From positions 62,001-126,000 of the forward strand of contig JABCYZ010000006.1 in assembly GCA_013289955.1 (NCBI GenBank): 64,000 nucleotides of DNA. Direction: 5' to 3'. The notes under the pieces are model-generated. The model was not told the DNA's origin. It did no database searches and saw only the letters and a program-made list of their open reading frames with translations. The translations under genes and the position numbers were made by a program. Positions 1 through 64,000 of the stretch are shown piece after piece; the stretch's first letter is position 1; each line of letters starts with the position of its first letter. The stretch is from Acidobacteriota bacterium. GTDB taxonomy: Bacteria > Acidobacteriota > Terriglobia > Acidiferrales > UBA7541.

Positions 1-571
1 AAAGGGAAGACCAGAGGATAGATTGCTCGCGAGAAGAAAGGCGCGGTTCGATCAGAAACGGAAAGCTGAGAAGTGCGAGAAGGGAAGCGAGATTGGAGAG
101 AGCAAAAAGAGGATAGGGCGAACGGCCGGAGGCGCGGCGGGCGTACCACGTTTGCAGCAGCGGGCTTGTGGCGCTGAGCAAAACAAACGGCAGGCCGAGC
201 GAAAACGTGAGCAGGCCGAGGATGCGCCAGGCTGGATCGATTTCTACATGCGAGCGCCAGAATATTTCGGGCGCGATCGGCAACCACATCAGGCTGACGA
301 GAAGAAGTCCCAGGTGGAGGACGGATTGGCGCTGTGGTACAAGGCGACGAATCGTGGCGTCGGCGTAGAGATAGCCGAGAAGAAGCGCCGATTGAAAAAA
401 GACCAGGCATATCGCCCAGACGGCGGCGGAACCTCCGAACCAGGGAAGAATTAGTTTGGCGAAGAGCGGTTCGATCAGAAAGAGAAGAAAAGCCCCGAGA
501 AAAATCGTTGCGGCGAATAAAAGCCTCTGCCATGGCGGCAAGGAGTCGGGCGTTTCGGCAGAGCTGTGCAT
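1..571 (-). CDS. Membrane spermidine synthase-like protein (fused MFS/spermidine synthase type), N-terminal part, cut by window edge
   Basis: This gene is missing from the ORF track because it runs off the left edge. Reading the minus strand from the ATG at 571 gives about 190 open codons to base 1. The product begins MHSSAETPDSLPPWQRLL, then a hydrophobic segment with FLIEPLFAKLILPWFGGSAA and further membrane helices around residues 20-40, 45-70, 85-100 and 118-135. That motif pattern is typical of large membrane proteins annotated as fused MFS/spermidine synthase, whose C-terminal half carries a Rossmann aminopropyltransferase-like domain that is not visible here. The start lies 13 bp downstream of the NUDIX gene stop on the same strand, so the two are probably co-transcribed. 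The substrate is unknown for this family. I am sure it is a real gene and fairly sure of the family. Confidence 0.82.
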   Translation of the reverse strand, partial: MHSSAETPDSLPPWQRLLFAATIFLGAFLLFLIEPLFAKLILPWFGGSAAVWAICLVFFQSALLLGYLYADATIRRLVPQRQSVLHLGLLLVSLMWLPIAPEIFWRSHVEIDPAWRILGLLTFSLGLPFVLLSATSPLLQTWYARRASGRSPYPLFALSNLASLLALLSFPFLIEPRLSSREQSILWSSL

Positions 572-584
572 ACTCCGGGCGGAA

Positions 585-1142
585 TCAGGAGCGGACCAGG
601 AAGCGCAGGTAGTACAGGATTCCGGCGACGGACTTCGCGTCGCGGATCTTGTTGCGGCGAATCATCTGTTCAATTTCGCCGTGCGTGAAAGCCTTGCAGG
701 TGATCTTCTCGTCTTCTTCCGGCTCCGCTTCTCCGGGTGTCAGATCTTCGGCGAGAAGAATGTACATGCGCTCCTCGAGAAAACCGGGCGTGGGGAAAAT
801 ATCTAGAAAAACGTGGAAGCGTTTGGCGCGGTAGCCGGTTTCTTCGATCAGTTCGCGGGCGGCCGCGCGTCGCGGATTTTCGCCGTTGTCGATGCGGCCT
901 GCAACCAATTCCCAAAGGAATTGCCGCGTGGCGTGGCGATACTGGCGAATCATGACAATGCGGCCATCTGGCAGGGCGGGGAGAACGACGACCGAGCCGG
1001 GGTGCGTTATGACTTCGCGCGTGACGCGCAGGCCGCTGGGCTCGATGATCTCATCGCGGCGCAGCCCGAAGACGGGACCCTTGTAAATCATTTTGCTGCG
1101 AAGGACTCTGGCGGTGGTGCGGCTAGGTGCTTTGGGCGGCAT
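585..1142 (-). CDS. NUDIX hydrolase, ADP-ribose pyrophosphatase-like
   Basis: The ORF track extends to 1391, but the conserved protein starts at MPPKAPSRTT (ATG at 1142), giving 185 aa, normal for this family. Before that the reading frame overlaps the divergent response-regulator gene. The NUDIX box is visible as GRIDNGENPRRAAARELIEETGY, matching the Gx5Ex7REUxEExGU pattern with all metal-binding Glu residues. The upstream VVVLPALPDGRIVMIRQYRHA strand and the LEERMYILLAEDL segment resemble ADP-ribose pyrophosphatases (NudF type), which hydrolyse ADP-ribose to AMP and ribose 5-phosphate in the cytoplasm. The exact nucleotide substrate cannot be read from sequence. It precedes the membrane spermidine-synthase-like gene and is divergent from the LytTR regulator across a 108 bp gap. 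Confidence 0.9.
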   Translation of the reverse strand: MPPKAPSRTTARVLRSKMIYKGPVFGLRRDEIIEPSGLRVTREVITHPGSVVVLPALPDGRIVMIRQYRHATRQFLWELVAGRIDNGENPRRAAARELIEETGYRAKRFHVFLDIFPTPGFLEERMYILLAEDLTPGEAEPEEDEKITCKAFTHGEIEQMIRRNKIRDAKSVAGILYYLRFLVRS

Positions 1143-1250
1143 AGTCCGTACGTTTTCTCCGCCGTTATCATACACTGTAGGGACGCGATCTATCGCGCCC
1201 CTGCCGAAGCGTCGAGGCGATCGGCGAAGGCAGCTCCGAGAGAATTGGCA

Positions 1251-2027
1251 ATGCCGATCAATACCATCATCGTCGATGACGAGAAGCCGGCGCGGGAAGA
1301 ACTTGCTTTCCTGCTGAAGGCCTTTCCCGAAGTCAACGTTATCGGCCAAGGGAAGAACGGCGTGGAAGCCGTGGCGCTGATCAAGGAGCACTCACCCGAT
1401 CTCGTTTTCCTTGACGTGCAGATGCCGGGGCTCGACGGTTTTGGCGTCCTCAAGAAAATAGTCGAACGAAAAATGAAAATGCCGCACGTGGTATTTGCCA
1501 CCGCGTTCGATCAATACGCCGTGCAGGCGTTCGATGTGAACGCCGTCGATTACGTGCTGAAGCCATTCGACAAAGCGCGCATCGCGAAGGCCATTCAGCG
1601 CGCTCGAAAGATGCTCGACACGCAGACCTCGACGACCGAGCGCCTCGAGCAGCTCGTGAGCCAACTCGGCGCCGCGAAGAGCGCGCCGCAAAGAGTGAAA
1701 GTGCTGGTGCAGTCGCAGCAGCGGCTGCTGCTCGTCAATGGCGAAGACATTATTTTTGCAACGACCGACGGCAGCGCCATTGTCGTCGTGACGCGCGAGG
1801 TGGAAGGTTCGTCGAACTATCGCACGCTCGAAGAACTAAACGCCACGCTCGATTCTGAATCGTTCTGGCGCCCGCACCGCTCCTACCTCGTGAACACGCA
1901 GCACATCAAGGAAGTCGTCCCTTGGTTCAACTCCACCTTCATCCTGAAAATGAACGACAAGAAATCGACCGAAGTCCCCGTAAGCCGCGCCCAAGCCAAG
2001 CGTCTGCGCGAACTATTTAAACTGTAA
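1251..2027 (+). CDS. LytTR-family DNA-binding response regulator
   Basis: The ORF-track start at 813 lies inside the NUDIX gene on the other strand. The true start is the ATG at 1251 (MPINTIIVDDEKPAREE), giving 258 aa, the usual AlgR/LytR size. Residues 1-120 are a receiver domain: acidic pair D9-D10, phospho-acceptor D55 in LVFLDVQMPG, and the conserved Lys about residue 104 in VLKPFDKAR. Residues about 150-255 form a LytTR DNA-binding domain, with FWRPHRSYLVNTQHIKEV as its signature. No histidine kinase is adjacent, so it is an orphan regulator whose partner (typically a LytS/YesM-like kinase) lies elsewhere. It is divergent from the NUDIX gene. Family assignment is secure; its targets are unknown. 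Confidence 0.93.
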   Translation: MPINTIIVDDEKPAREELAFLLKAFPEVNVIGQGKNGVEAVALIKEHSPDLVFLDVQMPGLDGFGVLKKIVERKMKMPHVVFATAFDQYAVQAFDVNAVDYVLKPFDKARIAKAIQRARKMLDTQTSTTERLEQLVSQLGAAKSAPQRVKVLVQSQQRLLLVNGEDIIFATTDGSAIVVVTREVEGSSNYRTLEELNATLDSESFWRPHRSYLVNTQHIKEVVPWFNSTFILKMNDKKSTEVPVSRAQAKRLRELFKL

Positions 2028-2238
2028 ATGGCACGGTACCCGGCGGGTATCCGGGTCCCCTCGTTCTGGGATTTTCGTGTGATAGAGACAGATCGAGATC
2101 CGAGCGGCATTTTCAGCGCCTCGGGACGAGCGGAGTTCGCGTCCCCCAAGCGCAGATTCTCGGGCTTCTCGGGCCCGCTCTATTTGGGACTGCTTCTCGG
2201 TGTGATAGCATCGTGCGTACCTCGCGTACATTCAACTG

Positions 2239-3471
2239 ATGGATTTTTCGCTTAACGACCACCAAAAACTGATACGGGATACGGTTCGCCGATTCATGGA
2301 TGCGGAAGTGCGGCCCCGGGTGAAGCAGCGCGACCGCGAAGAGCGTTTTCCTGCCGAAGAGATCAAGAGTCTGGCCGAGCTGGGCTGCTGCGGAATGATG
2401 ATTCCTGAAGAGTGGGGCGGCCCCGGGCTGGATACGCTTTCCTATGTGCTGATGCTTGAGGAAGTAGCGCGCGTGGACGCGGCGATGGCTACCTCGCTCA
2501 GCGTGACGAATTCGGCCGTGCAGGTGCCGCTGACGAAATTTGGGACGGAAGAGCAGAAGAAAAAATATTTGCGGCGCCTGGCCACGGGAGAAATCCTTGG
2601 TTCGTTTTGTTTGACGGAACCGGCGGCGGGATCGGACGCGGCGGGGATTCAGGCGCGCGCCGTAGCGGCAGAGCGTAGGGGGTCGGGTGTTGGGGCAAGA
2701 ACATCTGAGCCGCCCGGGCTGACGCCGGCAGCCGGTGCCAGCGGCGATGTCTATCGGTTGAACGGCACCAAGACCTGGGTGTCCAACGGCCACGTCGCTG
2801 GCCTCTTTATCGTGTTCGCGAAGACCGACCCGGACGCGGGCGGCAAGGGCATTACGGCGTTTCTGGTGGAGCCGGGGTTTCCCGGGTTCAAGGTGGGGCG
2901 GCACGAGGACAAGATGGGGCAGCGGAGTACGCCCGCCGTCGAGATTTTGCTGAACGATTGCGAGGTGCCGCGCGAGAACCGGCTGGGTGAAGAGGGGCAG
3001 GGATTGAAGATTGCGCTGAGCGCCCTGGACGGCGGGCGGATCGGGATTGCCGCGCAGGCGCTTGGATTGGCCGAGGGAGCGTTGGACGAGTCGCTCCGGC
3101 ATGTCAAGGCAAGGCGGGCGTTTGGGAAGTCGATTGGCGAATTTCAGGCGATCCAATGGATGCTGGCAGACATGCAGACGGAGATCGAGGCGGCGCGCGG
3201 GCTGGTTTATCATGCGGCATGGCTCAAGGATACGCACCCGGGGAAGTTGGGCGCGGCGTCGTCCAAGGCGAAGCTTTTTTCCAGCGAGATGGTGAACCGG
3301 GTGGTGGCCAGGGCAGTGCAGATTCATGGGAGCTCGGGGTATTCGCGGGAGTCGGATGTCGAGCGGATGTACCGCGATGCGCGGGTAATTACGATTTATG
3401 AGGGGACCAGCGAGATCCAGAGGACGATCATCGCCCGGGAGCTGCTGGGCGCGCCCGGGAAACCGGCGTAG
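2239..3471 (+). CDS. Acyl-CoA dehydrogenase with a short extra loop
   Basis: FAD-dependent acyl-CoA dehydrogenase that introduces the alpha-beta double bond in fatty-acyl or branched-chain acyl-CoA and passes electrons to ETF. The family landmarks are visible: LTEPAAGSDA (FAD site, about residue 125), TKTWVSNG (about 177), FGKSIGEFQAIQWMLADM, and the catalytic-base region IYEGTSEIQR with E388 in the short-chain position. Length is 410 aa against about 380 for most members. The excess is an approximately 25-residue Gly/Pro/Arg-rich insertion around residues 144-167, between GSDAAGIQARAV and VYRLNGTK, in a loop between the FAD-binding beta strands. No beta-oxidation partner genes are adjacent. 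The substrate chain length cannot be assigned from sequence. Confidence 0.94.
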   Translation: MDFSLNDHQKLIRDTVRRFMDAEVRPRVKQRDREERFPAEEIKSLAELGCCGMMIPEEWGGPGLDTLSYVLMLEEVARVDAAMATSLSVTNSAVQVPLTKFGTEEQKKKYLRRLATGEILGSFCLTEPAAGSDAAGIQARAVAAERRGSGVGARTSEPPGLTPAAGASGDVYRLNGTKTWVSNGHVAGLFIVFAKTDPDAGGKGITAFLVEPGFPGFKVGRHEDKMGQRSTPAVEILLNDCEVPRENRLGEEGQGLKIALSALDGGRIGIAAQALGLAEGALDESLRHVKARRAFGKSIGEFQAIQWMLADMQTEIEAARGLVYHAAWLKDTHPGKLGAASSKAKLFSSEMVNRVVARAVQIHGSSGYSRESDVERMYRDARVITIYEGTSEIQRTIIARELLGAPGKPA

Positions 3472-3475
3472 TTAA

Positions 3476-3712
3476 CCTTCACTGCCACCGGGGTTTTGCG
3501 CAAGCGTCGCTTCTGAGGAATTTTATGTTCTCGAGGAAGAGCGCTCGGGGCAGTGCGGGTTCTCGGCGACCTGGATGAGCAAGGCGGTGACGGACTTGGG
3601 ACTGAAAAAATACCCAATACAGGTAGTACCCGTAACCCAATCTTTTGTCAGGGCAAGGGAAGGAATGTTTATTCAGAGCGCAGAGTACAGAGAGAAGAGG
3701 AGAGCGGGTTGA
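3476..3712 (+). other. Unrecognised short open frame between acyl-CoA dehydrogenase and trpS, possible gene remnant
   Basis: The frame open from 3476 to the TGA at 3710-3712 encodes a protein-like stretch (GFSATWMSKAVTDLGLKKY, then PIQVVPVTQSFVR). The only ATG in it is at 3575, which would give 45 aa; no good start serves the whole frame. Its stop overlaps the likely trpS start as TTGA, the coupling pattern seen elsewhere in this window. I do not recognise it. It could be a small coupled gene, the tail of a decayed gene, or chance. Confidence 0.22.
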
Positions 3713-5034
3713 CGACAGAGGCTGAGGGGAAGAAGAGGAGTCGGGTGGTTAGCGGGATGCGGCCTACGGGCAGGCTGCACATCGGGCATTACTTTGGGGC
3801 GCTTGAAAATTGGGTGCGTTTACAGAATGACCCAGCGTACGAGTGCTTTTACTTTATTGCGGATTGGCATGCTCTGACCAGCGATTATGCGGATACGTCG
3901 GGGATAGCGCAGAACACCATGGAGATCATGACGGATTACCTGGCGGCGGGGTTGGACCCGGCCAGGTCGGTGATTTTTCAGCAGTCTTTGGTGCCGGAGC
4001 ATGCCGAGCTGCATTTGTTGCTGTCGATGGTGACGCCCTTGAGTTGGCTGGAGCGAGTGCCGACCTATAAAGAGGCATTGGAGCAGGTGAAGAATAGGGA
4101 TCTGCACAACTATGGGTTTTTGGGGTATCCGTGTTTGCAGACAGCAGATATTGTGATTTACAGCGCGCCCGCCGAGGCGGGCAAAGAAAGAGCACAGCTT
4201 TACGTGCCGGTGGGGGAGGATCAGGTCTCGCATGTGGAGTTGAGCCGCGAGATTGTTCGGCGATTCAATGGAACGCTCTTCACCGTAAGGCCGGAAATCG
4301 TCGATTACCTCATCGGGAGAGGTGCGGCACAACCCGAGAAATATCCCGCCGAGCTTCGCTTGATTTTGGAGGACGTTTCTAAAGTTCGTAAGCAAGGAGC
4401 CGACGCTTCTAAGGACGTTAGAAGCACCTCCGCCGCACCGGCAATTCGTCAGTTTATTCAGGAAAGCGGGTTAGTAAACTTTCTGGACGCTATCCCGGGT
4501 GCAAACTCATTTCTTGACATGCCCGACCCTTTGGTCGAGCCGCAGGTGATGCTGACAAACACGCCGAGGATACCTGGACTTGATGGGCGGAAGATGTCGA
4601 AGAGTTATGGGAATGCGATTACGTTGAGCGAGACGGATGAGGAGATACGGAAGAAGACGAAAGTGATGGTGACGGACCCCGCTCGGAAGAGACGTACGGA
4701 CCCGGGAAATCCGGATGTGTGCCCGGTATACGACTGGCATAGACTCTTTTCTCCGGGGGAGCCCGGGAGATTGGAGTGGGTGCGGCAAGGGTGCACGACG
4801 GCGGGGATTGGTTGCATTGAGTGCAAGTCGGCAATGGCGGACAATTTGATCAAGTGGATCGCGCCAAAACGAGAACAGCGGATCAAGTGGGAGAACGATC
4901 CGAAGGGCGTGCTGGAGATTATTGACGACGGATCGAAGCGGGCTCGCCTGGAGGCGAAGAAGACGATCGGGCGGGTCAGGGAAGCGGTGTTTGGATGGGA
5001 GAAGAAGAGAAAAGAACTGGCGAGTTGGGCGTAG
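3709..5034 (+). CDS. trpS: Tryptophan--tRNA ligase with a large internal insertion
   Basis: Charges tRNA-Trp with tryptophan in the cytoplasm. The ORF track starts at 3553, but conservation begins near VVSGMRPTGRLHIGHYFGAL. The TTG at 3709, preceded by the purine-rich GAGAAGAGGAGAG, is the best start and gives 441 aa. The class I signatures are both present: HIGH at about residues 24-27 (GRLHIGHYFG) and KMSKS at about 295-299 (LDGRKMSKSYGN). The usual DLVPVGEDQ-like motif appears as LYVPVGEDQVSHVELSREI. Most bacterial TrpRS are 330-350 aa. The extra length is an insertion of roughly 85 residues (about 188-277) between RRFN and PQVMLTNTPRIPGLDG, with codon choice less GC-biased than its flanks. 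Function is secure; the role of the insertion is unknown. Confidence 0.94.
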   Translation: MTTEAEGKKRSRVVSGMRPTGRLHIGHYFGALENWVRLQNDPAYECFYFIADWHALTSDYADTSGIAQNTMEIMTDYLAAGLDPARSVIFQQSLVPEHAELHLLLSMVTPLSWLERVPTYKEALEQVKNRDLHNYGFLGYPCLQTADIVIYSAPAEAGKERAQLYVPVGEDQVSHVELSREIVRRFNGTLFTVRPEIVDYLIGRGAAQPEKYPAELRLILEDVSKVRKQGADASKDVRSTSAAPAIRQFIQESGLVNFLDAIPGANSFLDMPDPLVEPQVMLTNTPRIPGLDGRKMSKSYGNAITLSETDEEIRKKTKVMVTDPARKRRTDPGNPDVCPVYDWHRLFSPGEPGRLEWVRQGCTTAGIGCIECKSAMADNLIKWIAPKREQRIKWENDPKGVLEIIDDGSKRARLEAKKTIGRVREAVFGWEKKRKELASWA

Positions 5035-5110
5035 CGAGATAGGAAAGGACACGGACTGGAGTCCGGGGATGGGGATGAAAAGCGCGAGGACGGCCCTAGG
5101 AAGAATAGAC

Positions 5111-5116
5111 TATAAT
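5111..5116 (+). promoter_or_regulatory. Perfect -10 hexamer (TATAAT) before the protein-kinase remnant
   Basis: TATAAT lies 12 bp before the ATG of the kinase fragment at 5128. No convincing -35 box is seen 17 bp upstream. Such a close -10 would give a nearly leaderless transcript. It suggests that the remnant keeps its original promoter, which could still serve scpA downstream. Confidence 0.35.
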
Positions 5117-5127
5117 TCCCGGCAACC

Positions 5128-5343
5128 ATGGAGCTTTCTCCCGGAACAAAACCTGGGCCTTACGAAGTAATCGGGCCGCTGGGCACGGGCGGGAGGGGAA
5201 AAGTATATCGGGCGCGGGATACGCGGCTCGAGCGCACCGTGGCGATAAAACCGAAGAAGAGGGCTAACGCCGAGACGCAGGGGGCCGGGGAGTCGGCGCA
5301 TGTCTTTGGCGCTGGCGGCCGAACGTTGGCCGGGAATTCTTGA
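5128..5343 (+). pseudogene. N-terminal fragment of a Hanks-type Ser/Thr protein kinase
   Basis: The 71-codon frame starts MELSPGTKPGPYEVIGPLGTGG and continues RGKVYRARDTRLERTVAIK. This is the N-lobe start of the bacterial PknB-like kinases that acidobacteria carry in many copies: the glycine-rich loop GTGGRGKV (usually GxGGMGEV), then the VAIK strand with the ATP-anchoring Lys. After VAIKPKKRA the similarity stops, and the frame ends at TGA 5341-5343 with a low-complexity tail. No HRDxKPxN or DFG motif follows in any frame before scpA at 5397. Only about 40 residues of a normally 500-900 aa protein remain, so it is a decayed remnant, not a working kinase. The substitution of Met-Gly by Arg in the loop also fits decay. 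Confidence 0.75.
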
Positions 5344-5396
5344 GTGGTTGCATGGAAAGGGCGCGAGGAACCGTGCCCCTATAAAGGCAAGGATGG

Positions 5397-6206
5397 ATGG
5401 CGACGCCTGGGAATAAGTTGACGCGGGACGCGGCTTACAAGGTGAACATACCCTTGTATGAGGGACCGCTGGATCTCCTGCTGGATTTGATCAAGAAGCA
5501 GGAGATGAATATTCATGATATTCAGATTTCGCTGATTACGGCGCAGTACCTCGAATACCTGCACAAGCTGGAAGAGTTGAATGTGGATGTGTCGGCGGAT
5601 TTTATTTACATGGCCGCCACGCTTATCTACATCAAGTCGAAGATGCTTTTGCCGCCGGATCCTTTGGCTGCGGAGGATGGGGTCGAGGGCGATCCCCGGG
5701 CGGAGCTGGTGCAGCGGCTTGTGGAGCACGAGAAATTCAAGAATGCGGCGCAGCTTTTGTATCAGAAGCAGCAGGTGGAAGAGAACGTGTGGTCGGTGCC
5801 GGACAAGTCGCTCTATAACGACCAGGGGACGGAAGGCGAGCTGGTCGTTTCGCTTGTGGATTTGGTGAAGGTGTTTCAACAGGTATTGGAGCGGCGGAAG
5901 GAAGTTTCGCGGATTGAGTTGCAGCATGAGCAGTTTACTGTGGCCCAGATGATTGCGGCATTGCGGGCGCAGATTCTGGCTAGCCCGGATAATAGCGTTA
6001 GCTTGATTTCGTTTTTTGAAGCTTGTCCTTCGCGGCACGCGATGATTGTGGCGTTTTTGGCGGTACTGGAGATGGTGAAATTGCAGGCGGTCGGGTTGGC
6101 GCAGGAGAAGCAGTTTGGGGAGATTGTGGTGAAGAAGGGGAACTCGTTTGATGTGATTTTTGATGAGGCCGGCGGGATCCGGCAAATTGACGAGGAGTAC
6201 AGGTGA
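5397..6206 (+). CDS. scpA: Segregation and condensation protein A
   Basis: Kleisin subunit of the SMC-ScpAB condensin, which bridges the SMC ATPase heads and organises and segregates the chromosome. The 269 aa product opens with the typical YKVNIPLYEGPLDLLLDLIKK, followed by the conserved ITAQYLEYL and MAATLIYIKSKMLLP segments of the N-terminal SMC-neck-binding domain. The C-terminal winged-helix part carries SLISFFEACPSRHAMIVAFLAVLEMVKL. Length is in the normal 240-280 aa range. The ATG at 5397 follows AGGATGG. scpB lies 191 bp downstream on the same strand, separated by a purine-rich spacer. No smc gene is in the window. Confidence 0.95.
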   Translation: MATPGNKLTRDAAYKVNIPLYEGPLDLLLDLIKKQEMNIHDIQISLITAQYLEYLHKLEELNVDVSADFIYMAATLIYIKSKMLLPPDPLAAEDGVEGDPRAELVQRLVEHEKFKNAAQLLYQKQQVEENVWSVPDKSLYNDQGTEGELVVSLVDLVKVFQQVLERRKEVSRIELQHEQFTVAQMIAALRAQILASPDNSVSLISFFEACPSRHAMIVAFLAVLEMVKLQAVGLAQEKQFGEIVVKKGNSFDVIFDEAGGIRQIDEEYR

Positions 6207-6248
6207 TCGTTGAGGTCCAGAGCTGACAGCCAAAGCCCGGAGAAAAAG

Positions 6249-6397
6249 ATTTTAGACAGAGGGGGCGGAGAGCACAGGGAGAACAGGGGAAGCCGAGAGA
6301 CGAAAGAAGAGAAAGAGAGCTTACCGAGAGAGACACATAGTTCAGAAAGAAGAGCAACGACCAGATTTCAGGAACCGCAGGGAAGAGAGAGTTCAGC
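6249..6397 (+). repeat. Purine-rich CAGAG-type intergenic repeat between scpA and scpB
   Basis: The spacer holds a run such as GACAGAGGGGGCGGAGAGCA followed by further AGAG/GAAAG units, almost entirely A and G on the plus strand. Similar CAGAG-rich blocks occur at 3671-3702, 9271-9302, 10151-10195 and 22341-22377. They look like members of one dispersed intergenic family. No coding sense is visible. The scpB ribosome-binding region lies at its end. Confidence 0.4.
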
Positions 6398-7264
6398 ATG
6401 ACGCAGGAAGAGAGAAAAGCGGCACTCGAAGCGATTATTTATGCGGCGGATGAGCCGGCTACCATTGAGCAGCTGGCGAAGGCGCTGGGGGAAGAGAAGC
6501 TTGTCGTGCAGGCTTCGCTCGATGAGCTGGTGGCCAGTTACGCTGTGGAGGAGCGGGGGATTGAGATTCGAGCGGTGGCTGGCGGGTACAAACTTTATAC
6601 CAAGCCCCAGCAGCATGATGTGGTGCGGAGATTTATCAAGAGTCTGCGGCCGCCGCTGCGGTTGACGATGCCGGCGCTCGAAACGCTGGCGGTGATTGCC
6701 TACAAGCAGCCGGTGACCTCGCCGGAGATTTCGGAGATTCGCGGGGTGAATACTTCGGGAGTCATCAGCACGCTTTTGGATAAGCGGTTGATTACAACGG
6801 CGGGGCGGAAGGAAGTGATGGGACGGCCGATTCTTTACAAGACTTCGAAGGAATTTTTGATGCGCTTTGGGTTGAGCCATTTGGAGGAGCTGCCGAGTTT
6901 GAAGGAGTTTGAGGCACTGGCGCGGGAAGCGTTGGGGAGCGATGAGGGCGTGGCGCCCGGGAGCGAGGAGTTTAACGATGGCGAAGGAGCTGCCGGAGAG
7001 AACAAGGCAGCCGGGCGAAACGAGAGTCAGGAAGCGGTCGTGGCGGCAGGTGTCCGGGCGGAGACTGTTGCTGATGTGGTTGTGTCGGCCGAGCATTCCC
7101 AGGACACGGCGGCTGAAGCGATGGAGCACGTGAAAGAGGAGTTGGCGGAGGCGGAAGCGTTTCGCGAGCATGAGGCGCGAGCGACGGCAGAAGGCATGCC
7201 GGCAGGGGAGTTGGATGAGGAGCCGTTGCCGCCGAGCGTGAAGTCGACCGCGGCGGGGGAATAG
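6398..7264 (+). CDS. scpB: Segregation and condensation protein B
   Basis: Winged-helix partner of ScpA in the SMC condensin complex. The 288 aa product has the usual pair of winged-helix domains: EAIIYAADEPATIEQLAKAL at the start, and the strongly conserved LETLAVIAYKQPVTSPEISEIRG at about residues 95-117, then GRKEVMGRPILYKTSKEFL. After about residue 190 it carries a roughly 100-residue Ala/Glu-rich, acidic tail with no recognisable fold, longer than in model ScpB proteins (about 180-200 aa). The tail is probably disordered. The ATG at 6398 is the first residue of the conserved domain region. Confidence 0.95.
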   Translation: MTQEERKAALEAIIYAADEPATIEQLAKALGEEKLVVQASLDELVASYAVEERGIEIRAVAGGYKLYTKPQQHDVVRRFIKSLRPPLRLTMPALETLAVIAYKQPVTSPEISEIRGVNTSGVISTLLDKRLITTAGRKEVMGRPILYKTSKEFLMRFGLSHLEELPSLKEFEALAREALGSDEGVAPGSEEFNDGEGAAGENKAAGRNESQEAVVAAGVRAETVADVVVSAEHSQDTAAEAMEHVKEELAEAEAFREHEARATAEGMPAGELDEEPLPPSVKSTAAGE

Positions 7265-7585
7265 AAGCCGACAGATTCAGAAAGCAAAACAGGAAAGTTC
7301 AGAAAACGTCAGCCTGGGGCACCCCCGGGCGCACTTCTATCCTGTCGTCACACAGAACTTGCTTCATGACCGAGCTGCGGCCATTTGGGCCGCCCGTTGA
7401 CGGAGCGGCCGCAGGGGAAAGGCAAAACGGGCACCCCCTGAAAAGCGCCGAAAGTGGAATCCGCTGAGGGCAGTCTAAGGGTCTTGAACGCAAAAACTCT
7501 TGGGAACCAAAGTGATTCGGGCTCCGTACTGAATGAGGGCGGCAGGCCGCTTCAAGAAAAAGACGACGGTTTGGGAGGGAGAACC
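7265..7585. other. Intergenic region between scpB and the DUF4097 gene, no gene seen
   Basis: About 320 bp without a credible gene. The ORF track extends the DUF4097 frame back to 7454, but that part has no signal peptide or similarity. The first 45 bp are A/G-rich like the CAGAG repeats. A perfect short hairpin, GCGGCC-ATTTG-GGCCGC, lies near 7378-7394 without a T tract. The end carries the GGGAGGGAG ribosome-binding site of the next gene. Confidence 0.4.
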
Positions 7586-8422
7586 ATGAACAAGATAAAG
7601 AGTTTCCTGCAGGGCTGGATATCCGGGGCGGTTTGTGTGGCGGTGATTTCGCTGTTTTCTGGTGTGACCGCGCGGGCGCAGGACGAGAAGCGCACGGTCT
7701 TTGCCGAGGGCGATTTTCATTGGCAAGGTAATCTGAAGGCCGGGCAGACGCTGGAAGTGATCAATCGAAATGGAGAGATTGGAGCGAGCAAGGCTTCCGG
7801 GGATGCGGGGCGTGTAGAAGGCATGAGGAAAGGGAGCGATGACGACCGGGAATTGTTTATCGAGGTCGTCGAGTACGCGGATGGCGTGACGATCTGCGCC
7901 GTGTATGCGAAGGATAAGACGCCTGGACGGTGCCACCGTGGCGGCATTTCGTCGGAGTCAAACAACTGGAGATGGGGCGGCCATCACGCGAAAATCAATT
8001 TCGACGTGCAAGTGCCCCGCGGCGTGCGGCTCCATGCGATGACGACGAACGGCGCCGTGCACTGCGTGAAGCTGGACAGCGTGGTGCAGGCGGAGACGAC
8101 GAACGGCGACGTGGAAGTTTCTACGAGCGAATGGGCGTCGGCGCGGACGACCAACGGTGGAGTGCGCGTGAATATGGGCAACGCGAAATGGAGCGGCGAA
8201 TTGGAGGAAGCAACCACAAATGGCAGTGTGGATGTCACGCTGCCAGCTTCCGCGGAATTCAAAGTGGATGCAGCTACGACCAATGGCGGGATTCGTACGG
8301 ACTTTCCGATTAGCGTGCAGGGGCGCTTTAGCTCGAAGGAGCTTTCGGGAACGGTGGGCGGAGGCGGGCGAGAGTTGAAAGTGGCGACGACCAATGGCGG
8401 GATAGAGCTGAAGAAGAGCTGA
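7586..8422 (+). CDS. Exported DUF4097-type protein with six TTNG repeats
   Basis: The start is the ATG at 7586, behind GGGAGGGAGAACC; it opens a clear signal peptide (MNKIKSFLQGWISGAVC, then a hydrophobic core and VTARAQ, likely cleaved after A31). The mature part of this 278 aa protein contains the repeated motif TTNG[GADS][VI] at about residues 153, 171, 188, 210, 231 and 268. This is the pattern of DUF4097 beta-strand repeat proteins, which form a beta-helix or beta-sandwich stack. The motif VPRGVRLHAMTTNGAVHC marks the start of the repeat region. The family has no established biochemical role; many members are linked to envelope stress or regulation loci. No regulator is adjacent here. 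A region rich in His/Trp/Cys (about 105-135) precedes the repeats. Confidence 0.8.
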   Translation: MNKIKSFLQGWISGAVCVAVISLFSGVTARAQDEKRTVFAEGDFHWQGNLKAGQTLEVINRNGEIGASKASGDAGRVEGMRKGSDDDRELFIEVVEYADGVTICAVYAKDKTPGRCHRGGISSESNNWRWGGHHAKINFDVQVPRGVRLHAMTTNGAVHCVKLDSVVQAETTNGDVEVSTSEWASARTTNGGVRVNMGNAKWSGELEEATTNGSVDVTLPASAEFKVDAATTNGGIRTDFPISVQGRFSSKELSGTVGGGGRELKVATTNGGIELKKS

Positions 8423-8507
8423 GAGGCCCAGTAGAACCTCGCCAAATGGCTGAAACCGTACGCCCGCCTGAGGAGCCCCGGTTTGGTCGGTGGCTTGGAA
8501 AGGGAGT

Positions 8508-9332
8508 ATGCAGGAACGATTGCAGAAGATTATTGGACGGGCGGGGATTGCTTCGCGGCGGCATGCGGAGCAGCTGATTTTGAGCGGGCAGGTGCGCGTG
8601 AACGGGGTCGTCGTGCGGGAGCTGGGGACGAAGGCGGACCCGGCGACCGACCGGATTGTGGCCGCGGGGCGGACGGTGGGGGTGGGGACGGCGGCGCAGA
8701 GGAATATTTATTTGGCTTTGCACAAGCCGCCGGAAGTGGTTTCGGCGATGGCTGATCCCGAGGGGCGGAAGACTCTGCGGAATTATTTGCGGGGCTTGCC
8801 GGAGCGGGTGTTTCCGGTAGGGAATCTGGAGTATGCGGCCTCGGGGTTGGTGTTCATGACCAATGACGGGGATTTGGCGGCCGAGATGTTGAAGAATTGG
8901 GCGCAGATCGAGCAGGTCTATCACGTCAAGGTGAAGGGGATGCTGACGCTTGGGGACTTGGATCGATTGGGCAAAGAGATCGGCTTGAAAATGAAAACCG
9001 TGCGACAGCCGGACGCTTCCCGCGGCCGGGCGGCGAATTTTTGGTATGAGGTGCGGATGCGGGATTCGAAGAAGGATGAGTTGCGGCGACTTTTGATGAA
9101 GGAAATGCATCCGGTGGAAAAGTTGATGCGCATTGGGCTGGGGTCGCTGACCGTGGAGGGATTGCCGCGGGGGAGATATCGACTGCTGCCAGAGAAGGAA
9201 GTGGCGGCTTTGCGGATGAGCGCTTCGGGAAAGAAGGATGAGGGGTTGGGCCAGGAACGAAGGAAAGCATTTACACAGAGTTCAGAGAGGAACCAGGTTT
9301 CACGGAGAAGAGAAGCGAAGAAGCCGCGTTAG
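8508..9332 (+). CDS. RluB/RsuA-family pseudouridine synthase paralogue lacking the catalytic Asp
   Basis: Residues 1-55 are an S4 RNA-binding domain (MQERLQKIIGRAGIASRRHA, then GQVRVNG), followed by the RsuA/RluB catalytic fold (LALHKPPEVVSAMADPEGRKT). In active members the catalytic Asp sits in PVGRLDxxSxGLLLLTNDG. Here the motif reads FPVGNLEYAASGLVFMTNDG, so Asp is Glu (E108) and the preceding Arg is Asn. The usual NRQIRRM motif is also altered, to DELRRLLMKEM. The protein probably binds RNA but is unlikely to isomerise uridine. A GTG at 8490 is in frame, but the ATG at 8508 matches the start of the neighbouring paralogue. The C-terminal approximately 25 residues appear to be read from a CAGAG intergenic repeat. 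It sits 51 bp before an intact rluB-like gene. Confidence 0.85.
   Translation: MQERLQKIIGRAGIASRRHAEQLILSGQVRVNGVVVRELGTKADPATDRIVAAGRTVGVGTAAQRNIYLALHKPPEVVSAMADPEGRKTLRNYLRGLPERVFPVGNLEYAASGLVFMTNDGDLAAEMLKNWAQIEQVYHVKVKGMLTLGDLDRLGKEIGLKMKTVRQPDASRGRAANFWYEVRMRDSKKDELRRLLMKEMHPVEKLMRIGLGSLTVEGLPRGRYRLLPEKEVAALRMSASGKKDEGLGQERRKAFTQSSERNQVSRRREAKKPR
9271..9302 (+). repeat. CAGAG-type dispersed repeat inside the 3' end of the RluB paralogue
   Basis: TTACACAGAGTTCAGAGAGG is very close to the intergenic block at 10155 (TTACACAGAGGGCAC). Here it is translated as the non-conserved tail KAFTQSSERN of the upstream protein. This suggests that a repeat replaced the original stop region. Confidence 0.4.
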
Positions 9333-9383
9333 AGAACGATCCTACCGACCAGCTGGCATGGAATTGCGGGAACAATCGCGCTG

Positions 9384-10139
9384 ATGGCTCTTGAGAGACT
9401 GCAGAAAATTATGGCGGCTTGCGGCGTAGCGTCGCGACGCAAGGCGGAAGAGATTATTTTGAGCGGCCGCGTGACGGTCAATGGGACGGTTGTGCAGGAA
9501 TTAGGTACAAAAGCGGATACGGAGCAGGATGTGATTTGCGTGGACGGCGCGGCGATCGCGCGGCCGGAGAAGTTGCTCTATTTTATGCTGAACAAGCCGA
9601 AGGGGTATGTGACGACCGTCAGTGATCCGGAGGGGCGGCCGACGGTGGTCGAGATTCTGGGGAAGGGCGTGGGACGCGTGTATCCGGTGGGGCGGCTGGA
9701 TTACGCCAGCGAGGGATTGCTGTTGCTGACGAATGACGGTGCGCTGGCGGAAAGAATGATGAAGGCTGGCTCGCACATGCCGAAGACGTATCTGGTGAAG
9801 GTGAGCGGAAAGCCGGATGAAAAAAGGATTGCGCGGTTGCGGGCGGGCATTGTGATTGAGTTGGAAGATGGGCGGCGGGTGCGGACTTCGCCGGCAAAAA
9901 TACGGTTGTTCGAGGATGGAGAGAATCCCTGGTATGAGGTGGTTTTGATCGAGGGACGGAACCGGCAAATCCGGCGAATGTTTGAGAAGGTGGGACATCT
10001 GGTGGAGAAAATTCGGCGCGTGCGGATGGGGCCGTTGGTTTTGGACTTGGAGCCTGGAAGGTTTCGGGCTTTGACGGGAAGAGAAATCGAGCAGCTGAAG
10101 AAGGCGGCCGGTGGAGAATTGCCATCGATAAGAAAATAG
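9384..10139 (+). CDS. rluB: 23S rRNA pseudouridine synthase, RluB type
   Basis: Converts a uridine in rRNA (U2605 of 23S rRNA for E. coli RluB) to pseudouridine. The 251 aa product has an S4 domain (MALERLQKIMAACGVASRRK, residues 1-55) and the RsuA/RluB catalytic domain. The catalytic motif is intact as YPVGRLDYASEGLLLLTNDG with D106, and the conserved NRQIRRMFEKVGH follows. It shares its whole layout with the preceding gene, so the two are a tandem duplication in which this copy kept the active site. scpA-scpB-rluB is a common bacterial gene order; here the DUF4097 gene and the paralogue interrupt it. RluB, RluE and RluF cannot be separated with certainty by eye; length and context favour RluB. 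Confidence 0.9.
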   Translation: MALERLQKIMAACGVASRRKAEEIILSGRVTVNGTVVQELGTKADTEQDVICVDGAAIARPEKLLYFMLNKPKGYVTTVSDPEGRPTVVEILGKGVGRVYPVGRLDYASEGLLLLTNDGALAERMMKAGSHMPKTYLVKVSGKPDEKRIARLRAGIVIELEDGRRVRTSPAKIRLFEDGENPWYEVVLIEGRNRQIRRMFEKVGHLVEKIRRVRMGPLVLDLEPGRFRALTGREIEQLKKAAGGELPSIRK

Positions 10140-10150
10140 ACGGAAAAGAA

Positions 10151-10195
10151 TTTTACACAGAGGGCACGAAGTCGGCAGAGGACACAGAGAAGAAC
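10151..10195 (+). repeat. CAGAG-type intergenic repeat
   Basis: TTTTACACAGAGGGCACGAA followed by GGCAGAGGACACAGAGAAGA lies between rluB and hisC. It is the clearest copy of the CAGAG family in the window and contains two ACACAGAG cores about 30 bp apart. No coding function is evident. Confidence 0.5.
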
Positions 10196-10253
10196 CCCTT
10201 GAAGATGCGAGAATAGGACGGATGTCTGGCATGCAGGCAGTGGACAGGATTCG

Positions 10254-11384
10254 ATGACACGGACGATTGAGGAGTTGATTCCGGATTACATCCGAGGTTT
10301 GCCGGTGTATGTGCCCGGGCGGCCGATTGAGGAAGTCGAACGCGAGCTGAAGATTCATGCCGTAAAGCTGGCGTCGAATGAGAATCCGCTGGGACCGTCG
10401 CCGCGGGCAGTGGAAGCGGCGAAGCAGGCCCTCAGGGATGCGCACCGGTATCCGGACGGCGGCGCGCATTTGTTGCGCGAGACGCTGGCGGCGCGGACGG
10501 GGCTGGCGGCGGAAGAGCTTTTTGTCGGGTTGGGATCGAGCGAGATTATTGATCTGGCTTCGCGTGTGCTTTTGCGGCCAGGCCTGGAGGGGATGACTTC
10601 GTCGGGCAGTTATGCGCCGTTTTCGGTGGCGATCCGGGCGAGCGGGGCGGACTTGGTGCTGGTCCCCCAGAAGCGCTTTGCGTTTGATTTAGAGGCGATG
10701 GCGCAAGCGATTACGCCGAAGACGGGCGTCATCTATCTGGCGAACCCGAACAACCCTACCGGGACGGCATTTGGCCTGGCGCAGTTGGAGGAATTTCTTG
10801 GTCGCGTGCCGGAGAGCGTTTTGGTTGTGCTGGATGAGGCGTACGTTCACTATGCGCCGGGCTTGAACCGCCGGAAGACGGAAGAGATTTTTCGGCGGCG
10901 TGCGAATTTGCTGATATTGCGGACGTTTTCGAAGGTGTACGGGTTGGCGGGGATGCGCATCGGGTTCGCGATTGGGCGGCCGGGACTGCTGGCGGCGATG
11001 AACAAGCTAAAGACGCCGTTTAATACCTCGGGAGTGGCGCAGGCCGCGGCGCTGGCGGCGATGGACGACCGCGAGCACGTCACGCGGTGCATCGAGACAA
11101 ACGCAATCGAGCGCGCGAGATTAAGCGAAGGTTTGAGCAAGCTGGGATTGCGGCCTGTGCCCAGCGAAACGAATTTTATCTTTATGGAAGTGGGACCGGA
11201 AGCGAAAGAGATTTGCGGCGAATTGCTGCCACTGGGCGTGATCGTGCGGCCGCTGGGATGGATGGGATTTCCGGAAGCGATTCGTATTTCGGTGGGGACT
11301 GCGGAAGAGAACGGGAAGTGCCTGGCGGCGATGGCGGAGATTTTGGCAAAACGTGCAGGAAAAGGTGAGTTGGCCGCGCGATGA
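10254..11384 (+). CDS. hisC: Histidinol-phosphate aminotransferase
   Basis: PLP enzyme of histidine synthesis that converts imidazole acetol phosphate and glutamate to histidinol phosphate and 2-oxoglutarate. The 376 aa product shows the family landmarks: VKLASNENPLGPSP (about residues 37-50), YLANPNNPTGT (161-171), DEAYVHY (194-200), and the PLP-lysine motif LRTFSKVYGLAGMRIG with K227. RISVGTAEEN near the end carries the substrate-binding Arg. Other his genes are not adjacent, so it is a dispersed copy; some HisC paralogues act on aromatic amino acids. The next gene overlaps its stop as ATGA, implying coupled translation. Confidence 0.92.
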   Translation: MTRTIEELIPDYIRGLPVYVPGRPIEEVERELKIHAVKLASNENPLGPSPRAVEAAKQALRDAHRYPDGGAHLLRETLAARTGLAAEELFVGLGSSEIIDLASRVLLRPGLEGMTSSGSYAPFSVAIRASGADLVLVPQKRFAFDLEAMAQAITPKTGVIYLANPNNPTGTAFGLAQLEEFLGRVPESVLVVLDEAYVHYAPGLNRRKTEEIFRRRANLLILRTFSKVYGLAGMRIGFAIGRPGLLAAMNKLKTPFNTSGVAQAAALAAMDDREHVTRCIETNAIERARLSEGLSKLGLRPVPSETNFIFMEVGPEAKEICGELLPLGVIVRPLGWMGFPEAIRISVGTAEENGKCLAAMAEILAKRAGKGELAAR

Positions 11385-11821
11385 GAGTGCTGTTGCCGGA
11401 CGGAATGAGGCCCACAGCTGATCCAATTCTCGAAATTCTGAAGGCCTATAAGACGATGGCTGTGGTGGGACTGTCTTCGAATCCTTCGCGGGCGAGTTAC
11501 GGAGTGACGGAATACATGCAGAGCGCTGGATACAGGATCATTCCCGTGAATCCGAACGAGACGATAGTGCTCGGGGAGAAGAGTTACGCGCGGCTGGAGG
11601 ATGTGCCGGAGAAGACCGAGATTGTGGATGTGTTTCGACGGGCGGAGGACGTGCCGCCTGTCGTCGAGAGTGCGATAAAGATTGGCGCAAAAGTCTTATG
11701 GATGCAGTTGGGAATTGAAAATGCGGAGGCCGGGGAGCTGGCGCGGGCGGCGGGGTTGATCGTGGTGGAGGATGCGTGCATTTTGGTGGAGCATCGGAGG
11801 AGGGTCGGGCAGTTGGCGTGA
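11381..11821 (+). CDS. CoA-binding domain protein (YccU type)
   Basis: A small (146 aa) Rossmann-fold protein of the succinyl-CoA-synthetase-type CoA-binding domain family. Visible features are AVVGLSSNPSRASYGVTEYM (the Gly-rich nucleotide/CoA loop, residues 27-47), GYRIIPVNPNE, EIVDVFRRAEDVPPVV and LWMQLGIENAEAGELA. The length and motif order match the free-standing YccU/YneT proteins, whose physiological role is not established. It overlaps hisC by 4 bp (ATGA), so the two are co-translated. A hairpin followed by AT-rich sequence at 11848 probably ends the operon. Confidence 0.88.
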   Translation: MRVLLPDGMRPTADPILEILKAYKTMAVVGLSSNPSRASYGVTEYMQSAGYRIIPVNPNETIVLGEKSYARLEDVPEKTEIVDVFRRAEDVPPVVESAIKIGAKVLWMQLGIENAEAGELARAAGLIVVEDACILVEHRRRVGQLA

Positions 11822-11847
11822 GTTGAAAAATATTGGAAGCAGCTAGG

Positions 11848-11880
11848 AGCCCCGCGTGGATGTTCGCGCGGGCTATTTAT
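11848..11880. terminator. Terminator-like hairpin between convergent genes
   Basis: AGCCCCGCG and CGCGCGGGCT pair across the 8-nt loop TGGATGTT (5 + 4 base pairs with one bulge) and are followed by ATTTATTT. It lies between the CoA-binding gene (plus) and the beta-propeller gene (minus), where a shared terminator is expected. Confidence 0.5.
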
Positions 11881-11978
11881 TTGGTAAAAGAAATCTGGCG
11901 GCGGGAGCGTATTGCCGGGACAGGATGCTGCATGTTGCGCCCCTCGGAGGAGAAACCACGGGCTTCGAAAGGTATTTG

Positions 11979-13127
11979 CTAGAGCGGTAGGGGAAAGATT
12001 TCGAGATTGCGTTTGCCTGGGAGGACGACGGCGAGAAAGCGCCCGTCGGGGGAGATGGCGAATTCACGGAATGACAGGCCGTGGAAAATGGGCTGCGGCG
12101 TGGGCGTGAGGACGGGAATAGCGTTGCCGGATTTTTGAGCGGTGAGCGCGGGGATGTTGATCCAGACGAGGTCGCCGGACTTTCGTTCGACGGCGCGTTT
12201 CAGCATGATGCGATTTTCGTCGGGAGACCAGTGGAAAACGCCGAGGCCGACACGGAGGCGAACGAAGTAATTGGGCAAGGCCAGATTGCGGACCTCGAGA
12301 ACCTCGCGGTCGATGAAGTAAGCAACTTTTTCGCCGCTTGGTGAAACGGAGAGGCCGCCCGCGTAGCCATCGAGCGTGGCGATCTCCTTGTCGTCCTGCG
12401 CGAGAAGTTCGAGTCGCTGGAGGCGCGGAGGGCCGGACTGCGTGCGATCCTGTTCGACGGCGATGGCAGCGTTGGTACGGGGAATGCGATCGGAGTCGAT
12501 GAAGGTGCGGCCCTCGAACGCGGGGCCCGCGGGGCCAGTCGTGATATTGGAGTAGTGGAAGGAAAAGAGCATGCGCGGCTTAATCTCTTCGGTCAGATAG
12601 ACGATGGTGGAATTGTCCTGGAGCCAGATGGGATTGAAGCAGTCCTTGATCTGGTTTTCCCCTTTGCCGAAATGGATTTCCTTGCCGTTGTCTTCAAACC
12701 CCAGAGCGGTGAAGGAGTCCTCGGTGCGGCCGCCTTCGTCAACACTCGCGGTGAAAAGCTGCGCGAGGAGCAATCGGCCGTTGGGGGACCAGTGGAAGGA
12801 ATCGACGGCGTAGGAGAAGGGCTGGTCGCCGCGAGTGAATTTGTCGCCCTGCAGGAGGCGGCGGCGTTTGCCGTTGGTGTCCTGGATCCAGATATCGTCG
12901 TGTTGCAGGTCGTATTTCTTGGTTTTGATGTTGTGCCGGACGGAGTAGGCGATGCGGCCGTCGGTGGCAAAGCGGAAGGAAGTGACTTCCTCGTCGATGT
13001 TTTGGACCGGCTTGTCGATATCTTGCGCCCTGGCATGCGGAACGAGAAAGCTGCTGTACGCGAAGACGAGCAGCGCGCCGCGACGCAGGAGGTGGAAGGA
13101 TCGCGTCGGGAATCGGAAGACGGTCAT
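11979..13127 (-). CDS. Exported TolB-like beta-propeller protein
   Basis: Starting at the ATG at 13127 the product is 382 aa with a signal peptide (RRGALLVFAYSSFLVPHARAQ, likely cut after ARA). The mature part carries repeated WD40-like PD40 blades: DSFHWSPNGRLLLAQL, NPIWLQDNSTIVYLT, GGLSVSPSGEKVAYF, GVFHWSPDENRIML and FAISPDGRFLAVVLPG. This is the repeat seen in TolB and in the N-terminal propellers of S9 peptidases, but no hydrolase domain follows, so it is a stand-alone propeller, probably for binding. The ORF-track start at 13235 lies inside the preceding gene. Its ATG overlaps the stop of the upstream VOC gene (ATGA), so the two are translationally coupled. The ligand is unknown. Confidence 0.75.
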   Translation of the reverse strand: MTVFRFPTRSFHLLRRGALLVFAYSSFLVPHARAQDIDKPVQNIDEEVTSFRFATDGRIAYSVRHNIKTKKYDLQHDDIWIQDTNGKRRRLLQGDKFTRGDQPFSYAVDSFHWSPNGRLLLAQLFTASVDEGGRTEDSFTALGFEDNGKEIHFGKGENQIKDCFNPIWLQDNSTIVYLTEEIKPRMLFSFHYSNITTGPAGPAFEGRTFIDSDRIPRTNAAIAVEQDRTQSGPPRLQRLELLAQDDKEIATLDGYAGGLSVSPSGEKVAYFIDREVLEVRNLALPNYFVRLRVGLGVFHWSPDENRIMLKRAVERKSGDLVWINIPALTAQKSGNAIPVLTPTPQPIFHGLSFREFAISPDGRFLAVVLPGKRNLEIFPLPL

Positions 13128-14071
13128 GGCTTCGGGTGATCCGCGGTGTAGGGATGGCAGCAGGCTTTTTGTGCGGGGGTGAATTCCATAACTTCGACGC
13201 GCGTGCCGTCGGGGTCGTATGCATCGAGCGCCCATTTTCCATCGCGGCCGATTTCGGGGCCGTCAAATTCCTGCAATCCGTTCTTGTGAAGTTGTTCGGC
13301 GGTAGCGTGAATGTCTCTTACGCCGAGCGAAAAATGATTTTGGACGCCGAGCTCCTTGTGGTCGGCATTGGCGGGGATGTTGAGCATGTATTCGATCCAG
13401 CCGTGTCCGTCGGGCACCTGGATTTCATACCAGTCGAGCCCGTCGTCCTTGAAACCGCCGCGCCAGTAAAGACGAAATCCCAGGAGGTCGAGATAGAAGC
13501 GGTTTTCGGCCGCGAGGTCTTTCACGACGAATCCGGCGTGTAGTATTCGCACGTATGACGCCGCGTCGGGCGGCGGGTCATCCACCGGAATAGCGAACCG
13601 TTGGATGAAGGAAATGGGGTTGCCCTCTGGGTCTCGGACCTCGAAGTGGGCATCATACGGTTGCTTGTCGCTTGGGTTGGGGTCTTTCGAGATTTTACTT
13701 GGGTTTACACCGTGGGCGACAAGATAGCGACGCATTTGCTCGACGTCGTCGGTGAGGAAAGCAATTTCCGCGAGCCAATTCTTCGCGGCGAGGGAAGGAG
13801 TTTTCTCGAGAAGGATCGTCTGGTTTTCTAACGAGCCGACCGTGAAGCATGGCAGGGAAGTGTAAAAACACATGCCTACCGGACGGACGCCTACCAGCTT
13901 CGAATAGAACTGACGCGACTTCCTAACATCGGTGACGTAGACGCGAACATGGTCGATGCCTGTAATGCGCGGACGCGGCGGATTTTCCTGTGCGACGAGA
14001 GGGGAGCCCACGAGGCAGGCAGCCAAGGCGAGGGCCATTTGGGTCATTCGCATAGCCCTAAATTTTGACAT
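13124..14071 (-). CDS. Exported two-domain VOC (glyoxalase/dioxygenase-fold) protein, paralogue A
   Basis: A 315 aa protein with a signal peptide (MTQMALALAACLVGSPLVAQE). Two VOC modules follow: about residues 36-165 (GIDHVRVYVTDVRKSRQFY, RDPEGNPISFIQRF) and 172-300 (ILHAGFVVKDLAAENRFYLDLLGF). The second module keeps an H-E-H-E set in VOC ligand positions (LHAGFVV, WIEYML, NHFSLGV, VEVMEF), consistent with a divalent metal site. The C terminus has an unusual CC pair, KACCHPYTADHPKP. VOC proteins are usually cytoplasmic, so an exported pair is notable. It lies 24 bp after paralogue B and overlaps the beta-propeller gene by 4 bp. Activity (glyoxalase, extradiol dioxygenase, isomerase or binding protein) cannot be assigned. 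Confidence 0.8.
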   Translation of the reverse strand: MSKFRAMRMTQMALALAACLVGSPLVAQENPPRPRITGIDHVRVYVTDVRKSRQFYSKLVGVRPVGMCFYTSLPCFTVGSLENQTILLEKTPSLAAKNWLAEIAFLTDDVEQMRRYLVAHGVNPSKISKDPNPSDKQPYDAHFEVRDPEGNPISFIQRFAIPVDDPPPDAASYVRILHAGFVVKDLAAENRFYLDLLGFRLYWRGGFKDDGLDWYEIQVPDGHGWIEYMLNIPANADHKELGVQNHFSLGVRDIHATAEQLHKNGLQEFDGPEIGRDGKWALDAYDPDGTRVEVMEFTPAQKACCHPYTADHPKP

Positions 14072-14095
14072 GAGCGCGATTCTTTGGGAAATGGG

Positions 14096-15028
14096 TCACT
14101 GCTTTGGGCCGGGGTGCGGGCCAGTGAAATCGGAGCAGCATGGTCTCTGGACAGGCGTGAATTCCATAAATTCGATGCGGGTTTGGTCGGCGTCGTAGAT
14201 ATTGAGCTGCCATTTGCCGTCGCGGCCGATCTTGGGTTGCTCCGATACTTTGATGCCGGCTTTCGCGATTTGGTCGGCAATGGCGTGAATATCCGGCACG
14301 CCGAGAGAGATGTGGTTCATGACGCCGAGAGTGTGCTTGTCGGCGGTGGGCGAGATGTTGAGCATGTACTCGACCCAGTCGGTGCCCTCGGGGACCTGCA
14401 TGGCGACCCAGTCGTCTCGCTCTTCGGTCATGCCGCCGTGCCAATAGGGACGGAAGCCGAATTCATTCACGAACAAGCGATTGACGGATTCTCGGTTCTT
14501 CACGACAAAGCCTGCATGAATGATGCGAACCGGATTCGAGGGATTCGACGGAGGTAAGCCGGCATTCACGTCCTCGGCGTTCGCCAAGTGATAGGAGTCC
14601 GTAATCGAAACGCGATGTCCCTCGGGATCCGTGAGCTCGAGACGAATGATCTCTTTGCTGTGCTTCTTCCTGACCTCATTAAAATCAACTTTATTAAAGT
14701 CGAAATATCTTTTGAAGGCCTCAAGGTCTTCGGTAAGGAAGGACACTTGGGCGAGAAGATTTGCAGGGGCAGGCACGGGCACTTTTTCGAAGGTGATGCG
14801 CTGCCCGCTGGGCAAAAACAAGTAGGGGGGAGGCGCCGCCTGGCAATAGTCGCAGGAATGATCGGGATCAATGAGTTTTAGATAGAACTTGCGCGCTTCG
14901 GTTACGTCGGAAACGAGAATGGTGACACCGGCAATGCCGAGAATGTGCGGGCGCCGGGGTGGCTTTTTCTTCGCCAGAACGGGAAGACACAAGGCCAAGC
15001 ACGCGAGTAACAATCCGATCTTTTTCAT
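14096..15028 (-). CDS. Exported two-domain VOC protein, paralogue B
   Basis: A 310 aa protein with a signal peptide (MKKIGLLLACLALCLPVLAK) and the same two-VOC layout as its neighbour. The C-terminal module matches closely and keeps the putative metal ligands (IHAGFVVKN, WVEYML, NHISLGV, RIEFMEF). The N-terminal module starts GIAGVTILVSD, so the His seen in paralogue A is lost, and it has a CDYC pair in a Pro-rich loop (about residues 58-61). The C terminus repeats the CC signature (RPCCSDFTGPHPGPK). It is the first gene of a minus-strand set (VOC-B, VOC-A, beta-propeller) beginning 8 bp after rarA. The pair clearly arose by tandem duplication. Substrate unknown. Confidence 0.8.
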   Translation of the reverse strand: MKKIGLLLACLALCLPVLAKKKPPRRPHILGIAGVTILVSDVTEARKFYLKLIDPDHSCDYCQAAPPPYLFLPSGQRITFEKVPVPAPANLLAQVSFLTEDLEAFKRYFDFNKVDFNEVRKKHSKEIIRLELTDPEGHRVSITDSYHLANAEDVNAGLPPSNPSNPVRIIHAGFVVKNRESVNRLFVNEFGFRPYWHGGMTEERDDWVAMQVPEGTDWVEYMLNISPTADKHTLGVMNHISLGVPDIHAIADQIAKAGIKVSEQPKIGRDGKWQLNIYDADQTRIEFMEFTPVQRPCCSDFTGPHPGPKQ

Positions 15029-15036
15029 GGGTGACC

Positions 15037-16383
15037 TCAGGGATTAGATACCGAACGGGATTTTACCTTGCGAATTTCTTCCAGGCGAGCGCGAAGGCGC
15101 TGTTCGAAGCCTTGGTCGGTGGGTTTGTAGTAGCTGCGGTTGGCGAGATTGCCGGGAAGGCAGGTCATGTCGGTGAGTTTGTCGTCGTGGTCATGGGCGT
15201 ATTTGTAACCTTGGCCGTAGCCGACATTTTTCATGAGGCCGGTGACGGCGTTGCGGAGATGCAGCGGGACGGGATCGGCTTCGGTCTTGTGCACGTCTTC
15301 GATGACATCGCCATAAGCAGTGTAGACGGCATTGGATTTTGGCGCGAGGGCCAGATACACCGCGGCTTGCGCGAGGGCAAGATTGCCTTCGGGCACGCCG
15401 AGAAAGTCGAACGCGTCCTTGGCGGCCAGCGTGACCGACAGCGCGCCCGGTTCGGCGAGGCCGATGTCCTCGCTGGCCATGCGGACCAGGCGGCGGGCGA
15501 GGTAGAGCGGGTCTTCGCCGGATTCGAGCATGCGGGCGAGCCAGTAGAGTGCGGCGTCGGGATCGGAATTGCGCACGGATTTGTGGAGCGCGGAGATCAG
15601 GTTGAAATGCTCTTCGCCGGCTTTGTCGTAGCGGAGAAGCTTGCGCTGGAGGACGTCTTCGAGGAGTTCGCGGGTGATGGTGCGGGCGCTGGTGGAGCTG
15701 GGCTTGGCGCTGCGAGCGGCGAGGTCGATCGTGTTGTAGGCGGAGCGGGCGTCGCCGTTGGCGTAGGACGCGATGCGGAAGAGAACGTCGTCGGTGGCTT
15801 CGACGTTTTCGTCGCCGAGGCCGCGTTCCTTGTCGGCGATAGCGCGTTTCAGGAGGTCGACGATCTCGGGAGTCGTGAGCGGATCTAGCACGTAGACCTT
15901 CGTGCGCGAGAGAAGAGGAGAGATGACCTCGAAGGAAGGATTTTCGGTTGTCGCGCCGATGAAGGTGATGTGGCCGGCTTCGACGTAGGGGAGAAACGCG
16001 TCTTGCTGGGCCTTGTTGAAGCGATGGACTTCGTCGACGAAGACGATAGTGCGCTGGCCGCCGTGGGATTTGTGTTCGGAGGCCGCCATCACTTCCTTGA
16101 TTTCCTTGATGCCGGCGAGCACTGCGCTGAAGGCGACGAATTCGGAGCGCGTGAGACGGGCGATCAGACGCGCGAGCGTGGTTTTTCCGCAGCCTGGCGG
16201 ACCCCACAGCAGCATCGAGGTGATTTCGTCATTTTCGATTTGCTGGCGAAGGGGCTTGCCGGGGCCGAGGAGCCTTTCCTGGCCGATGAATTCATCGAGT
16301 GTTCGAGGACGCATGCGCTCGGCGAGCGGCTGACGCGCGGAGTCTTCGAAGGCGGGTTGCGGCAATTTGGAAAAGAGGCTCAT
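15037..16383 (-). CDS. rarA: Replication-associated recombination protein A (RarA/MgsA AAA+ ATPase)
   Basis: AAA+ ATPase related to clamp loaders and RuvB that acts at stalled replication forks. The 448 aa product is the usual length. Visible motifs are PLAERMRPRTLDEFIGQ at the start, Walker A GPPGCGKTTLAR (about residue 61), Walker B TIVFVDEVHRFNKAQQDAFL (about 112), sensor 1 IGATTENPSFEV and the arginine-finger region LLSRTKVY. The C-terminal tetramerisation part carries DPLYLARRLVRMASEDIGLA and NLALAQAAVYLALAPKSNAVY. The downstream exported VOC gene lies only 8 bp away, though the functions look unrelated. Confidence 0.96.
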   Translation of the reverse strand: MSLFSKLPQPAFEDSARQPLAERMRPRTLDEFIGQERLLGPGKPLRQQIENDEITSMLLWGPPGCGKTTLARLIARLTRSEFVAFSAVLAGIKEIKEVMAASEHKSHGGQRTIVFVDEVHRFNKAQQDAFLPYVEAGHITFIGATTENPSFEVISPLLSRTKVYVLDPLTTPEIVDLLKRAIADKERGLGDENVEATDDVLFRIASYANGDARSAYNTIDLAARSAKPSSTSARTITRELLEDVLQRKLLRYDKAGEEHFNLISALHKSVRNSDPDAALYWLARMLESGEDPLYLARRLVRMASEDIGLAEPGALSVTLAAKDAFDFLGVPEGNLALAQAAVYLALAPKSNAVYTAYGDVIEDVHKTEADPVPLHLRNAVTGLMKNVGYGQGYKYAHDHDDKLTDMTCLPGNLANRSYYKPTDQGFEQRLRARLEEIRKVKSRSVSNP

Positions 16384-16397
16384 GGGAAGTCAAGGGT

Positions 16398-16682
16398 TCA
16401 AGAGACACACCGCGAGAAGTGACAGCCAACTGACGTTACAAGAATAGAGGCAAGAGAAACGGGAAAGAGATCCTTGTCGCGACCATGCCGGATTCGGTAA
16501 GGGATAAAAACGTGGTCTTCCCGAAGGCCAGAAGACTTGGCGTAATCGAAGCTGCCGTTGTTCGCTGACAGGCAATGGCTGACCAGGAATTCTTCCAGCG
16601 AGAAAGGAAACGTTAGGAAGACCAAATCACAGGCGGCAATAATCGCGAGTTCGAAGAGTACCGGTCTTCGCTTACCTTTCAT
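16398..16682 (-). CDS. Small hypothetical protein overlapping the rRNA methyltransferase stop
   Basis: The frame from the ATG at 16682 gives 94 aa. It begins MKGKRRPVLFELAIIAACD with a hydrophobic stretch (residues 8-28) that could be a membrane segment or signal anchor, followed by a polar part with no motif I recognise. The start overlaps the 3' end of the methyltransferase gene by 11 bp in another frame, as expected for a coupled downstream gene, and the ORF fills the gap to rarA almost completely. Composition is less GC-biased than its neighbours. It may be a real small membrane protein or a chance frame. Confidence 0.33.
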   Translation of the reverse strand: MKGKRRPVLFELAIIAACDLVFLTFPFSLEEFLVSHCLSANNGSFDYAKSSGLREDHVFIPYRIRHGRDKDLFPVSLASILVTSVGCHFSRCVS

Positions 16683-17607
16683 TACGAGCCTCCAGAGCGC
16701 GCGATACAAGTGAATTGCGCTGGCGGGCGGCTTCGTAAAAGAGGACGGCGGCGGCAGCGGCGGCATTGAGGGACTCGGTGCCGCTGGCCATGGGGATGCG
16801 GATACGGGCGTCGGCGCTGTGTTCGACTTCCTCGGGGAGGCCTGCGCCTTCGTTGCCGACAAGAAGAGCGACGGGTTGGCACCAGTCGACTTCCCACGGG
16901 GAGAGGGCGCGCACTTCGCCCTCGCGCGGCTCGCGAACGCTGGATGCCAGCGTGCGAACATTCGCAATCTTAAGTTGCGTTAGGAGGATCGCGAGCGACA
17001 TTCCGGGAATAATTGGCAGATGGAGGGCTGCGCCGGCGGAGGCGCGAAGAGCTTTCGGAGAAAAGGGACTGGCGGTGCCGGACTGTCCGGAAGCAGCCGT
17101 GACCGCGCCCGTGGCGCCGAACGCGGCCGCCGTGCGCAGGATCGTTCCGACATTGCCGGGGTCTTGTACGCCAGCAAGGACGACGAGAAGCGGCGAACAG
17201 GCGGAAGCAGGCGTACGGAGCAAGTCATCGAGAGCGGCAACGCGTGGCTGAACGAGTGCCGCGACGCCTTGCGGGTGCTCGGTATCGGCGAGGCCTTCGA
17301 AGAGGCGGTCGGTGGTGCGCAGCTTGGGAAACGCCAGTTCCGGACGGTCGATGAGCGGAGCGAGTCGTTCGTGGTGGCGCTCGCCCGATTCACTGAAAAG
17401 CACCGCTTCGATGCGGCAGCCCGAGCGCAGCGCTTCTTCCACGAGGCGGACGCCTTCTACCCCCACAGAACCGGATTCCGTTGGCAGGCCGCCGCGAAGC
17501 GCCATGCGGAACCCTTTGAGCCAGCGATTGTCGCGGCTGGTAAGGATGCCGGAAGCGGCCGTAGGCGCGCTGGCATCGCTGCGAGCGGATTTGCCTGGGG
17601 AAGCCAT
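16672..17607 (-). CDS. TrmH/SpoU-family RNA 2'-O-methyltransferase
   Basis: SPOUT-class enzyme using S-adenosylmethionine to methylate ribose 2'-OH in rRNA or tRNA. From the ATG at 17607 (MASPGKSARSDASAP) the product is 311 aa. Residues about 20-100 form the substrate-binding domain (ILTSRDNRWLKGFRMAL, VGVEGVRLVEEALRSG). The trefoil-knot SAM domain shows VLAGVQDPGNVGTILRTAAAFGA, then LLVGNEGAGLPEEV and the final IPMASGTESLNAAAAAAVLFYEA, the three SpoU motifs. The ORF-track extension to 17826 overlaps the neighbouring oxidoreductase gene. The exact modified nucleotide cannot be assigned; RlmB and TsnR-like subgroups share these motifs. Confidence 0.93.
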   Translation of the reverse strand: MASPGKSARSDASAPTAASGILTSRDNRWLKGFRMALRGGLPTESGSVGVEGVRLVEEALRSGCRIEAVLFSESGERHHERLAPLIDRPELAFPKLRTTDRLFEGLADTEHPQGVAALVQPRVAALDDLLRTPASACSPLLVVLAGVQDPGNVGTILRTAAAFGATGAVTAASGQSGTASPFSPKALRASAGAALHLPIIPGMSLAILLTQLKIANVRTLASSVREPREGEVRALSPWEVDWCQPVALLVGNEGAGLPEEVEHSADARIRIPMASGTESLNAAAAAAVLFYEAARQRNSLVSRALEARNER

Positions 17608-17683
17608 TCTAGCGAGCGTAGCAAATTTCGGGTGCGGGAGGCTAACCGCGGCGGAGGGGAACAGCCGCTTCAAAAAGTGGGCC

Positions 17684-18727
17684 TTACTCGGGCCTTGCGG
17701 CGGAAGCCAGGAGTACAGGGTTCCGAGTATCTGGCGACCTGAGGCGGGCGCCGATCTCTCCGAGCAGTTCGAACGAGCGGAGGCGCGCGGAGTGATCGTA
17801 AATGTGAGCCGTCGCGATGATTTCATCGGGCTGTGTGACTTTCATGAAACTATCGACGGCGCGCTCGACCGTTTCAGGAGATCCCACTGCCGAGCAGAGG
17901 AGCGTCATGCTGGCGGAGGCCTTTTCTTGGGGCGACCAATAGGAATCAATGTCCAGGACGGGTGGGGGAATTTGACCGGGCGCGCCGCGGCGAAGATTGG
18001 TAAAAGCTTGCTGAACGGAACTGAAGAGATAGCGAGCCTGGGCATCCGTTTCGGCGACGACGACATTCAGGCCGAGCATGACGTAGGAATGAGCCGTTTG
18101 CCGCGACGGTTTGAAGCTCGCTCGATAGATCTCGATGGCCTGTATCATGTCGGCCGGCGCGAAATGCGATGCGAAGGCAAACGGCAATCCCAGCTCGGCG
18201 GCAAGCCGGGCACTGAAGAGACTCGAGCCCAGCAGCCAGATCGGTACGCGCAAGCCCGCGCCGGGAACGGCGCGAATTTTCTGATTTGGCGCGGCGGGCT
18301 CGAAATAGGATTGTAGCTCCGCGACGTCCTCGGGGAAATTGTCGGAACTAGAAGCCATGTTGCGCCGAAGCGCGCGCATGGTGGGCTGATCGGTGCCGGG
18401 AGCGCGGCCGAGTCCGAGATCAATACGATCCGGATACAGCGATGCGAGCGTGCCGAATTGCTCTGCGATGACCAGCGGAGCATGATTCGGCAGCATGATG
18501 CCGCCGGAACCGACGCGGATCGTCCTGGTGCCGCCAGCGACGTGGCCGATGACGACAGAAGTGGCGGCGCTGGCGATGCCGGGCATGTTGTGATGTTCGG
18601 CAAGCCAGAAGCGGTGAAAGCCCCAGGCTTCGGCGTGCTGCGCGAGGTCGAGCGAGTTGCGGAGAGCGTCCGCGGCAGTCGCGCCCTGAGGAATTGGCGA
18701 AAGATCGAGAATGGAGAACGGAATCAC
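17684..18727 (-). CDS. Luciferase-like (LLM) flavin-dependent oxidoreductase
   Basis: FMN/F420-type monooxygenase fold related to bacterial luciferase; the 347 aa product resembles the E. coli YhbW group. Conserved stretches are [25 protein letters not shown] at the start, [72 protein letters not shown] (flavin-binding region, about 70-110) and [26 protein letters not shown]. It uses a GTG start. Substrate is unknown, as for nearly all members of this subgroup. It is divergent from the threonylcarbamoyl-AMP synthase gene across 190 bp. Confidence 0.93.
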
Positions 18728-18917
18728 GTCCGATTGGATGCTCCGCAGGACAGGGAAGTTACGGATTTGGGGCGCTCCGCAAACGGCTCGAAGAGTTTTG
18801 AGGTTTTGAGCAGCGGAAATGCACCCGGCGGCACCGGCGGCAGGCTCTTATTGCATGCGGTGGATGGCTATGGTAGCGTCGCCGGACTGACGGAAATCAC
18901 GAGCAAAGCGGCGTAGG

Positions 18918-19586
18918 GTGCGTACGCGGCTTCGCCAAAGGCCAAAAAAGTTGCCGGCAGAACTGTTGCGCGTGGATGCGCAAAACCCGGAAGCAGAAGT
19001 GCTGCGCTACGCGGCTAGCTTTCTTAGCCGGGGAAGTGTCGTCGCTATTCCCACCGACACGTTTTACGGGCTGGCTGCCGACCCCTTTAATCTTGCCGCG
19101 GTGGATGAAATTTATCGAGTGAAGGGACGGCCGGAGACGCGCGCGCTGCCGATTTTGGTGCGTTCGCTCGAACAGGCCATGCAACTGGCGCGCGAGGTGC
19201 CGCAGAATTTTTTGCGCCTGGCGCAGGAGTTTTGGCCGGGGGCGTTGACGCTGGTCGTCGACGCAGCAAACCGGTTGCCGCTGAAAGTCACTGCCAACAC
19301 GGGAAAAGTGGCGTTGCGCTGGCCGAAGAGCGACGTGGCGCGCAGGTTGATTGAGGAGTTCGATGGACCCATCACCGGAACCAGCGCGAACATTTCCGGA
19401 TTTCCTTCGTGTTCAAACGCGGATCAGCTGATGAAGCAACTCGGCGGGCGGCTGCCGCTGATTTTGGATGGCGGAGAAACGGGTGCCTTGCTGGGGTCGA
19501 CCATCGTCCATGTTCATGGAGGCGCGTGGAAGATTATCCGCGAGGGCACGATTCCCGTGGCGGAGATTGAGAAGGCGCTGAAATAG
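18918..19586 (+). CDS. L-threonylcarbamoyladenylate synthase (YrdC/Sua5 domain)
   Basis: Makes threonylcarbamoyl-AMP from threonine, bicarbonate and ATP, the first step of the t6A37 modification of ANN-decoding tRNAs. The 222 aa product is a single YrdC domain. Motifs include SVVAIPTDTFYGLAADPFN (about residues 40-58), the KxR motif in YRVKGRPETRALPILV, WPGALTLVVDA, ALRWPKSDVA and TGTSANISGFPS. The C-terminal Sua5 domain is absent, so it is of the TsaC/YwlC-core length. The GTG at 18918 is the ORF-track start; conservation begins about 15 residues later. It is convergent with the solute-binding lipoprotein gene, 15 bp away. Confidence 0.92.
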   Translation: MRTRLRQRPKKLPAELLRVDAQNPEAEVLRYAASFLSRGSVVAIPTDTFYGLAADPFNLAAVDEIYRVKGRPETRALPILVRSLEQAMQLAREVPQNFLRLAQEFWPGALTLVVDAANRLPLKVTANTGKVALRWPKSDVARRLIEEFDGPITGTSANISGFPSCSNADQLMKQLGGRLPLILDGGETGALLGSTIVHVHGGAWKIIREGTIPVAEIEKALK

Positions 19587-19601
19587 GTGCGCGGCGGCCG
19601 C

Positions 19602-21158
19602 TCACCGCGGACCAGGCAACGTGGAGAGGAAATCGTAGTCGCCGGTGGGAGAGAGCTTGAGATCGTCGAGAGAGCGGCGATGGACGGAAACGACGTCGGT
19701 GAACCAAAGCGGCAGGTAAGGCAAGTCATCCGCAAGGATTTTTTGCACTTCGCTGCAGAGTGCCTTCCTTTTTTCGCGATCCATGTCGATGCGAATTTGA
19801 TCGACTAACGCGTCGATGCGCGGGTTGCGGTAGTGTCCGCGGTTGGCGCCGTCGGGCGGGAAGCGCTTCGAGGAAAAAACAAATTCGAAAACGTCGGGAT
19901 CGTTGTTGGCGCCGACCCAGCGCGAATACGTGAGCTGGAAATTGCCGCGCGCGGCGTCGGAAAGAAGCGTGGCCAGTTCGAGCGGACGCAGCTCGAGGTC
20001 GACGCCGACGCGGCGCCATTGCTCCTGCAGGACGGCGCCGATCAGGCGGGCCTGCTCTTCGGTGGAAGTTTTTAGGGTGAGATGAAAACGGGTGCCGTCT
20101 TGTTTGCGAGGAAACCCGGCAGCGTCAAAAATGGTTTCCGCGCGTGCGGGATCGAGAGCGTAATGCGCGACGTTCGGTTCATAGGCCCAGTGATTGGGCG
20201 GAAGAATGCCGCTGGCAATGCGGGCTTCTCCGTGAAGCAGATAGCGAATGAGCGCTTCGCGGTCGGTGGCGAAGGCGAGGGCTTGCCGGACTTCGCGTTT
20301 GGCGAGAATGGGATCTTCGAGATTGAACCCGAGATAACCAAAATTTGTGCCGGGGCGCTGGGTAACAGCCAGAGCGGACTGTTGCGCGAGGACAGGGATC
20401 ATGTCGGGAGAGAGGGAGCTCATCTCGAGGTCGGCGGAGCCTTTCTGAAGTTCCAGCGCGCGGACAACCGCATCGGGCACAACGCGAAAACGCACGCGGG
20501 CGATTTGCGGTGCGCTGCGAAAATAATCGGGATACCTCTCGACGATGACCTCTTCGTCCTCGGACTGCGAAGCGAAGTGAAACGGGCCCGAGCCGATGGG
20601 ATGGCGCGAGAAATCGGATCCGGCATCGCGCGGGAGGATCCCCACGGCGGGGCGTGCGAGATTCCAGAGAAACGAGGCGTACGGCTCCGTGAGATGAAAA
20701 ACGACCGTCATGGCGTCCGGAGTTTCAATCGAGGCAACCATGCGGAACGCGCCACGTTTCGGGGAATGCGTAAGGGGATTGAGGATGGAATCGAACGTGA
20801 ATTTGACGTCGGCGGAAGTAAGCGGGCGGCCGTCGTGAAAACGGATGCCCGGGCGCAGACGGAACGTATGGGTGAGCGGGTCGGGCGCGCTCCACGAATC
20901 AGCGAGGTCGCCGTGCAAATTCATTTGATCGTCGCGTTCAAGGAGGCTGCTGAAGAGGAGGCTGTCGATTCTTTGGGATTGCGAGTCGGTGGCGAAGCGC
21001 GGGTCGAGATTGGTCGGGTTGGATTCGATCAGGAAGGTCAGGGACGAGGGACCGTTTAGGTTGCGGCGGCCACAGCCGGCCAAAAGAAGGAAAAAGGAAA
21101 GGGCGCAGAGCAGACGCGGCGTTCCGGGAGCGGATCGAGCGTTATCGCGGCGGGGCAT
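19602..21158 (-). CDS. ABC-type peptide-binding lipoprotein (solute-binding protein family 5), orphan
   Basis: From the ATG at 21158 the product is 518 aa with a lipoprotein signal: a hydrophobic core, then the lipobox FLLLAGCGRR. The family-5 binding-protein body is clear: ESNPTNLDPRFATDSQSQRIDSLLFSSLLE, LADSWSAPDPLTHTFRLRPGIRFHDGRPLTSADVKFTFDS (diagnostic), REVRQALAFATDREALI and the C-terminal ADDLPYLPLWF. Such proteins bind oligopeptides, nickel complexes or murein peptides. No permease or ATPase gene is adjacent. The start lies 17 bp inside the 3' end of anmK, so it is translated with it. This hints at cell-wall peptide recycling, but specificity is not readable from sequence. Confidence 0.9.
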   Translation of the reverse strand: MPRRDNARSAPGTPRLLCALSFFLLLAGCGRRNLNGPSSLTFLIESNPTNLDPRFATDSQSQRIDSLLFSSLLERDDQMNLHGDLADSWSAPDPLTHTFRLRPGIRFHDGRPLTSADVKFTFDSILNPLTHSPKRGAFRMVASIETPDAMTVVFHLTEPYASFLWNLARPAVGILPRDAGSDFSRHPIGSGPFHFASQSEDEEVIVERYPDYFRSAPQIARVRFRVVPDAVVRALELQKGSADLEMSSLSPDMIPVLAQQSALAVTQRPGTNFGYLGFNLEDPILAKREVRQALAFATDREALIRYLLHGEARIASGILPPNHWAYEPNVAHYALDPARAETIFDAAGFPRKQDGTRFHLTLKTSTEEQARLIGAVLQEQWRRVGVDLELRPLELATLLSDAARGNFQLTYSRWVGANNDPDVFEFVFSSKRFPPDGANRGHYRNPRIDALVDQIRIDMDREKRKALCSEVQKILADDLPYLPLWFTDVVSVHRRSLDDLKLSPTGDYDFLSTLPGPR

Positions 21159-22323
21159 AGGAGATTTTACCGAGAATGGCTGGCGCGCTCGCGCCGGTGG
21201 CGCTGGGCAGATTGCTGGCGCGTTCGTGGAATGTCTCATAAGCCAGCAACGCAAAAGCGAATGCTTCCTTGGCGTTTTCGGGAACGCCGAACTTAGAAGA
21301 CGGAAGAATCTCTATATTTCTCAGAGCAGCAGAAAGTTGCGCGAGGAGCAGGGGGTTCTTTGCGCCGCCACCGGAAACGATGAGTTGATGGATTCTTGTT
21401 CGAGGCAAGACAAAGCGGTTCACGGCGTCGACGACGGAGAGCGCTGTGAAAATCGTTGCGGCCCGGATGAGCTCGGCGGATTGGGCACGGTGTCTCCTGC
21501 CGAGCGCGAGAACTTTTTTTAGATAAGCGCGGCCGTAGTATTCGCGGCCCGTGGATTTTGGAGGAGCGAGCTTTAGATAGGGATCGCGCATCAGTTCGTT
21601 GAGTAGTGCGGGAAGAGGCCGGCCCGTCTGGGCGATGCGCGCGTTTTTGTCGAAGCGCTGGCGGCCGCGGCTGAAGTGCGAAACGAGGGCGTCGATGAGC
21701 ATGTTGGCAGGGCCGGTATCGAAAGCGAGAATTTGATCCGGCCTGGCCGACGCGGGAATGACGGTGATGTTGGCGATGCCGCCGAGATTGAGCGAGATGC
21801 GGCCGAGCTTTTCGTGCCGATAGAGAAGATAGTCGGCGTATGGGACAAGCGGAGCGCCCTGTCCCCCGAGAGCGATGTCGGCGGGGCGAAAATCGCCAAC
21901 GGTGGTGATGCCTGTGCGCGCAGCGATGACGGATGGCTCGCCGATTTGCAGAGTGGAAGCCGTAGCGCGGCCAAAATAAGGCGCAGGCGTCCCCTGATGA
22001 AAAATGGTTTGGCCGTGGCTGCCGATCAGCGCAATGCGTTTTGGTGAAACACGGAACTTGCGGCACGCCAGGAGCGCGGCATCCGCGAAAACTTCTCCCA
22101 AACGGAAATTCAGCTGGCTGAGTTCGCCTGCAGTGATGGGACGCTGCTCGGCGACACGCAGGATTTCTTTCTGCAGCGGGGCAGGAAACTTGCTGGAAGT
22201 GTGGCCGAGAATCTGTGCATGGAGATCCGGCCGCGCGCCGGAGATGCGTGCGAGCGCCACGTCGATGCCATCGGCGGACGTGCCGGACATGAGTCCGAGT
22301 ACGAGAGTAGTTCCGGGCGCCAT
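21142..22323 (-). CDS. anmK: Anhydro-N-acetylmuramic acid kinase
   Basis: Phosphorylates and hydrolyses 1,6-anhydro-MurNAc released from peptidoglycan, giving MurNAc-6-P for recycling. The 393 aa product matches the family length and has its signatures: LVLGLMSGTSADGIDVALARI (ATP-binding start, residues 7-27), ALIGSHGQTIFHQ, TTVGDFRPADIALGGQGAPLVPYADYLLY (catalytic region with the conserved Asp and GGQGAPL), LGGIANITVIP, FDTGPANMLIDAL and LIVSGGGAKNPLL. The following lipoprotein gene overlaps by 17 bp. A CAGAG repeat lies immediately upstream. Confidence 0.95.
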   Translation of the reverse strand: MAPGTTLVLGLMSGTSADGIDVALARISGARPDLHAQILGHTSSKFPAPLQKEILRVAEQRPITAGELSQLNFRLGEVFADAALLACRKFRVSPKRIALIGSHGQTIFHQGTPAPYFGRATASTLQIGEPSVIAARTGITTVGDFRPADIALGGQGAPLVPYADYLLYRHEKLGRISLNLGGIANITVIPASARPDQILAFDTGPANMLIDALVSHFSRGRQRFDKNARIAQTGRPLPALLNELMRDPYLKLAPPKSTGREYYGRAYLKKVLALGRRHRAQSAELIRAATIFTALSVVDAVNRFVLPRTRIHQLIVSGGGAKNPLLLAQLSAALRNIEILPSSKFGVPENAKEAFAFALLAYETFHERASNLPSATGASAPAILGKISYAPPR

Positions 22324-22340
22324 CGTCTGTGATTGGATTT

Positions 22341-22377
22341 AAGCACAGAGGGCCCAGAGAGCACAGAGCGGAGAACG
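22341..22377. repeat. CAGAG-type intergenic repeat
   Basis: AAGCACAGAGGGCCCAGAGA followed by GCACAGAGCGGAGAAC lies between mutS and anmK, with two CACAGAG cores 19 bp apart. It resembles the blocks at 10151 and 6249. No further gene is seen in this 142 bp gap. Confidence 0.45.
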
Positions 22378-22465
22378 GGACGTGGAGATAAAGAGTGAAC
22401 GCACGCAACTCGTGTGCGACAAGGCTCTTTGGGGCGGTTTGCCCCGCCGGTGCAGCCAAGACGGC

Positions 22466-25219
22466 TTATGAGATCTGCTTCTTGAGTTCGGCGAGGAGGT
22501 TGAGCGCGTCGAGAGGCTTGAGCTGATCGAGATCAGCTCCGCGAATCTTGTCGAGGACGGCCCGGTCAAGGGCGGTGAACAGGACTTCCTGGTGGCCGTT
22601 GCGGCGGTAGGATGTGGATTCCGCGGAACCTGCCGGAGCGCCAGCCGGGGTTGCCGCCGGATCGTCAAACGCGCCAGGCGACAGCGTCTCGCTGAGCACG
22701 TGCTCACTCTGTTCGTGTCTCTTCAAAACTTCGCGAGCCCGTTCGATCACACTGCGTGGAAGTCCAGCGAGGCGGGCGACTTCGATTCCATAGCTTTTAT
22801 CGGCGCTGCCTGGTTCGACGCGGCGCAGAAAAATAATTTCGTTGGGGGTTTCTTTGACGGAGACGTGAACGTTTTGCACGCCAGTCAGGAGATCGGCCAG
22901 CTCGGTGAGCTCGTGATAATGCGTAGCAAAGAGCGTGCGCGCGCGAGTGTGCTTCTGGAGATGCTCGACGACGGCCCAAGCGATGGAGAGGCCGTCAAAC
23001 GTTGCGGTGCCGCGCCCGACTTCATCGAGCAGCACAAGACTCGATGGCGTGGCGTGATGCAGGATGGCCGCCACTTCGCTCATCTCGACGAGAAACGTCG
23101 AGCGGCCGCGCGCCAGATTATCGCTGGCACCAATGCGCGTAAAAATGCGGTCCGTAATCGGCAGCTTGGCCTGGCGGGCGGGAACGAACGAGCCCATCTG
23201 CGCCATGAGCACAATGAGCGCGGCTTGCCGAAGATAAGTGGACTTGCCGCCCATATTCGGGCCGGTGATGAGCAAAAGCTGCTGGCGGCCAGGGTCGAAG
23301 CAAAGATCATTGGGAACAAACCGTTCGCCGCGCTGCCGCAAAAGTTCTTCGATCACTGGATGGCGGCCGCCAACGATGAGCAACTCGCCGGTCGAGTTGA
23401 ATTCCGGGCGCGCATAGCCGCGATCAGCCGCCAGATTCGCAAACGAGGTGAGCACATCCAGCTGCGCGACGGCGGCTGCCGTGCGGCGAAGGCGTGCGGC
23501 CTGGGCCGCGATGCTGGTGCGAATTTCGATGAAAAGCTGCCGCTCGATTTCCAGAATTCGTTCATCCGCGGCAAGAATCTTCCGTTCGTATTCCTTCAGT
23601 TCGGGGGAAGTAAAGCGCTCGGCGTTCACCAGCGTCTGCTTGCGTTCGTAGTCGGCGGGCGCGAGATGGAGATTGGGTTTAGAAATCTCCATGTAGTACC
23701 CGAAGATGGAATTGAAGCGAATCTTCAGGGAAGCGATGCCCGTGCGGGTGCGCTCGCGCTCTTCCATCGCGGCGATAATTTGCTTGCTGTGCTGGCTGAG
23801 ATTGCGAAGCTCGTCCAGTTCGCCATCATAGCCGCTGCGAATGATGCCAGGATCGGTGGCCAAAGCTGGAGGCTCATCGGCAAGCGCGCGTTCGAGGCGC
23901 TCCCGCACGTCGGTGAGTTCATCAATCTCGCCGTACAGATGGCGAAGCAACGCGCTGCCGCCTACCGGAGGCGGCGTCACAAAATTCTTCAACACCGGAA
24001 GTTGCGCCAGCGATTTGCGCAGAGCGACAAGTTCCCGCGGCGACGCCAAGCCGAGAGTAATGCGGCTCGTGAGGCGCTCCAGGTCCTGAATGCCGCGCAA
24101 CTCTTTGCGGATCTCGCCGCGCACCACCGTTTGCTGCACAAGATGCGCGACGGACTCCAGCCGCGCTTCGATGGCGTCGCAATCGATCAGCGGGCGAAGG
24201 ATCCACGAGCGCAAAAGACGCGCGCCCATGCCGGTGACGGTTGCGTCGAGAGCGGCGACGAGCGTTACGGGCCCGCTGCGCGAAGACTCTTCCGTAAAGA
24301 TTGGCGCAAGAAGCTCGAGGTTGCGGACCGAGACGGGGTCGAGGACAAGCGTCTCGTGCTGCTCGTAGTAGCGGACACGATCCAAATGCTGCAGCGCCTC
24401 GACGCTTGGCGGTTGCGTGCTTGTCGACCCCGCCGCCGTGTCCGGGCCGCGAGCGGCGTTTTCCCGCAAATAGTGAACGATGGCGCCGGCAGCCGAGAGC
24501 GCTTGTGGATGATCGTCGAGGCCAAGTCCTGTGAGCTCGGCGACTCCAAACTGTTCGCGCAAAATCCGCTCGGCGTAGTCACGCTGGAAAATCCAGTCTT
24601 CCAAACGGCTCTCGACGCCGCCGGCTCCTTCGAGCAGGGAAGTTTTCGCGGTTTCAAAAAGCTGCTGAGGACGGGGGAGCAGCGTTTCGCGCGGGTGGAG
24701 GAGCTGCAGCTCGTCGCGAAGAGCTTCGTCGGCGCCGGGGCCTGAAAATTCCGTGGACTGGAATTCGCCCGTCGATAGGTCCACGAACGCGAGGCCCACC
24801 GGGGAGCCGGAGGTATGTTTTGCGACGGCGGCTAGGTAATTATTTTCGCGTGCGTCCAGAACGGATACGTCTGTGGCCGTGCCAGGCGTGATGACGCGCA
24901 CGACTTCGCGCCGCACGAGCTTTTTGCCGGGGCCGGGCAGTTCCATCTGATCGCATATCGCGATCTTGAAGCCGCCGCGAATGAGTCGCGCGATGTAACC
25001 GTCCGCGGCATGGTAAGGCACGCCGCACATCGGGATAGGCTGGCCCTTTTCACGGTTGCGCGAGGTCAGCGTGATTTGCAGTTCGCGCGAAGCCAGAATC
25101 GCGTCTTCGTGAAAGAGTTCGTAAAAATCGCCCAGGCGGAAAAGCAGGAGCGCGTGCGGATAGCGCGACTTGATGGCGTGATATTGCTGCATCAAAGGTG
25201 AGGTAGGTTCGCTCATCAC
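22466..25219 (-). CDS. mutS: DNA mismatch repair protein MutS
   Basis: Recognises mismatches and small loops and recruits MutL. At 917 aa it is slightly longer than the typical 850-880. The N-terminal mismatch-binding domain has PLMQQYHAIKSRYPHALLLFRLGDFYELFHEDA with the Phe-x-Glu (FYE) mismatch-reading motif, and PMCGVPYHAADGYIARLI. The ATPase domain carries Walker A ITGPNMGGKSTYLRQ (about residue 655), the conserved QMGSFVPA, Walker B SLVLLDEVGRGTATFDG and FATHYHEL. The C terminus ends LLAELKKQIS. It is a MutS1, not MutS2, because the mismatch domain is intact and no Smr domain is present. mutL is not in the window. Confidence 0.97.
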   Translation of the reverse strand: MMSEPTSPLMQQYHAIKSRYPHALLLFRLGDFYELFHEDAILASRELQITLTSRNREKGQPIPMCGVPYHAADGYIARLIRGGFKIAICDQMELPGPGKKLVRREVVRVITPGTATDVSVLDARENNYLAAVAKHTSGSPVGLAFVDLSTGEFQSTEFSGPGADEALRDELQLLHPRETLLPRPQQLFETAKTSLLEGAGGVESRLEDWIFQRDYAERILREQFGVAELTGLGLDDHPQALSAAGAIVHYLRENAARGPDTAAGSTSTQPPSVEALQHLDRVRYYEQHETLVLDPVSVRNLELLAPIFTEESSRSGPVTLVAALDATVTGMGARLLRSWILRPLIDCDAIEARLESVAHLVQQTVVRGEIRKELRGIQDLERLTSRITLGLASPRELVALRKSLAQLPVLKNFVTPPPVGGSALLRHLYGEIDELTDVRERLERALADEPPALATDPGIIRSGYDGELDELRNLSQHSKQIIAAMEERERTRTGIASLKIRFNSIFGYYMEISKPNLHLAPADYERKQTLVNAERFTSPELKEYERKILAADERILEIERQLFIEIRTSIAAQAARLRRTAAAVAQLDVLTSFANLAADRGYARPEFNSTGELLIVGGRHPVIEELLRQRGERFVPNDLCFDPGRQQLLLITGPNMGGKSTYLRQAALIVLMAQMGSFVPARQAKLPITDRIFTRIGASDNLARGRSTFLVEMSEVAAILHHATPSSLVLLDEVGRGTATFDGLSIAWAVVEHLQKHTRARTLFATHYHELTELADLLTGVQNVHVSVKETPNEIIFLRRVEPGSADKSYGIEVARLAGLPRSVIERAREVLKRHEQSEHVLSETLSPGAFDDPAATPAGAPAGSAESTSYRRNGHQEVLFTALDRAVLDKIRGADLDQLKPLDALNLLAELKKQIS

Positions 25220-25343
25220 TCAGCCAAGGGTCCGCCGAAGCAAGAAGACAACCATGCACCCGGGTGAGAGCGTTGCCTGTAGGGCGCAGCATGCGGCGCT
25301 CCTGCAACCACGGACGCGGATAAGTTCAAGTGCCGGCCAGTTC

Positions 25344-27509
25344 TCATGCGCGGATTCCCAGTTCCGTCAGAAGAAAAGCGTAATCCAGCGCGATTTCGCG
25401 CAAAAAATCGTAACGTCCGGAAGCCCCGCCGTGTCCTGCGCCCATATTGGTTTTCAACAGCAACCGATTCGTATCGGTTTTCAGCGCGCGCAGCTTGGCG
25501 ACATATTTCGCCGGTTCCCAATACATGACCTGGCTGTCGTTCAGCCCGGTCTTTACCAGCATCGTGGGGTAAGCCTTGGCCGCAAGATTCGTGTAAGGGC
25601 AATAGCTCTTCATATAGAAATAGTCTTTTGCAATACGCGGGTCGCCCCATTCCTCGTACTCGCCGACGGTAAGCGGTAGCGAAGCATCGAGCATGGTATT
25701 CAGCACGTCGACAAACGGCACGTGATTGATCACCAGGCGGAAGAGTTCCGGCCGCATATTCACAACAGCGCCCATCAGGAGGCCGCCCGCGCTGCCGCCT
25801 TCTATAACCAGATTTTGCGATGCGGTGCGGCGCGCTGCGATGAGATGTTCGGCCGCGGCAATGAAGTCCGTAAACGTATTGCGCTTATGGCGCAGGCGCC
25901 CGGCGTCATGCCACGGCTTGCCAAGCTCGCCGCCCCCGCGAATGTGCGCCACGGCATAGATCACGCCGCGATCGAGGAGGCTTACGCGGTTCGAGCTGAA
26001 GGTTACCGCGATGGAATGTCCGTAGCTGCCGTAGCCGTAAAGCAGAAGAGGAGCGGAGCCATCGAGTGGAGTGTCTCTCCGATAGACGAGCGAAATGGGA
26101 ACGCGCATACCGTCCTCAGCTGCGGCATGAAGCCGCTCGCTGACATATTGGGCCGAGTCGTACCCGCCAAGCACCGGCTGCTCTTTCAGGAGCACGCTTT
26201 CGCGAGTCCGCACACCATAGTCGAACACGGAACGCGGCGTGACAAACGACTCATACTGATATCGTACAAACGTTGCGTCGAACTCGGGATTGCTTCCAAG
26301 CGCGGCGCTGTAGGCCGGCTCTCTGAATTCGATGCGCTGCGAGGCAGCCAGCGCATCGGGTGCTTCGGCGCTGAGGTCCACAATCCGGAGATACGGCAGC
26401 CCGCCTTCCCGTTCGGTGAGAACGATGTGAGAGCGAAAGACATCAATACCCGCGAGCATCACTTCCGGACGATTTGGCACGACCTCCCGCCAGGAACCGC
26501 GCTGCGGCTTCCTGACAGGCGCGCACACGAGACGAAACGTCCGGCCTCCCGAATTGGTGCGAACAAAGAAATACCCGCCCGTATCATCCGGGCGGAAGCC
26601 CCGATTTTCTCGCGTCAAAGGGTTCGGATGATGGTCCACGTAATACTCATGGTCCGCCTCGCGCGCGGCAATCACGCGGAACTCCCCATACGGCTGTGCC
26701 GCGGGCAGAAAGCGCACTTCACTCGTCGTGTGGCTGAGGATCACGAGTAGCAGAAACGCGCCGCTGCGGGTGCGCTCGATTTCGATGCGGAAACGCTCGT
26801 CCGTCTCTTCATAAATCAGCGTGTCTGCTTCCGCCGAGCCGGCCAAGTGCCGATAGATCCGGTGAGACCGTTTTGTCGTTGCGTCCTCCACGGTGTAAAA
26901 GAGAGTGCGATTGTCCGCCGCCCAGGCCGCGCTGGTGACGCGCTCGATCGCTTCCGGAAAATCCCGGCCGTTCCACAAATTCTTGATTCGCAGCGTGTAC
27001 TGCCGGAACCCTGTCGTGTCCAGCGCATACGCCAGCAGCTGGTTGTCATTGCTAACCTCGCACGCGCCCAGTCCGAGAAAGGAATGGCCTTCCGCCAGGC
27101 GATTGAGGTCGAGAAGAATCTCGTCGAGCGAACCGCCGGAATCCACGCGGCGGCAGTGCACCGGATACTGCTTGCCCTCCTCCGTACACGTAAAATAGAG
27201 ATACCCGCGCAGGCGGTAGGGAACGCTCAAATCCGTTTGAAGAATCCGGCCAAGCATTTCCTGGTAGAGCGTTTCCTGAAAGGGTTCGCTAGGGCCCAGG
27301 ATGGCGTCGGTGTACGCGTTTTCCGCTTCGAGATAAGCGATGACCTCAGGATTTTCTTTGTGGCGCAGCCAGCCGTAATGGTCGACGCGGCGGTCACCGT
27401 GCACAACCGTCTCCACAGCCTCGCGGCGCGCAAGTGGCGGCGAGGGCGGGGCGCCGCCGCCTGTCTCGTTAGAAAATGCTGGCACTGCTGCTTTAGCGTT
27501 TGGGTCCAT
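25344..27509 (-). CDS. ptrB: Oligopeptidase B (S9A serine peptidase)
   Basis: A prolyl-oligopeptidase-family enzyme; oligopeptidase B cuts after Arg/Lys in peptides under about 30 residues. The 721 aa product has the N-terminal cap with VDHYGWLRHKENPEVIAYLEAEN and a seven-bladed propeller, then the alpha/beta-hydrolase domain from about residue 450. The catalytic triad is visible: S573 in EGGSAGGLLMG, D658 in TGLNDSQV and H693 in GAGHGGASGRYD. No signal peptide is apparent, so it is probably cytoplasmic. RGGGELGKPWHDAGR and VPFVDVLNTMLD are typical of the OpdB branch rather than true prolyl oligopeptidase. Confidence 0.92.
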   Translation of the reverse strand: MDPNAKAAVPAFSNETGGGAPPSPPLARREAVETVVHGDRRVDHYGWLRHKENPEVIAYLEAENAYTDAILGPSEPFQETLYQEMLGRILQTDLSVPYRLRGYLYFTCTEEGKQYPVHCRRVDSGGSLDEILLDLNRLAEGHSFLGLGACEVSNDNQLLAYALDTTGFRQYTLRIKNLWNGRDFPEAIERVTSAAWAADNRTLFYTVEDATTKRSHRIYRHLAGSAEADTLIYEETDERFRIEIERTRSGAFLLLVILSHTTSEVRFLPAAQPYGEFRVIAAREADHEYYVDHHPNPLTRENRGFRPDDTGGYFFVRTNSGGRTFRLVCAPVRKPQRGSWREVVPNRPEVMLAGIDVFRSHIVLTEREGGLPYLRIVDLSAEAPDALAASQRIEFREPAYSAALGSNPEFDATFVRYQYESFVTPRSVFDYGVRTRESVLLKEQPVLGGYDSAQYVSERLHAAAEDGMRVPISLVYRRDTPLDGSAPLLLYGYGSYGHSIAVTFSSNRVSLLDRGVIYAVAHIRGGGELGKPWHDAGRLRHKRNTFTDFIAAAEHLIAARRTASQNLVIEGGSAGGLLMGAVVNMRPELFRLVINHVPFVDVLNTMLDASLPLTVGEYEEWGDPRIAKDYFYMKSYCPYTNLAAKAYPTMLVKTGLNDSQVMYWEPAKYVAKLRALKTDTNRLLLKTNMGAGHGGASGRYDFLREIALDYAFLLTELGIRA

Positions 27510-27666
27510 GCGTCTCTTGATCTGGTGCGCTCGGCGGGTGGGCGCCGGGCCTTGCGCCGGATTTAGCCGGGGTCACGCTGAGCAAAGGTGAAATACGTTC
27601 GTCCGTTATACTAACGGAAGTCTGCGGCGGCGGAAAGCCGCGCCCTCAATGGGGGCAAGGAAAAAA

Positions 27667-28323
27667 ATGGCCCAGGAAACCGAAATCAAGCTGAGGATCA
27701 CGGACCTCCGAGCTTTCAAGCGGACCCTCGAGCGCCTGGGAGCGCGGTCGGTTGGGCGGGGATCCGGCCGGGTGCACGAATGGAACGTCATTTTCGATAC
27801 GCCCGGTGGCGGACTTGCCAAACATGGTCAGCTGCTCCGCATTCGAACGGAAACCGCGGAAGCCAAATCGATCAAGGACAAGGCAGCCTGCGCGAAGCGG
27901 ATCATCCTCACATTCAAAACGCCGCTCGTCCCGGGAAAGGCGCGACCCGGCAGCGCCCCGGAGAATCATCACTACAAAGTTCGCGAAGAGATCGAGCTCG
28001 AAGTGGCCGATGCCAGCGCACTCGCCAAGATCTTCGAAGGCCTCGGGATGCGCGGCTGGTTCCGGTATGAAAAATACCGCACGACCTTCCGGCTGCCGCC
28101 GTCTGAAAGCTGGGCGAAAGGCCTGCTGATCGAACTGGACGAAACCCCCATTGGAACCTTTGCCGAATTGGAAGGGCCCACCGCCGCGATCGACCGCGCC
28201 GCTCAGAAACTTGGCCACTCCCGGCGAGAGTTCGTCCTGAAGAGCTACCTCGCCCTATACCTGGAAGAGTGCCGGCGGCTTGGCAAGGAACCTCGGGACA
28301 TGGTCTTCGTTTCCAAGAAATAG
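27667..28323 (+). CDS. CYTH-domain (class IV adenylate cyclase/triphosphatase) protein
   Basis: CYTH proteins form a triphosphate tunnel and act as adenylate cyclase, thiamine triphosphatase or inorganic triphosphatase. The signature ExExK is at the very start (QETEIKLRI), followed by basic and acidic strand residues (GQLLRIRTET, RIILTFKTP, REEIELEV, FRYEKYRTTF, LLIELDETPIGTFAELEGP). The ORF track begins at 27649, but the ATG at 27667 has AAGG six bases upstream and places ExExK as usual near the N terminus, giving 218 aa. No CHAD domain or partner gene is adjacent. Which triphosphate it uses cannot be decided from sequence. Confidence 0.88.
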   Translation: MAQETEIKLRITDLRAFKRTLERLGARSVGRGSGRVHEWNVIFDTPGGGLAKHGQLLRIRTETAEAKSIKDKAACAKRIILTFKTPLVPGKARPGSAPENHHYKVREEIELEVADASALAKIFEGLGMRGWFRYEKYRTTFRLPPSESWAKGLLIELDETPIGTFAELEGPTAAIDRAAQKLGHSRREFVLKSYLALYLEECRRLGKEPRDMVFVSKK

Positions 28324-28677
28324 CCGCCTCAAAAGAAAAGATCAAAAAAATCGCTCGCAAAGTCATTCTTTGCTTGACTTTGAAACGAGCCCGGCTTATC
28401 ACTGCACCTGCGAGTGAAATTTGGTGATTCAATTGCTGCATCTTTGCAGTTCAGAAGTGCATGGCAGCCAAGCGGCTGGCATGCAGGAGTGGATTCTCTT
28501 CCGATGAGTGCGTCCAACGAACTCGAACCTGCTCGCTTCAGCGTGAGGCGATGCAGGGGGGCGAGGCTTCGGAAAGGCCATGCGGAAACGTCGCGCGAGG
28601 CAGAAAGTCTCCCGCAGGCGGTAGGGTGGGGAGGGTTCACTTCTGGCTAACGGTAAGTCCATTTTTATGAGGTACTT
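28324..28677 (+). promoter_or_regulatory. Untranslated leader region upstream of the MgtE-N/Nramp operon
   Basis: About 350 bp without a convincing gene lies between the CYTH gene and the terminator at 28678. It contains several GC-rich self-complementary stretches, for example GGCAGCCAAGCGGCTGGC and GGCTTCGGAAAGGCC, and ends with AACGGTAAGTCCATTTTTAT. A leader this long with an intrinsic terminator just before a metal-transport operon is the layout of a riboswitch-type attenuator. I could not match it to the M-box (Mg2+) or yybP-ykoY (Mn2+) consensus by eye. The 78-codon ORF at 28414 in the track shows no family resemblance. Confidence 0.35.
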
Positions 28678-28716
28678 GCCCGCAGCCGAGGCCATTTCGG
28701 TATGCGGGCTTTTTTT
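28678..28716 (+). terminator. Strong intrinsic terminator in the leader of the MgtE-N/Nramp operon
   Basis: GCCCGCA (28678-28684) pairs perfectly with TGCGGGC (28703-28709); an inner CCGA/TCGG stem closes the loop, and seven T residues follow. It lies 88 bp before the MgtE-N start on the same strand. It either ends a transcript from upstream (the CYTH gene stop is 355 bp away) or acts as an attenuator for the metal-transport genes. Confidence 0.75.
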
Positions 28717-28803
28717 GTGCCTGGTCGGGGGGCCGTAGACGGACGGTGCCAGGCGGGCTTCAGTGGAAATAGGGCCCCACGGCAGAAGTGAAGAGGCAGG
28801 ATC

Positions 28804-30045
28804 ATGGAACTTTACGCTACAGAATTGATGGGCGCCCAAGCCTACGACGTGCAGGGTAACTTCGTCGGACGCGTGCGCGAATTTTTCATTGAGCCTGCGC
28901 AAGCGACAAACAGGCTATCGCATTTCCTTCTTTCGCGCGGCCGCTTCCAGCCGCTGATCGCCCGGCACGACCAGGTTGCGACTTTTGCGCCGGGAACGAT
29001 GCGGCTCAACGTCAGCGAGCGCGCTCTTCAGCTTTATGAACCGAACGAGTCGCTCCTGGCGGTGCGCAAGGATTTGATGGACCAGCAGATTATCGACACG
29101 CGCGGCCGCAAAGTCGTCCGGGTGAACGACGTTGATCTTACGGAGATGAAGACCAATGGAAACGTGGAGCTGCGTGTCACGCAAGTCGATGTGGGGCTGC
29201 CTGGCGCGGTGCGGAGGCTGCTGCAAGGTGTGGTTTCGCGGGGCATGATCCGCAAGCTGCAAAGCAGGCTGCCGCAAAGCGCGATTCGCTGGGAATTCGT
29301 GAATTTGATCGAATCCGACCCGCTGCGCCGGGTCAAGCTGCGCATCACGCACGAAAAACTCGAAGACCTGCATCCGGCGGACTTGGCCGAGATCATGGAA
29401 GATCTCTCGGCGGCGGAGCGGCAGGGAATTATCGCCTCGCTCGATGAAGAGACCGCCGCGGCTGTCCTGGCTGAGCTAGATGAACGGCTGACCACGCAGA
29501 TCGTCGAGAAGCTGGACCCCGAAAAGGCCGCCGACATTCTCGAAGAGATGGCACCCGATGCCGCCGCCGATCTTCTGGCTGATCTTCCCAAGGAGACTTC
29601 GGAAGAGTTGCTGGAAGAAATGCCTGGGCAGGAAGCCGATGAAGTGCGCGAGCTGCTCTCCTTCGATCCTTCGACGGCGGGCGGGATGATGAATACGGAA
29701 TTTGTATTTGTGGGGGAAGGATCCCGGCGCGAAGAGGTGCTCGGCTGGATCCGTGGCCAGGAATTGAATCTCGACCAGCTCGACACCATCGTGCTGCTCG
29801 ACGGCCGGGCGGAGTATTCCGGCACGGTGTCCGTGGCGCGTTTGCTGCTCGCCGCTCCGGAACAGAAGATGTCCGAGCTGCGAAGCGAGCCGCTGCTCAG
29901 CATTGCCGGAGATGCCGATGAGAAGGACGTTTTTGAGCTGTTCGACAAATACAATCTGCGGATGCTGACGGTGGTTGATGAGGAGAAGCGTCCTATCGGC
30001 ACCGTGACCGTGGACGACGTGGTTTCGCGGCTGGTAAAGAAATAA
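28804..30045 (+). CDS. PRC-barrel / MgtE intracellular N domain / CBS-pair protein without a membrane domain
   Basis: A 413 aa soluble protein with the cytosolic sensor part of the MgtE Mg2+ channel but no transmembrane domain. Residues about 1-160 contain PRC-barrel-like strands (MELYATELMGAQAYDVQGNFVGRVREF; DTRGRKVVRVNDVDL). About 175-285 is the MgtE N-domain superhelix (HPADLAEIMEDLSAAERQGIIASLDEE, and the repeated L-x-x-L-x-x-E-x-A-A-D-I-L pattern). About 290-411 is a CBS pair (FDPSTAGGMMNTEFVFV, LRMLTVVDEEKRPIGTVTVDDVV). In MgtE these domains bind Mg2+ and gate the pore. Here the next gene, 24 bp on, is an Nramp-like transporter, so it probably regulates that protein. The ATG follows GAGGCAGGATC. 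Confidence 0.9.
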   Translation: MELYATELMGAQAYDVQGNFVGRVREFFIEPAQATNRLSHFLLSRGRFQPLIARHDQVATFAPGTMRLNVSERALQLYEPNESLLAVRKDLMDQQIIDTRGRKVVRVNDVDLTEMKTNGNVELRVTQVDVGLPGAVRRLLQGVVSRGMIRKLQSRLPQSAIRWEFVNLIESDPLRRVKLRITHEKLEDLHPADLAEIMEDLSAAERQGIIASLDEETAAAVLAELDERLTTQIVEKLDPEKAADILEEMAPDAAADLLADLPKETSEELLEEMPGQEADEVRELLSFDPSTAGGMMNTEFVFVGEGSRREEVLGWIRGQELNLDQLDTIVLLDGRAEYSGTVSVARLLLAAPEQKMSELRSEPLLSIAGDADEKDVFELFDKYNLRMLTVVDEEKRPIGTVTVDDVVSRLVKK

Positions 30046-30069
30046 AAAGGAATCTGGCGGAAGCAGCGG

Positions 30070-31389
30070 ATGAACTGGCAAAGCCTCAAATCGAGCTTGG
30101 AAGGCCTGCAAACGCGCGGCGAAAATTTGCAGCAGAAGATTCGCGGCCTGCGGCGCCGTCTGACCCTGCTGCTGGCGGTTGTCGGGCCGGGGCTGATTAC
30201 TTCGAACGTCGACAACGACGCGGGCGGCATCGCGACGTATTCGCAAGCCGGCGCGCAGTACGGCTACGCGCTGCTGTGGTCGCTGATTCCCATGACCATC
30301 GCCCTCTACGTGACCGAAGAGATGTGCGCGCGCATGGGCGTGATCACCGGTAAAGGGCTCTCCGATCTGATTCGCGAAGAGTTCGGATTCCGCCCCACGT
30401 TTTTTGTGATGATCACGGGCTTCTTTGTTGACTTGGCGAACGTCGTTGCGGAATTTGCGGGCGTGGCCGCGTCCATGGAAATGTTTCACGTCAGCAGGTA
30501 CATCGCTGTTCCCATCGCCGCGATATTGGTTTGGATTCTGGTGCTTCGAGGTACATATCGCCAAGTCGAGGTCATCTTCCTGATTGCGTGCGGGTTTTAC
30601 GTCACCTACATCATTTCCGCAGTCCTGGCCAAACCGGACTGGCTGGAGGCTGCCAAGCATGTCGTCATTCCCAACCTTCAGTTCAATTCCGGCTATTTAC
30701 TGACGCTGACGGCGCTGGTTGGTACCACCATTGCGCCGTGGCAGTTCTTCTATCTTCAGGCGGGTTTTGTCGAGAAAAAAGTCGGGCCGAGGCAGTATCC
30801 GCAAGCGCGCGCTGACGTTTTGGTAGGCAGCATCAGCTGCATGGTCATCGTGTTTTTCATTATCGTGGCCACGGCCGCGACCCTGTATGTTTCCGGCCAG
30901 CGCGACATCACCGATGCGGTGCAGGCAGCCAGGGCATTGATTCCGTTGGCTGGGAAATGGGCCGGATTTACTTTCGCGTTTGGCTTGCTGAACGCCTCGC
31001 TCTTTGCGGCCACCATCCTGCCGCTCTCGACGGCGCATGTGATTTGCGAAGGGCTGGGATTTGAGGCGGGGATCGACCACAAGTTTAAGGATGCGAAAAT
31101 TTTCTACGGCCTGTATACGGTCCTGATTGCTGTGGGTGCGGGGATCATCCTGATTCCGCACGTACCGATCTGGAAGATTTTCATTTTTTCGCAGGTGGGG
31201 AACGGTATTTGGCTCCCCGTGGTGGTCATCTTTATTCTGCTTCTCGTCAACCGGCGCGATCTGATGGGCGAGCACGTGAACACGCTCACGTTTAATATCG
31301 TGGCCTGGGTCACGGCGATTGCCATGATTATCCTCACCCTCGTGCTGGTCTACACCTCGCTCTTCCAGACGCCGCCCCCGGCGGGCTGA
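30070..31389 (+). CDS. Nramp-superfamily metal transporter, Mg2+-type (NRMT-like) site
   Basis: A 439 aa inner-membrane protein with about 11 helices and the Nramp fold (VVGPGLITSNVDNDAGGIATY). Canonical Mn/Fe transporters carry DPGN in helix 1 and a metal-binding Met followed by Pro-His in helix 6. Here helix 1 reads D50-A-G-G, so Asn is replaced by Gly, and helix 6 reads TTIAPWQFFYLQ, so Met is replaced by Ala (A222) and His by Trp. Loss of the soft Met ligand with retention of Asp is the pattern reported for Nramp-related Mg2+ transporters (NRMTs). The upstream MgtE-type sensor supports Mg2+ transport. Annotation pipelines would probably call it MntH; I think that is misleading. Selectivity is inferred, not shown. 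Confidence 0.88.
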   Translation: MNWQSLKSSLEGLQTRGENLQQKIRGLRRRLTLLLAVVGPGLITSNVDNDAGGIATYSQAGAQYGYALLWSLIPMTIALYVTEEMCARMGVITGKGLSDLIREEFGFRPTFFVMITGFFVDLANVVAEFAGVAASMEMFHVSRYIAVPIAAILVWILVLRGTYRQVEVIFLIACGFYVTYIISAVLAKPDWLEAAKHVVIPNLQFNSGYLLTLTALVGTTIAPWQFFYLQAGFVEKKVGPRQYPQARADVLVGSISCMVIVFFIIVATAATLYVSGQRDITDAVQAARALIPLAGKWAGFTFAFGLLNASLFAATILPLSTAHVICEGLGFEAGIDHKFKDAKIFYGLYTVLIAVGAGIILIPHVPIWKIFIFSQVGNGIWLPVVVIFILLLVNRRDLMGEHVNTLTFNIVAWVTAIAMIILTLVLVYTSLFQTPPPAG

Positions 31390-31501
31390 GGCTCGGGACG
31401 CCGCTGCTCGGAAAGGGATGCACGACACGTCACCCCGGCATTGCGCCGCTGCCAAATCGTATGTTAACTTTGCGGCGTAAAGAACAAACTACAGAAAACC
31501 C

Positions 31502-32347
31502 GTGCCGTACACGAAATCACACACGACGCTGCAAGTTTCCGCCTCCGGGGCGCTTGGGCCGTTGACGCCTGAGGAAGCGCTCCTCTTTGAAAAGCTTGAC
31601 CTGGGGCGCCTGCCGCGGCATGTAGCCGTCATCATGGACGGGAACGGACGCTGGGCGCAGCAGCGGCATTTGCCGCGTGTGGCCGGCCACCGCTCCGGCA
31701 CAAGAACGGCGCGCTCGACGATTGAGACCTGCGCCAGGCTGAAAATCGAAGCGCTCACGCTCTATGCGTTCTCGGTGGAGAACTGGAGGCGCCCCAAGAC
31801 GGAAATCGATTTCCTGATGCAGTTGCTGCGCGAATATTTGCGCAGGGAAATCCCGCTGCTGCAAAAAAACGATATCCGCATGAAGTTTCTGGGGCGTACC
31901 GACGAACTTCCCAGGGGAGTGCAGGACGATGTGCGCGACGCCACGGAGCGAACGGCCGGGAACAAGGGCATGGTCCTCTGCGTGGCGCTGAACTACGGCG
32001 GCCGCGCGGAAATTGTGGACGCCATGAACGCCATCCTGGCGGAAGAGAACGGCCACGCCGGCCGCGTGGCGATTACAGAAGAGTCGCTCGCGCGGCATAT
32101 GTACACGCACGGACTGCCGGATCCCGATCTGCTGATTCGCACGAGCGGCGAAATGCGTGTCAGCAATTTCCTGCTGTGGCAGATTGCGTATGCCGAGATT
32201 TTCGTAACGGAAACGCTGTGGCCGGATTTCAACCGCGCACGCCTGCTCGAAGCGCTGGTGGAATTTCAGAAGCGTGAACGCCGCTACGGCGGCATTCGCG
32301 AAGGCCAGCCCGAAACGCACAAATCCGCACGCGTCGTTGGTGAGTGA
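31502..32347 (+). CDS. uppS: Isoprenyl transferase (undecaprenyl diphosphate synthase)
   Basis: cis-Prenyltransferase that extends farnesyl diphosphate to undecaprenyl diphosphate, the lipid carrier for peptidoglycan and other envelope glycans. The 281 aa product (GTG start) has all family motifs: HVAVIMDGNGRWAQQR with the catalytic Asp (about residue 45), GHRSGT, LTLYAFSVENWRRP, ALNYGGRAEIVDA, PDPDLLIRTSGEMRVSNFLLWQIAYAEIFVTETLWPDF. The N-terminal approximately 35 residues are an extension. It heads the run uppS-cdsA-dxr-rseP, a classic bacterial envelope and isoprenoid gene order. Confidence 0.96.
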   Translation: MPYTKSHTTLQVSASGALGPLTPEEALLFEKLDLGRLPRHVAVIMDGNGRWAQQRHLPRVAGHRSGTRTARSTIETCARLKIEALTLYAFSVENWRRPKTEIDFLMQLLREYLRREIPLLQKNDIRMKFLGRTDELPRGVQDDVRDATERTAGNKGMVLCVALNYGGRAEIVDAMNAILAEENGHAGRVAITEESLARHMYTHGLPDPDLLIRTSGEMRVSNFLLWQIAYAEIFVTETLWPDFNRARLLEALVEFQKRERRYGGIREGQPETHKSARVVGE

Positions 32348-32467
32348 ACGCTTCCGCCTGGAAACCGCCTTCCGAACAGCTCCCGCTCCTTTGTGCTTCT
32401 CCGGCGTGATTTATTTCTCTCGATGTGGTGAGATGGAGCGAGCCATTCGTCGGGGGATTCCTTTTCC

Positions 32468-33340
32468 ATGACCTGGAAGCGTGTCGCGACAGCCGCCCTG
32501 CTAATCCCGTGCGTGGTCGGACTGGTGCTTTGGGGCTCCGCTGCCGTGATGGCGGTGGCCCTCGCGCTCGTCATTCTCCTTGCCCTGTTTGAATTTTTTG
32601 CGCTGGGCGACGCGATCGGTCACCGCGCCTATCGTTTGTGGACGGCGACCTGCGCGCTCGTTCTAGTTTTTGCTCAGTGGAACGCGCCCGGCGAGGCGGC
32701 TTCGCCGATGACCGAAATCGTCAGCCGCGTTCGGATTCTCGGCTTTTGGGTGGCTCTGCCGAAACTCGAAGATGCCTTCTTTCTATTCTTGATGGGCGTC
32801 GCGGTCCTGACGCTCTGGACGAAGCGGCCCATGGTAGAAGCCTTGCCCGCTGCAGGAATCAGTTCCGGTGGACTGTTGCTCATTGCTTTCCCGCTCACCT
32901 TCGCCGTTCGTCTCGAGGCGATTCCCCGAGAAGGACCGGCCATTTTGCTGTTCGTTTTGGTCATCACCTGGGTTGGCGATACGGCTGCTTATTTTGTGGG
33001 CAGGGCCGTGGGGAAGCGCAAACTGGCGCCGGTCTTGAGCCCAAAGAAGACCTGGGAGGGAACCTTTGCCAGCATTTTCGGAGCCCTGCTCGTCGCCGTC
33101 GTATTTTCGCGGTGGCTCGTCGTTCCGTTGCCGCACCTGCTGACAATGGCAGCCCTCGGCAACGTTGCCGGCCAAGCTGGAGACCTGCTGGAATCCGCCT
33201 ACAAGCGAAGCGCGGGGGTCAAAGATTCCGGATCGCTGTTGCCGGGGCATGGCGGTGTCCTGGACCGGATCGATGCCCTGATATTGGCAATCCCGGTTGT
33301 CTGGTACTATTGGATTTGGATTTACTTGCCGAGCAGGTAG
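32468..33340 (+). CDS. cdsA: Phosphatidate cytidylyltransferase
   Basis: Makes CDP-diacylglycerol from CTP and phosphatidic acid at the inner membrane, the branch point of phospholipid synthesis. The 290 aa product has about 7-8 hydrophobic helices and the CDP-diglyceride synthetase signature near the end: SAYKRSAGVKDSGSLLPGHGGVLDRIDA (about residues 243-270), with the conserved KD, HGG and DRID. FVGRAVGKRKLAPVLSPKKTWEG (about 176-198) is the second diagnostic block. It lies 120 bp after uppS and its 3' end precedes dxr in the same operon. Confidence 0.96.
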   Translation: MTWKRVATAALLIPCVVGLVLWGSAAVMAVALALVILLALFEFFALGDAIGHRAYRLWTATCALVLVFAQWNAPGEAASPMTEIVSRVRILGFWVALPKLEDAFFLFLMGVAVLTLWTKRPMVEALPAAGISSGGLLLIAFPLTFAVRLEAIPREGPAILLFVLVITWVGDTAAYFVGRAVGKRKLAPVLSPKKTWEGTFASIFGALLVAVVFSRWLVVPLPHLLTMAALGNVAGQAGDLLESAYKRSAGVKDSGSLLPGHGGVLDRIDALILAIPVVWYYWIWIYLPSR

Positions 33341-33428
33341 GTTCACAGGTCCTTCCATTCCTCGGGCAGGAGACAGACAGGAAAGTCTGTTCGAGCAGGT
33401 CAGCACGAAGCGGAGAAAAGATTCGTCC

Positions 33429-34619
33429 TTGAAGCAGCTATCCATTTTGGGTTCAACAGGTTCGATCGGGCGGCAGTGCCTTTCCGTCGTGGAAGCGCTG
33501 CCGGAGCGATTTGGTGTCGTGGCGCTGGCTGCTGGCGGCAATCTTGAGGAACTGACGGGCCAGATCGAGCGGCATCGGCCGGAACTCGTTTCCGTTGGCG
33601 ATAGAAAGAAAGCGGATGAGCTTGCCTCCGCGCTGCGTGCAAAAGGAATCACTCCGCTCCCGGCGATCCATCATGGAGCTGAAGGTATGCTGGCCGTCGG
33701 AACGCACACCAAGGCGGACATCGTTGTCTCTGCGGCCGTGGGCGTTGTCGGCCTCGAGGCTACCTACGAGGCGGTCAAGCTGGGAAAAACAGTTGCGCTC
33801 TCGAACAAGGAAGTCCTGGTGGCAGCGGGTGAATTGGTGATGGCCGCCGCAAAGAAAGCAGGACGCGAATTGCTGCCGGTGGACAGCGAACACAACGCGG
33901 TCCACCAATGCTTGCGGGGCGGCACTCCTGGCGAGGTCCGGCGGCTGGTGCTTACAGCGAGCGGAGGCCCTTTTCGCAAAACGCCGCTGGCCGATCTCGA
34001 GAACGTGTCTCCAGAACAAGCTCTGGCGCACCCAAACTGGAAGATGGGCAACCGCATCACCATCGATTCCGCCACGATGATGAACAAGGGATTCGAGGTC
34101 ATTGAAGCGCGTTGGCTTTTTGGCGTGCGTCCTGACCAGATCGATGTAGTGATTCACCCGCAGTCCACCATTCACTCCATGGTTGAGTTCGTGGATGGCT
34201 CCATTCTGGCGCAACTCGGGCCAACGGACATGCGGATGCCCATCCAATATGCGTTAACCTATCCGGAGAGGGTCGCGTCTAACCAGGTAGCCCTGGATTG
34301 GCAGAAGCTGCGGCGGTTGGATTTCGCAAAAGTTTCCACACGACGTTTTCCCTGTCTTCGCCTGGCACGGGAAACGATGAAGAAGGGCGGGGCCATGCCG
34401 TGTGCCTTGAATGCAGCGGATGAGGTGGCCGTAGCGGCATTCCTTGAGCGGCGGCTGCCATTCCGGGGAATTGCGGAAGTGATCGAGCGCGTGCTGGAAC
34501 ACACACCGAGCATGCGCTTTGAAAAGATGGACGACGTGCTGGCCGCCGACAGAGAGGCGCGCCGCACGGCGAAAGAAGAAGTAGAGCGTTTATCAGCAAG
34601 GGCCGTAGCGGTATCATAA
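33429..34619 (+). CDS. dxr: 1-deoxy-D-xylulose 5-phosphate reductoisomerase
   Basis: Second enzyme of the MEP isoprenoid pathway: converts DXP to MEP with NADPH and Mg2+/Mn2+. The ORF track starts at 33297 inside cdsA, but the conserved N terminus is KQLSILGSTGSIGRQCL. The TTG at 33429, preceded by GGAGAAAAG, gives 396 aa, the normal size. Motifs visible are the NADPH loop GSTGSIG, VALSNKEVLVAAGEL, LPVDSEHNAVHQCL with the metal-binding D-x-E, LTASGGPF, ALAHPNWKMGNRITIDSATMMNKGFEVIEA and the HPQSTIHSMVEF loop. The product feeds isoprenoid precursors to uppS in the same cluster. Confidence 0.96.
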   Translation: MKQLSILGSTGSIGRQCLSVVEALPERFGVVALAAGGNLEELTGQIERHRPELVSVGDRKKADELASALRAKGITPLPAIHHGAEGMLAVGTHTKADIVVSAAVGVVGLEATYEAVKLGKTVALSNKEVLVAAGELVMAAAKKAGRELLPVDSEHNAVHQCLRGGTPGEVRRLVLTASGGPFRKTPLADLENVSPEQALAHPNWKMGNRITIDSATMMNKGFEVIEARWLFGVRPDQIDVVIHPQSTIHSMVEFVDGSILAQLGPTDMRMPIQYALTYPERVASNQVALDWQKLRRLDFAKVSTRRFPCLRLARETMKKGGAMPCALNAADEVAVAAFLERRLPFRGIAEVIERVLEHTPSMRFEKMDDVLAADREARRTAKEEVERLSARAVAVS

Positions 34620-34645
34620 GAGTCAGAAGAGGGGAAAGCGGAGAT

Positions 34646-35989
34646 ATGGGAGCGGTTTACCTCATCGTTGGCGTTGTTCTCGTGCTCGGCGTAATGGTTC
34701 TGGTTCATGAATGGGGACACTTCGTCGTCGCGCGGATGTGTGGCGTGCGCGTAGATGTCTTTTCGATCGGCTTCGGTCCGCGGCTCTTTGGATGGAAGAA
34801 AGGGCCAACCGACTATCGGGTCAGCGCGCTGCCGCTGGGCGGCTATGTGCGCATGGCTGGGCAAGATCTTTCCGATGTGGATTCGGGGGATAAGCCGCCG
34901 ACGGGTGCTCCGGATGAGTTAATGAGCAAGCCGAGATGGCAGCGGGCGCTCATCTCCTTTGCAGGCCCTGCCGTGAACCTCGTTCTCCCGATATTTCTTC
35001 TTACTGGACTGTTTGCATTTGCGGGGGTGCCATACCCTGCCTATCTGGATGAACCCGCGCGCGTGGCGGGACTGCCTCCAAGTTCTGACTCGGCTCCGAG
35101 CCCTTTGAAAGCAGGCGACACCGTGCTTTCGATCAATGGAACGGCGACGCCGACCTGGGAACAAGCATTCCTGGCGCTCAAGCAGGTTGTGCCAGGGACC
35201 TCTATCAGGATGGAGGTGGAGTTTGGCGGAACGCGCCGAACGATCGAGGTGCCGGTAAACGATAAGACCGACTCGGGCCGGGTCTTTGGATATTTGCCGA
35301 TTCGCCCCATCATTGACCAGATCGGTCAGGGCGCCCCCGCCGACCGAGCGGGCCTGGAAGAAGGGGATCTGATCACGGCGGTGAACGGAAGCCACATCGA
35401 CTTCTGGGAGCAGTTCCAGCAGTTGACCAGGTCCTCGAACGGCCAGCCCATGGCACTGGATCTTGTTCGCAAAGGGCAGCCGGTGCATTTGGTGGTGACG
35501 CCTGAAAAGGGCGCGGCGGGAACCGGCGAAAACGTTTATCAGATTGGCATTGGTCCCCGCGAAGATACCGCGTACAAACGCGTCGCGTTCACCGAGAGCG
35601 TGAAGATTGCCGGCCTTGAAACCAAGGACACCATCGCGCAGACCGTGGACGTCGTCGGCAAACTCTTTAGCGGACGGGTTTCGATCAAGCAGCTTCAAGG
35701 ACCGGTGGGCATTTCCCATATGGCCGGGGAGGCTGTCAGAAAGGGACCGCCATACGTTGTAACGCTGATGGTCGTGATCAGCATCAACTTGGGAATCCTG
35801 AATCTCTTGCCAATACCAATTCTCGATGGTGGAAATATCTTGCTGCTGGCGATTGAAGGAATCATGCGGCGCGATTTGAGCTTGAGCTTCAAGGAGCGCT
35901 TTGTGCAGGTGGGGCTGGTGTTCCTCTTGGTCATATTCGCCATCGTTATGTATCATGACATTCTGCGGCGGATTTCGAGTCACTCTTAG
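34646..35989 (+). CDS. rseP: RIP metalloprotease RseP (site-2 protease family M50)
   Basis: Intramembrane zinc protease that cuts anti-sigma factors or leftover signal peptides in the inner membrane. The 447 aa product has the HExxH zinc motif in the first helix (LVHEWGHFVVARMCGV, about residues 20-25), the conserved FSIGFGPRLFGW, two PDZ domains (about 110-190 and 215-290, with APADRAGLEEGDLITAVNG), and the third zinc-ligand motif LGILNLLPIPILDGGNI near residue 390. It follows dxr by 26 bp, as in many bacteria. No bamA follows; instead a Fur-family gene is next. Confidence 0.96.
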   Translation: MGAVYLIVGVVLVLGVMVLVHEWGHFVVARMCGVRVDVFSIGFGPRLFGWKKGPTDYRVSALPLGGYVRMAGQDLSDVDSGDKPPTGAPDELMSKPRWQRALISFAGPAVNLVLPIFLLTGLFAFAGVPYPAYLDEPARVAGLPPSSDSAPSPLKAGDTVLSINGTATPTWEQAFLALKQVVPGTSIRMEVEFGGTRRTIEVPVNDKTDSGRVFGYLPIRPIIDQIGQGAPADRAGLEEGDLITAVNGSHIDFWEQFQQLTRSSNGQPMALDLVRKGQPVHLVVTPEKGAAGTGENVYQIGIGPREDTAYKRVAFTESVKIAGLETKDTIAQTVDVVGKLFSGRVSIKQLQGPVGISHMAGEAVRKGPPYVVTLMVVISINLGILNLLPIPILDGGNILLLAIEGIMRRDLSLSFKERFVQVGLVFLLVIFAIVMYHDILRRISSHS

Positions 35990-36022
35990 CCGGGAGTGCG
36001 CCGCACGCCAGGAGGGCGACAC

Positions 36023-36517
36023 ATGTCTGTATCGCCGGGCCACCGGGTTTCGACCGGCGAGCGCCTGAATACCTCAGAGACAACAGGAAAGCTGCAACAG
36101 GCTATACGGGAGCGCGGGATTCGGCTCACGCGGCAGAGGCGTGTCATCCTTGAAGTGATGGATGCGGCTGAGCAGCACCTGGATGTGGATCAGATTCTCG
36201 AGCGGGCACGAAAAATCGATGCGGGCGTGCATCTTGTCACCGTCTACCGCACGATCGATCTTCTTAAAAAGCAAGGCCTTATCGACGAACTTGACCTTTT
36301 GCACCTGCGCGGCGACCGGCACTACTACGAGAGCCACGGTCCACGGGACCACATTCATGTGGCGTGCCTCGGGTGTGGCAAGGTGCGGGAGTTCGAGAGC
36401 CGGCTTTACGAACAGCTCAAACAGCAAATCGCCCGGGACTTCAAGATGAAGGTCACCGTATCGCGCACGGAAGTGGGCGGATACTGCGAAGAGTGTCTGG
36501 TCAAGACCCCTTCCTAG
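36023..36517 (+). CDS. Fur/PerR-family metal-dependent transcriptional repressor
   Basis: From the ATG at 36023, preceded by GGAGG at seven bases, the product is 164 aa; the track start at 35996 is a GTG with no site. The N-terminal winged helix has RERGIRLTRQRRVILEVM and VTVYRTIDLLKKQGLI. The dimerisation and metal domain has HYYESHGPRDHIHVACLGCGKVREF, with the His-rich regulatory site and the first CxxC, and a second CxxC in GYCEECLVK, a structural zinc site. Fur (iron), Zur (zinc), PerR (peroxide) and Mur (Mn) cannot be told apart safely by eye. It lies only 33 bp after rseP and is probably co-transcribed with it. Confidence 0.92.
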   Translation: MSVSPGHRVSTGERLNTSETTGKLQQAIRERGIRLTRQRRVILEVMDAAEQHLDVDQILERARKIDAGVHLVTVYRTIDLLKKQGLIDELDLLHLRGDRHYYESHGPRDHIHVACLGCGKVREFESRLYEQLKQQIARDFKMKVTVSRTEVGGYCEECLVKTPS

Positions 36518-36729
36518 AGGCCGAACGACCGGGAACCAATCGAACGCGCCGCATACTGGGAATCTCTTTTTGCCAGTTGCGTTTGGGTTTTGGACCTTCG
36601 TCGACCAGCACATCCTTTCCATGATGCAGGCCACCTCGACCGGGAGCCTGCAGGCTCAAGCGGCGGGAGCCACTGGGGATCCTCCGGGCGCGCGGCACTC
36701 GTCTCGAGCAGCGGCCCGCTACCGCCAGG

Positions 36730-38550
36730 TCAGACAGAGACGCGCAACGAACGCATGCGGCGCAGACGGGTGAAGAATTTATCGGCGTTGGCGATGTCTC
36801 GGGCGATTTGGGCGCGCAATTCTTCCGGACCACTGAACTTTTTTTCCTCACGCAGACGCTTCCAGAAATGTACCTCGATCCGGCCCGGTGAAATTTCGGG
36901 GATAGGGTCGAGGACATGCGTCTCGACGCTGAGAGTCGAACCATGGAAGGTCGGACGCACGCCGACGTTTGTGACGGAAGGGCGGCTGCGCGATTCGCCT
37001 TCAAGGAGCGTGCGCGTGACGTAAACGCCGCGGGCCGGGAGGAGCTCCTGTTCGGGTGCGAGATTTAACGTAGGAAACGTAAAGCGGCGGCCTCGGCCTG
37101 TTCCGGGGACGACCTTACCGCTGAGCACGAAAGGCCGGCCGAGAAGTCGTCCGGCGTGAGAAACATCGCCCGAAGCGATCTCGCGGCGGATGATGGTGCT
37201 CGAGACGACTTCGTTTTTGCAGACGACGTGCGGGATGATGACGACCTCGAAACCGCGTTCGGCGCCGAGGAGCAGAAGCATGCGGGCGTTGCCGGCCTGT
37301 TTGTGGCCGAAGCGGAAATTCTCGCCGACAAAAACGGCGCGCACTTTAAGATCGCGGACGAGGATCTGGTCAACGAATTCCGCGGGTGTGAGTTTTGCGA
37401 GGTCGTGAGTGAACGGCAGGACGAGGGCGGCTTCGATGCCGAGCTCGGCGAAGCAGCCGAGGCGCTGCTCGGTGGTGGTGACGCGCAATGGAGCCGACTC
37501 TGGGCGAAGAACTTTTTGAGGAAGAGGATCGAATGTCAGGGCCGTGGGCACAGCTTGTATTTCGTGTGCGCGGGCGACCGAGGCGCGAAGGATGGCTTGG
37601 TGGCCGAGATGAATACCGTCGAAGTTTCCGATGGCGAGAGTGCTTCCGCCCTTGGAAGCCGCATAGCGAATCGACCAGGCCAGCGGCGTTGAAAAAATCT
37701 CGAGTGGCGCCCACGGACTTGCGGCCGATCTGAGGACCGGAGACGGCGCGGCGGATTCGTCAACCTGCACTTCGATCTTGAGGCCGTCGTAGGCGAGCTG
37801 GACGTTTGAATAGCCGAGTTGCGACAAGCGCTCATTGGTTTCGGCATGCGACAAATCGTGGGCGATGTGCGTAAACCAGGCGCGGCGTGGATTGAGTTTT
37901 TTGACCAGCGCCAGAGCTTGATCCACGGTTTGATGCATGGGGTGGGGAATGTCGCGCAGGGCGTCAAGAATTAGCTCATCCAAATCGTGCAATAAGGCGA
38001 GCGAAGAGTCGGGGAGCGAACTGAAATCCGTCAGATAAGCCGCGCGGCCAAATCGGAAGCCCAGGACTTCCATGTCTCCATGCAGGAGCGGAATGGGAGT
38101 GAACGTAATGCCCAGAAGCTCGAAGGGTTCTTTGGCTTCGCGAAGGGTGACGCTGGGAACGGAGCTGAGCTTGGGCCTGCCGTCGAAGACGTAGGCGAAA
38201 GCGCGGCGGATGATTTTGAAAGTTTCCGCGTTGGAATAAACGGGGAGCGCCGTCTGCTGCCGGAGATTGTAGGGGCGAATGTCATCGAAACCCATGATGT
38301 GATCGGCGTGGCCGTGTGTGAGGAGAACGGCGTCCAGGCGATCGACACAGGCGCGCAGGCCTTGCTGGCGAAAATCCGGGGTGGTGTCAATGACGACGTT
38401 CTGGCCACTGCGCGAGAGGAGCAGCGAAGGGCGCAGCCGGTTGTCGTGCGGGTCTGGCGAGCTGCAGACGCGGCAGTGGCATCCGAGCGAGGGAACGCCC
38501 ATGGACGTGCCGGATCCGAGTACGGTGATTTCTAGAGGAGCCTGGGGCAT
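36730..38550 (-). CDS. Fusion of a PhnP-like metallo-beta-lactamase and RibF (riboflavin kinase/FAD synthetase)
   Basis: One uninterrupted frame encodes two enzymes. Residues 1-265 are an MBL-fold hydrolase of the PhnP type: LGSGTSMGVPSLGCHCRVCSS with the extra zinc-type GCxCxxC, the metal motif LTHGHADH (78-84), LLHGDMEVLGF and LTDFSSLP. Residues about 300-606 are RibF: FMN adenylyltransferase start LAIGNFDGIHLGHQ (308-317), VFVGENFRFGHKQAG, then riboflavin kinase VPGTGRGRRFTFPTLNL, TNVGVRPTF and ETHVLD. RibF converts riboflavin to FMN and FAD; PhnP-type MBLs cut cyclic phosphodiesters. An upstream TTG (38577) is also possible; the ATG at 38550 begins the conserved domain. This fusion is unusual and may couple flavin synthesis with removal of a cyclic nucleotide or cyclic FMN. 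Confidence 0.9.
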   Translation of the reverse strand: MPQAPLEITVLGSGTSMGVPSLGCHCRVCSSPDPHDNRLRPSLLLSRSGQNVVIDTTPDFRQQGLRACVDRLDAVLLTHGHADHIMGFDDIRPYNLRQQTALPVYSNAETFKIIRRAFAYVFDGRPKLSSVPSVTLREAKEPFELLGITFTPIPLLHGDMEVLGFRFGRAAYLTDFSSLPDSSLALLHDLDELILDALRDIPHPMHQTVDQALALVKKLNPRRAWFTHIAHDLSHAETNERLSQLGYSNVQLAYDGLKIEVQVDESAAPSPVLRSAASPWAPLEIFSTPLAWSIRYAASKGGSTLAIGNFDGIHLGHQAILRASVARAHEIQAVPTALTFDPLPQKVLRPESAPLRVTTTEQRLGCFAELGIEAALVLPFTHDLAKLTPAEFVDQILVRDLKVRAVFVGENFRFGHKQAGNARMLLLLGAERGFEVVIIPHVVCKNEVVSSTIIRREIASGDVSHAGRLLGRPFVLSGKVVPGTGRGRRFTFPTLNLAPEQELLPARGVYVTRTLLEGESRSRPSVTNVGVRPTFHGSTLSVETHVLDPIPEISPGRIEVHFWKRLREEKKFSGPEELRAQIARDIANADKFFTRLRRMRSLRVSV

Positions 38551-38613
38551 GCTGAGATTGCTGAAACTCGTGTGCAAGCGGTCCGAATCAGCCTTTCAAA
38601 AGATTACTGGTTT

Positions 38614-39090
38614 CTAGGGCCGAGTCTTGGCTTTTGCCTGCGTCGTGGCTTGCGCCGCTATCGCCTGATTGACTTCCAGATAGGTCATCTTCAATTTGCC
38701 AAGAAGATCGAGGAGGAGGCTGTCTTCCTCTGGCGCGAGGTTTCCCTTGGTTTTCTCGTGAAGGGAATCGAGCATGTCGATCAACTCATGCGCAGCTTCC
38801 GGGTCGATGACCGGCTGACCGGTGCGTGGGTCGGCATAAGCACCCAGGACCATCGCCGCATTGCTGCCAATCATGCGGACGAGATTTTCGAATGGCTGGG
38901 AGCGCTTGGGCAGGTCGGCCGGAGGTTGCAGCGCGGCAGGCTTGGGAGCTTCGGCGACAGGATGGAGTTTTTCCTCGCGCTTGGCTTCGCGCTCCTTCTC
39001 CTCCATCGCCTCCTTACGGGGTTCACCATCTGCGGTAAAGGGGCGGCGGTCGATGACTCGGAATGATTCTTCTTGTTTGTGATCGGTCAA
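38614..39090 (-). CDS. DUF1844 protein
   Basis: A 158 aa protein with a TTG start behind GAGG. Residues 1-65 are charged and probably disordered (EKEREAKREEKLHPVAEAPK). Residues about 66-145 are the DUF1844 domain: FENLVRMIGSNAAMVLGAYADPRTGQPVIDPEAAHELIDMLDSLHEKTKGNLAPEEDSLL, then a terminal helix LLGKLKMTYLEVNQAI. The domain is common in acidobacteria and other deep-branching phyla; no function is known. It lies 63 bp before the MBL-RibF fusion on the same strand, so it is probably the first gene of that operon. Confidence 0.85.
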   Translation of the reverse strand: MTDHKQEESFRVIDRRPFTADGEPRKEAMEEKEREAKREEKLHPVAEAPKPAALQPPADLPKRSQPFENLVRMIGSNAAMVLGAYADPRTGQPVIDPEAAHELIDMLDSLHEKTKGNLAPEEDSLLLDLLGKLKMTYLEVNQAIAAQATTQAKAKTRP

Positions 39091-39267
39091 GGGAACAATC
39101 CTCTACTGTATTTGTCTGGATAAGTTTAGCACGGGTCAGAGAATTCGGAGGCGGCCCCGTGGGAAGCGTATTGGATACACCGGAACTAAATAGGAAAAGA
39201 TGGGTTAACTAAGATAGGTTAAGATTTTTGAAAGGGCAGTCAAACTAGAACGATAGGGGAGAAGCGA

Positions 39268-40167
39268 ATGCGAGTTTCAAAGCTCATAACGAAAATCCTG
39301 TCAACTGTTCTGACGGTGGCACTGCTGGTAGGCTGGCTACCCGCGGCGGGACTGGCCCAGGACCAGGGTGCACCTCCGCCCTCTTTTTCGCCGGACCAAC
39401 TTGACAAACTTGTGTCACGTATTGCGCTCTACCCGGACCCGCTGCTGGCGCAGCTACTGGCAGCCGCGACTTTTCCGGACCAGATTCCGGACGCTACAAA
39501 ATGGGCGGATGAGCACCACTACCTGACGGGCGACCAACTGGCCACGGCCATTACCGAAGACCATCTGCCATGGGATCCCGCGGTGCAGGCGATGCTGCCG
39601 TTTCCGACCGTTTTGGACACCATGGCTTCCGATATGGATTGGACGACGGACCTCGGCAATGCATTCCTGGCGCAGCGGCAAGATGTGATGGACGCAGTGC
39701 AGAGAATGCGGCAGAAGGCCAAGGATTTTGGCTATCTGCGAACAAATGGACAGATCGTTGTGAGTGGCGGCCCGTACATTGAGATCGCGCCCGTAAATCC
39801 CGCGTTCATTTGCGTGCCGTTCTATGATCCCTTCGTAGTCTATGCCGCGCCGCGGCCGGGGTTTGTGGTTGGCGGAGCGATTGGCTTTGGGTTCGGGGTG
39901 ACGATTGGAACCTTCTTCCGTCCATGGGGATGGGGCTACAGCCGGTTTGATTGGGGAGCACACGGGTTCTACATCTATAACCGGCCTTGGGGCCGCGTCT
40001 GGGGTAATCGATTTGCATATGTTCACGCCTATGGTCCCGGAGTGCGTCGCTGGGATGGCCCGCGTCGCGCGGAAGGGCATGCGTTGGTACAGCGCAGTGA
40101 ACGCGAGCGGAATGCATGGCGCGAAGGACGCGCGCACGTGGAGGAGCATCCGCACCCGCACCGCTAG
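39268..40167 (+). CDS. Exported DUF3300 protein
   Basis: A 299 aa protein with a signal peptide (ILSTVLTVALLVGWLPAAGLAQD), starting at an ATG behind AGGGGAGAAGCG. The DUF3300 domain spans about residues 40-185: FSPDQLDKLVSRIALYPDPLLAQLLAAATFPDQI, ITEDHLPWDPAVQAMLPFPTVLDTMASDMDWTTDLGNAFL. The remainder is Gly/Phe/Trp/Tyr-rich with GFVVGGAIGFGFGVTIGTFF and a basic His/Arg tail (EEHPHPHR). The family is periplasmic or surface-located with no known activity. It is a single-gene unit: a hairpin terminator follows at 40204. Confidence 0.88.
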   Translation: MRVSKLITKILSTVLTVALLVGWLPAAGLAQDQGAPPPSFSPDQLDKLVSRIALYPDPLLAQLLAAATFPDQIPDATKWADEHHYLTGDQLATAITEDHLPWDPAVQAMLPFPTVLDTMASDMDWTTDLGNAFLAQRQDVMDAVQRMRQKAKDFGYLRTNGQIVVSGGPYIEIAPVNPAFICVPFYDPFVVYAAPRPGFVVGGAIGFGFGVTIGTFFRPWGWGYSRFDWGAHGFYIYNRPWGRVWGNRFAYVHAYGPGVRRWDGPRRAEGHALVQRSERERNAWREGRAHVEEHPHPHR

Positions 40168-40203
40168 TCCGCAGGTATAAGTTAATAATTCGACCAGTAC
40201 AAG

Positions 40204-40230
40204 CACACTCCGGCTATCCGGGGTGTGTTT
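40204..40230 (+). terminator. Intrinsic terminator after the DUF3300 gene
   Basis: CACACTCCGG pairs with CCGGGGTGTG (10 bp with one G-T pair) around the loop CTAT, followed by TTTGTATTT. It ends the transcript of the DUF3300 gene, whose stop is 37 bp upstream. Confidence 0.75.
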
Positions 40231-40370
40231 GTATTTAGAGGGCTTCGATCCTGCTGAGCTTCGCCCGGCTTCCCTCCGAAGGAATCTCTCTCTCGTGAGT
40301 CGCTTGTCAAAGTTTGTGGGGCACCGTAGAGTGGAACATTTGTTGCATGACGCAATTGCCCGACAAAGCG

Positions 40371-41306
40371 ATGGCTATCAAAAAGAAAAAGTCACGAAGA
40401 ACGGGAAGGGCTCGAGCCGCTCCTAGAGCCGCTGCGGATTCACAGCGCCTGACGGCGGGGGAGTGGTTCGAGAAACTTGCAGCGGTACAGGCGCGATTGC
40501 GGGCGCCGGACGGGTGTCCCTGGGATCGCGAGCAGACGCATGCCTCTTTGCGAACGTATCTGATCGAAGAAGCTTACGAGGTCCTCGAGGCGCTCGAAAG
40601 CGGGGATGACAGGAAGTTTGCGGAGGAGATGGGGGATTTGTTGTTGCAGATCGTGTTTCATTCAGAGATTGCGAGGGAAGCGGGACGGTTCGACGTTTCC
40701 GACGTGATTCGCGAAGTGCACGACAAGATGGTGCGGCGGCATCCGCACGTCTTTGGAGAAAAGCGCGCGAAGGACTCGGCGGAAGTGCTGAAGAACTGGG
40801 AACAGATCAAGAAAGAGGAGCGCGCCGCGGCCGGCAGGAAAAAGGCGGATGGAGGGAACGAGGGAGAGAAGTCCGGCTCGCTCTTGGACGGCGTCTCGAA
40901 GGCCTTGCCTGCGGCGCTCGAGGGATTTCAGCTTACGCGGCGAGCGGCTCGGATTGGATTTGATTGGGAGAGTGTCGAAGGCGTATTCGACAAAATGAGC
41001 GAAGAGAGCGATGAACTGCGCCAAGCGGTGAGCGCGAAGGATGCCGGGCGAACCGAAGAGGAGATGGGAGATTTGCTGTTTGCAGCGGTGAATTTGGCGC
41101 GTTTTCTGCATGTCGATCCGGAAATCGCGCTAAAGAAGGCCAATCTGAAGTTTTCGAGGCGATTCCGGAGGATGGAAGAATTGGCCTCGAAAAGCGGCAA
41201 GGCGCTGGTGGATGTGCCGCGCGAGAAGATGGAGGAATTTTGGGAAACGGCGAAGCGCGCTGAGAAAGACAGTGCGCGGAAGCTGGCGGAAGCGGGCAAA
41301 GCCTGA
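40371..41306 (+). CDS. mazG: Nucleoside triphosphate pyrophosphohydrolase MazG
   Basis: Hydrolyses NTPs and dNTPs to monophosphates, cleaning the pool of damaged nucleotides. From the ATG at 40371 the product is 311 aa; an in-frame ATG at 40347 is an alternative and neither has a strong ribosome site. Two MazG domains are visible: LRAPDGCPWDREQTHASLRTYLIEEAYEVLEAL and EEMGDLLLQIVFHSEIA (about residues 35-115), and a second with SEESDELRQAV and EEMGDLLFAAVNLARFL (about 205-260). The basic N terminus (KKKKSRRTGRARA) is non-conserved. Its stop overlaps the next ATG (TGATG), so the GNAT gene is coupled. Confidence 0.94.
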   Translation: MAIKKKKSRRTGRARAAPRAAADSQRLTAGEWFEKLAAVQARLRAPDGCPWDREQTHASLRTYLIEEAYEVLEALESGDDRKFAEEMGDLLLQIVFHSEIAREAGRFDVSDVIREVHDKMVRRHPHVFGEKRAKDSAEVLKNWEQIKKEERAAAGRKKADGGNEGEKSGSLLDGVSKALPAALEGFQLTRRAARIGFDWESVEGVFDKMSEESDELRQAVSAKDAGRTEEEMGDLLFAAVNLARFLHVDPEIALKKANLKFSRRFRRMEELASKSGKALVDVPREKMEEFWETAKRAEKDSARKLAEAGKA

Positions 41307-42052
41307 TGCGCGAAGGGATGGTCGTTCGAAAATGCGCTGGCCTCGAGGAATTTCAACGCTGCGTTGAACTGCAAAAAGGAATTTGGGGCGAACAGGACCT
41401 AGAAGTCGAGCCGGCGACCTTGTTTGTGGTGGCTAGTGAAACTGGCGGCCAGGTTCTGGGAGCGTTCGATGGAGAACGGCTAATTGGATACACGCTGGCG
41501 CTTGTAGGGTTTCTGAATGGGGCGGTGTTCCTGCATTCGCACATGACGGGTGTGCTTCAGGAGTATCGTGACCGCGGCGTTGGGCGGGCCTTGAAGCTTT
41601 TTCAGCGCGAGGAAGCGCTCGGGCGGGGAATTCGGCTGATCGCCTGGACCTTTGATCCCCTGGAATTCAGGAACGCGCATTTTAATTTGAATCGGCTGTG
41701 CGCGATTGCGCGCAGGTATTTGCCGAACCTTTATGGATTCACTACCAGCCCGTTGCACTTGGGGCTACCGACGGACCGGTTGTGGGCGGAGTGGCATCTG
41801 GATTCGCAGCGGGTGGCGGCGGCGGCTCGGGGTATGGTGAAGGAGCCAGAGTTGGTTTCGAGTACCGCGACCGTGGAATTGCCGGCGGAGATCGATCTTT
41901 GGAAGCAGAGCGATACCGCTCGCGTTCAAGCGGTGCAGACGCGAATTCGGAGGGAGTTTACGGATTGGTTTGCGCGCGGGTATGGGTCGGTGGGTGTGCG
42001 GAAATCGCCGGCGGGTATGACTTATTTGCTGGCTCCCGGTAGCGATTTTTAG
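41306..42052 (+). CDS. GNAT-fold acetyl/acyltransferase (COG3375-like)
   Basis: A 248 aa GNAT protein. The fold is indicated by the N-terminal strand VVRKCAGLEEFQRCVELQKGIWG, the core strand LIGYTLALVGFLNGAVFLHSHMTGV and the acyl-CoA loop YRDRGVGRALKLFQREEAL, then IAWTFDPLEFRNAHFNLNRLCAIARRYLPNLYG. This long form matches the predicted GNAT family often found beside MenC-like genes. In the N-succinyl-amino-acid racemase pathway, a GNAT enzyme succinylates D-amino acids. The downstream neighbour here is a MenC/NSAR-like enzyme, 55 bp on, which supports that role. The start overlaps the mazG stop. The exact acyl donor and acceptor are inferred. Confidence 0.85.
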   Translation: MREGMVVRKCAGLEEFQRCVELQKGIWGEQDLEVEPATLFVVASETGGQVLGAFDGERLIGYTLALVGFLNGAVFLHSHMTGVLQEYRDRGVGRALKLFQREEALGRGIRLIAWTFDPLEFRNAHFNLNRLCAIARRYLPNLYGFTTSPLHLGLPTDRLWAEWHLDSQRVAAAARGMVKEPELVSSTATVELPAEIDLWKQSDTARVQAVQTRIRREFTDWFARGYGSVGVRKSPAGMTYLLAPGSDF

Positions 42053-42107
42053 TTGGGCTCGGCGGGGAGGGGGAAAGCCCTGCCCTACAGATTTCGAGTG
42101 GGGGACG

Positions 42108-43214
42108 ATGAAGATACGGGAAGTCACTTTGCGGGAAGTGCGGATGAAGCTGGTCACTCCGTTCGAGACGAGTGCGGAGCGGACGGTGGAACGGCGCATC
42201 GTTTTGACGGAGGTGGTTACGGATAACGCGGTGGGCTGGGGAGAATGCGTGGCGGGAGAGCATCCTTTTTATAGCCCCGAGACAACCGACACCGCTTGGT
42301 TGGTGATGCGGGATTTTCTCTGGCCAATGCTCAAGGGGAAGGAAATTGCTGGCGCGGCCGATGTGTGGGGCTTGCTCGATCATGTGCGCGGTCACAACAT
42401 GGCTAAGGCGGCGCTCGAAGCGGCGATCTGGGACGCGGAAGCCAAGCAGAAGGGCGTACCGCTCGCGAAACTGATGGGAGGAACCAGGGAGGAAATTTCC
42501 AGCGGCGTTTCGATTGGGATTAAGGAATCGCTCGATGAGTTGGCGGCAGAGGTACGGAAAGAATTGGCGGCCGGTTATCAGCGGATCAAAATAAAAATCA
42601 AGCCGGGGAAGGATGTGCCCCAGGTGAAGCGGTTGCGCGATGAGTTTCCGGGGATCAAATTGATGGTGGACGCCAATTCGGCTTACCGGATGGAGGATTG
42701 GCCGCTTTTGAAGCAGCTGGAGAGCTTCTATTTGATGATGATCGAACAGCCCCTCGGGTGGGACGATTTGTACGCGCACGTGGAATTGCAGAAAAAACTG
42801 GATACTCCAATTTGTCTCGACGAGTGCATACACACAGAAGAGCAGGCCCGGGCGGCCATCGCCCTGGGCGCGTGCAAAATCATCAACATCAAGATGGGGC
42901 GCGTCGGAGGCCATACGGTGGCCCGCCGGATTCATGACTTGTGCCAGCAGAATGGCATGCCGGTGTGGTGCGGCGGAATGCTGGAATCGGGAATCGGGCG
43001 CGCGCACAATATCGCGCTTTCGACCCTGCCGAATTTTACTTTGCCGGGCGATGTGGCGGCGAGCCGACGCTATTGGGACGAGGACATCATCGAGCCGGAA
43101 GTAATCGTCTCGGCGCAGGGGACGATTCGCGTGCCGACCGGGCCGGGGATTGGCTTTGAGCCGAGGCGCGAGCGGATCGAGAAGCTGACCGTGCGGAAAG
43201 AACGGCTGGTTTAG
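42108..43214 (+). CDS. o-Succinylbenzoate synthase / N-succinylamino acid racemase family (enolase superfamily)
   Basis: A 368 aa enolase-superfamily enzyme of the MenC/NSAR group. The barrel's catalytic residues are in place: acid/base Lys in RIKIKIKPG (about residue 163), metal ligands in MVDANSAY, MIEQPLGWDD and CLDECIHTEE, and the second Lys in IINIKMGRVGG (about 262). The N-terminal capping domain carries WGECVAGEHPFYSPETTDTAW. Family members make o-succinylbenzoate for menaquinone, racemise N-succinyl amino acids, or do both. No other men gene is nearby; the coupled GNAT gene and downstream exporter favour amino-acid racemisation. Specificity cannot be settled from the sequence. Confidence 0.9.
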   Translation: MKIREVTLREVRMKLVTPFETSAERTVERRIVLTEVVTDNAVGWGECVAGEHPFYSPETTDTAWLVMRDFLWPMLKGKEIAGAADVWGLLDHVRGHNMAKAALEAAIWDAEAKQKGVPLAKLMGGTREEISSGVSIGIKESLDELAAEVRKELAAGYQRIKIKIKPGKDVPQVKRLRDEFPGIKLMVDANSAYRMEDWPLLKQLESFYLMMIEQPLGWDDLYAHVELQKKLDTPICLDECIHTEEQARAAIALGACKIINIKMGRVGGHTVARRIHDLCQQNGMPVWCGGMLESGIGRAHNIALSTLPNFTLPGDVAASRRYWDEDIIEPEVIVSAQGTIRVPTGPGIGFEPRRERIEKLTVRKERLV

Positions 43215-43218
43215 CCGC

Positions 43219-44211
43219 GTGCTGGTGGAGTCCTCCAAGGGGCGGGCGCCCAGCCGGCCCGTCGTTGCTTTCCTGATTGGCCTGATCGTGGTGATTTGGG
43301 CCATCAATTTCATTACCGCGAAGATTGGTCTGCGGTCTTTCCCTCCTTTGACGATGGCTTCGTTTCGCGTTTGCGGGGCGGGGCTGGTGATGATTCCATT
43401 TTATTTGGGTGTGAGGCGGCTACGGCTGGCGGCCTTTGCCGAAGCGGGCAGCGCGGCCGGGCGCGGATTTACGTATCGGGACGCCTGGACATTTCTTTAT
43501 TTGGGGTTTTTTGGCGTTAGCGTGAACCAGTTTTGCTTCACCCTGGGGTTGCATTACACGTCCGTGAGCCATTCGGCGATCATTGTGGGGATGGGGCCGG
43601 TTTACGTATTGATTCTAGCGGTGATGCTGCGGCTAGAGCGGGCGACGTGGCCGAAGGCTGTGGGGATGGCTATCTCGTTTCTGGGAATTGCGGTGCTGGC
43701 GTCGGAGCATAGGATATCGGCGCATTCGCCCTCCTTGCTCGGGGACGCGATTACCATGACGGGTTCGGTGGGATTTGCAACGTATGTGGTGCTGGGGAAA
43801 CGCGTGGCCGGGGAGTACGACGCGCTGACGATGACCGCTTACAACCACTTTGCGGGGGCGCTGATCGTGCTGCCTCTCGGAATTCATCAGGCCTGGCTGT
43901 TGGGAGCGGCAGGGAATTGGCGGGCCGTGCCGTGGCAAGCCTGGGCATCCATTTTGTATATGGGACTGTTTGGGTCGGCGGTGGCGTATGTGCTTTATTA
44001 CTGGCTGCTGCGGTATCTGGAGGCTTCAGAGTTGAGTGCGTTTACTTACCTGCTGCCTGTACTGGCGTCGATTCTCGGGATTCTGACATTGGGAGAAAAG
44101 GGTTCTTGGGCGCAAATCTTGGGTGGGACGCTCGCACTGGGCGGCGTGTACTGGACCGAATCGGGCAGGTGTATCCGCGCAGAAGGTGCCTCAGGTGGCG
44201 GCGGCGCCTAA
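43219..44211 (+). CDS. EamA/DMT-family transporter
   Basis: A 330 aa inner-membrane protein with about ten helices arranged as two EamA repeats: FLIGLIVVIWAINFITAKIGL and FFGVSVNQFCFTLGLHYTSVSHSAIIVGMGPVY in the first, GDAITMTGSVGFATYVVLGKRVAG and LFGSAVAYVLYYWLLRYLEASELSAFTYLLPVLASILGIL in the second. DMT proteins export amino acids or other metabolites, or import nucleotide sugars; the substrate is not readable. The GTG start is 5 bp after the racemase-like gene, so it is in the same operon. Its 3' end overlaps the convergent hypothetical gene by 4 bp. Confidence 0.92.
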   Translation: MLVESSKGRAPSRPVVAFLIGLIVVIWAINFITAKIGLRSFPPLTMASFRVCGAGLVMIPFYLGVRRLRLAAFAEAGSAAGRGFTYRDAWTFLYLGFFGVSVNQFCFTLGLHYTSVSHSAIIVGMGPVYVLILAVMLRLERATWPKAVGMAISFLGIAVLASEHRISAHSPSLLGDAITMTGSVGFATYVVLGKRVAGEYDALTMTAYNHFAGALIVLPLGIHQAWLLGAAGNWRAVPWQAWASILYMGLFGSAVAYVLYYWLLRYLEASELSAFTYLLPVLASILGILTLGEKGSWAQILGGTLALGGVYWTESGRCIRAEGASGGGGA

Positions 44212-44600
44212 TCCGTTATGCTGAATTCGAGATAAGGCCTCGATACCTTCACGATGACGTCCCGGTCGTCTTCGACCAGAGTTACACGCCCGTCCTCGTC
44301 ACGGTTAGATCGACCGACCGCATCGAACTCAACGTCAATTTTGAAGTAAGGACACTGCTGGCTAACGTATCTCCGCCGCAATGCCGTCGATAGACCCCCT
44401 TCTGTCCTGAAAACTTCCAAAAGGTCCTTTCGGGTCATTCCGGGCCGGATGGTCTGCATTTTTTGCAAAGCCTCGGCTACCCATGCACGATGTTCTTCAA
44501 GGCATTGCTCGCGGCTAGCCAATGGGGTCGCGCTATCTCGGGTCAGACTTAGAATAGCCCCGCAGGAAAGGAAAACTAAGGTTAGTAATTGTCGACTCAT
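44208..44600 (-). CDS. Small exported hypothetical protein
   Basis: A 130 aa protein with a signal-like hydrophobic N terminus (LLTLVFLSCGAILSLT; the SCG could be a lipobox-like site). The mature part contains CLEEHRAWVAEALQKMQTIRPGMTRKDLLEVF, a helix-turn-helix shape recalling the SmpA/BamE-type KIKPGMTxxxVxxxLG motif, followed by strands (CPYFKIDVEFDAVGR, VTLVEDDRDVIVKVSRPYLEFSI). I do not recognise a named family, but the layout of a signal, the RPGMTR motif and a small beta sheet fits a periplasmic or lipoprotein role. It stands alone between convergent and divergent plus-strand genes. Confidence 0.6.
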   Translation of the reverse strand: MSRQLLTLVFLSCGAILSLTRDSATPLASREQCLEEHRAWVAEALQKMQTIRPGMTRKDLLEVFRTEGGLSTALRRRYVSQQCPYFKIDVEFDAVGRSNRDEDGRVTLVEDDRDVIVKVSRPYLEFSITD

Positions 44601-44863
44601 GGCGGACCCTCCCGTAGCGCTAGGCTTAGATGCCCTTTGTTAAGAAAGAGTAGAGGCTGGGGCATGCAGGCTGCGCGCGGCCGGGCTGGCCTCCTTGAAT
44701 CGGATAAACATAGACGGCAGGTTTCACGCCTCCCAGAGATTCAGCCTGAACCCCTTGCCTCCCCGCAGATTGACCTGATTTCCGGGGCGTGTTAGGTTGC
44801 GATTCTTGTGCGCAAAATGTGCTGGACGATTCGGAATTTCTGGGAAGAGGCAGAGTTCTTCGC

Positions 44864-45979
44864 ATGACGACTAGAACGACGAACCCGGGTGGCAGGATGC
44901 CTTTGCGGTGGGGTGGGGAGAAGGCGCGTATCGCGGTGATTGCCGGGGACGGGATTGGCAAGGAAGTGACGCCGGAGGCGGTGAAAGTGTTGCGTGCGGT
45001 GACTGCACCGGCGAAGAGGCCGCTCGAGTTTGTGGAGTTTGATTGGGGTGCGGATCGCTATTTGAAGGATGGGGTGAGCTTGCCCGCGGGGGCGGTCGAG
45101 ATGCTGCGGGACGAATTTGACGCGATACTTTTTGGAGCGCTGGGTGACCCGCGGGTTCCTTCCAATCAGCACGCGGCGGATATTTTGCTGGGTTTGCGGT
45201 TCAAGCTGGACCTCTATGTAAACGCGCGACCGGTGGAGTTGCTCGACGAGCGGCTGACGCCGCTGCGGAACCGGACGGAAAAAGACATTCGGATGGTGGT
45301 GTTTCGAGAGAACACCGAGGGGCTGTACGTCGGCGTAGGAGGATTTTTCAAGAAGGGGACGGCGGACGAAATTGCAGTGCAGGAAGACGTCAACTCGCGG
45401 AAAGGGGTCGAGCGGATCATCCGCTATTCCTATGATTACGCGCGGGAGCATGGATTGAAGCGCGTTTGCATGAGCGACAAGTCGAATGCGATGACGTTCG
45501 CGCACGATCTTTGGCAAAGGGTTTTTAAGGAAGTGCGGCAGGAGTATCCGAAGATCGAGTCGCGCCATTTGTACATCGACACTTTGGCTATGGAGATGGT
45601 GCGAGATCCGGCGCAGTTTGACGTGATTGTGACGTGCAACTTGTTTGGGGATATTGTGAGCGATTTGGGTGCGCAGCTGGCCGGGGGGCTGGGACTCGCG
45701 CCCTCTGCGAATATTCATCCGGGGAGGACTTCGCTGTTTGAGCCGGTGCATGGCTCGGCGCCGAACATTGCCGGGAAGGGCATTGCAAATCCGTTTGGAG
45801 CGGTGCTAGCTTCGGCGATGATGCTCGATTTTCTGGGCTGGAAACAGGAAGCTCAAGTTTTACGCGAAGCCGTGAGGGCGGCGCTGCGCGAGAACTTTGT
45901 TACGCCTGAGCTGGGCGGAGTTAAACAAACAGTTGAAGTTGGCGATTGGCTCGCAAAGTTTGCCGGTAAGGTCAGATAG
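44864..45979 (+). CDS. leuB: 3-isopropylmalate dehydrogenase-like enzyme
   Basis: NAD-dependent beta-decarboxylating dehydrogenase of leucine synthesis. From the ATG at 44864 the product is 371 aa; the track start at 44789 lacks support. Motifs are AVIAGDGIGKEVTPEAVKVL, ILFGALGDPRVPS, LLGLRFKLDLYVNARPVEL (substrate Arg region), VVFRENTEGLYVGVGG, SDKSNAMTF, DVIVTCNLFGDIVSDLGAQLAGGLGLAPSANI and FEPVHGSAPNIAGKGIANP. The substrate-loop sequence resembles the actinobacterial LeuB type rather than the E. coli type, and related tartrate or homoisocitrate dehydrogenases share much of it. No leuA, leuC or leuD gene is adjacent. Confidence 0.85.
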   Translation: MTTRTTNPGGRMPLRWGGEKARIAVIAGDGIGKEVTPEAVKVLRAVTAPAKRPLEFVEFDWGADRYLKDGVSLPAGAVEMLRDEFDAILFGALGDPRVPSNQHAADILLGLRFKLDLYVNARPVELLDERLTPLRNRTEKDIRMVVFRENTEGLYVGVGGFFKKGTADEIAVQEDVNSRKGVERIIRYSYDYAREHGLKRVCMSDKSNAMTFAHDLWQRVFKEVRQEYPKIESRHLYIDTLAMEMVRDPAQFDVIVTCNLFGDIVSDLGAQLAGGLGLAPSANIHPGRTSLFEPVHGSAPNIAGKGIANPFGAVLASAMMLDFLGWKQEAQVLREAVRAALRENFVTPELGGVKQTVEVGDWLAKFAGKVR

Positions 45980-46025
45980 CCCCGGTTAAAGCAGTGCTTC
46001 AGCTGTCGGCGCGCGCACCTTTCCT

Positions 46026-46709
46026 TCACTCCGAGTAGCTCACGCTTTGCTTTCGATCTCCCAAACTCAAACCAGTAATCAGCATGCCCATCAGGAACCC
46101 GCCGATGTGTGCCCACCAAGCGACGCCTCCAGTAGCAGCCGCGCCGACGGTGCTTACTCCCGCCACAAACTGCAGAAGAAACCAGTAGCCCAGAATGATG
46201 AAGGCCGGAATGGGGATGAAGAAGATAAACACGAGGGTGAGGACCCGGGCGCGGGGATAAAGAATGATGTAGGCGCCCATCACGCCGGAGATGGCGCCGC
46301 TGGCTCCGAGGGCGGGTAGTGCGGAATGGAAATTGAAGACGATGTGCGCAAGGCCGGACCCGATGCCGCAGGCGAGATAGAAGAGAAGATAGAGGAAGTG
46401 GCCGAAGTAATCTTCGACGTTATCGCCGAAGATCCACAGGAAGAGCATGTTGCCGGCGATGTGCAGAAATCCGCTATGCAGGAACATACTGGTGAGGATC
46501 GTCAGGAGGGCGGCTTCGAGATTGCCGTGGCCATTCAGGGCTAGCCGGATGTGATTGGGGATGGTGGCGTTGGCCAGTACGAATGCGTTCCCCTGGTGAG
46601 GAGGCAGCGTGATCTGGTAAAGAAAGACGATGACGTTCGTCAAAATGAGAAGGGTGTTGACGACCGGGTAGGTGCGGCGGGGGTTGAGGTCTTTGATGGG
46701 GATGAACAT
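46026..46709 (-). CDS. Rhomboid-family intramembrane serine protease
   Basis: A 227 aa inner-membrane protease. The catalytic Ser lies in ALGASGAISGVMGAYI (GASG, about residue 136) and the partner His in WWAHIGGFLMGML (about 201). The helix-2 motif MFLHSGFLHIAGNMLFLWIFGDNVED (about 75-100) is also conserved. There are six or more helices and no added cytosolic domain. It begins FIPIKDLNPRRTYPVVN, a frequent start in this subgroup. Substrates are unknown. The PfkB kinase gene ends 24 bp upstream on the same strand. Confidence 0.94.
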   Translation of the reverse strand: MFIPIKDLNPRRTYPVVNTLLILTNVIVFLYQITLPPHQGNAFVLANATIPNHIRLALNGHGNLEAALLTILTSMFLHSGFLHIAGNMLFLWIFGDNVEDYFGHFLYLLFYLACGIGSGLAHIVFNFHSALPALGASGAISGVMGAYIILYPRARVLTLVFIFFIPIPAFIILGYWFLLQFVAGVSTVGAAATGGVAWWAHIGGFLMGMLITGLSLGDRKQSVSYSE

Positions 46710-46733
46710 GCCGTTGAGTGCAAGGAGCGCCGG

Positions 46734-47666
46734 CTAGGGGAAAGCGGCGCGGTTTCGCTGCCCTTTCTGCTGCAACCGCTCGATCTTCTGCAATTCCGAA
46801 ATCCCCCCTCGTGCGCCGAGCGCCTGGCAGTTCAGTCCAGCGGCCGCGCAAGCGAAGTCCAGGATGCGCTGCAACTCCCAACCCTTCAAGATGCCGTAGG
46901 AAAAGCCGGCGTGAAAGAGGTCGCCTGCGCCGGTGGTGTCCGCAACGCGGACCTTGTAGGAGGGCGAATACCAGAAACGGTGGCCGTCCCAGGCGAGGGC
47001 ACCGTCGATACCGAGCGTCGCACAAACCGCGCGGCATCCGTAGGTTCGCTTGAGCAATGGAAGAGCTTTCAGAAGATCGCGTTCGCCAGTAGCCGCCGTG
47101 GGCAAATCCCGGGAGGTAACCGGGTAATCGACGAGCGGGAGCAGCTTGGCGAGCTGGGAGGACCAGTGATCGAAATCGGCGACGACGGGGATGTTTTCTG
47201 AGCGGGCCCAGGAGGCGGCTTTGCGTGTGGTTAGAGGGTCATGGCCGTCAATATAGAGAAGGCGTGCGGAATTGACCCAACCTCTTCGGAGAAAAGAGGA
47301 CGGAATGGTGAGGCGCGGATCGCGGCGCCAAACCACGGTGCGTTCGCCCGACTGAGCTTCCACAAAAATGAAGGACATCTGACTGAGCGCTTTGGGCGCG
47401 CGGGAGAGATGGAAAGTGACGCGTTCGCGCCGAAGCTCGCGACGATGCAGCTCGGCGAAGTGATCGTCGCCGACGCAGCCGACGTAATGCGTGCGCAGCC
47501 CCCAACGCTGGCAAGCGATAACTGTGGTGGCAACCTGGCCGCCGAGCATGATCTGCGCGTTGAGCGTTTCGACCTTTGAGCCGAGGGAGGGGAACTGGGC
47601 CACCTGCAGGATGGTGTCGGCTGTGTTTTCGCCGATGCCGAGGATGTCGAATTTTTGCGCGCTCAT
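46734..47666 (-). CDS. PfkB-family sugar kinase
   Basis: Ribokinase-fold kinase. From the ATG at 47666 (MSAQKFDILGIGENTADTIL) the product is 310 aa; the longer track start has no support. The signature regions are GGQVATTVIACQRWGLRTHYVGCVGDD (signature 1, about residues 42-68) and VRVADTTGAGDLFHAGFSYGIL (signature 2, about 250-271) with the catalytic Asp in GAGD. The C-terminal tail ends in an Arg/Gln-rich helix. Ribokinase, fructokinase, tagatose or nucleoside kinases share the fold; the sugar is not readable. It shares a strand with, and lies 24 bp from, the rhomboid gene. Confidence 0.9.
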   Translation of the reverse strand: MSAQKFDILGIGENTADTILQVAQFPSLGSKVETLNAQIMLGGQVATTVIACQRWGLRTHYVGCVGDDHFAELHRRELRRERVTFHLSRAPKALSQMSFIFVEAQSGERTVVWRRDPRLTIPSSFLRRGWVNSARLLYIDGHDPLTTRKAASWARSENIPVVADFDHWSSQLAKLLPLVDYPVTSRDLPTAATGERDLLKALPLLKRTYGCRAVCATLGIDGALAWDGHRFWYSPSYKVRVADTTGAGDLFHAGFSYGILKGWELQRILDFACAAAGLNCQALGARGGISELQKIERLQQKGQRNRAAFP

Positions 47667-48017
47667 ATGCCGACGTGCAGGGTAACGGAAGAAGAGGAAA
47701 ATGCAAAGCGAGTTCGAGCAGTACATGAGCGTCCGATAATTCGAGATACGGCGCGAGGTTAGTTAACAGAACGCGGCAGCCGCTGTTTTGCGCAAGATGC
47801 GGCGCTCGATGCTTATTTCAAGTCCGGTTTAAAGGGATGACGCACGCGCTCTCCCCTGCCTGCCGCAAGATTCTTTTTCCAGGAAGCGCTACGTAGACAT
47901 TGCGTGTCGCGAGCGTGTGTGGTAATTAATTTAGTCCTGCGTGTGCGCGCGAATCGGATGTGGCTCTGCAAGTAATTCTGCAAAGTGTCCGGGGTAGCGT
48001 CGGCGCGCCGACTGCCC
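47667..48017. other. Intergenic region between divergent PfkB and recO genes, no gene seen
   Basis: About 350 bp carrying the promoters of two divergent units. It is less GC-rich than its surroundings, with AT-rich tracts near 47920-47935 (GGTAATTAATTTAG). I see no convincing hairpin terminator, repeat or coding frame; the track ORFs there lie antisense or extend recO without similarity. Confidence 0.4.
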
Positions 48018-48758
48018 ATGCCTGCCAGGGAAACGGAAGCAATCATTCTGAAGACCTTTTCGCTGGGAGAGGCCGACCGCCTGGTGAGTTTCTTCGGGCG
48101 GACGTCGGGACGGATGCGCGGTGTGGCCGCGGGCGCGCGGCGGATCAAGAATCGTTATGGCTCGACGCTGGAGATTCTTTCCCATGTCCAGCTATGGTAT
48201 ATCGAGAAAGAAACGCGCGACCTGGTGCGCATCCAGCAATGCGAACTGCTCGAATCGTTTCACAAGTCGCAAAGCGATTATGCGTTGAGCACCGGGTTGG
48301 CGGTGGTCAGCGAAGTCTCGGAGCAGGTTCTGCCCGATCACGAAGTGGCGGAATCCATGTTCCGGCTGTTGCTGCTTACGGTCAGGGAAATCGAACGTAC
48401 GGGGGCGTGGCAGTTCCCCTTGAGCTACTTCGCTTTCTGGACGGTGCGGCTTGGCGGATGGCTTCCGCAGTTCGATCGATGCGCCGCGTGCGGCGCGCCG
48501 TTCGGTTCGCAGCCAGCCTTTCATGCGCCATGGGAGGCGGGACTGCTTTGCGAGAAGTGCCGGCGGGGTGGCATGAAGCCGCTGCACCTGGCGGCGAGAC
48601 AACTTGCAGAACGATTCGCAGGAGAGAAGCTCGATAAGATGGAGTTTCTGCCGGCGATGCAACAGCCCGCTGCGGAATTGCGAGAAGCTTCCCTGAACTG
48701 GGTCGAGCACCACACGGAGAAGCCGCTCGCCACACGAAGACTTTTGGAGACCACTTGA
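48018..48758 (+). CDS. recO: DNA repair protein RecO
   Basis: Mediator of RecF-pathway recombination that anneals ssDNA and helps load RecA with RecR. The ATG at 48018 ([23 protein letters not shown]) starts the conserved OB fold, giving 246 aa; the track start at 47985 adds an unsupported segment. The OB domain (residues 1-80) has the conserved GADRL-like GEADRLV and [14 protein letters not shown]. The C-terminal zinc finger is CAAC (about 162-165) with CEKC (about 186-189). Its stop overlaps the TTG start of glyQ (TTGA), so recO, glyQ and glyS form one coupled unit. Confidence 0.94.
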
Positions 48759-49696
48759 TTGCTAAAGTAAAACTTGAGAAAAAATCAGTTGGCCTAAACT
48801 TTCAAGATTTAGTTTTGAAACTCTCAGACTTCTGGGTGAAGCAGGGATGTGTCTTGCAGCAGCCCTATGACGTGGAGGTGGGAGCGGGCACGATGCATCC
48901 GGAAACTTTTCTGCGCGTGCTGGGCCCCGCCGCGTACCGTGTGGCCTATGCGCAGCCTAGCCGTCGGCCCGCCGACGGCAGGTATGGCGAGAATCCCAAT
49001 CGTCTCTACAAGCACACACAGTTTCAAGTGATTCTAAAACCCTCGCCCGCCGACGTGCAGGATCTTTATCTCGAGAGTCTCGGCGCGATCGGGATCGTTT
49101 TGAAGGAGCACGACATCCGTTTCGAGGAAGACAATTGGGAATCGCCGACGCTGGGCGCCTGGGGTATCGGGTGGCAAGTGCTGCTGGATGGACTCGAGAT
49201 TACGCAGTTCACTTATTTCCAGCAGAGCGGCGGCATCGATCTCGATCCTATTTCCGTGGAGCTGACCTACGGCTTGGAACGTATTTGCGCGTTCCTGCAG
49301 AACGTCTCGAGCGTTTACGACCTGCGCTGGTCGGCAGACAAGACTTACGGGGAAATCCGCTTGGCCGAGGAGCAGCAATTCTCCGAGTACAGTTTCAATC
49401 GCAGCGACGCGAAGGCTATCCGCGCAGAGTTTGATCTTCACGAGAAACAAGCCAAGGAACTGCTGGATGGCTTCAGCTCGGCGGGGAAAGAGCGCGGTCG
49501 GTATCCCGTTCTTCCGGCCTACGACCACTGCCTGAAGTGCTCCAACCTGTTTAATCTGCTGGACGCGCGAGGCGTTATCTCGACAACGGAGCGCGCCGCG
49601 CTGATGGCCCGCGTTCGCGCCGTGGCCTGCCGAACAGCGGAGGCGTACCTTGAACAGATTGGTGGGCCGACGGTGCGCCGCGAGGTGCGAGCGTGA
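48755..49696 (+). CDS. glyQ: Glycine--tRNA ligase alpha subunit
   Basis: Catalytic class II subunit of the alpha2-beta2 glycyl-tRNA synthetase. The 313 aa product is highly conserved: [120 protein letters not shown] and [13 protein letters not shown]. It uses a TTG start overlapping the recO stop (TTGA), and its own stop overlaps the GTG of glyS (GTGA). The end-to-start coupling should keep the subunits equal. Confidence 0.97.
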
Positions 49697-51846
49697 GCCC
49701 GGCAAAAGGAAAATTGACCGAAAAGAGAGTTGAAGTATTGCTTGAAGTTGGAAGTGAAGAGATTCCCGCCGGGATGCTGCCGAAGGCAGAAGAGGATCTG
49801 CGCGCGAATCTTGAAAAACTCCTGGCGGCAGAGAATCTTTCAGACGGCGTGACGGTAGAAACGTACAGCGCGCCAAGGCGCCTCGTCGCCGAGATCCGAG
49901 GCGTTCTGGAGAAGCAAGCAGATGTGGTGGCCGAAGTGACCGGGCCGCCGAAGACGGTAGCTTATGATGCGGTCGGCGAGCCGACGCGTGCCGCGTACAG
50001 CTTCGCGGAAAAGCAGGGGCTTGGGCTCAAGGATCTGTACACCGTCAAAACTCCCAAGGGAGAATATCTCGCGGCCAAGCAAACCAAGCGCGGACGAACG
50101 GCTGAGCAGATACTCGGCGAGATACTGCCGCGGGCCATTCACGATTTGTCCTGGCCGCGTTCGATGACCTGGACAGGTATCGACGGGGCGCGATTTATCC
50201 GCCCGATACGTTGGATCGTGGCGGTGGTGAATGGCAAGCCGCTGAAGTTCTCCTTCGCAGGAGTCGTGGCCGGAGACACGACTCTCGGCCATCGCTTCCT
50301 CGGCAAGGGCCCCTTCAGGGTAAGAGACTTCGCAGACTACGAGAAGAAGCTGAAGGCCAACGGCGTAATCGTGCGCCCGTCCGAGCGGCGGGAGAAGATC
50401 TCGAAGGAGTTGGCGGCGCATGCGAAAAGGTCGGGGTATCGTATTCATGAAGATGCGGACCTGCTGAAGCTGGTCACCTACCTGAACGAATGTCCCAGTG
50501 TGCTCGAAGGCGATTTCGATCCCCGGTACCTCGCGCTGCCCGATGAGATTCTGATCACGGTGATGCGTGGCCACCAGAAATATTTTGCCGTAGAGAAACG
50601 GGGCGGGGAAGTTGCGCCGCATTTTCTTGCGGTCATCAATCTGCCGAAAGATCCTAAGGGCTTGGTGCGCGCAGGGCACGAGCGCGTGTTAGGAGCGCGG
50701 CTGGCGGACGCGCAATTTTTCTGGGAGTCGGACCAGAGATGTCGGCTCGCCGACTATTTGCCGAAACTCGAGCGGGTGACCTATGAGTCGCGGCTCGGAA
50801 GTTATCGCGACAAGGTGGAACGGACGCGGGCAATTTCGCGATGGCTGACCGAAGAGTGGTTCAACCGGGGGATGTTGCAGGCCCATGTTGCCGAAGCCGA
50901 CCGGGCGGCGGAACTTTCAAAGTGTGATCTGGCCACAGAGATGGTTCAGGAGTTTACGGAGTTGCAGGGGATCGTCGGCGGACTTTACGCGCGCGCGCAG
51001 GGCGAATCGGATAGCGTCGCCGATGCGATCTATGATCACTACAGGCCTGTGGGGCTTCTCGATCCCATTCCGCGGAATCTGATTGGGTGCGCAGTCGGGC
51101 TCGCAGACAAGCTGGATTCCATCCTGGGATGCTTCGCAGTGGGTTTGGTTCCAACGGGCTCGAGCGATCCTTTTGCGTTGCGGCGCGCGGCCCTGGGGAT
51201 AGTCAAGATTATCTTGGAGCGCAAGCTGCCGGTCTCGCTGTCCCTGGCAGTTGGCGCGGCCGCTAAGGCTCTGTTGACAAATCCTCCAAAGAAGGGAGTC
51301 ACACCGGAGCAGGAAACACAGGTGCTGGATTTCCTGCTCGATCGCGCGAAGTTTGTGCTGCGCGAACGGGAGAAGTTTAGCTACGACGAAGTGAACGCCG
51401 TCTTTCGAGCCGGGGTCGATGACTTGGTGGATGCGCACAAGCGGCTCATGGCCCTCAGAGCCATCCGCAAGTCGAAGAACTTCGAGCCGCTGGCCGTCTC
51501 TTTCAAACGCATCCGGAATATTCTGGAAAAATCGAATTTCAAGAAGGACGAAGTCGCGGCGATCCAGACGGACTTGTTCGAGAGCGGTGCAGAGAGAGAG
51601 TTGTTCGCCGCCGTGCGATCGGCGGCATCTAAAGTTCAGGCAGAGAAGCGCGCGGGAAGATATCAAGAAGCACTTGAAGTCGTGGCGGGGCTCCGCAAAG
51701 CGGTTGACGATTTCTTTGAGCAGGTCATGGTGATGGCGGAAAACGAAGCGGTGCGGAGAAATCGGCTCGCACTGCTGTCGGAAATTCTGCGGGAGTTCAC
51801 GACGATCGCGGATTTTTCAGAACTGGGTGGGGAGGAACGGCGATAG
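49693..51846 (+). CDS. glyS: Glycine--tRNA ligase beta subunit
   Basis: Tail subunit of the alpha2-beta2 glycyl-tRNA synthetase that binds tRNA and carries an HD-like domain and an anticodon-binding C terminus. The 717 aa product begins [28 protein letters not shown], then [67 protein letters not shown], the HD-type region [12 protein letters not shown] and [27 protein letters not shown]. The C-terminal RFALSVNA-like anticodon domain spans about 560-690. The GTG start overlaps the glyQ stop by 4 bp. Confidence 0.97.
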
Positions 51847-51978
51847 AGAAGATAAAGTTTTGCTTTAGGTTCCCGGAAATAACCGGAGTCGGCGTGCCGA
51901 CAAGTCCTTATGGTCGCCGTACAGATGGGCAGTCGAAGAGAAATTTTCAAAATTCAAAAACGACAAGCGAGGAACACC

Positions 51979-54708
<2,730 letters not shown>

Positions 54709-54790
54709 TCGCTCAACACAGATGTAAAGTAATGCTCGAAGTCTGTCGGCACGCAGACAACTCAAGCAATGTCTCTGCTTCGGCGATTTT

Positions 54791-57121
54791 TTAGGTCGGC
54801 ATTTTGAAGAAGAAGTAGAGGCCCAGAAAAAAGAAGGTAATGTCGGTGGACCATGCGGCGAGAAGCGGCGGCAATTGTCCGACGCCGCCCATGGCTTCGA
54901 GCAGGCGAGCCGCTGTCCAGTAAACAATTCCAATGGCCACACCGAGCGCCACTCCTCCGACCGCGCCGCGCGTGCCGACGAGCAGAGCGAAGGGAATTGC
55001 CAGCAACATGCTGACCGGAGCGATGAGCGGGAAGGCCAGCTTGACGTGCCATTGCACGGTGAGGTTGGCGACGTCAAATCCCGCCTTGCGCAGCTCATCA
55101 ATGTAGCGCCGCAGCGCCCCCCAGCTCATCTGGGAAGCCTGGCGCACCTCGCGATTAAAATAGCTGGGCGGCTCAGAGAGCTCTGGCAGCGACGTGACCG
55201 GGAAGCGTTCATAGCGGGCGATGGTGCCATCGGCGAAATCGCGTACCCAGCCGCCTTCGAGAACCCAGACTTTCTGCGAATCGGACCACGTGGCGCGTGT
55301 AGCAAAGATCCGTCGCCGCATTTGAAAGGTCGCCGGGTCGAGTTCGACCACGCTTAGGCCTCCAAAAAGGTTTTGCGTGGGATCAAACAGGTCGTAGTTG
55401 TAGATCTTCTCGTCATTCCCAAAAATCCACCGCTGCGGATGCGCATAGGTCTGCGCCGGGCGGCCCTTGATCTGGTTTCTCAGCGCGTCTTGCCGTTGGT
55501 TGGCGTAGGGAAGATAGGTTTCATCGAGCACGATCATGCTGGCGGCAAGGGCCAGTCCGGCGAAAAGCAGGGGCACCGCCAACCGGTAAAGGCTAATGCC
55601 GCTGGCTTTGCAGGCCACGATTTCGTTGTTTTTGCTCATTACGCCGAGCGTGACCAGAACGGCAACGAGCGCAGCCAGCGGGGCCAGGTTGTAAACGAGA
55701 TACGGAGTCAGATAACGGAAATAGTCCACGACGATCAGAAATGGCACGCGATGGCGCGCGATGTCATCGAGCAGCTCGAAGAAAGTGAAGGTTTCGAACA
55801 AGAAAATGAAAGCGGCCATCAGCAAGGCGAAATGAAAAAAGAAACGCCGCAGCAGGTATATATCCATCAAGCGAGGGAAGCTGCCGCTGGTATGCACACC
55901 GTTCTCTTGCGGCTCAATGACGCCGTTGGGAATGCGGACAACTGCTATGGCGGCCGCGCGAGCACGCGCTTTCCGGCGGCGCAGCAATCTTGCCCAGCTG
56001 CGGAAGCGCACCAGGGGATTCAGCCAGCGGCTTTCGCCTCGGAATTGCTCCATGCGGGGAAGCAGGGCCAGTCCAAGAATGGCCAGCAGGATATTTGCGC
56101 CCCAGATTCCTAGAGAAGGCGGCAGCGTCGCTTGGCGCGCAAAGCCGGCGCCAATCACCGTAAGCAGGTAGTACGAGGCAATGATGATGACCGCAATGAG
56201 CGAGCCAGCCGCTCGTCCGCCGCGTCGCGGCTGCGCGCCAAGCGGCACGGCAATCAGGGCGAAGGCCAGGCATGCCACGGGAAAGGCCAGCCGGCGATGC
56301 AGCTCGACGCGCGCTTCGCGCCAGTTGGAGTCATGCGAGTTAAGCAGCTCTTCGAGAGAACGCTCGGAATTACTGAGTTCGCGTGGCTGCGCGGGCACGA
56401 GGCCATTCACCTCGAGAGGCCAATCACTCTGGCCGAACGACGTCACGGAGTAGCGATCGGGATCCTCCCGCGAAAATTCGTGCGTGCTGCCGCCCTTCAA
56501 GTGAAGCTCCAGCTTGCCCTCTTTGGCCTCGGCAATTACAATCGCATTCTCCGCCAGGGTGAGTTGCGAGCCGTTCTCTCCTCCGGCTTCAGCGAGAAAT
56601 ACGCCGTGCCATTGCGTGCCGCTGGCAGACACGTCGTTGACGTAAAGAACCAGTTTGGGGAAGCGCTCGTCGAAGACACGGGGCTGCACAGCGAAAGAGG
56701 CCTGGGAAGCAAGCAGATCGGTTTCAAGGCTCCGGTATTTATGGAACGCCATCGGGCCGAGCCAAACGGTCATAGAAAGCGTGACGAGGGCACCGCTGAC
56801 GGCGAGAACGCCAACCGGCAGGAGAATGCGGCGGCGTCCGATGCCCAGAGCCGTCAAGGCGATAATTTCGCTGTCCGCGGACATACGGCCAAGGCCCAGA
56901 AGCACGCCGATCAGTACGGCCATGGGGAGCGTGAACGTGAAGACGCCGGGGAAGATGCACAAGAAAAGCTCAAGGATTTGCGTTCCCGAGCCGCTATGAC
57001 GGACAAACAGCTCCATCAATCGAACAAGCTGTGGCACGAAAAAAACGAAAGTAAATACGGCAAGTCCGAGGAGTGCGTGACGAAAAACTTCACGAACGAT
57101 ATAACGGTCCAGGATGCGCAT
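54791..57121 (-). CDS. Fused LptF-LptG-type lipopolysaccharide export permease
   Basis: One 776 aa frame contains two YjgP/YjgQ permease modules. The first (about residues 1-370) begins MRILDRYIVREVFRHALLGLAVFTFVFF with helices, a large periplasmic beta-jellyroll and closing helices. After a basic linker (LLRRRKARARAAAIAV), the second starts near M419 (MDIYLLRRFFFHFALLMAAF) and repeats the layout, ending in ITFFFLGLYFFFKMP. In E. coli, LptF and LptG are separate and pair with the LptB ATPase to pull LPS from the inner membrane. Here they are covalently joined. No lptB, lptC or lptA gene is adjacent. It is divergent from the GH57 gene across 56 bp. Confidence 0.92.
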   Translation of the reverse strand: MRILDRYIVREVFRHALLGLAVFTFVFFVPQLVRLMELFVRHSGSGTQILELFLCIFPGVFTFTLPMAVLIGVLLGLGRMSADSEIIALTALGIGRRRILLPVGVLAVSGALVTLSMTVWLGPMAFHKYRSLETDLLASQASFAVQPRVFDERFPKLVLYVNDVSASGTQWHGVFLAEAGGENGSQLTLAENAIVIAEAKEGKLELHLKGGSTHEFSREDPDRYSVTSFGQSDWPLEVNGLVPAQPRELSNSERSLEELLNSHDSNWREARVELHRRLAFPVACLAFALIAVPLGAQPRRGGRAAGSLIAVIIIASYYLLTVIGAGFARQATLPPSLGIWGANILLAILGLALLPRMEQFRGESRWLNPLVRFRSWARLLRRRKARARAAAIAVVRIPNGVIEPQENGVHTSGSFPRLMDIYLLRRFFFHFALLMAAFIFLFETFTFFELLDDIARHRVPFLIVVDYFRYLTPYLVYNLAPLAALVAVLVTLGVMSKNNEIVACKASGISLYRLAVPLLFAGLALAASMIVLDETYLPYANQRQDALRNQIKGRPAQTYAHPQRWIFGNDEKIYNYDLFDPTQNLFGGLSVVELDPATFQMRRRIFATRATWSDSQKVWVLEGGWVRDFADGTIARYERFPVTSLPELSEPPSYFNREVRQASQMSWGALRRYIDELRKAGFDVANLTVQWHVKLAFPLIAPVSMLLAIPFALLVGTRGAVGGVALGVAIGIVYWTAARLLEAMGGVGQLPPLLAAWSTDITFFFLGLYFFFKMPT

Positions 57122-57177
57122 GGCGCGAACCGTGAGTGTAACACGGCAATGCAGCCGCTACTTGAAAGAGAGTGGCA

Positions 57178-59379
57178 ATGAATCGTGTGCATGTAGTGCT
57201 TTTGTGGCACATGCATCAGCCGCAATACCGGGACCCGGAAACCGGCAGGTATGTCCTGGCTTGGACGCGGCTCCACGCGCTCAAGGATTATTGGGGCATG
57301 GTGGCGATGCTCAAGGAATTCCCGAAGTTTCACGCCACCTTCAATGTGGTGCCTTCTCTCGGCATGCAGCTCGAGGAATATGCCAGCGGGGAGTTCAACG
57401 AGCCGTGGTTTTCTTTGGCTTTCAAGCCAGCCGAGGACTTAACGCGGGAAGACAAAGCGGAGATTCTGGCGCGGGCATTTCAGGTGAATCACGAGCGGCT
57501 GATGTCGCGGTGGCCACGTTTTGTTGAGCTGTATGAATGGGCACAGCCTGCGGGAGGCGCGCAGGCGCAAGTGTCGTTTACCCAGCGGGACTGGCGCGAC
57601 CTGCAATTGCTCTCGCAGTTGGCGTGGATGGAAGAGACATGGTTCGAGAAAGATTCCGTCGTCAGCCGGCTGGCGAACAGAGGAAAGGAGTTCACGGAAA
57701 GAGACAAGGCCGCGCTTAAGGCGAAACAGCTGGAATTACTCGGTTTGGTTTTGCCGGAGTATCGCGCTGTGGCACAGACAGGCCAGATTGAGCTCAGCAC
57801 CACGCCGTTTTACCACCCCATCCTTCCACTGATCTGCGATTCCGATATCGCTCGCGTGGCCAATCCCGGCACGCCGCTGCCGCGCCGCGCCTACCGTCAT
57901 CCCGAAGATGCGCGCGAACAATTGCGGCGCGCCTCGGCTTATCACGAGCGCGTGTTCGGAGCGAAGCCGACCGGACTCTGGCCTTCGGAAGGGTCCGTTT
58001 CCGATCAGGCTTTGGCCATCGCCGCCGAGGAAGGCTTTCAGTGGTTCGGCACGGATGAAGGCGTGCTCGGAAGAACGTTGAACGCCGGATTCTTTCGCGA
58101 TGCAAAGGGCGTCCCAGCGAATGCGGACCGTTTGTACAAGCCGCTGCGCGTGCAGCTTGGCGGCAAACCCATGACTGGATTGTTCCGCGATCACCATCTT
58201 TCCGATCTCATCGGTTTTGTTTACAGCCGCATGAATGGCAAAGATGCCGCCGCGGATTTGCACGGCCGGCTTCGCGAACTTGGCGAGCGCGTGCAGACTT
58301 CCGAACCTCTGACGGTTTGCCTGTTTCTCGACGGCGAAAACGCCTGGGAATATTATCCGGGGAACGGCCGAGAGTTTTTGCGTGAATTCTACGGCCGCAT
58401 CCAGGCCGATCAGGACTTTCGAGCGCTCACAGCGACGGAAGCGATCCCCGCCGCCGGCCTTGTCCCCACCAATGCGGGAATCTTCCCCGCTTCCTGGATC
58501 AACGCGAATTTCGATGTGTGGATCGGGCACAGCGAAGACGTTGCCGCCTGGGAGCTGCTCTGGGACGCCCGAGAAGCCTATGGCCGGGCCGTGGATGCCC
58601 GGAATCAAGGCCGCGACGGTGCACCAACGGAAACCGCCCTTGCAGAAGCGTTGGAATCCTTGCTGGCTGCCGAAGGCAGCGATTGGTGCTGGTGGTATGG
58701 TCCGGAACACAGCACGGCGAATGATGCAGAGTTCGATGCTCTCTATCGAAAGCATTTGACGGCCGTTTACTTGGCACTCGGGCAGGTGGCCCCGCAAGAA
58801 TTGGCGAAGCCCATAAAACGCCAACCGGAACACGCGCTGCAACTGGCACCGACGGGCTTTCTAAAAATCGCGGTCGATGGACGAGACACGACCTATTTCG
58901 AATGGCTTGGCGCAGGCCTCTACTCGCCCGAACGACGCGGCGGCGCGATGCACGGTCGCACCTTTTACCTTCATGAACTACGTTATGGTTTCGAGGAGGG
59001 GCGTTTCTGCGTGCGTGTGGACCCGTTCCTTGATCTTCTAGGAGAACTTGAAGATTCGGAATTCCGCATCACCATCGGCGGCGCCGAGGAAATTAACATC
59101 GTCGTGAAGCTTGTGCGCGGCCACTTGCAGGAATTCGCGGTGGAAAAGGGGCGGCTCTGCCTCCTGAATCCGAAGAGTGTGGCCGAAGCTTCTTTTGACC
59201 GCATTCTCGAAGTCGCCATTCAGCGCAGCGAGCTCCTTCTGAAGGGGCAGACCAAGCTGAAGCTCGGGGTCGCCCTTTGGCACGGCGGTTTGCCCGTGGA
59301 TGTTCTCCCCGCCGAAGGCTTTCTCGAAGTCCATCTCGGCGAAGACCACTCCGCTTGGTCGCCTGAAGAAAATTCCTGA
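57178..59379 (+). CDS. Glycoside hydrolase family 57 protein
   Basis: A 733 aa GH57 enzyme, a family of alpha-amylases, amylopullulanases, branching enzymes and 4-alpha-glucanotransferases. It starts with the conserved first motif VHVVLLWHMHQPQYRDPETG. The catalytic region shows GAKPTGLWPSEGSVSDQALAIAAEEGFQWFGTDEGVLG (about residues 260-300), with a Glu in WPSEG and an Asp in GTDEG in nucleophile and acid/base positions. FLDGENAWEYYPGNGREFL is another conserved block. It resembles the long alpha-amylase/glycosidase branch with a C-terminal beta domain (about 600-733). The ATG at 57178 is preferred over the GTG at 57172. No signal peptide, so cytoplasmic; glycogen or trehalose metabolism is plausible. 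Confidence 0.92.
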   Translation: MNRVHVVLLWHMHQPQYRDPETGRYVLAWTRLHALKDYWGMVAMLKEFPKFHATFNVVPSLGMQLEEYASGEFNEPWFSLAFKPAEDLTREDKAEILARAFQVNHERLMSRWPRFVELYEWAQPAGGAQAQVSFTQRDWRDLQLLSQLAWMEETWFEKDSVVSRLANRGKEFTERDKAALKAKQLELLGLVLPEYRAVAQTGQIELSTTPFYHPILPLICDSDIARVANPGTPLPRRAYRHPEDAREQLRRASAYHERVFGAKPTGLWPSEGSVSDQALAIAAEEGFQWFGTDEGVLGRTLNAGFFRDAKGVPANADRLYKPLRVQLGGKPMTGLFRDHHLSDLIGFVYSRMNGKDAAADLHGRLRELGERVQTSEPLTVCLFLDGENAWEYYPGNGREFLREFYGRIQADQDFRALTATEAIPAAGLVPTNAGIFPASWINANFDVWIGHSEDVAAWELLWDAREAYGRAVDARNQGRDGAPTETALAEALESLLAAEGSDWCWWYGPEHSTANDAEFDALYRKHLTAVYLALGQVAPQELAKPIKRQPEHALQLAPTGFLKIAVDGRDTTYFEWLGAGLYSPERRGGAMHGRTFYLHELRYGFEEGRFCVRVDPFLDLLGELEDSEFRITIGGAEEINIVVKLVRGHLQEFAVEKGRLCLLNPKSVAEASFDRILEVAIQRSELLLKGQTKLKLGVALWHGGLPVDVLPAEGFLEVHLGEDHSAWSPEENS

Positions 59380-59503
59380 CACGCACTTTCTGGACTGCAT
59401 ACCCGGCCGGCTCCGGGAGCCGTGGTCTTCGATCTTGCCGGCCCCGATCACCTTCAAGAGTGCAAAGGGCGCGTCGCGCTCTGGTAGCCACGCTTCTTTC
59501 TCC

Positions 59504-59550
59504 TTGACAGTCTAGGAGACTCCGGCTAGATTCCTAGTTCGTCTAGGAGA
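59504..59550 (+). promoter_or_regulatory. Promoter and repeat-rich operator of the PadR-ADOP operon
   Basis: A perfect -35 box TTGACA (59504-59509) is followed, after exactly 17 bp, by TAGATT (59527-59532), a 4/6 match to the -10 consensus. GTCTAGGAGA occurs twice as a direct repeat, at 59510-59519 in the spacer and at 59541-59550 just after the -10, 31 bp apart. A CTAGGA/TCCTAG inverted pair also spans the -10. The layout suits repression by the PadR protein encoded 38 bp downstream. Confidence 0.8.
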
Positions 59551-59587
59551 AGAGTGGAACAGGCCCGAGCCTCTTCCAACCGCGCCT

Positions 59588-59929
59588 ATGGATAAACAAC
59601 TCGACCTTCTGCAAGGCACGCTGGATATGCTGATCCTTAAAGCCGTCTCCCTCGGTCCGTTGCATGGGTACGGCATCCTCCTGCGTATCCAGCAAATCTC
59701 GAAAGACCGCCTCGAAATCCAGCAAGGCTCGCTCTACCCCGCGCTTTACCGGCTAGAGCACCAGGGCTGGATCGCCAGCGAATGGGGCGAGTCCGAAAAC
59801 AAGCGCAAAGCCAAATACTACACGCTGACCGCCGCCGGGAAGGGCCGGTTGCAAGCCGAAACCGACAACTGGAACAGCATGGCTGACGTCATCCGGGGAA
59901 TTCTGGGCACCAAACCCGAGGAAGTATGA
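59588..59929 (+). CDS. PadR-family transcriptional regulator
   Basis: A 113 aa winged-helix repressor: [34 protein letters not shown] (helices 1-3, residues 4-37), then [43 protein letters not shown] (recognition helix and wing). The [11 protein letters not shown] motif is diagnostic. It is the short acidobacterial type that accompanies ADOP permeases. Its stop overlaps the permease start (ATGA), so repressor and transporter are translated together. It probably autoregulates through the repeats at 59510-59550. The inducing compound is unknown; PadR members respond to phenolics, drugs or antimicrobial peptides. Confidence 0.95.
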
Positions 59930-62616
59930 ATTCCTGGAGCAGGCTGCACTCCTGGTGGCAAGCGATGCTGCATCGTTCGCGTATGGAGACCGAGATGGAT
60001 AGGGAACTCCGTTTCCACCTCGAAGCTTTTGCCGACGACTTGGTCCGCAGCGGCGTTTCGCCTGAGCAAGCCATGCGTCGGGCGCGCATCGAGTTCGGTG
60101 CCATCGAACGCGTCAAGGAGGAAGGCCGCGAGGCCCGCGGCGTCGCCAGGATCGGAGAATTGCTCCAGGATCTGCGTTTTGCCGCGCGAATGCTCCAGAA
60201 GAGTCCAGGTTTTACCGCCGTGGCCGTCCTCACGCTGGCCCTTGGCATTGGCGCGAATACCGCTATCTTCAGCGTGGTGAACGCGGTGCTCCTGAGTCCG
60301 CTCCCCTACGCCGATGCCGACCGCCTGGTGCTGGTGAGGGAAGTCTTACCCCACGCTGGACCGCAACCCTTCGAGGTCTCTGGACCGGATATCTCCCAGA
60401 TTCAAAAGCTGAATCATGTCTTTCAGAAAGTAGGTGGATTCCGAGTCTGGACCTATGAGTTTTCCGGAAGAGGTGAACCTCAGCGGGTAACTGCCAACCG
60501 CATCAGCAGCAATCTCTTCGATGTGCTGGGAGTGCAACCCCTTGTAGGGAGAGTCTTTACATCCGAGGAAGAGCTTCCCGGGCATCACGTGGTTATCCTG
60601 AGCTATGGGCTGTGGCAGCGTCGTTTCGACGGGCAACTTGCCATTCTCGGCCAAACTGTAAATCTGGACCGCAAGCCCTACACGATTGTCGGCGTTATGC
60701 CGCGGAGCTTCGTCCTACCGCTCCCCGGAATGGCGCAGGGAGTAGCCGCCGAACTTTGGGTGCCGTTGGGACTTACAAAGGCGGAGCTCGAGGACGTGGG
60801 AGATAATTTCGACTACAGCGTCGCTGCTCGCCTCAAACCGGGAGTTTCCCTGGGACAAGTCAACGCCGACTTGCAGCTCGTCGCGCAAGGGGTGCTGGAA
60901 ACCTACGCGAAAGCCATGAGCGACGCCCACCAGTCCCTGGGCGACTTCCAACTAGGGATGGCGGCGCAGCCGCTTCGCGATGATGTGACTGGTCCGCTGA
61001 GGCCGACACTCTGGATGCTCCTTGGCTCGGTGGGTCTGGTCCTGCTGATCGCTTGCGTGAACGTCGCAAACCTTTTAATGATGCGCGCCGCCGGCAGGCA
61101 GAAAGAAATGGCCGTTCGACTGGCCCTCGGCGCGGGAAGATTTCGCTTGCTGCGGCAATTCCTTGTTGAAGGGATGCTGCTTGCTTCTCTTGGAGGTGCG
61201 CTCGGTTTGGCGGTCGGACTCTGGTTTAAGGATGCTCTGGTAGCCAGAATGCCCGCGAGCGTACCGCGGTTTCACGCCATCGAACTCAATTGGGCCGTTC
61301 TACTCTTTACTTTTCTCATCGTTTCCGTGGTCGGAATTGTGTTCGGCGCTTTACCATCGATTTGGGCTTCAGGAACCGATCCCTATTCGTCTTTAAAGGA
61401 GGGTGGTCGCGGCGCCTCGGAAGGGCGTGAGCGTCAGCGTACGCGCGCACTGTTTGTGGTCGTCGAGGTTGCGCTCTCCGTGATGCTGCTGATCGGGGCG
61501 GGACTCTTGGTGCGCAGTTTCGAACGCGTATTGAACACCGATCCGGGCTTCCGTCCCGAGCGCGTCTTAACCGCGTCGATCGACCTGCCGCCCGACGAGT
61601 ACTCGAAGGATGAGCAGGTGGTTTCCTTCTACAGACAATTGACTGAGCGCTTGCGGCAAACCCCGGGCATTTTGGCCGTAGGAGGCTCGACCGACCTCCC
61701 ACTGATGGGAGGGTGGACACACGCTTTTACGCCGGAAAGTTATCGCCCCTCCCCCGGATCGGGACTCCTCATGAGCTATCACTCCGTTATTTATGGTGAC
61801 TACCTGCAGGTGATGGGAATTCCGTTGCTACGGGGACGCTACTTTACGGACCACGATGATCGGAGTTCCACGCACGCACTCATCGTCAGTGAATCGCTGG
61901 CCAAGAAGTATTGGCCAGGCCAGGACCCGTTAGGCAAGCGCCTCAAGTGGGGAACAGCGGAGACAGCCAGCCCCTGGCTCACGATCGTCGGCATCGTCGG
62001 CGATGTCAAGCAAGGACCTCTGGATTTCGTAACCGCTCTGCACACCTACGAACCCTACGCGCAACTCGGCGAGGCACCTTCGCTGCGCATCGCCGTGCGA
62101 AGCCAGGTAGAACCTGCCAGCGTCGCCGCTGCTGTCCGCGCCGCTGCGTGGGGCTTGGATCGCCAGCTTGCGCTCGCCAATATGCGGCCTATGGATGAAG
62201 TGATCAGCCGATCCACGGCTGCCCGTCGCTTCAACCTCCTGGTAGTGGGATCTTTTGCGGTCTTGGCGCTGGCCCTTGCAGCCCTGGGCATCTACGCCGT
62301 GCTGGCGTTCTCCGTCGCCCGCCGAACCCATGAGATTGGCGTTCGTATGGCTTTGGGTGCCGGAGGCGGTGACGTGCTAGGACTGGTGTTGGGTCAAGCA
62401 TTGCGTGTGACGGTGATAGGTGTCTGCTTCGGCGTTGTTGGCGCGCTTGGCTTGACGCGTTTTCTAGGAAACCTGCTCTACGAGGTGCAGCCAACGGATC
62501 CACCGACGTTCGTCGGCGTGCTGTTGCTGCTTCTAAGCGTCTCGATCGCGGCATCTTACCTTCCGGCTCGGCGCGCGATGCGGGTCGATCCGATGGTGGC
62601 GCTGAGGTATGAATGA
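59926..62616 (+). CDS. ADOP-family MacB/FtsX-like ABC permease, first copy
   Basis: An 896 aa permease of the acidobacterial duplicated orphan permease family. Residues about 1-80 are the ADOP-specific cytosolic domain ([41 protein letters not shown]). Then come a first helix with [35 protein letters not shown] (the MacB-type start), a periplasmic MacB core domain, an FtsX block around residues 370-480 ([41 protein letters not shown]), a second periplasmic domain, and a final FtsX block ([31 protein letters not shown]). No ATPase gene is adjacent, which is why the family is called orphan. It overlaps padR by 4 bp. Cargo unknown; MacB relatives act in efflux or lipoprotein handling. Confidence 0.94.
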
Positions 62617-62665
62617 GGAAGGCGCAGGTCAACGCGGAGCTCGGGGTTATCACACCGGAGGTACT

Positions 62666-64000
62666 GTGAAGGTATGGAGTAGGATCGGTTCGTGGTTCCG
62701 CGCAATGCTCTGGCGCTCTCGTATGGAAAGCGACATGGACGCGGAGCTCCGTTTTCACCTTGAGGCATTCGCGGAGGATTTGGTACAGAACGGCGTTTCG
62801 CGCGAGGAAGCCCTGCGTCGTGCGCGCATCGAGTTTGGCGGGATCGAGCGCGTCAAGGAAGAAGGCCGGGAAGCTCGCGGCACGAGAATCATCGAAACGC
62901 TGCTGCAGGATTTGCGCTATGGCGCGCGCGTGTTCCGCAAAAGCCCCGGTTTTACCGCCGTCGCAGTTCTTACCCTCGCGCTCGGCATCGGCGCGAATAC
63001 GGCCATCTTCAGCCTGGTCGACGGCATTCTTCTTCGGCCCCTGCCGTTCAGAGCGCCGCAAAACCTCGTGAGCATCACCGGAACGTTTCCGAGGGGCGGG
63101 TTCGTGGCCATGCGCGAGCAGATGCAATCGCTCGATGTGTCGGCATATTTTGAAGGGCACGAATTCAATCTTACGGGCCGCGGTGATCCGCTGCGCCTGA
63201 CCGGCGCCCTCGTGTCTGCCGAATTTTTCTCCGTCCTGGGCGCGCGCCCCGAGCTGGGCCGCTCCTTTTATCCCGGCGATGACATAGCCGGCCGGGATAA
63301 CTACGTCGTCCTGAGTCACTCCCTCTGGCACGAGCGGTTCGGCGGCGATCCTTCGATTCTCGGCCGTTCCATCGAACTCGAAGGCGTCAGCCGCGAAGTT
63401 ATCGGCGTGATGCCCGCAGAATTTGTGTTTCCCTCTGCCAAAACCCAGATCTGGCTGCCTCTTCATAACGATCCTCGCGACACGGTCGCGTATTGGGCCG
63501 GCGATTTCATGCCTGTCATCGGACGACTCCGTCCCGGGACAACGATTCCGCAGGCCCGCGCCGAAATTCGGATGTTCCAGTCGCGAGTGCCGAAACTTTT
63601 CCCGTGGCCCATGCCGGCAGACTGGAACGCCGACATCAGTGTCGTTGAATTGCGTACCGGGATGGTCGGGGACATGCGCAGCCGTCTCTACCTGCTTTTT
63701 GGCGCGGTCGGTGTGATTCTTCTCATCGCTTGCGTCAACGTCGCCAATCTCGCACTTTCCCGCGCCGCCACGCGCGAAAAAGAAATTGCCGTTCGCACGG
63801 CCATGGGCGCGGAACGCGGACGGGTCATCCGGCAACTTCTTACAGAAAGCGTCTTGCTTGCTCTTCTCGGTGCTTTGCTTGGAATTTTTCTTGCCACCGA
63901 AGGATTGCAACTGTTGAAGGCCGTGCTTCCAGCCGATACTCCGCGACTTGCTGATGCGCATATCGACTGGCGGGTTCTTTCCTTCACAGGCGGCCTCGCG
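62666..64000 (+). CDS. ADOP-family MacB/FtsX-like ABC permease, second copy, cut by window edge
   Basis: This frame is absent from the track because it runs off the right edge; I read 445 codons from the GTG at 62666, which has GGAGG five bases upstream. The N terminus parallels the previous gene ([41 protein letters not shown]), then [35 protein letters not shown], a periplasmic MacB domain diverged from the first copy (VSITGTFPRGGFVAMREQM), and the first FtsX block [40 protein letters not shown]. It lies 49 bp after the first copy in one operon. The tandem duplication is the hallmark of the family. Confidence 0.92.
   Translation, partial: MKVWSRIGSWFRAMLWRSRMESDMDAELRFHLEAFAEDLVQNGVSREEALRRARIEFGGIERVKEEGREARGTRIIETLLQDLRYGARVFRKSPGFTAVAVLTLALGIGANTAIFSLVDGILLRPLPFRAPQNLVSITGTFPRGGFVAMREQMQSLDVSAYFEGHEFNLTGRGDPLRLTGALVSAEFFSVLGARPELGRSFYPGDDIAGRDNYVVLSHSLWHERFGGDPSILGRSIELEGVSREVIGVMPAEFVFPSAKTQIWLPLHNDPRDTVAYWAGDFMPVIGRLRPGTTIPQARAEIRMFQSRVPKLFPWPMPADWNADISVVELRTGMVGDMRSRLYLLFGAVGVILLIACVNVANLALSRAATREKEIAVRTAMGAERGRVIRQLLTESVLLALLGALLGIFLATEGLQLLKAVLPADTPRLADAHIDWRVLSFTGGLA

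Follow-up and report, generated by a model that had tools for sequence, protein, structure and literature searches.

Why would a single open reading frame of an Acidobacteriota bacterium carry both a metallo-beta-lactamase (MBL) hydrolase and the enzyme that makes FMN and FAD? The question arises from a 606-residue protein encoded in the window, the 64,000-nucleotide stretch of DNA analysed here. A first-pass annotation had read it as an intact PhnP-type MBL joined in one frame to an intact RibF. The coordinates agree exactly with that reading, and Pfam recognises each of its domains well beyond the cut-off: Lactamase_B_2 at E 3e-36, FAD_syn at 8e-46 and Flavokinase at 2e-34. The features of the locus are the following.

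36730..38550, minus strand: fused coding sequence, putative Fpd-type MBL plus RibF, 606 residues; ATG at 38550, in-frame TTG at 38577
37765..38538, minus strand: MBL half, residues 5-262, a dinuclear-metal hydrolase of the PhnP family with 53% identity to 6B9V
38464..38481, minus strand: Cys24-x-Cys26-x-x-Cys29, PhnP-type three-cysteine motif, aligned with C23, C25 and C28 of 6B9V
38299..38316, minus strand: His79-x-His81-x-Asp83-His84, catalytic metal motif, from the alignment
37681..37764, minus strand: linker, residues ~263-290, of variable length and sequence (dN/dS and pLDDT in the text)
37198..37656, minus strand: FMN adenylyltransferase (FAD synthetase) domain of RibF, residues 299-451, from Pfam, NCBIfam and fold match
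36775..37146, minus strand: riboflavin kinase domain of RibF, residues 469-592, with FPTLN and VETH, from Pfam, NCBIfam and fold match
38614..39090, minus strand: DUF1844 protein (PF08899, from Pfam), conserved upstream neighbour, 63 bases before the fusion

The frame holds 615 open codons (36730-38577, minus strand). Translation probably starts at the ATG at 38550, the position where homologues also begin (MPxxPLKITVLGSGTSMGVP). The protein is composed of a PhnP-like MBL, a disordered linker of about 28 residues and a complete RibF with its FMN adenylyltransferase (FMNAT) and riboflavin kinase (RFK) domains. Both motifs pointed out earlier in the MBL half are present, GCxCxxC at residues 23-29 and THGHADH at residues 78-84. 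Their ligands (Cys24, Cys26, Cys29, His79, His81, Asp83 and His84) and the further metal ligands His157, Asp175 and His228 are invariant in the alignment of 27 fused proteins, as are the core RibF residues. The RibF half scores 156 bits with FAD_syn and 119 bits with Flavokinase, both above the Pfam cut-off, and passes the NCBIfam RibF equivalog TIGR00083 (248 bits, cut-off 184). It contains GNFDGIHLGH, VSSTIIR, VGENFRFG, FPTLN, VETH and LREEKKF, to be compared with the published definitions GxFDGxHxGH, SS[TS]x[IV]R, PTxN and the catalytic Glu of RFK (PMC2573891); the secondary motif FxP[HQ]P reads FDPLP. When 50 sequences from the window and the loci were supplied to AlphaFold2, the model showed two parts predicted with confidence (mean pLDDT 91) and, between them, a linker whose pLDDT falls below 50 at residues 267-279; with a pTM of 0.56, it does not fix how the two halves are placed relative to each other.

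Is the fusion real? The genus sits in Acidobacteriota subdivision 2 / Ca. Acidoferrales and, according to named records, includes Ca. Acidiferrum typicum. Both halves are in one frame in 30 of its 36 genomes, three of which (G022, G044 and G051) have the gene cut by a contig end. Because the same single-frame architecture recurs in so many genomes, the fusion is neither a chance event nor a sequencing or assembly join, the explanation that the first-pass annotation had named as fatal to its reading. In four other genomes of the genus (G005, G007, G009 and G010), as in relatives, the halves are adjacent separate genes. Whether such pairs exist had been put forward as a check; being adjacent in close relatives, they support a functional link rather than refute it. 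G048 belongs to the fused clade too, but its frame is split in the linker by a 1-bp gap (L118, G048:C337), which may be a real reversal or a sequencing error in the draft genome. G050 is the sole genome among the 36 with no match. G006 has a second, split DUF1844-MBL-ribF set (L122, G006:C16:8500-15500) beside its fused gene. This set lies on a 17.8-kb contig, groups with the family of the genome that matches 6B9V and is probably a contamination of the draft.

What does the MBL half do? Its top PDB match by sequence is 6B9V (E 2e-89), followed by a Brucella protein (1e-47), with E. coli PhnP at 5e-12. 6B9V is also the top fold match (TM 0.94 on the target), and all 13 metal and active-site residues checked are identical between the two. 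The PDB entry is entitled “New Diphosphatase from the PhnP Family”. Within the same class, a 5.65-Mb genome assembled as one contig has a gene (L113) whose product matches the 6B9V chain at 100%, placed directly between DUF1844 and ribF. In the MBL tree, this gene and the window MBL share one supported Acidobacteriota clade. Thus, sequence, fold and clade all place the MBL half with 6B9V and not with PhnP. In NCBIfam, the MBL half is under the cut-off of every curated equivalog, including the PhnP model TIGR03307 (87.7 bits, cut-off 272) and the GPMC system MBL model NF038231 (296 bits, cut-off 360). The gene matching 6B9V also fails the latter (314 bits).

The 6B9V enzyme is Fpd, the FAD photoproduct diphosphatase (Beaudoin et al. 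2018, Biochem J 475:261). Fpd reportedly comes from Koribacter versatilis and was found through gene clustering with FAD synthesis or transport genes. It is said to use Mn2+ in hydrolysing FAD, its photoproducts and ADP-sugars, and to be almost inactive on riboflavin 4',5'-cyclic phosphate. The relevant passage of PMC7599082 describes 6B9V, via its reference 15, as an “FAD photoproduct diphosphatase with Mn”. From these comparisons, the MBL half is best read as orthologous to Fpd, the Acidobacteriota diphosphatase of the PhnP family. Because its closest relative is a diphosphatase found in a DUF1844-MBL-ribF layout in the same class, the whole protein is best read as Fpd-RibF.

This identity bears on the role first proposed for an MBL placed beside an FMN/FAD-forming enzyme, namely the opening of a cyclic flavin nucleotide or the removal of a toxic by-product. 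The second part fits an enzyme that, in the passage just quoted, acts on FAD photoproducts. The first part finds no support, 6B9V being a diphosphatase. In its developed form, this first part would have the MBL half open 4',5'-cyclic FMN to FMN, which RibF would reuse. The PhnP-type fold and the shared metal motifs are compatible with it, and cyclic FMN arises from FAD with divalent metals and is present in animal tissue (PMC12838640). Against this stand the weak likeness to PhnP itself (E 5e-12; 88 bits for a cut-off of 272) and the diphosphatase character of the closest characterised relative, with the near-inactivity on the cyclic phosphate mentioned above. On account of this relative, salvage of cyclic FMN is the least likely of the readings considered, and a highly improbable one.

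The origin of the fusion was followed in a tree of both domains, built with a quick method, with SH-aLRT values as branch support and no bootstrap. Fused proteins from the genus group in a single clade (SH-aLRT 95) that also contains the frame-shifted G048; the four split members of the genus are its sister. The outgroups are all split except two, each a further MBL-RibF fusion with a short linker placed elsewhere on the tree. One belongs to the same family (L116, G091:C99:300-5000), the other to another family, on a 776-kb contig (L117, G248:C2:423000-429500). Since both branch apart from the genus clade, the simplest account is that the fusion arose at least three times independently in Acidobacteriota, each time in the same order. 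In several split relatives the MBL stop overlaps the ribF start (for example GCATGAACC in L026), so that one small indel suffices for fusion. The fusion was probably born in this way, from an older adjacent gene pair by loss of the upstream stop. A wide spread of the fusion outside the class was rejected: the hits in G355, G371 and G336, from other classes, looked like single frames but proved to be tandem genes split by an in-frame stop, and the long MBL frames in G402, G409, G435, G328, G329, G439 and G445 are not RibF fusions.

Both halves are under purifying selection. Pairwise dN/dS values among the fused genes are 0.02-0.13 for the MBL, 0.07-0.28 for FMNAT and 0.07-0.19 for RFK, some synonymous rates being near saturation. 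The linker is far less constrained, with values of 0.42-1.5 where computable, over a short segment. Low values in the domains against high values in the linker argue that all three enzyme domains are kept and that the linker acts as a tether.

Could the fusion nevertheless be one of convenience, in which co-transcribed and co-translated genes merged neutrally and the halves work independently on unlinked substrates, such as RNA or cyclic nucleotides for the MBL? Adjacent genes with an overlapping stop and start are prone to fuse, and the fold is common to RNase Z and cyclic nucleotide hydrolases. A neutral merger is nonetheless very unlikely: the pair has fused three times independently without a change of order, the genus has long kept the fusion, and in Halanaerobiales the MBL has another flavin-like context, described below, all of which argues for a shared pathway of the two halves.

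The genomic context was examined across the phylum and beyond. In family f1 outside the genus, MBL and ribF are side by side in all 42 genomes that list both as separate matches, a number obtained by hand count from the match table. Being fused or adjacent across this family, the MBL is thus linked to FAD synthesis genes, as is Fpd, whose genomic clustering with such genes has reportedly been published. In the phylum-wide sample, the two genes are within about 1 kb in the genomes of family f11 that list both, and far apart or on different contigs in several other Acidobacteriota families. Outside the phylum, no ribF is in view at any MBL locus examined. Both patterns, like the NCBIfam scores under the cut-off, count against the Fpd-RibF reading. 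Seven Halanaerobiales loci (L052, L053, L054, L071, L075, L079 and L082) have the gene for an ECF transporter S component shortly before the MBL, about 0.6 kb upstream. The S component of L053, the only one tested, matches the Pfam riboflavin-type model ECF-ribofla_trS above cut-off, but the general ECF model scores higher. NCBIfam leans towards a folate-type family, below cut-off. Given a riboflavin-type match on one side and a folate-leaning one on the other, riboflavin is a possible substrate of this component, and the pairing a possible second flavin context for the MBL family.

In many Acidobacteriota, as in the window, the gene next before the MBL-ribF pair is DUF1844. In Aminicenantes and in family f38, DUF1844 immediately precedes ribF, without an intervening MBL gene; L070, L073, L078 and L111 are among the loci with one or the other layout. 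A function of DUF1844 near FAD synthesis is suggested; a structure search found no solved relative of it. In the window, a DUF3300 protein (39268-40167, plus strand) is divergent from the DUF1844-fusion gene pair. No Rfam match to an FMN riboswitch was found within 35500-40500.

Taken with its context, the fused protein probably tethers FAD synthesis to a diphosphatase of FAD breakdown products, and probably of FAD too; from sequence comparison, we infer the following scheme. The C-terminal RibF would phosphorylate riboflavin to FMN and then adenylylate FMN to FAD. Decay of FAD would leave reactive ADP-linked short sugars. In the MBL half, two metal ions (Mn in 6B9V) would activate water to cleave the diphosphate of these breakdown products, giving AMP and a phosphate ester; ADP-sugars and FAD itself are probable further substrates. 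The flexible linker would tether the halves, so that clean-up and FAD supply would be made in a fixed ratio and clean-up kept near its source.

Where the damage would come from deserves attention. Record titles place members of the genus in soil at 20-40 cm depth, and a role in photodamage sits uneasily with such an origin. Since only slight light damage is expected there, dark FAD turnover or non-photochemical decay would be favoured, although this argument is circumstantial. The same dark-soil origin weakens light damage as sole driver and lends some weight to a reading in which the main reaction of the MBL half would be the cleavage of FAD into FMN and AMP. The MBL half would thereby oppose the adenylyltransferase and set the FMN/FAD ratio instead of clearing damage. 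Fpd reportedly also hydrolyses FAD, which counts for this reading. Such a switch would be a bacterial counterpart of the human and algal fusions of FAD synthase and FAD hydrolase: the human FAD synthase hydrolyses FAD with its N-terminal domain (PMC6941110) and algal FADS1 retains both activities (PMC9678776), with domains unrelated to those of the fused protein in either case. However, free coupling of synthesis and breakdown wastes ATP unless regulated, and no regulatory domain is visible in the fused protein. We consider the switch unlikely, though a serious rival. Equally doubtful is its broader form, in which the Acidobacteriota Fpd/RibF fusions, at least three in number, would be FAD-homeostasis enzymes with synthesis and hydrolysis on one polypeptide. 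These would be convergent with the human and algal ones, with halves that are regulated or channel their substrate, and would serve a role in the dark and not against light damage. Synthesis of FAD tethered to clean-up of its breakdown products is the reading that we retain.

The pairing of the MBL with FAD synthesis is already explained in its main lines by the published work on Fpd. As far as our searches reach, what is new is the fusion in the genus, a pair of further fusions that arose independently in the phylum, and the MBL/ECF-transporter pairing in Halanaerobiales. As the first-pass annotation had supposed, literature searches found no characterised protein with the MBL-RibF architecture; both halves, taken singly, are published. 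The link of Fpd to FAD synthesis is said to have rested so far on gene clustering and in-vitro assays, and the fusion is independent evidence that this PhnP-family diphosphatase belongs with FAD synthesis. It offers one protein where the making of FAD and the breaking of FAD, or of its by-products, can be studied jointly. Moreover, generic labels such as “MBL fold” or “PhnP-like” in Acidobacteriota can receive a function.

Among known systems, Fpd (6B9V) is alike in fold, metal ligands and DUF1844-MBL-ribF neighbourhood but is free-standing, whereas the MBL of the fused protein is an N-terminal domain joined to RibF. The RibF enzymes of C. ammoniagenes (2X0K) and T. maritima (1MRZ) have both RibF domains and their motifs in common with the fused protein, which adds the N-terminal hydrolase and the linker. 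E. coli PhnP (3G1P), a cyclic phosphodiesterase, belongs to the same superfamily and shares the three-cysteine motif and an HxHxDH-type metal motif, but it is distant and acts in a phosphonate pathway, whereas a diphosphatase is expected for the MBL half. The beta-lactamase-like protein of Brucella melitensis (3MD7, 3PY5, 3QH8) is a related MBL with an Mn2 site, in which AMP or GMP was bound after apparent cleavage between the alpha and beta phosphates (PMC3169410); it is more distant than 6B9V and is without the three-cysteine motif in the alignment. Finally, human FLAD1 and plant and algal FADS1 combine, as predicted here, FAD synthesis and hydrolysis of the FAD diphosphate on one chain (PMC6941110, PMC9678776), and in the human enzyme the hydrolase is likewise N-terminal (PMC6941110). 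Their domains, a PAPS-reductase-like synthase and a molybdopterin-binding-like hydrolase, are both unrelated to those of the fused protein, which is thus a bacterial parallel: the same pairing evolved from other domains.
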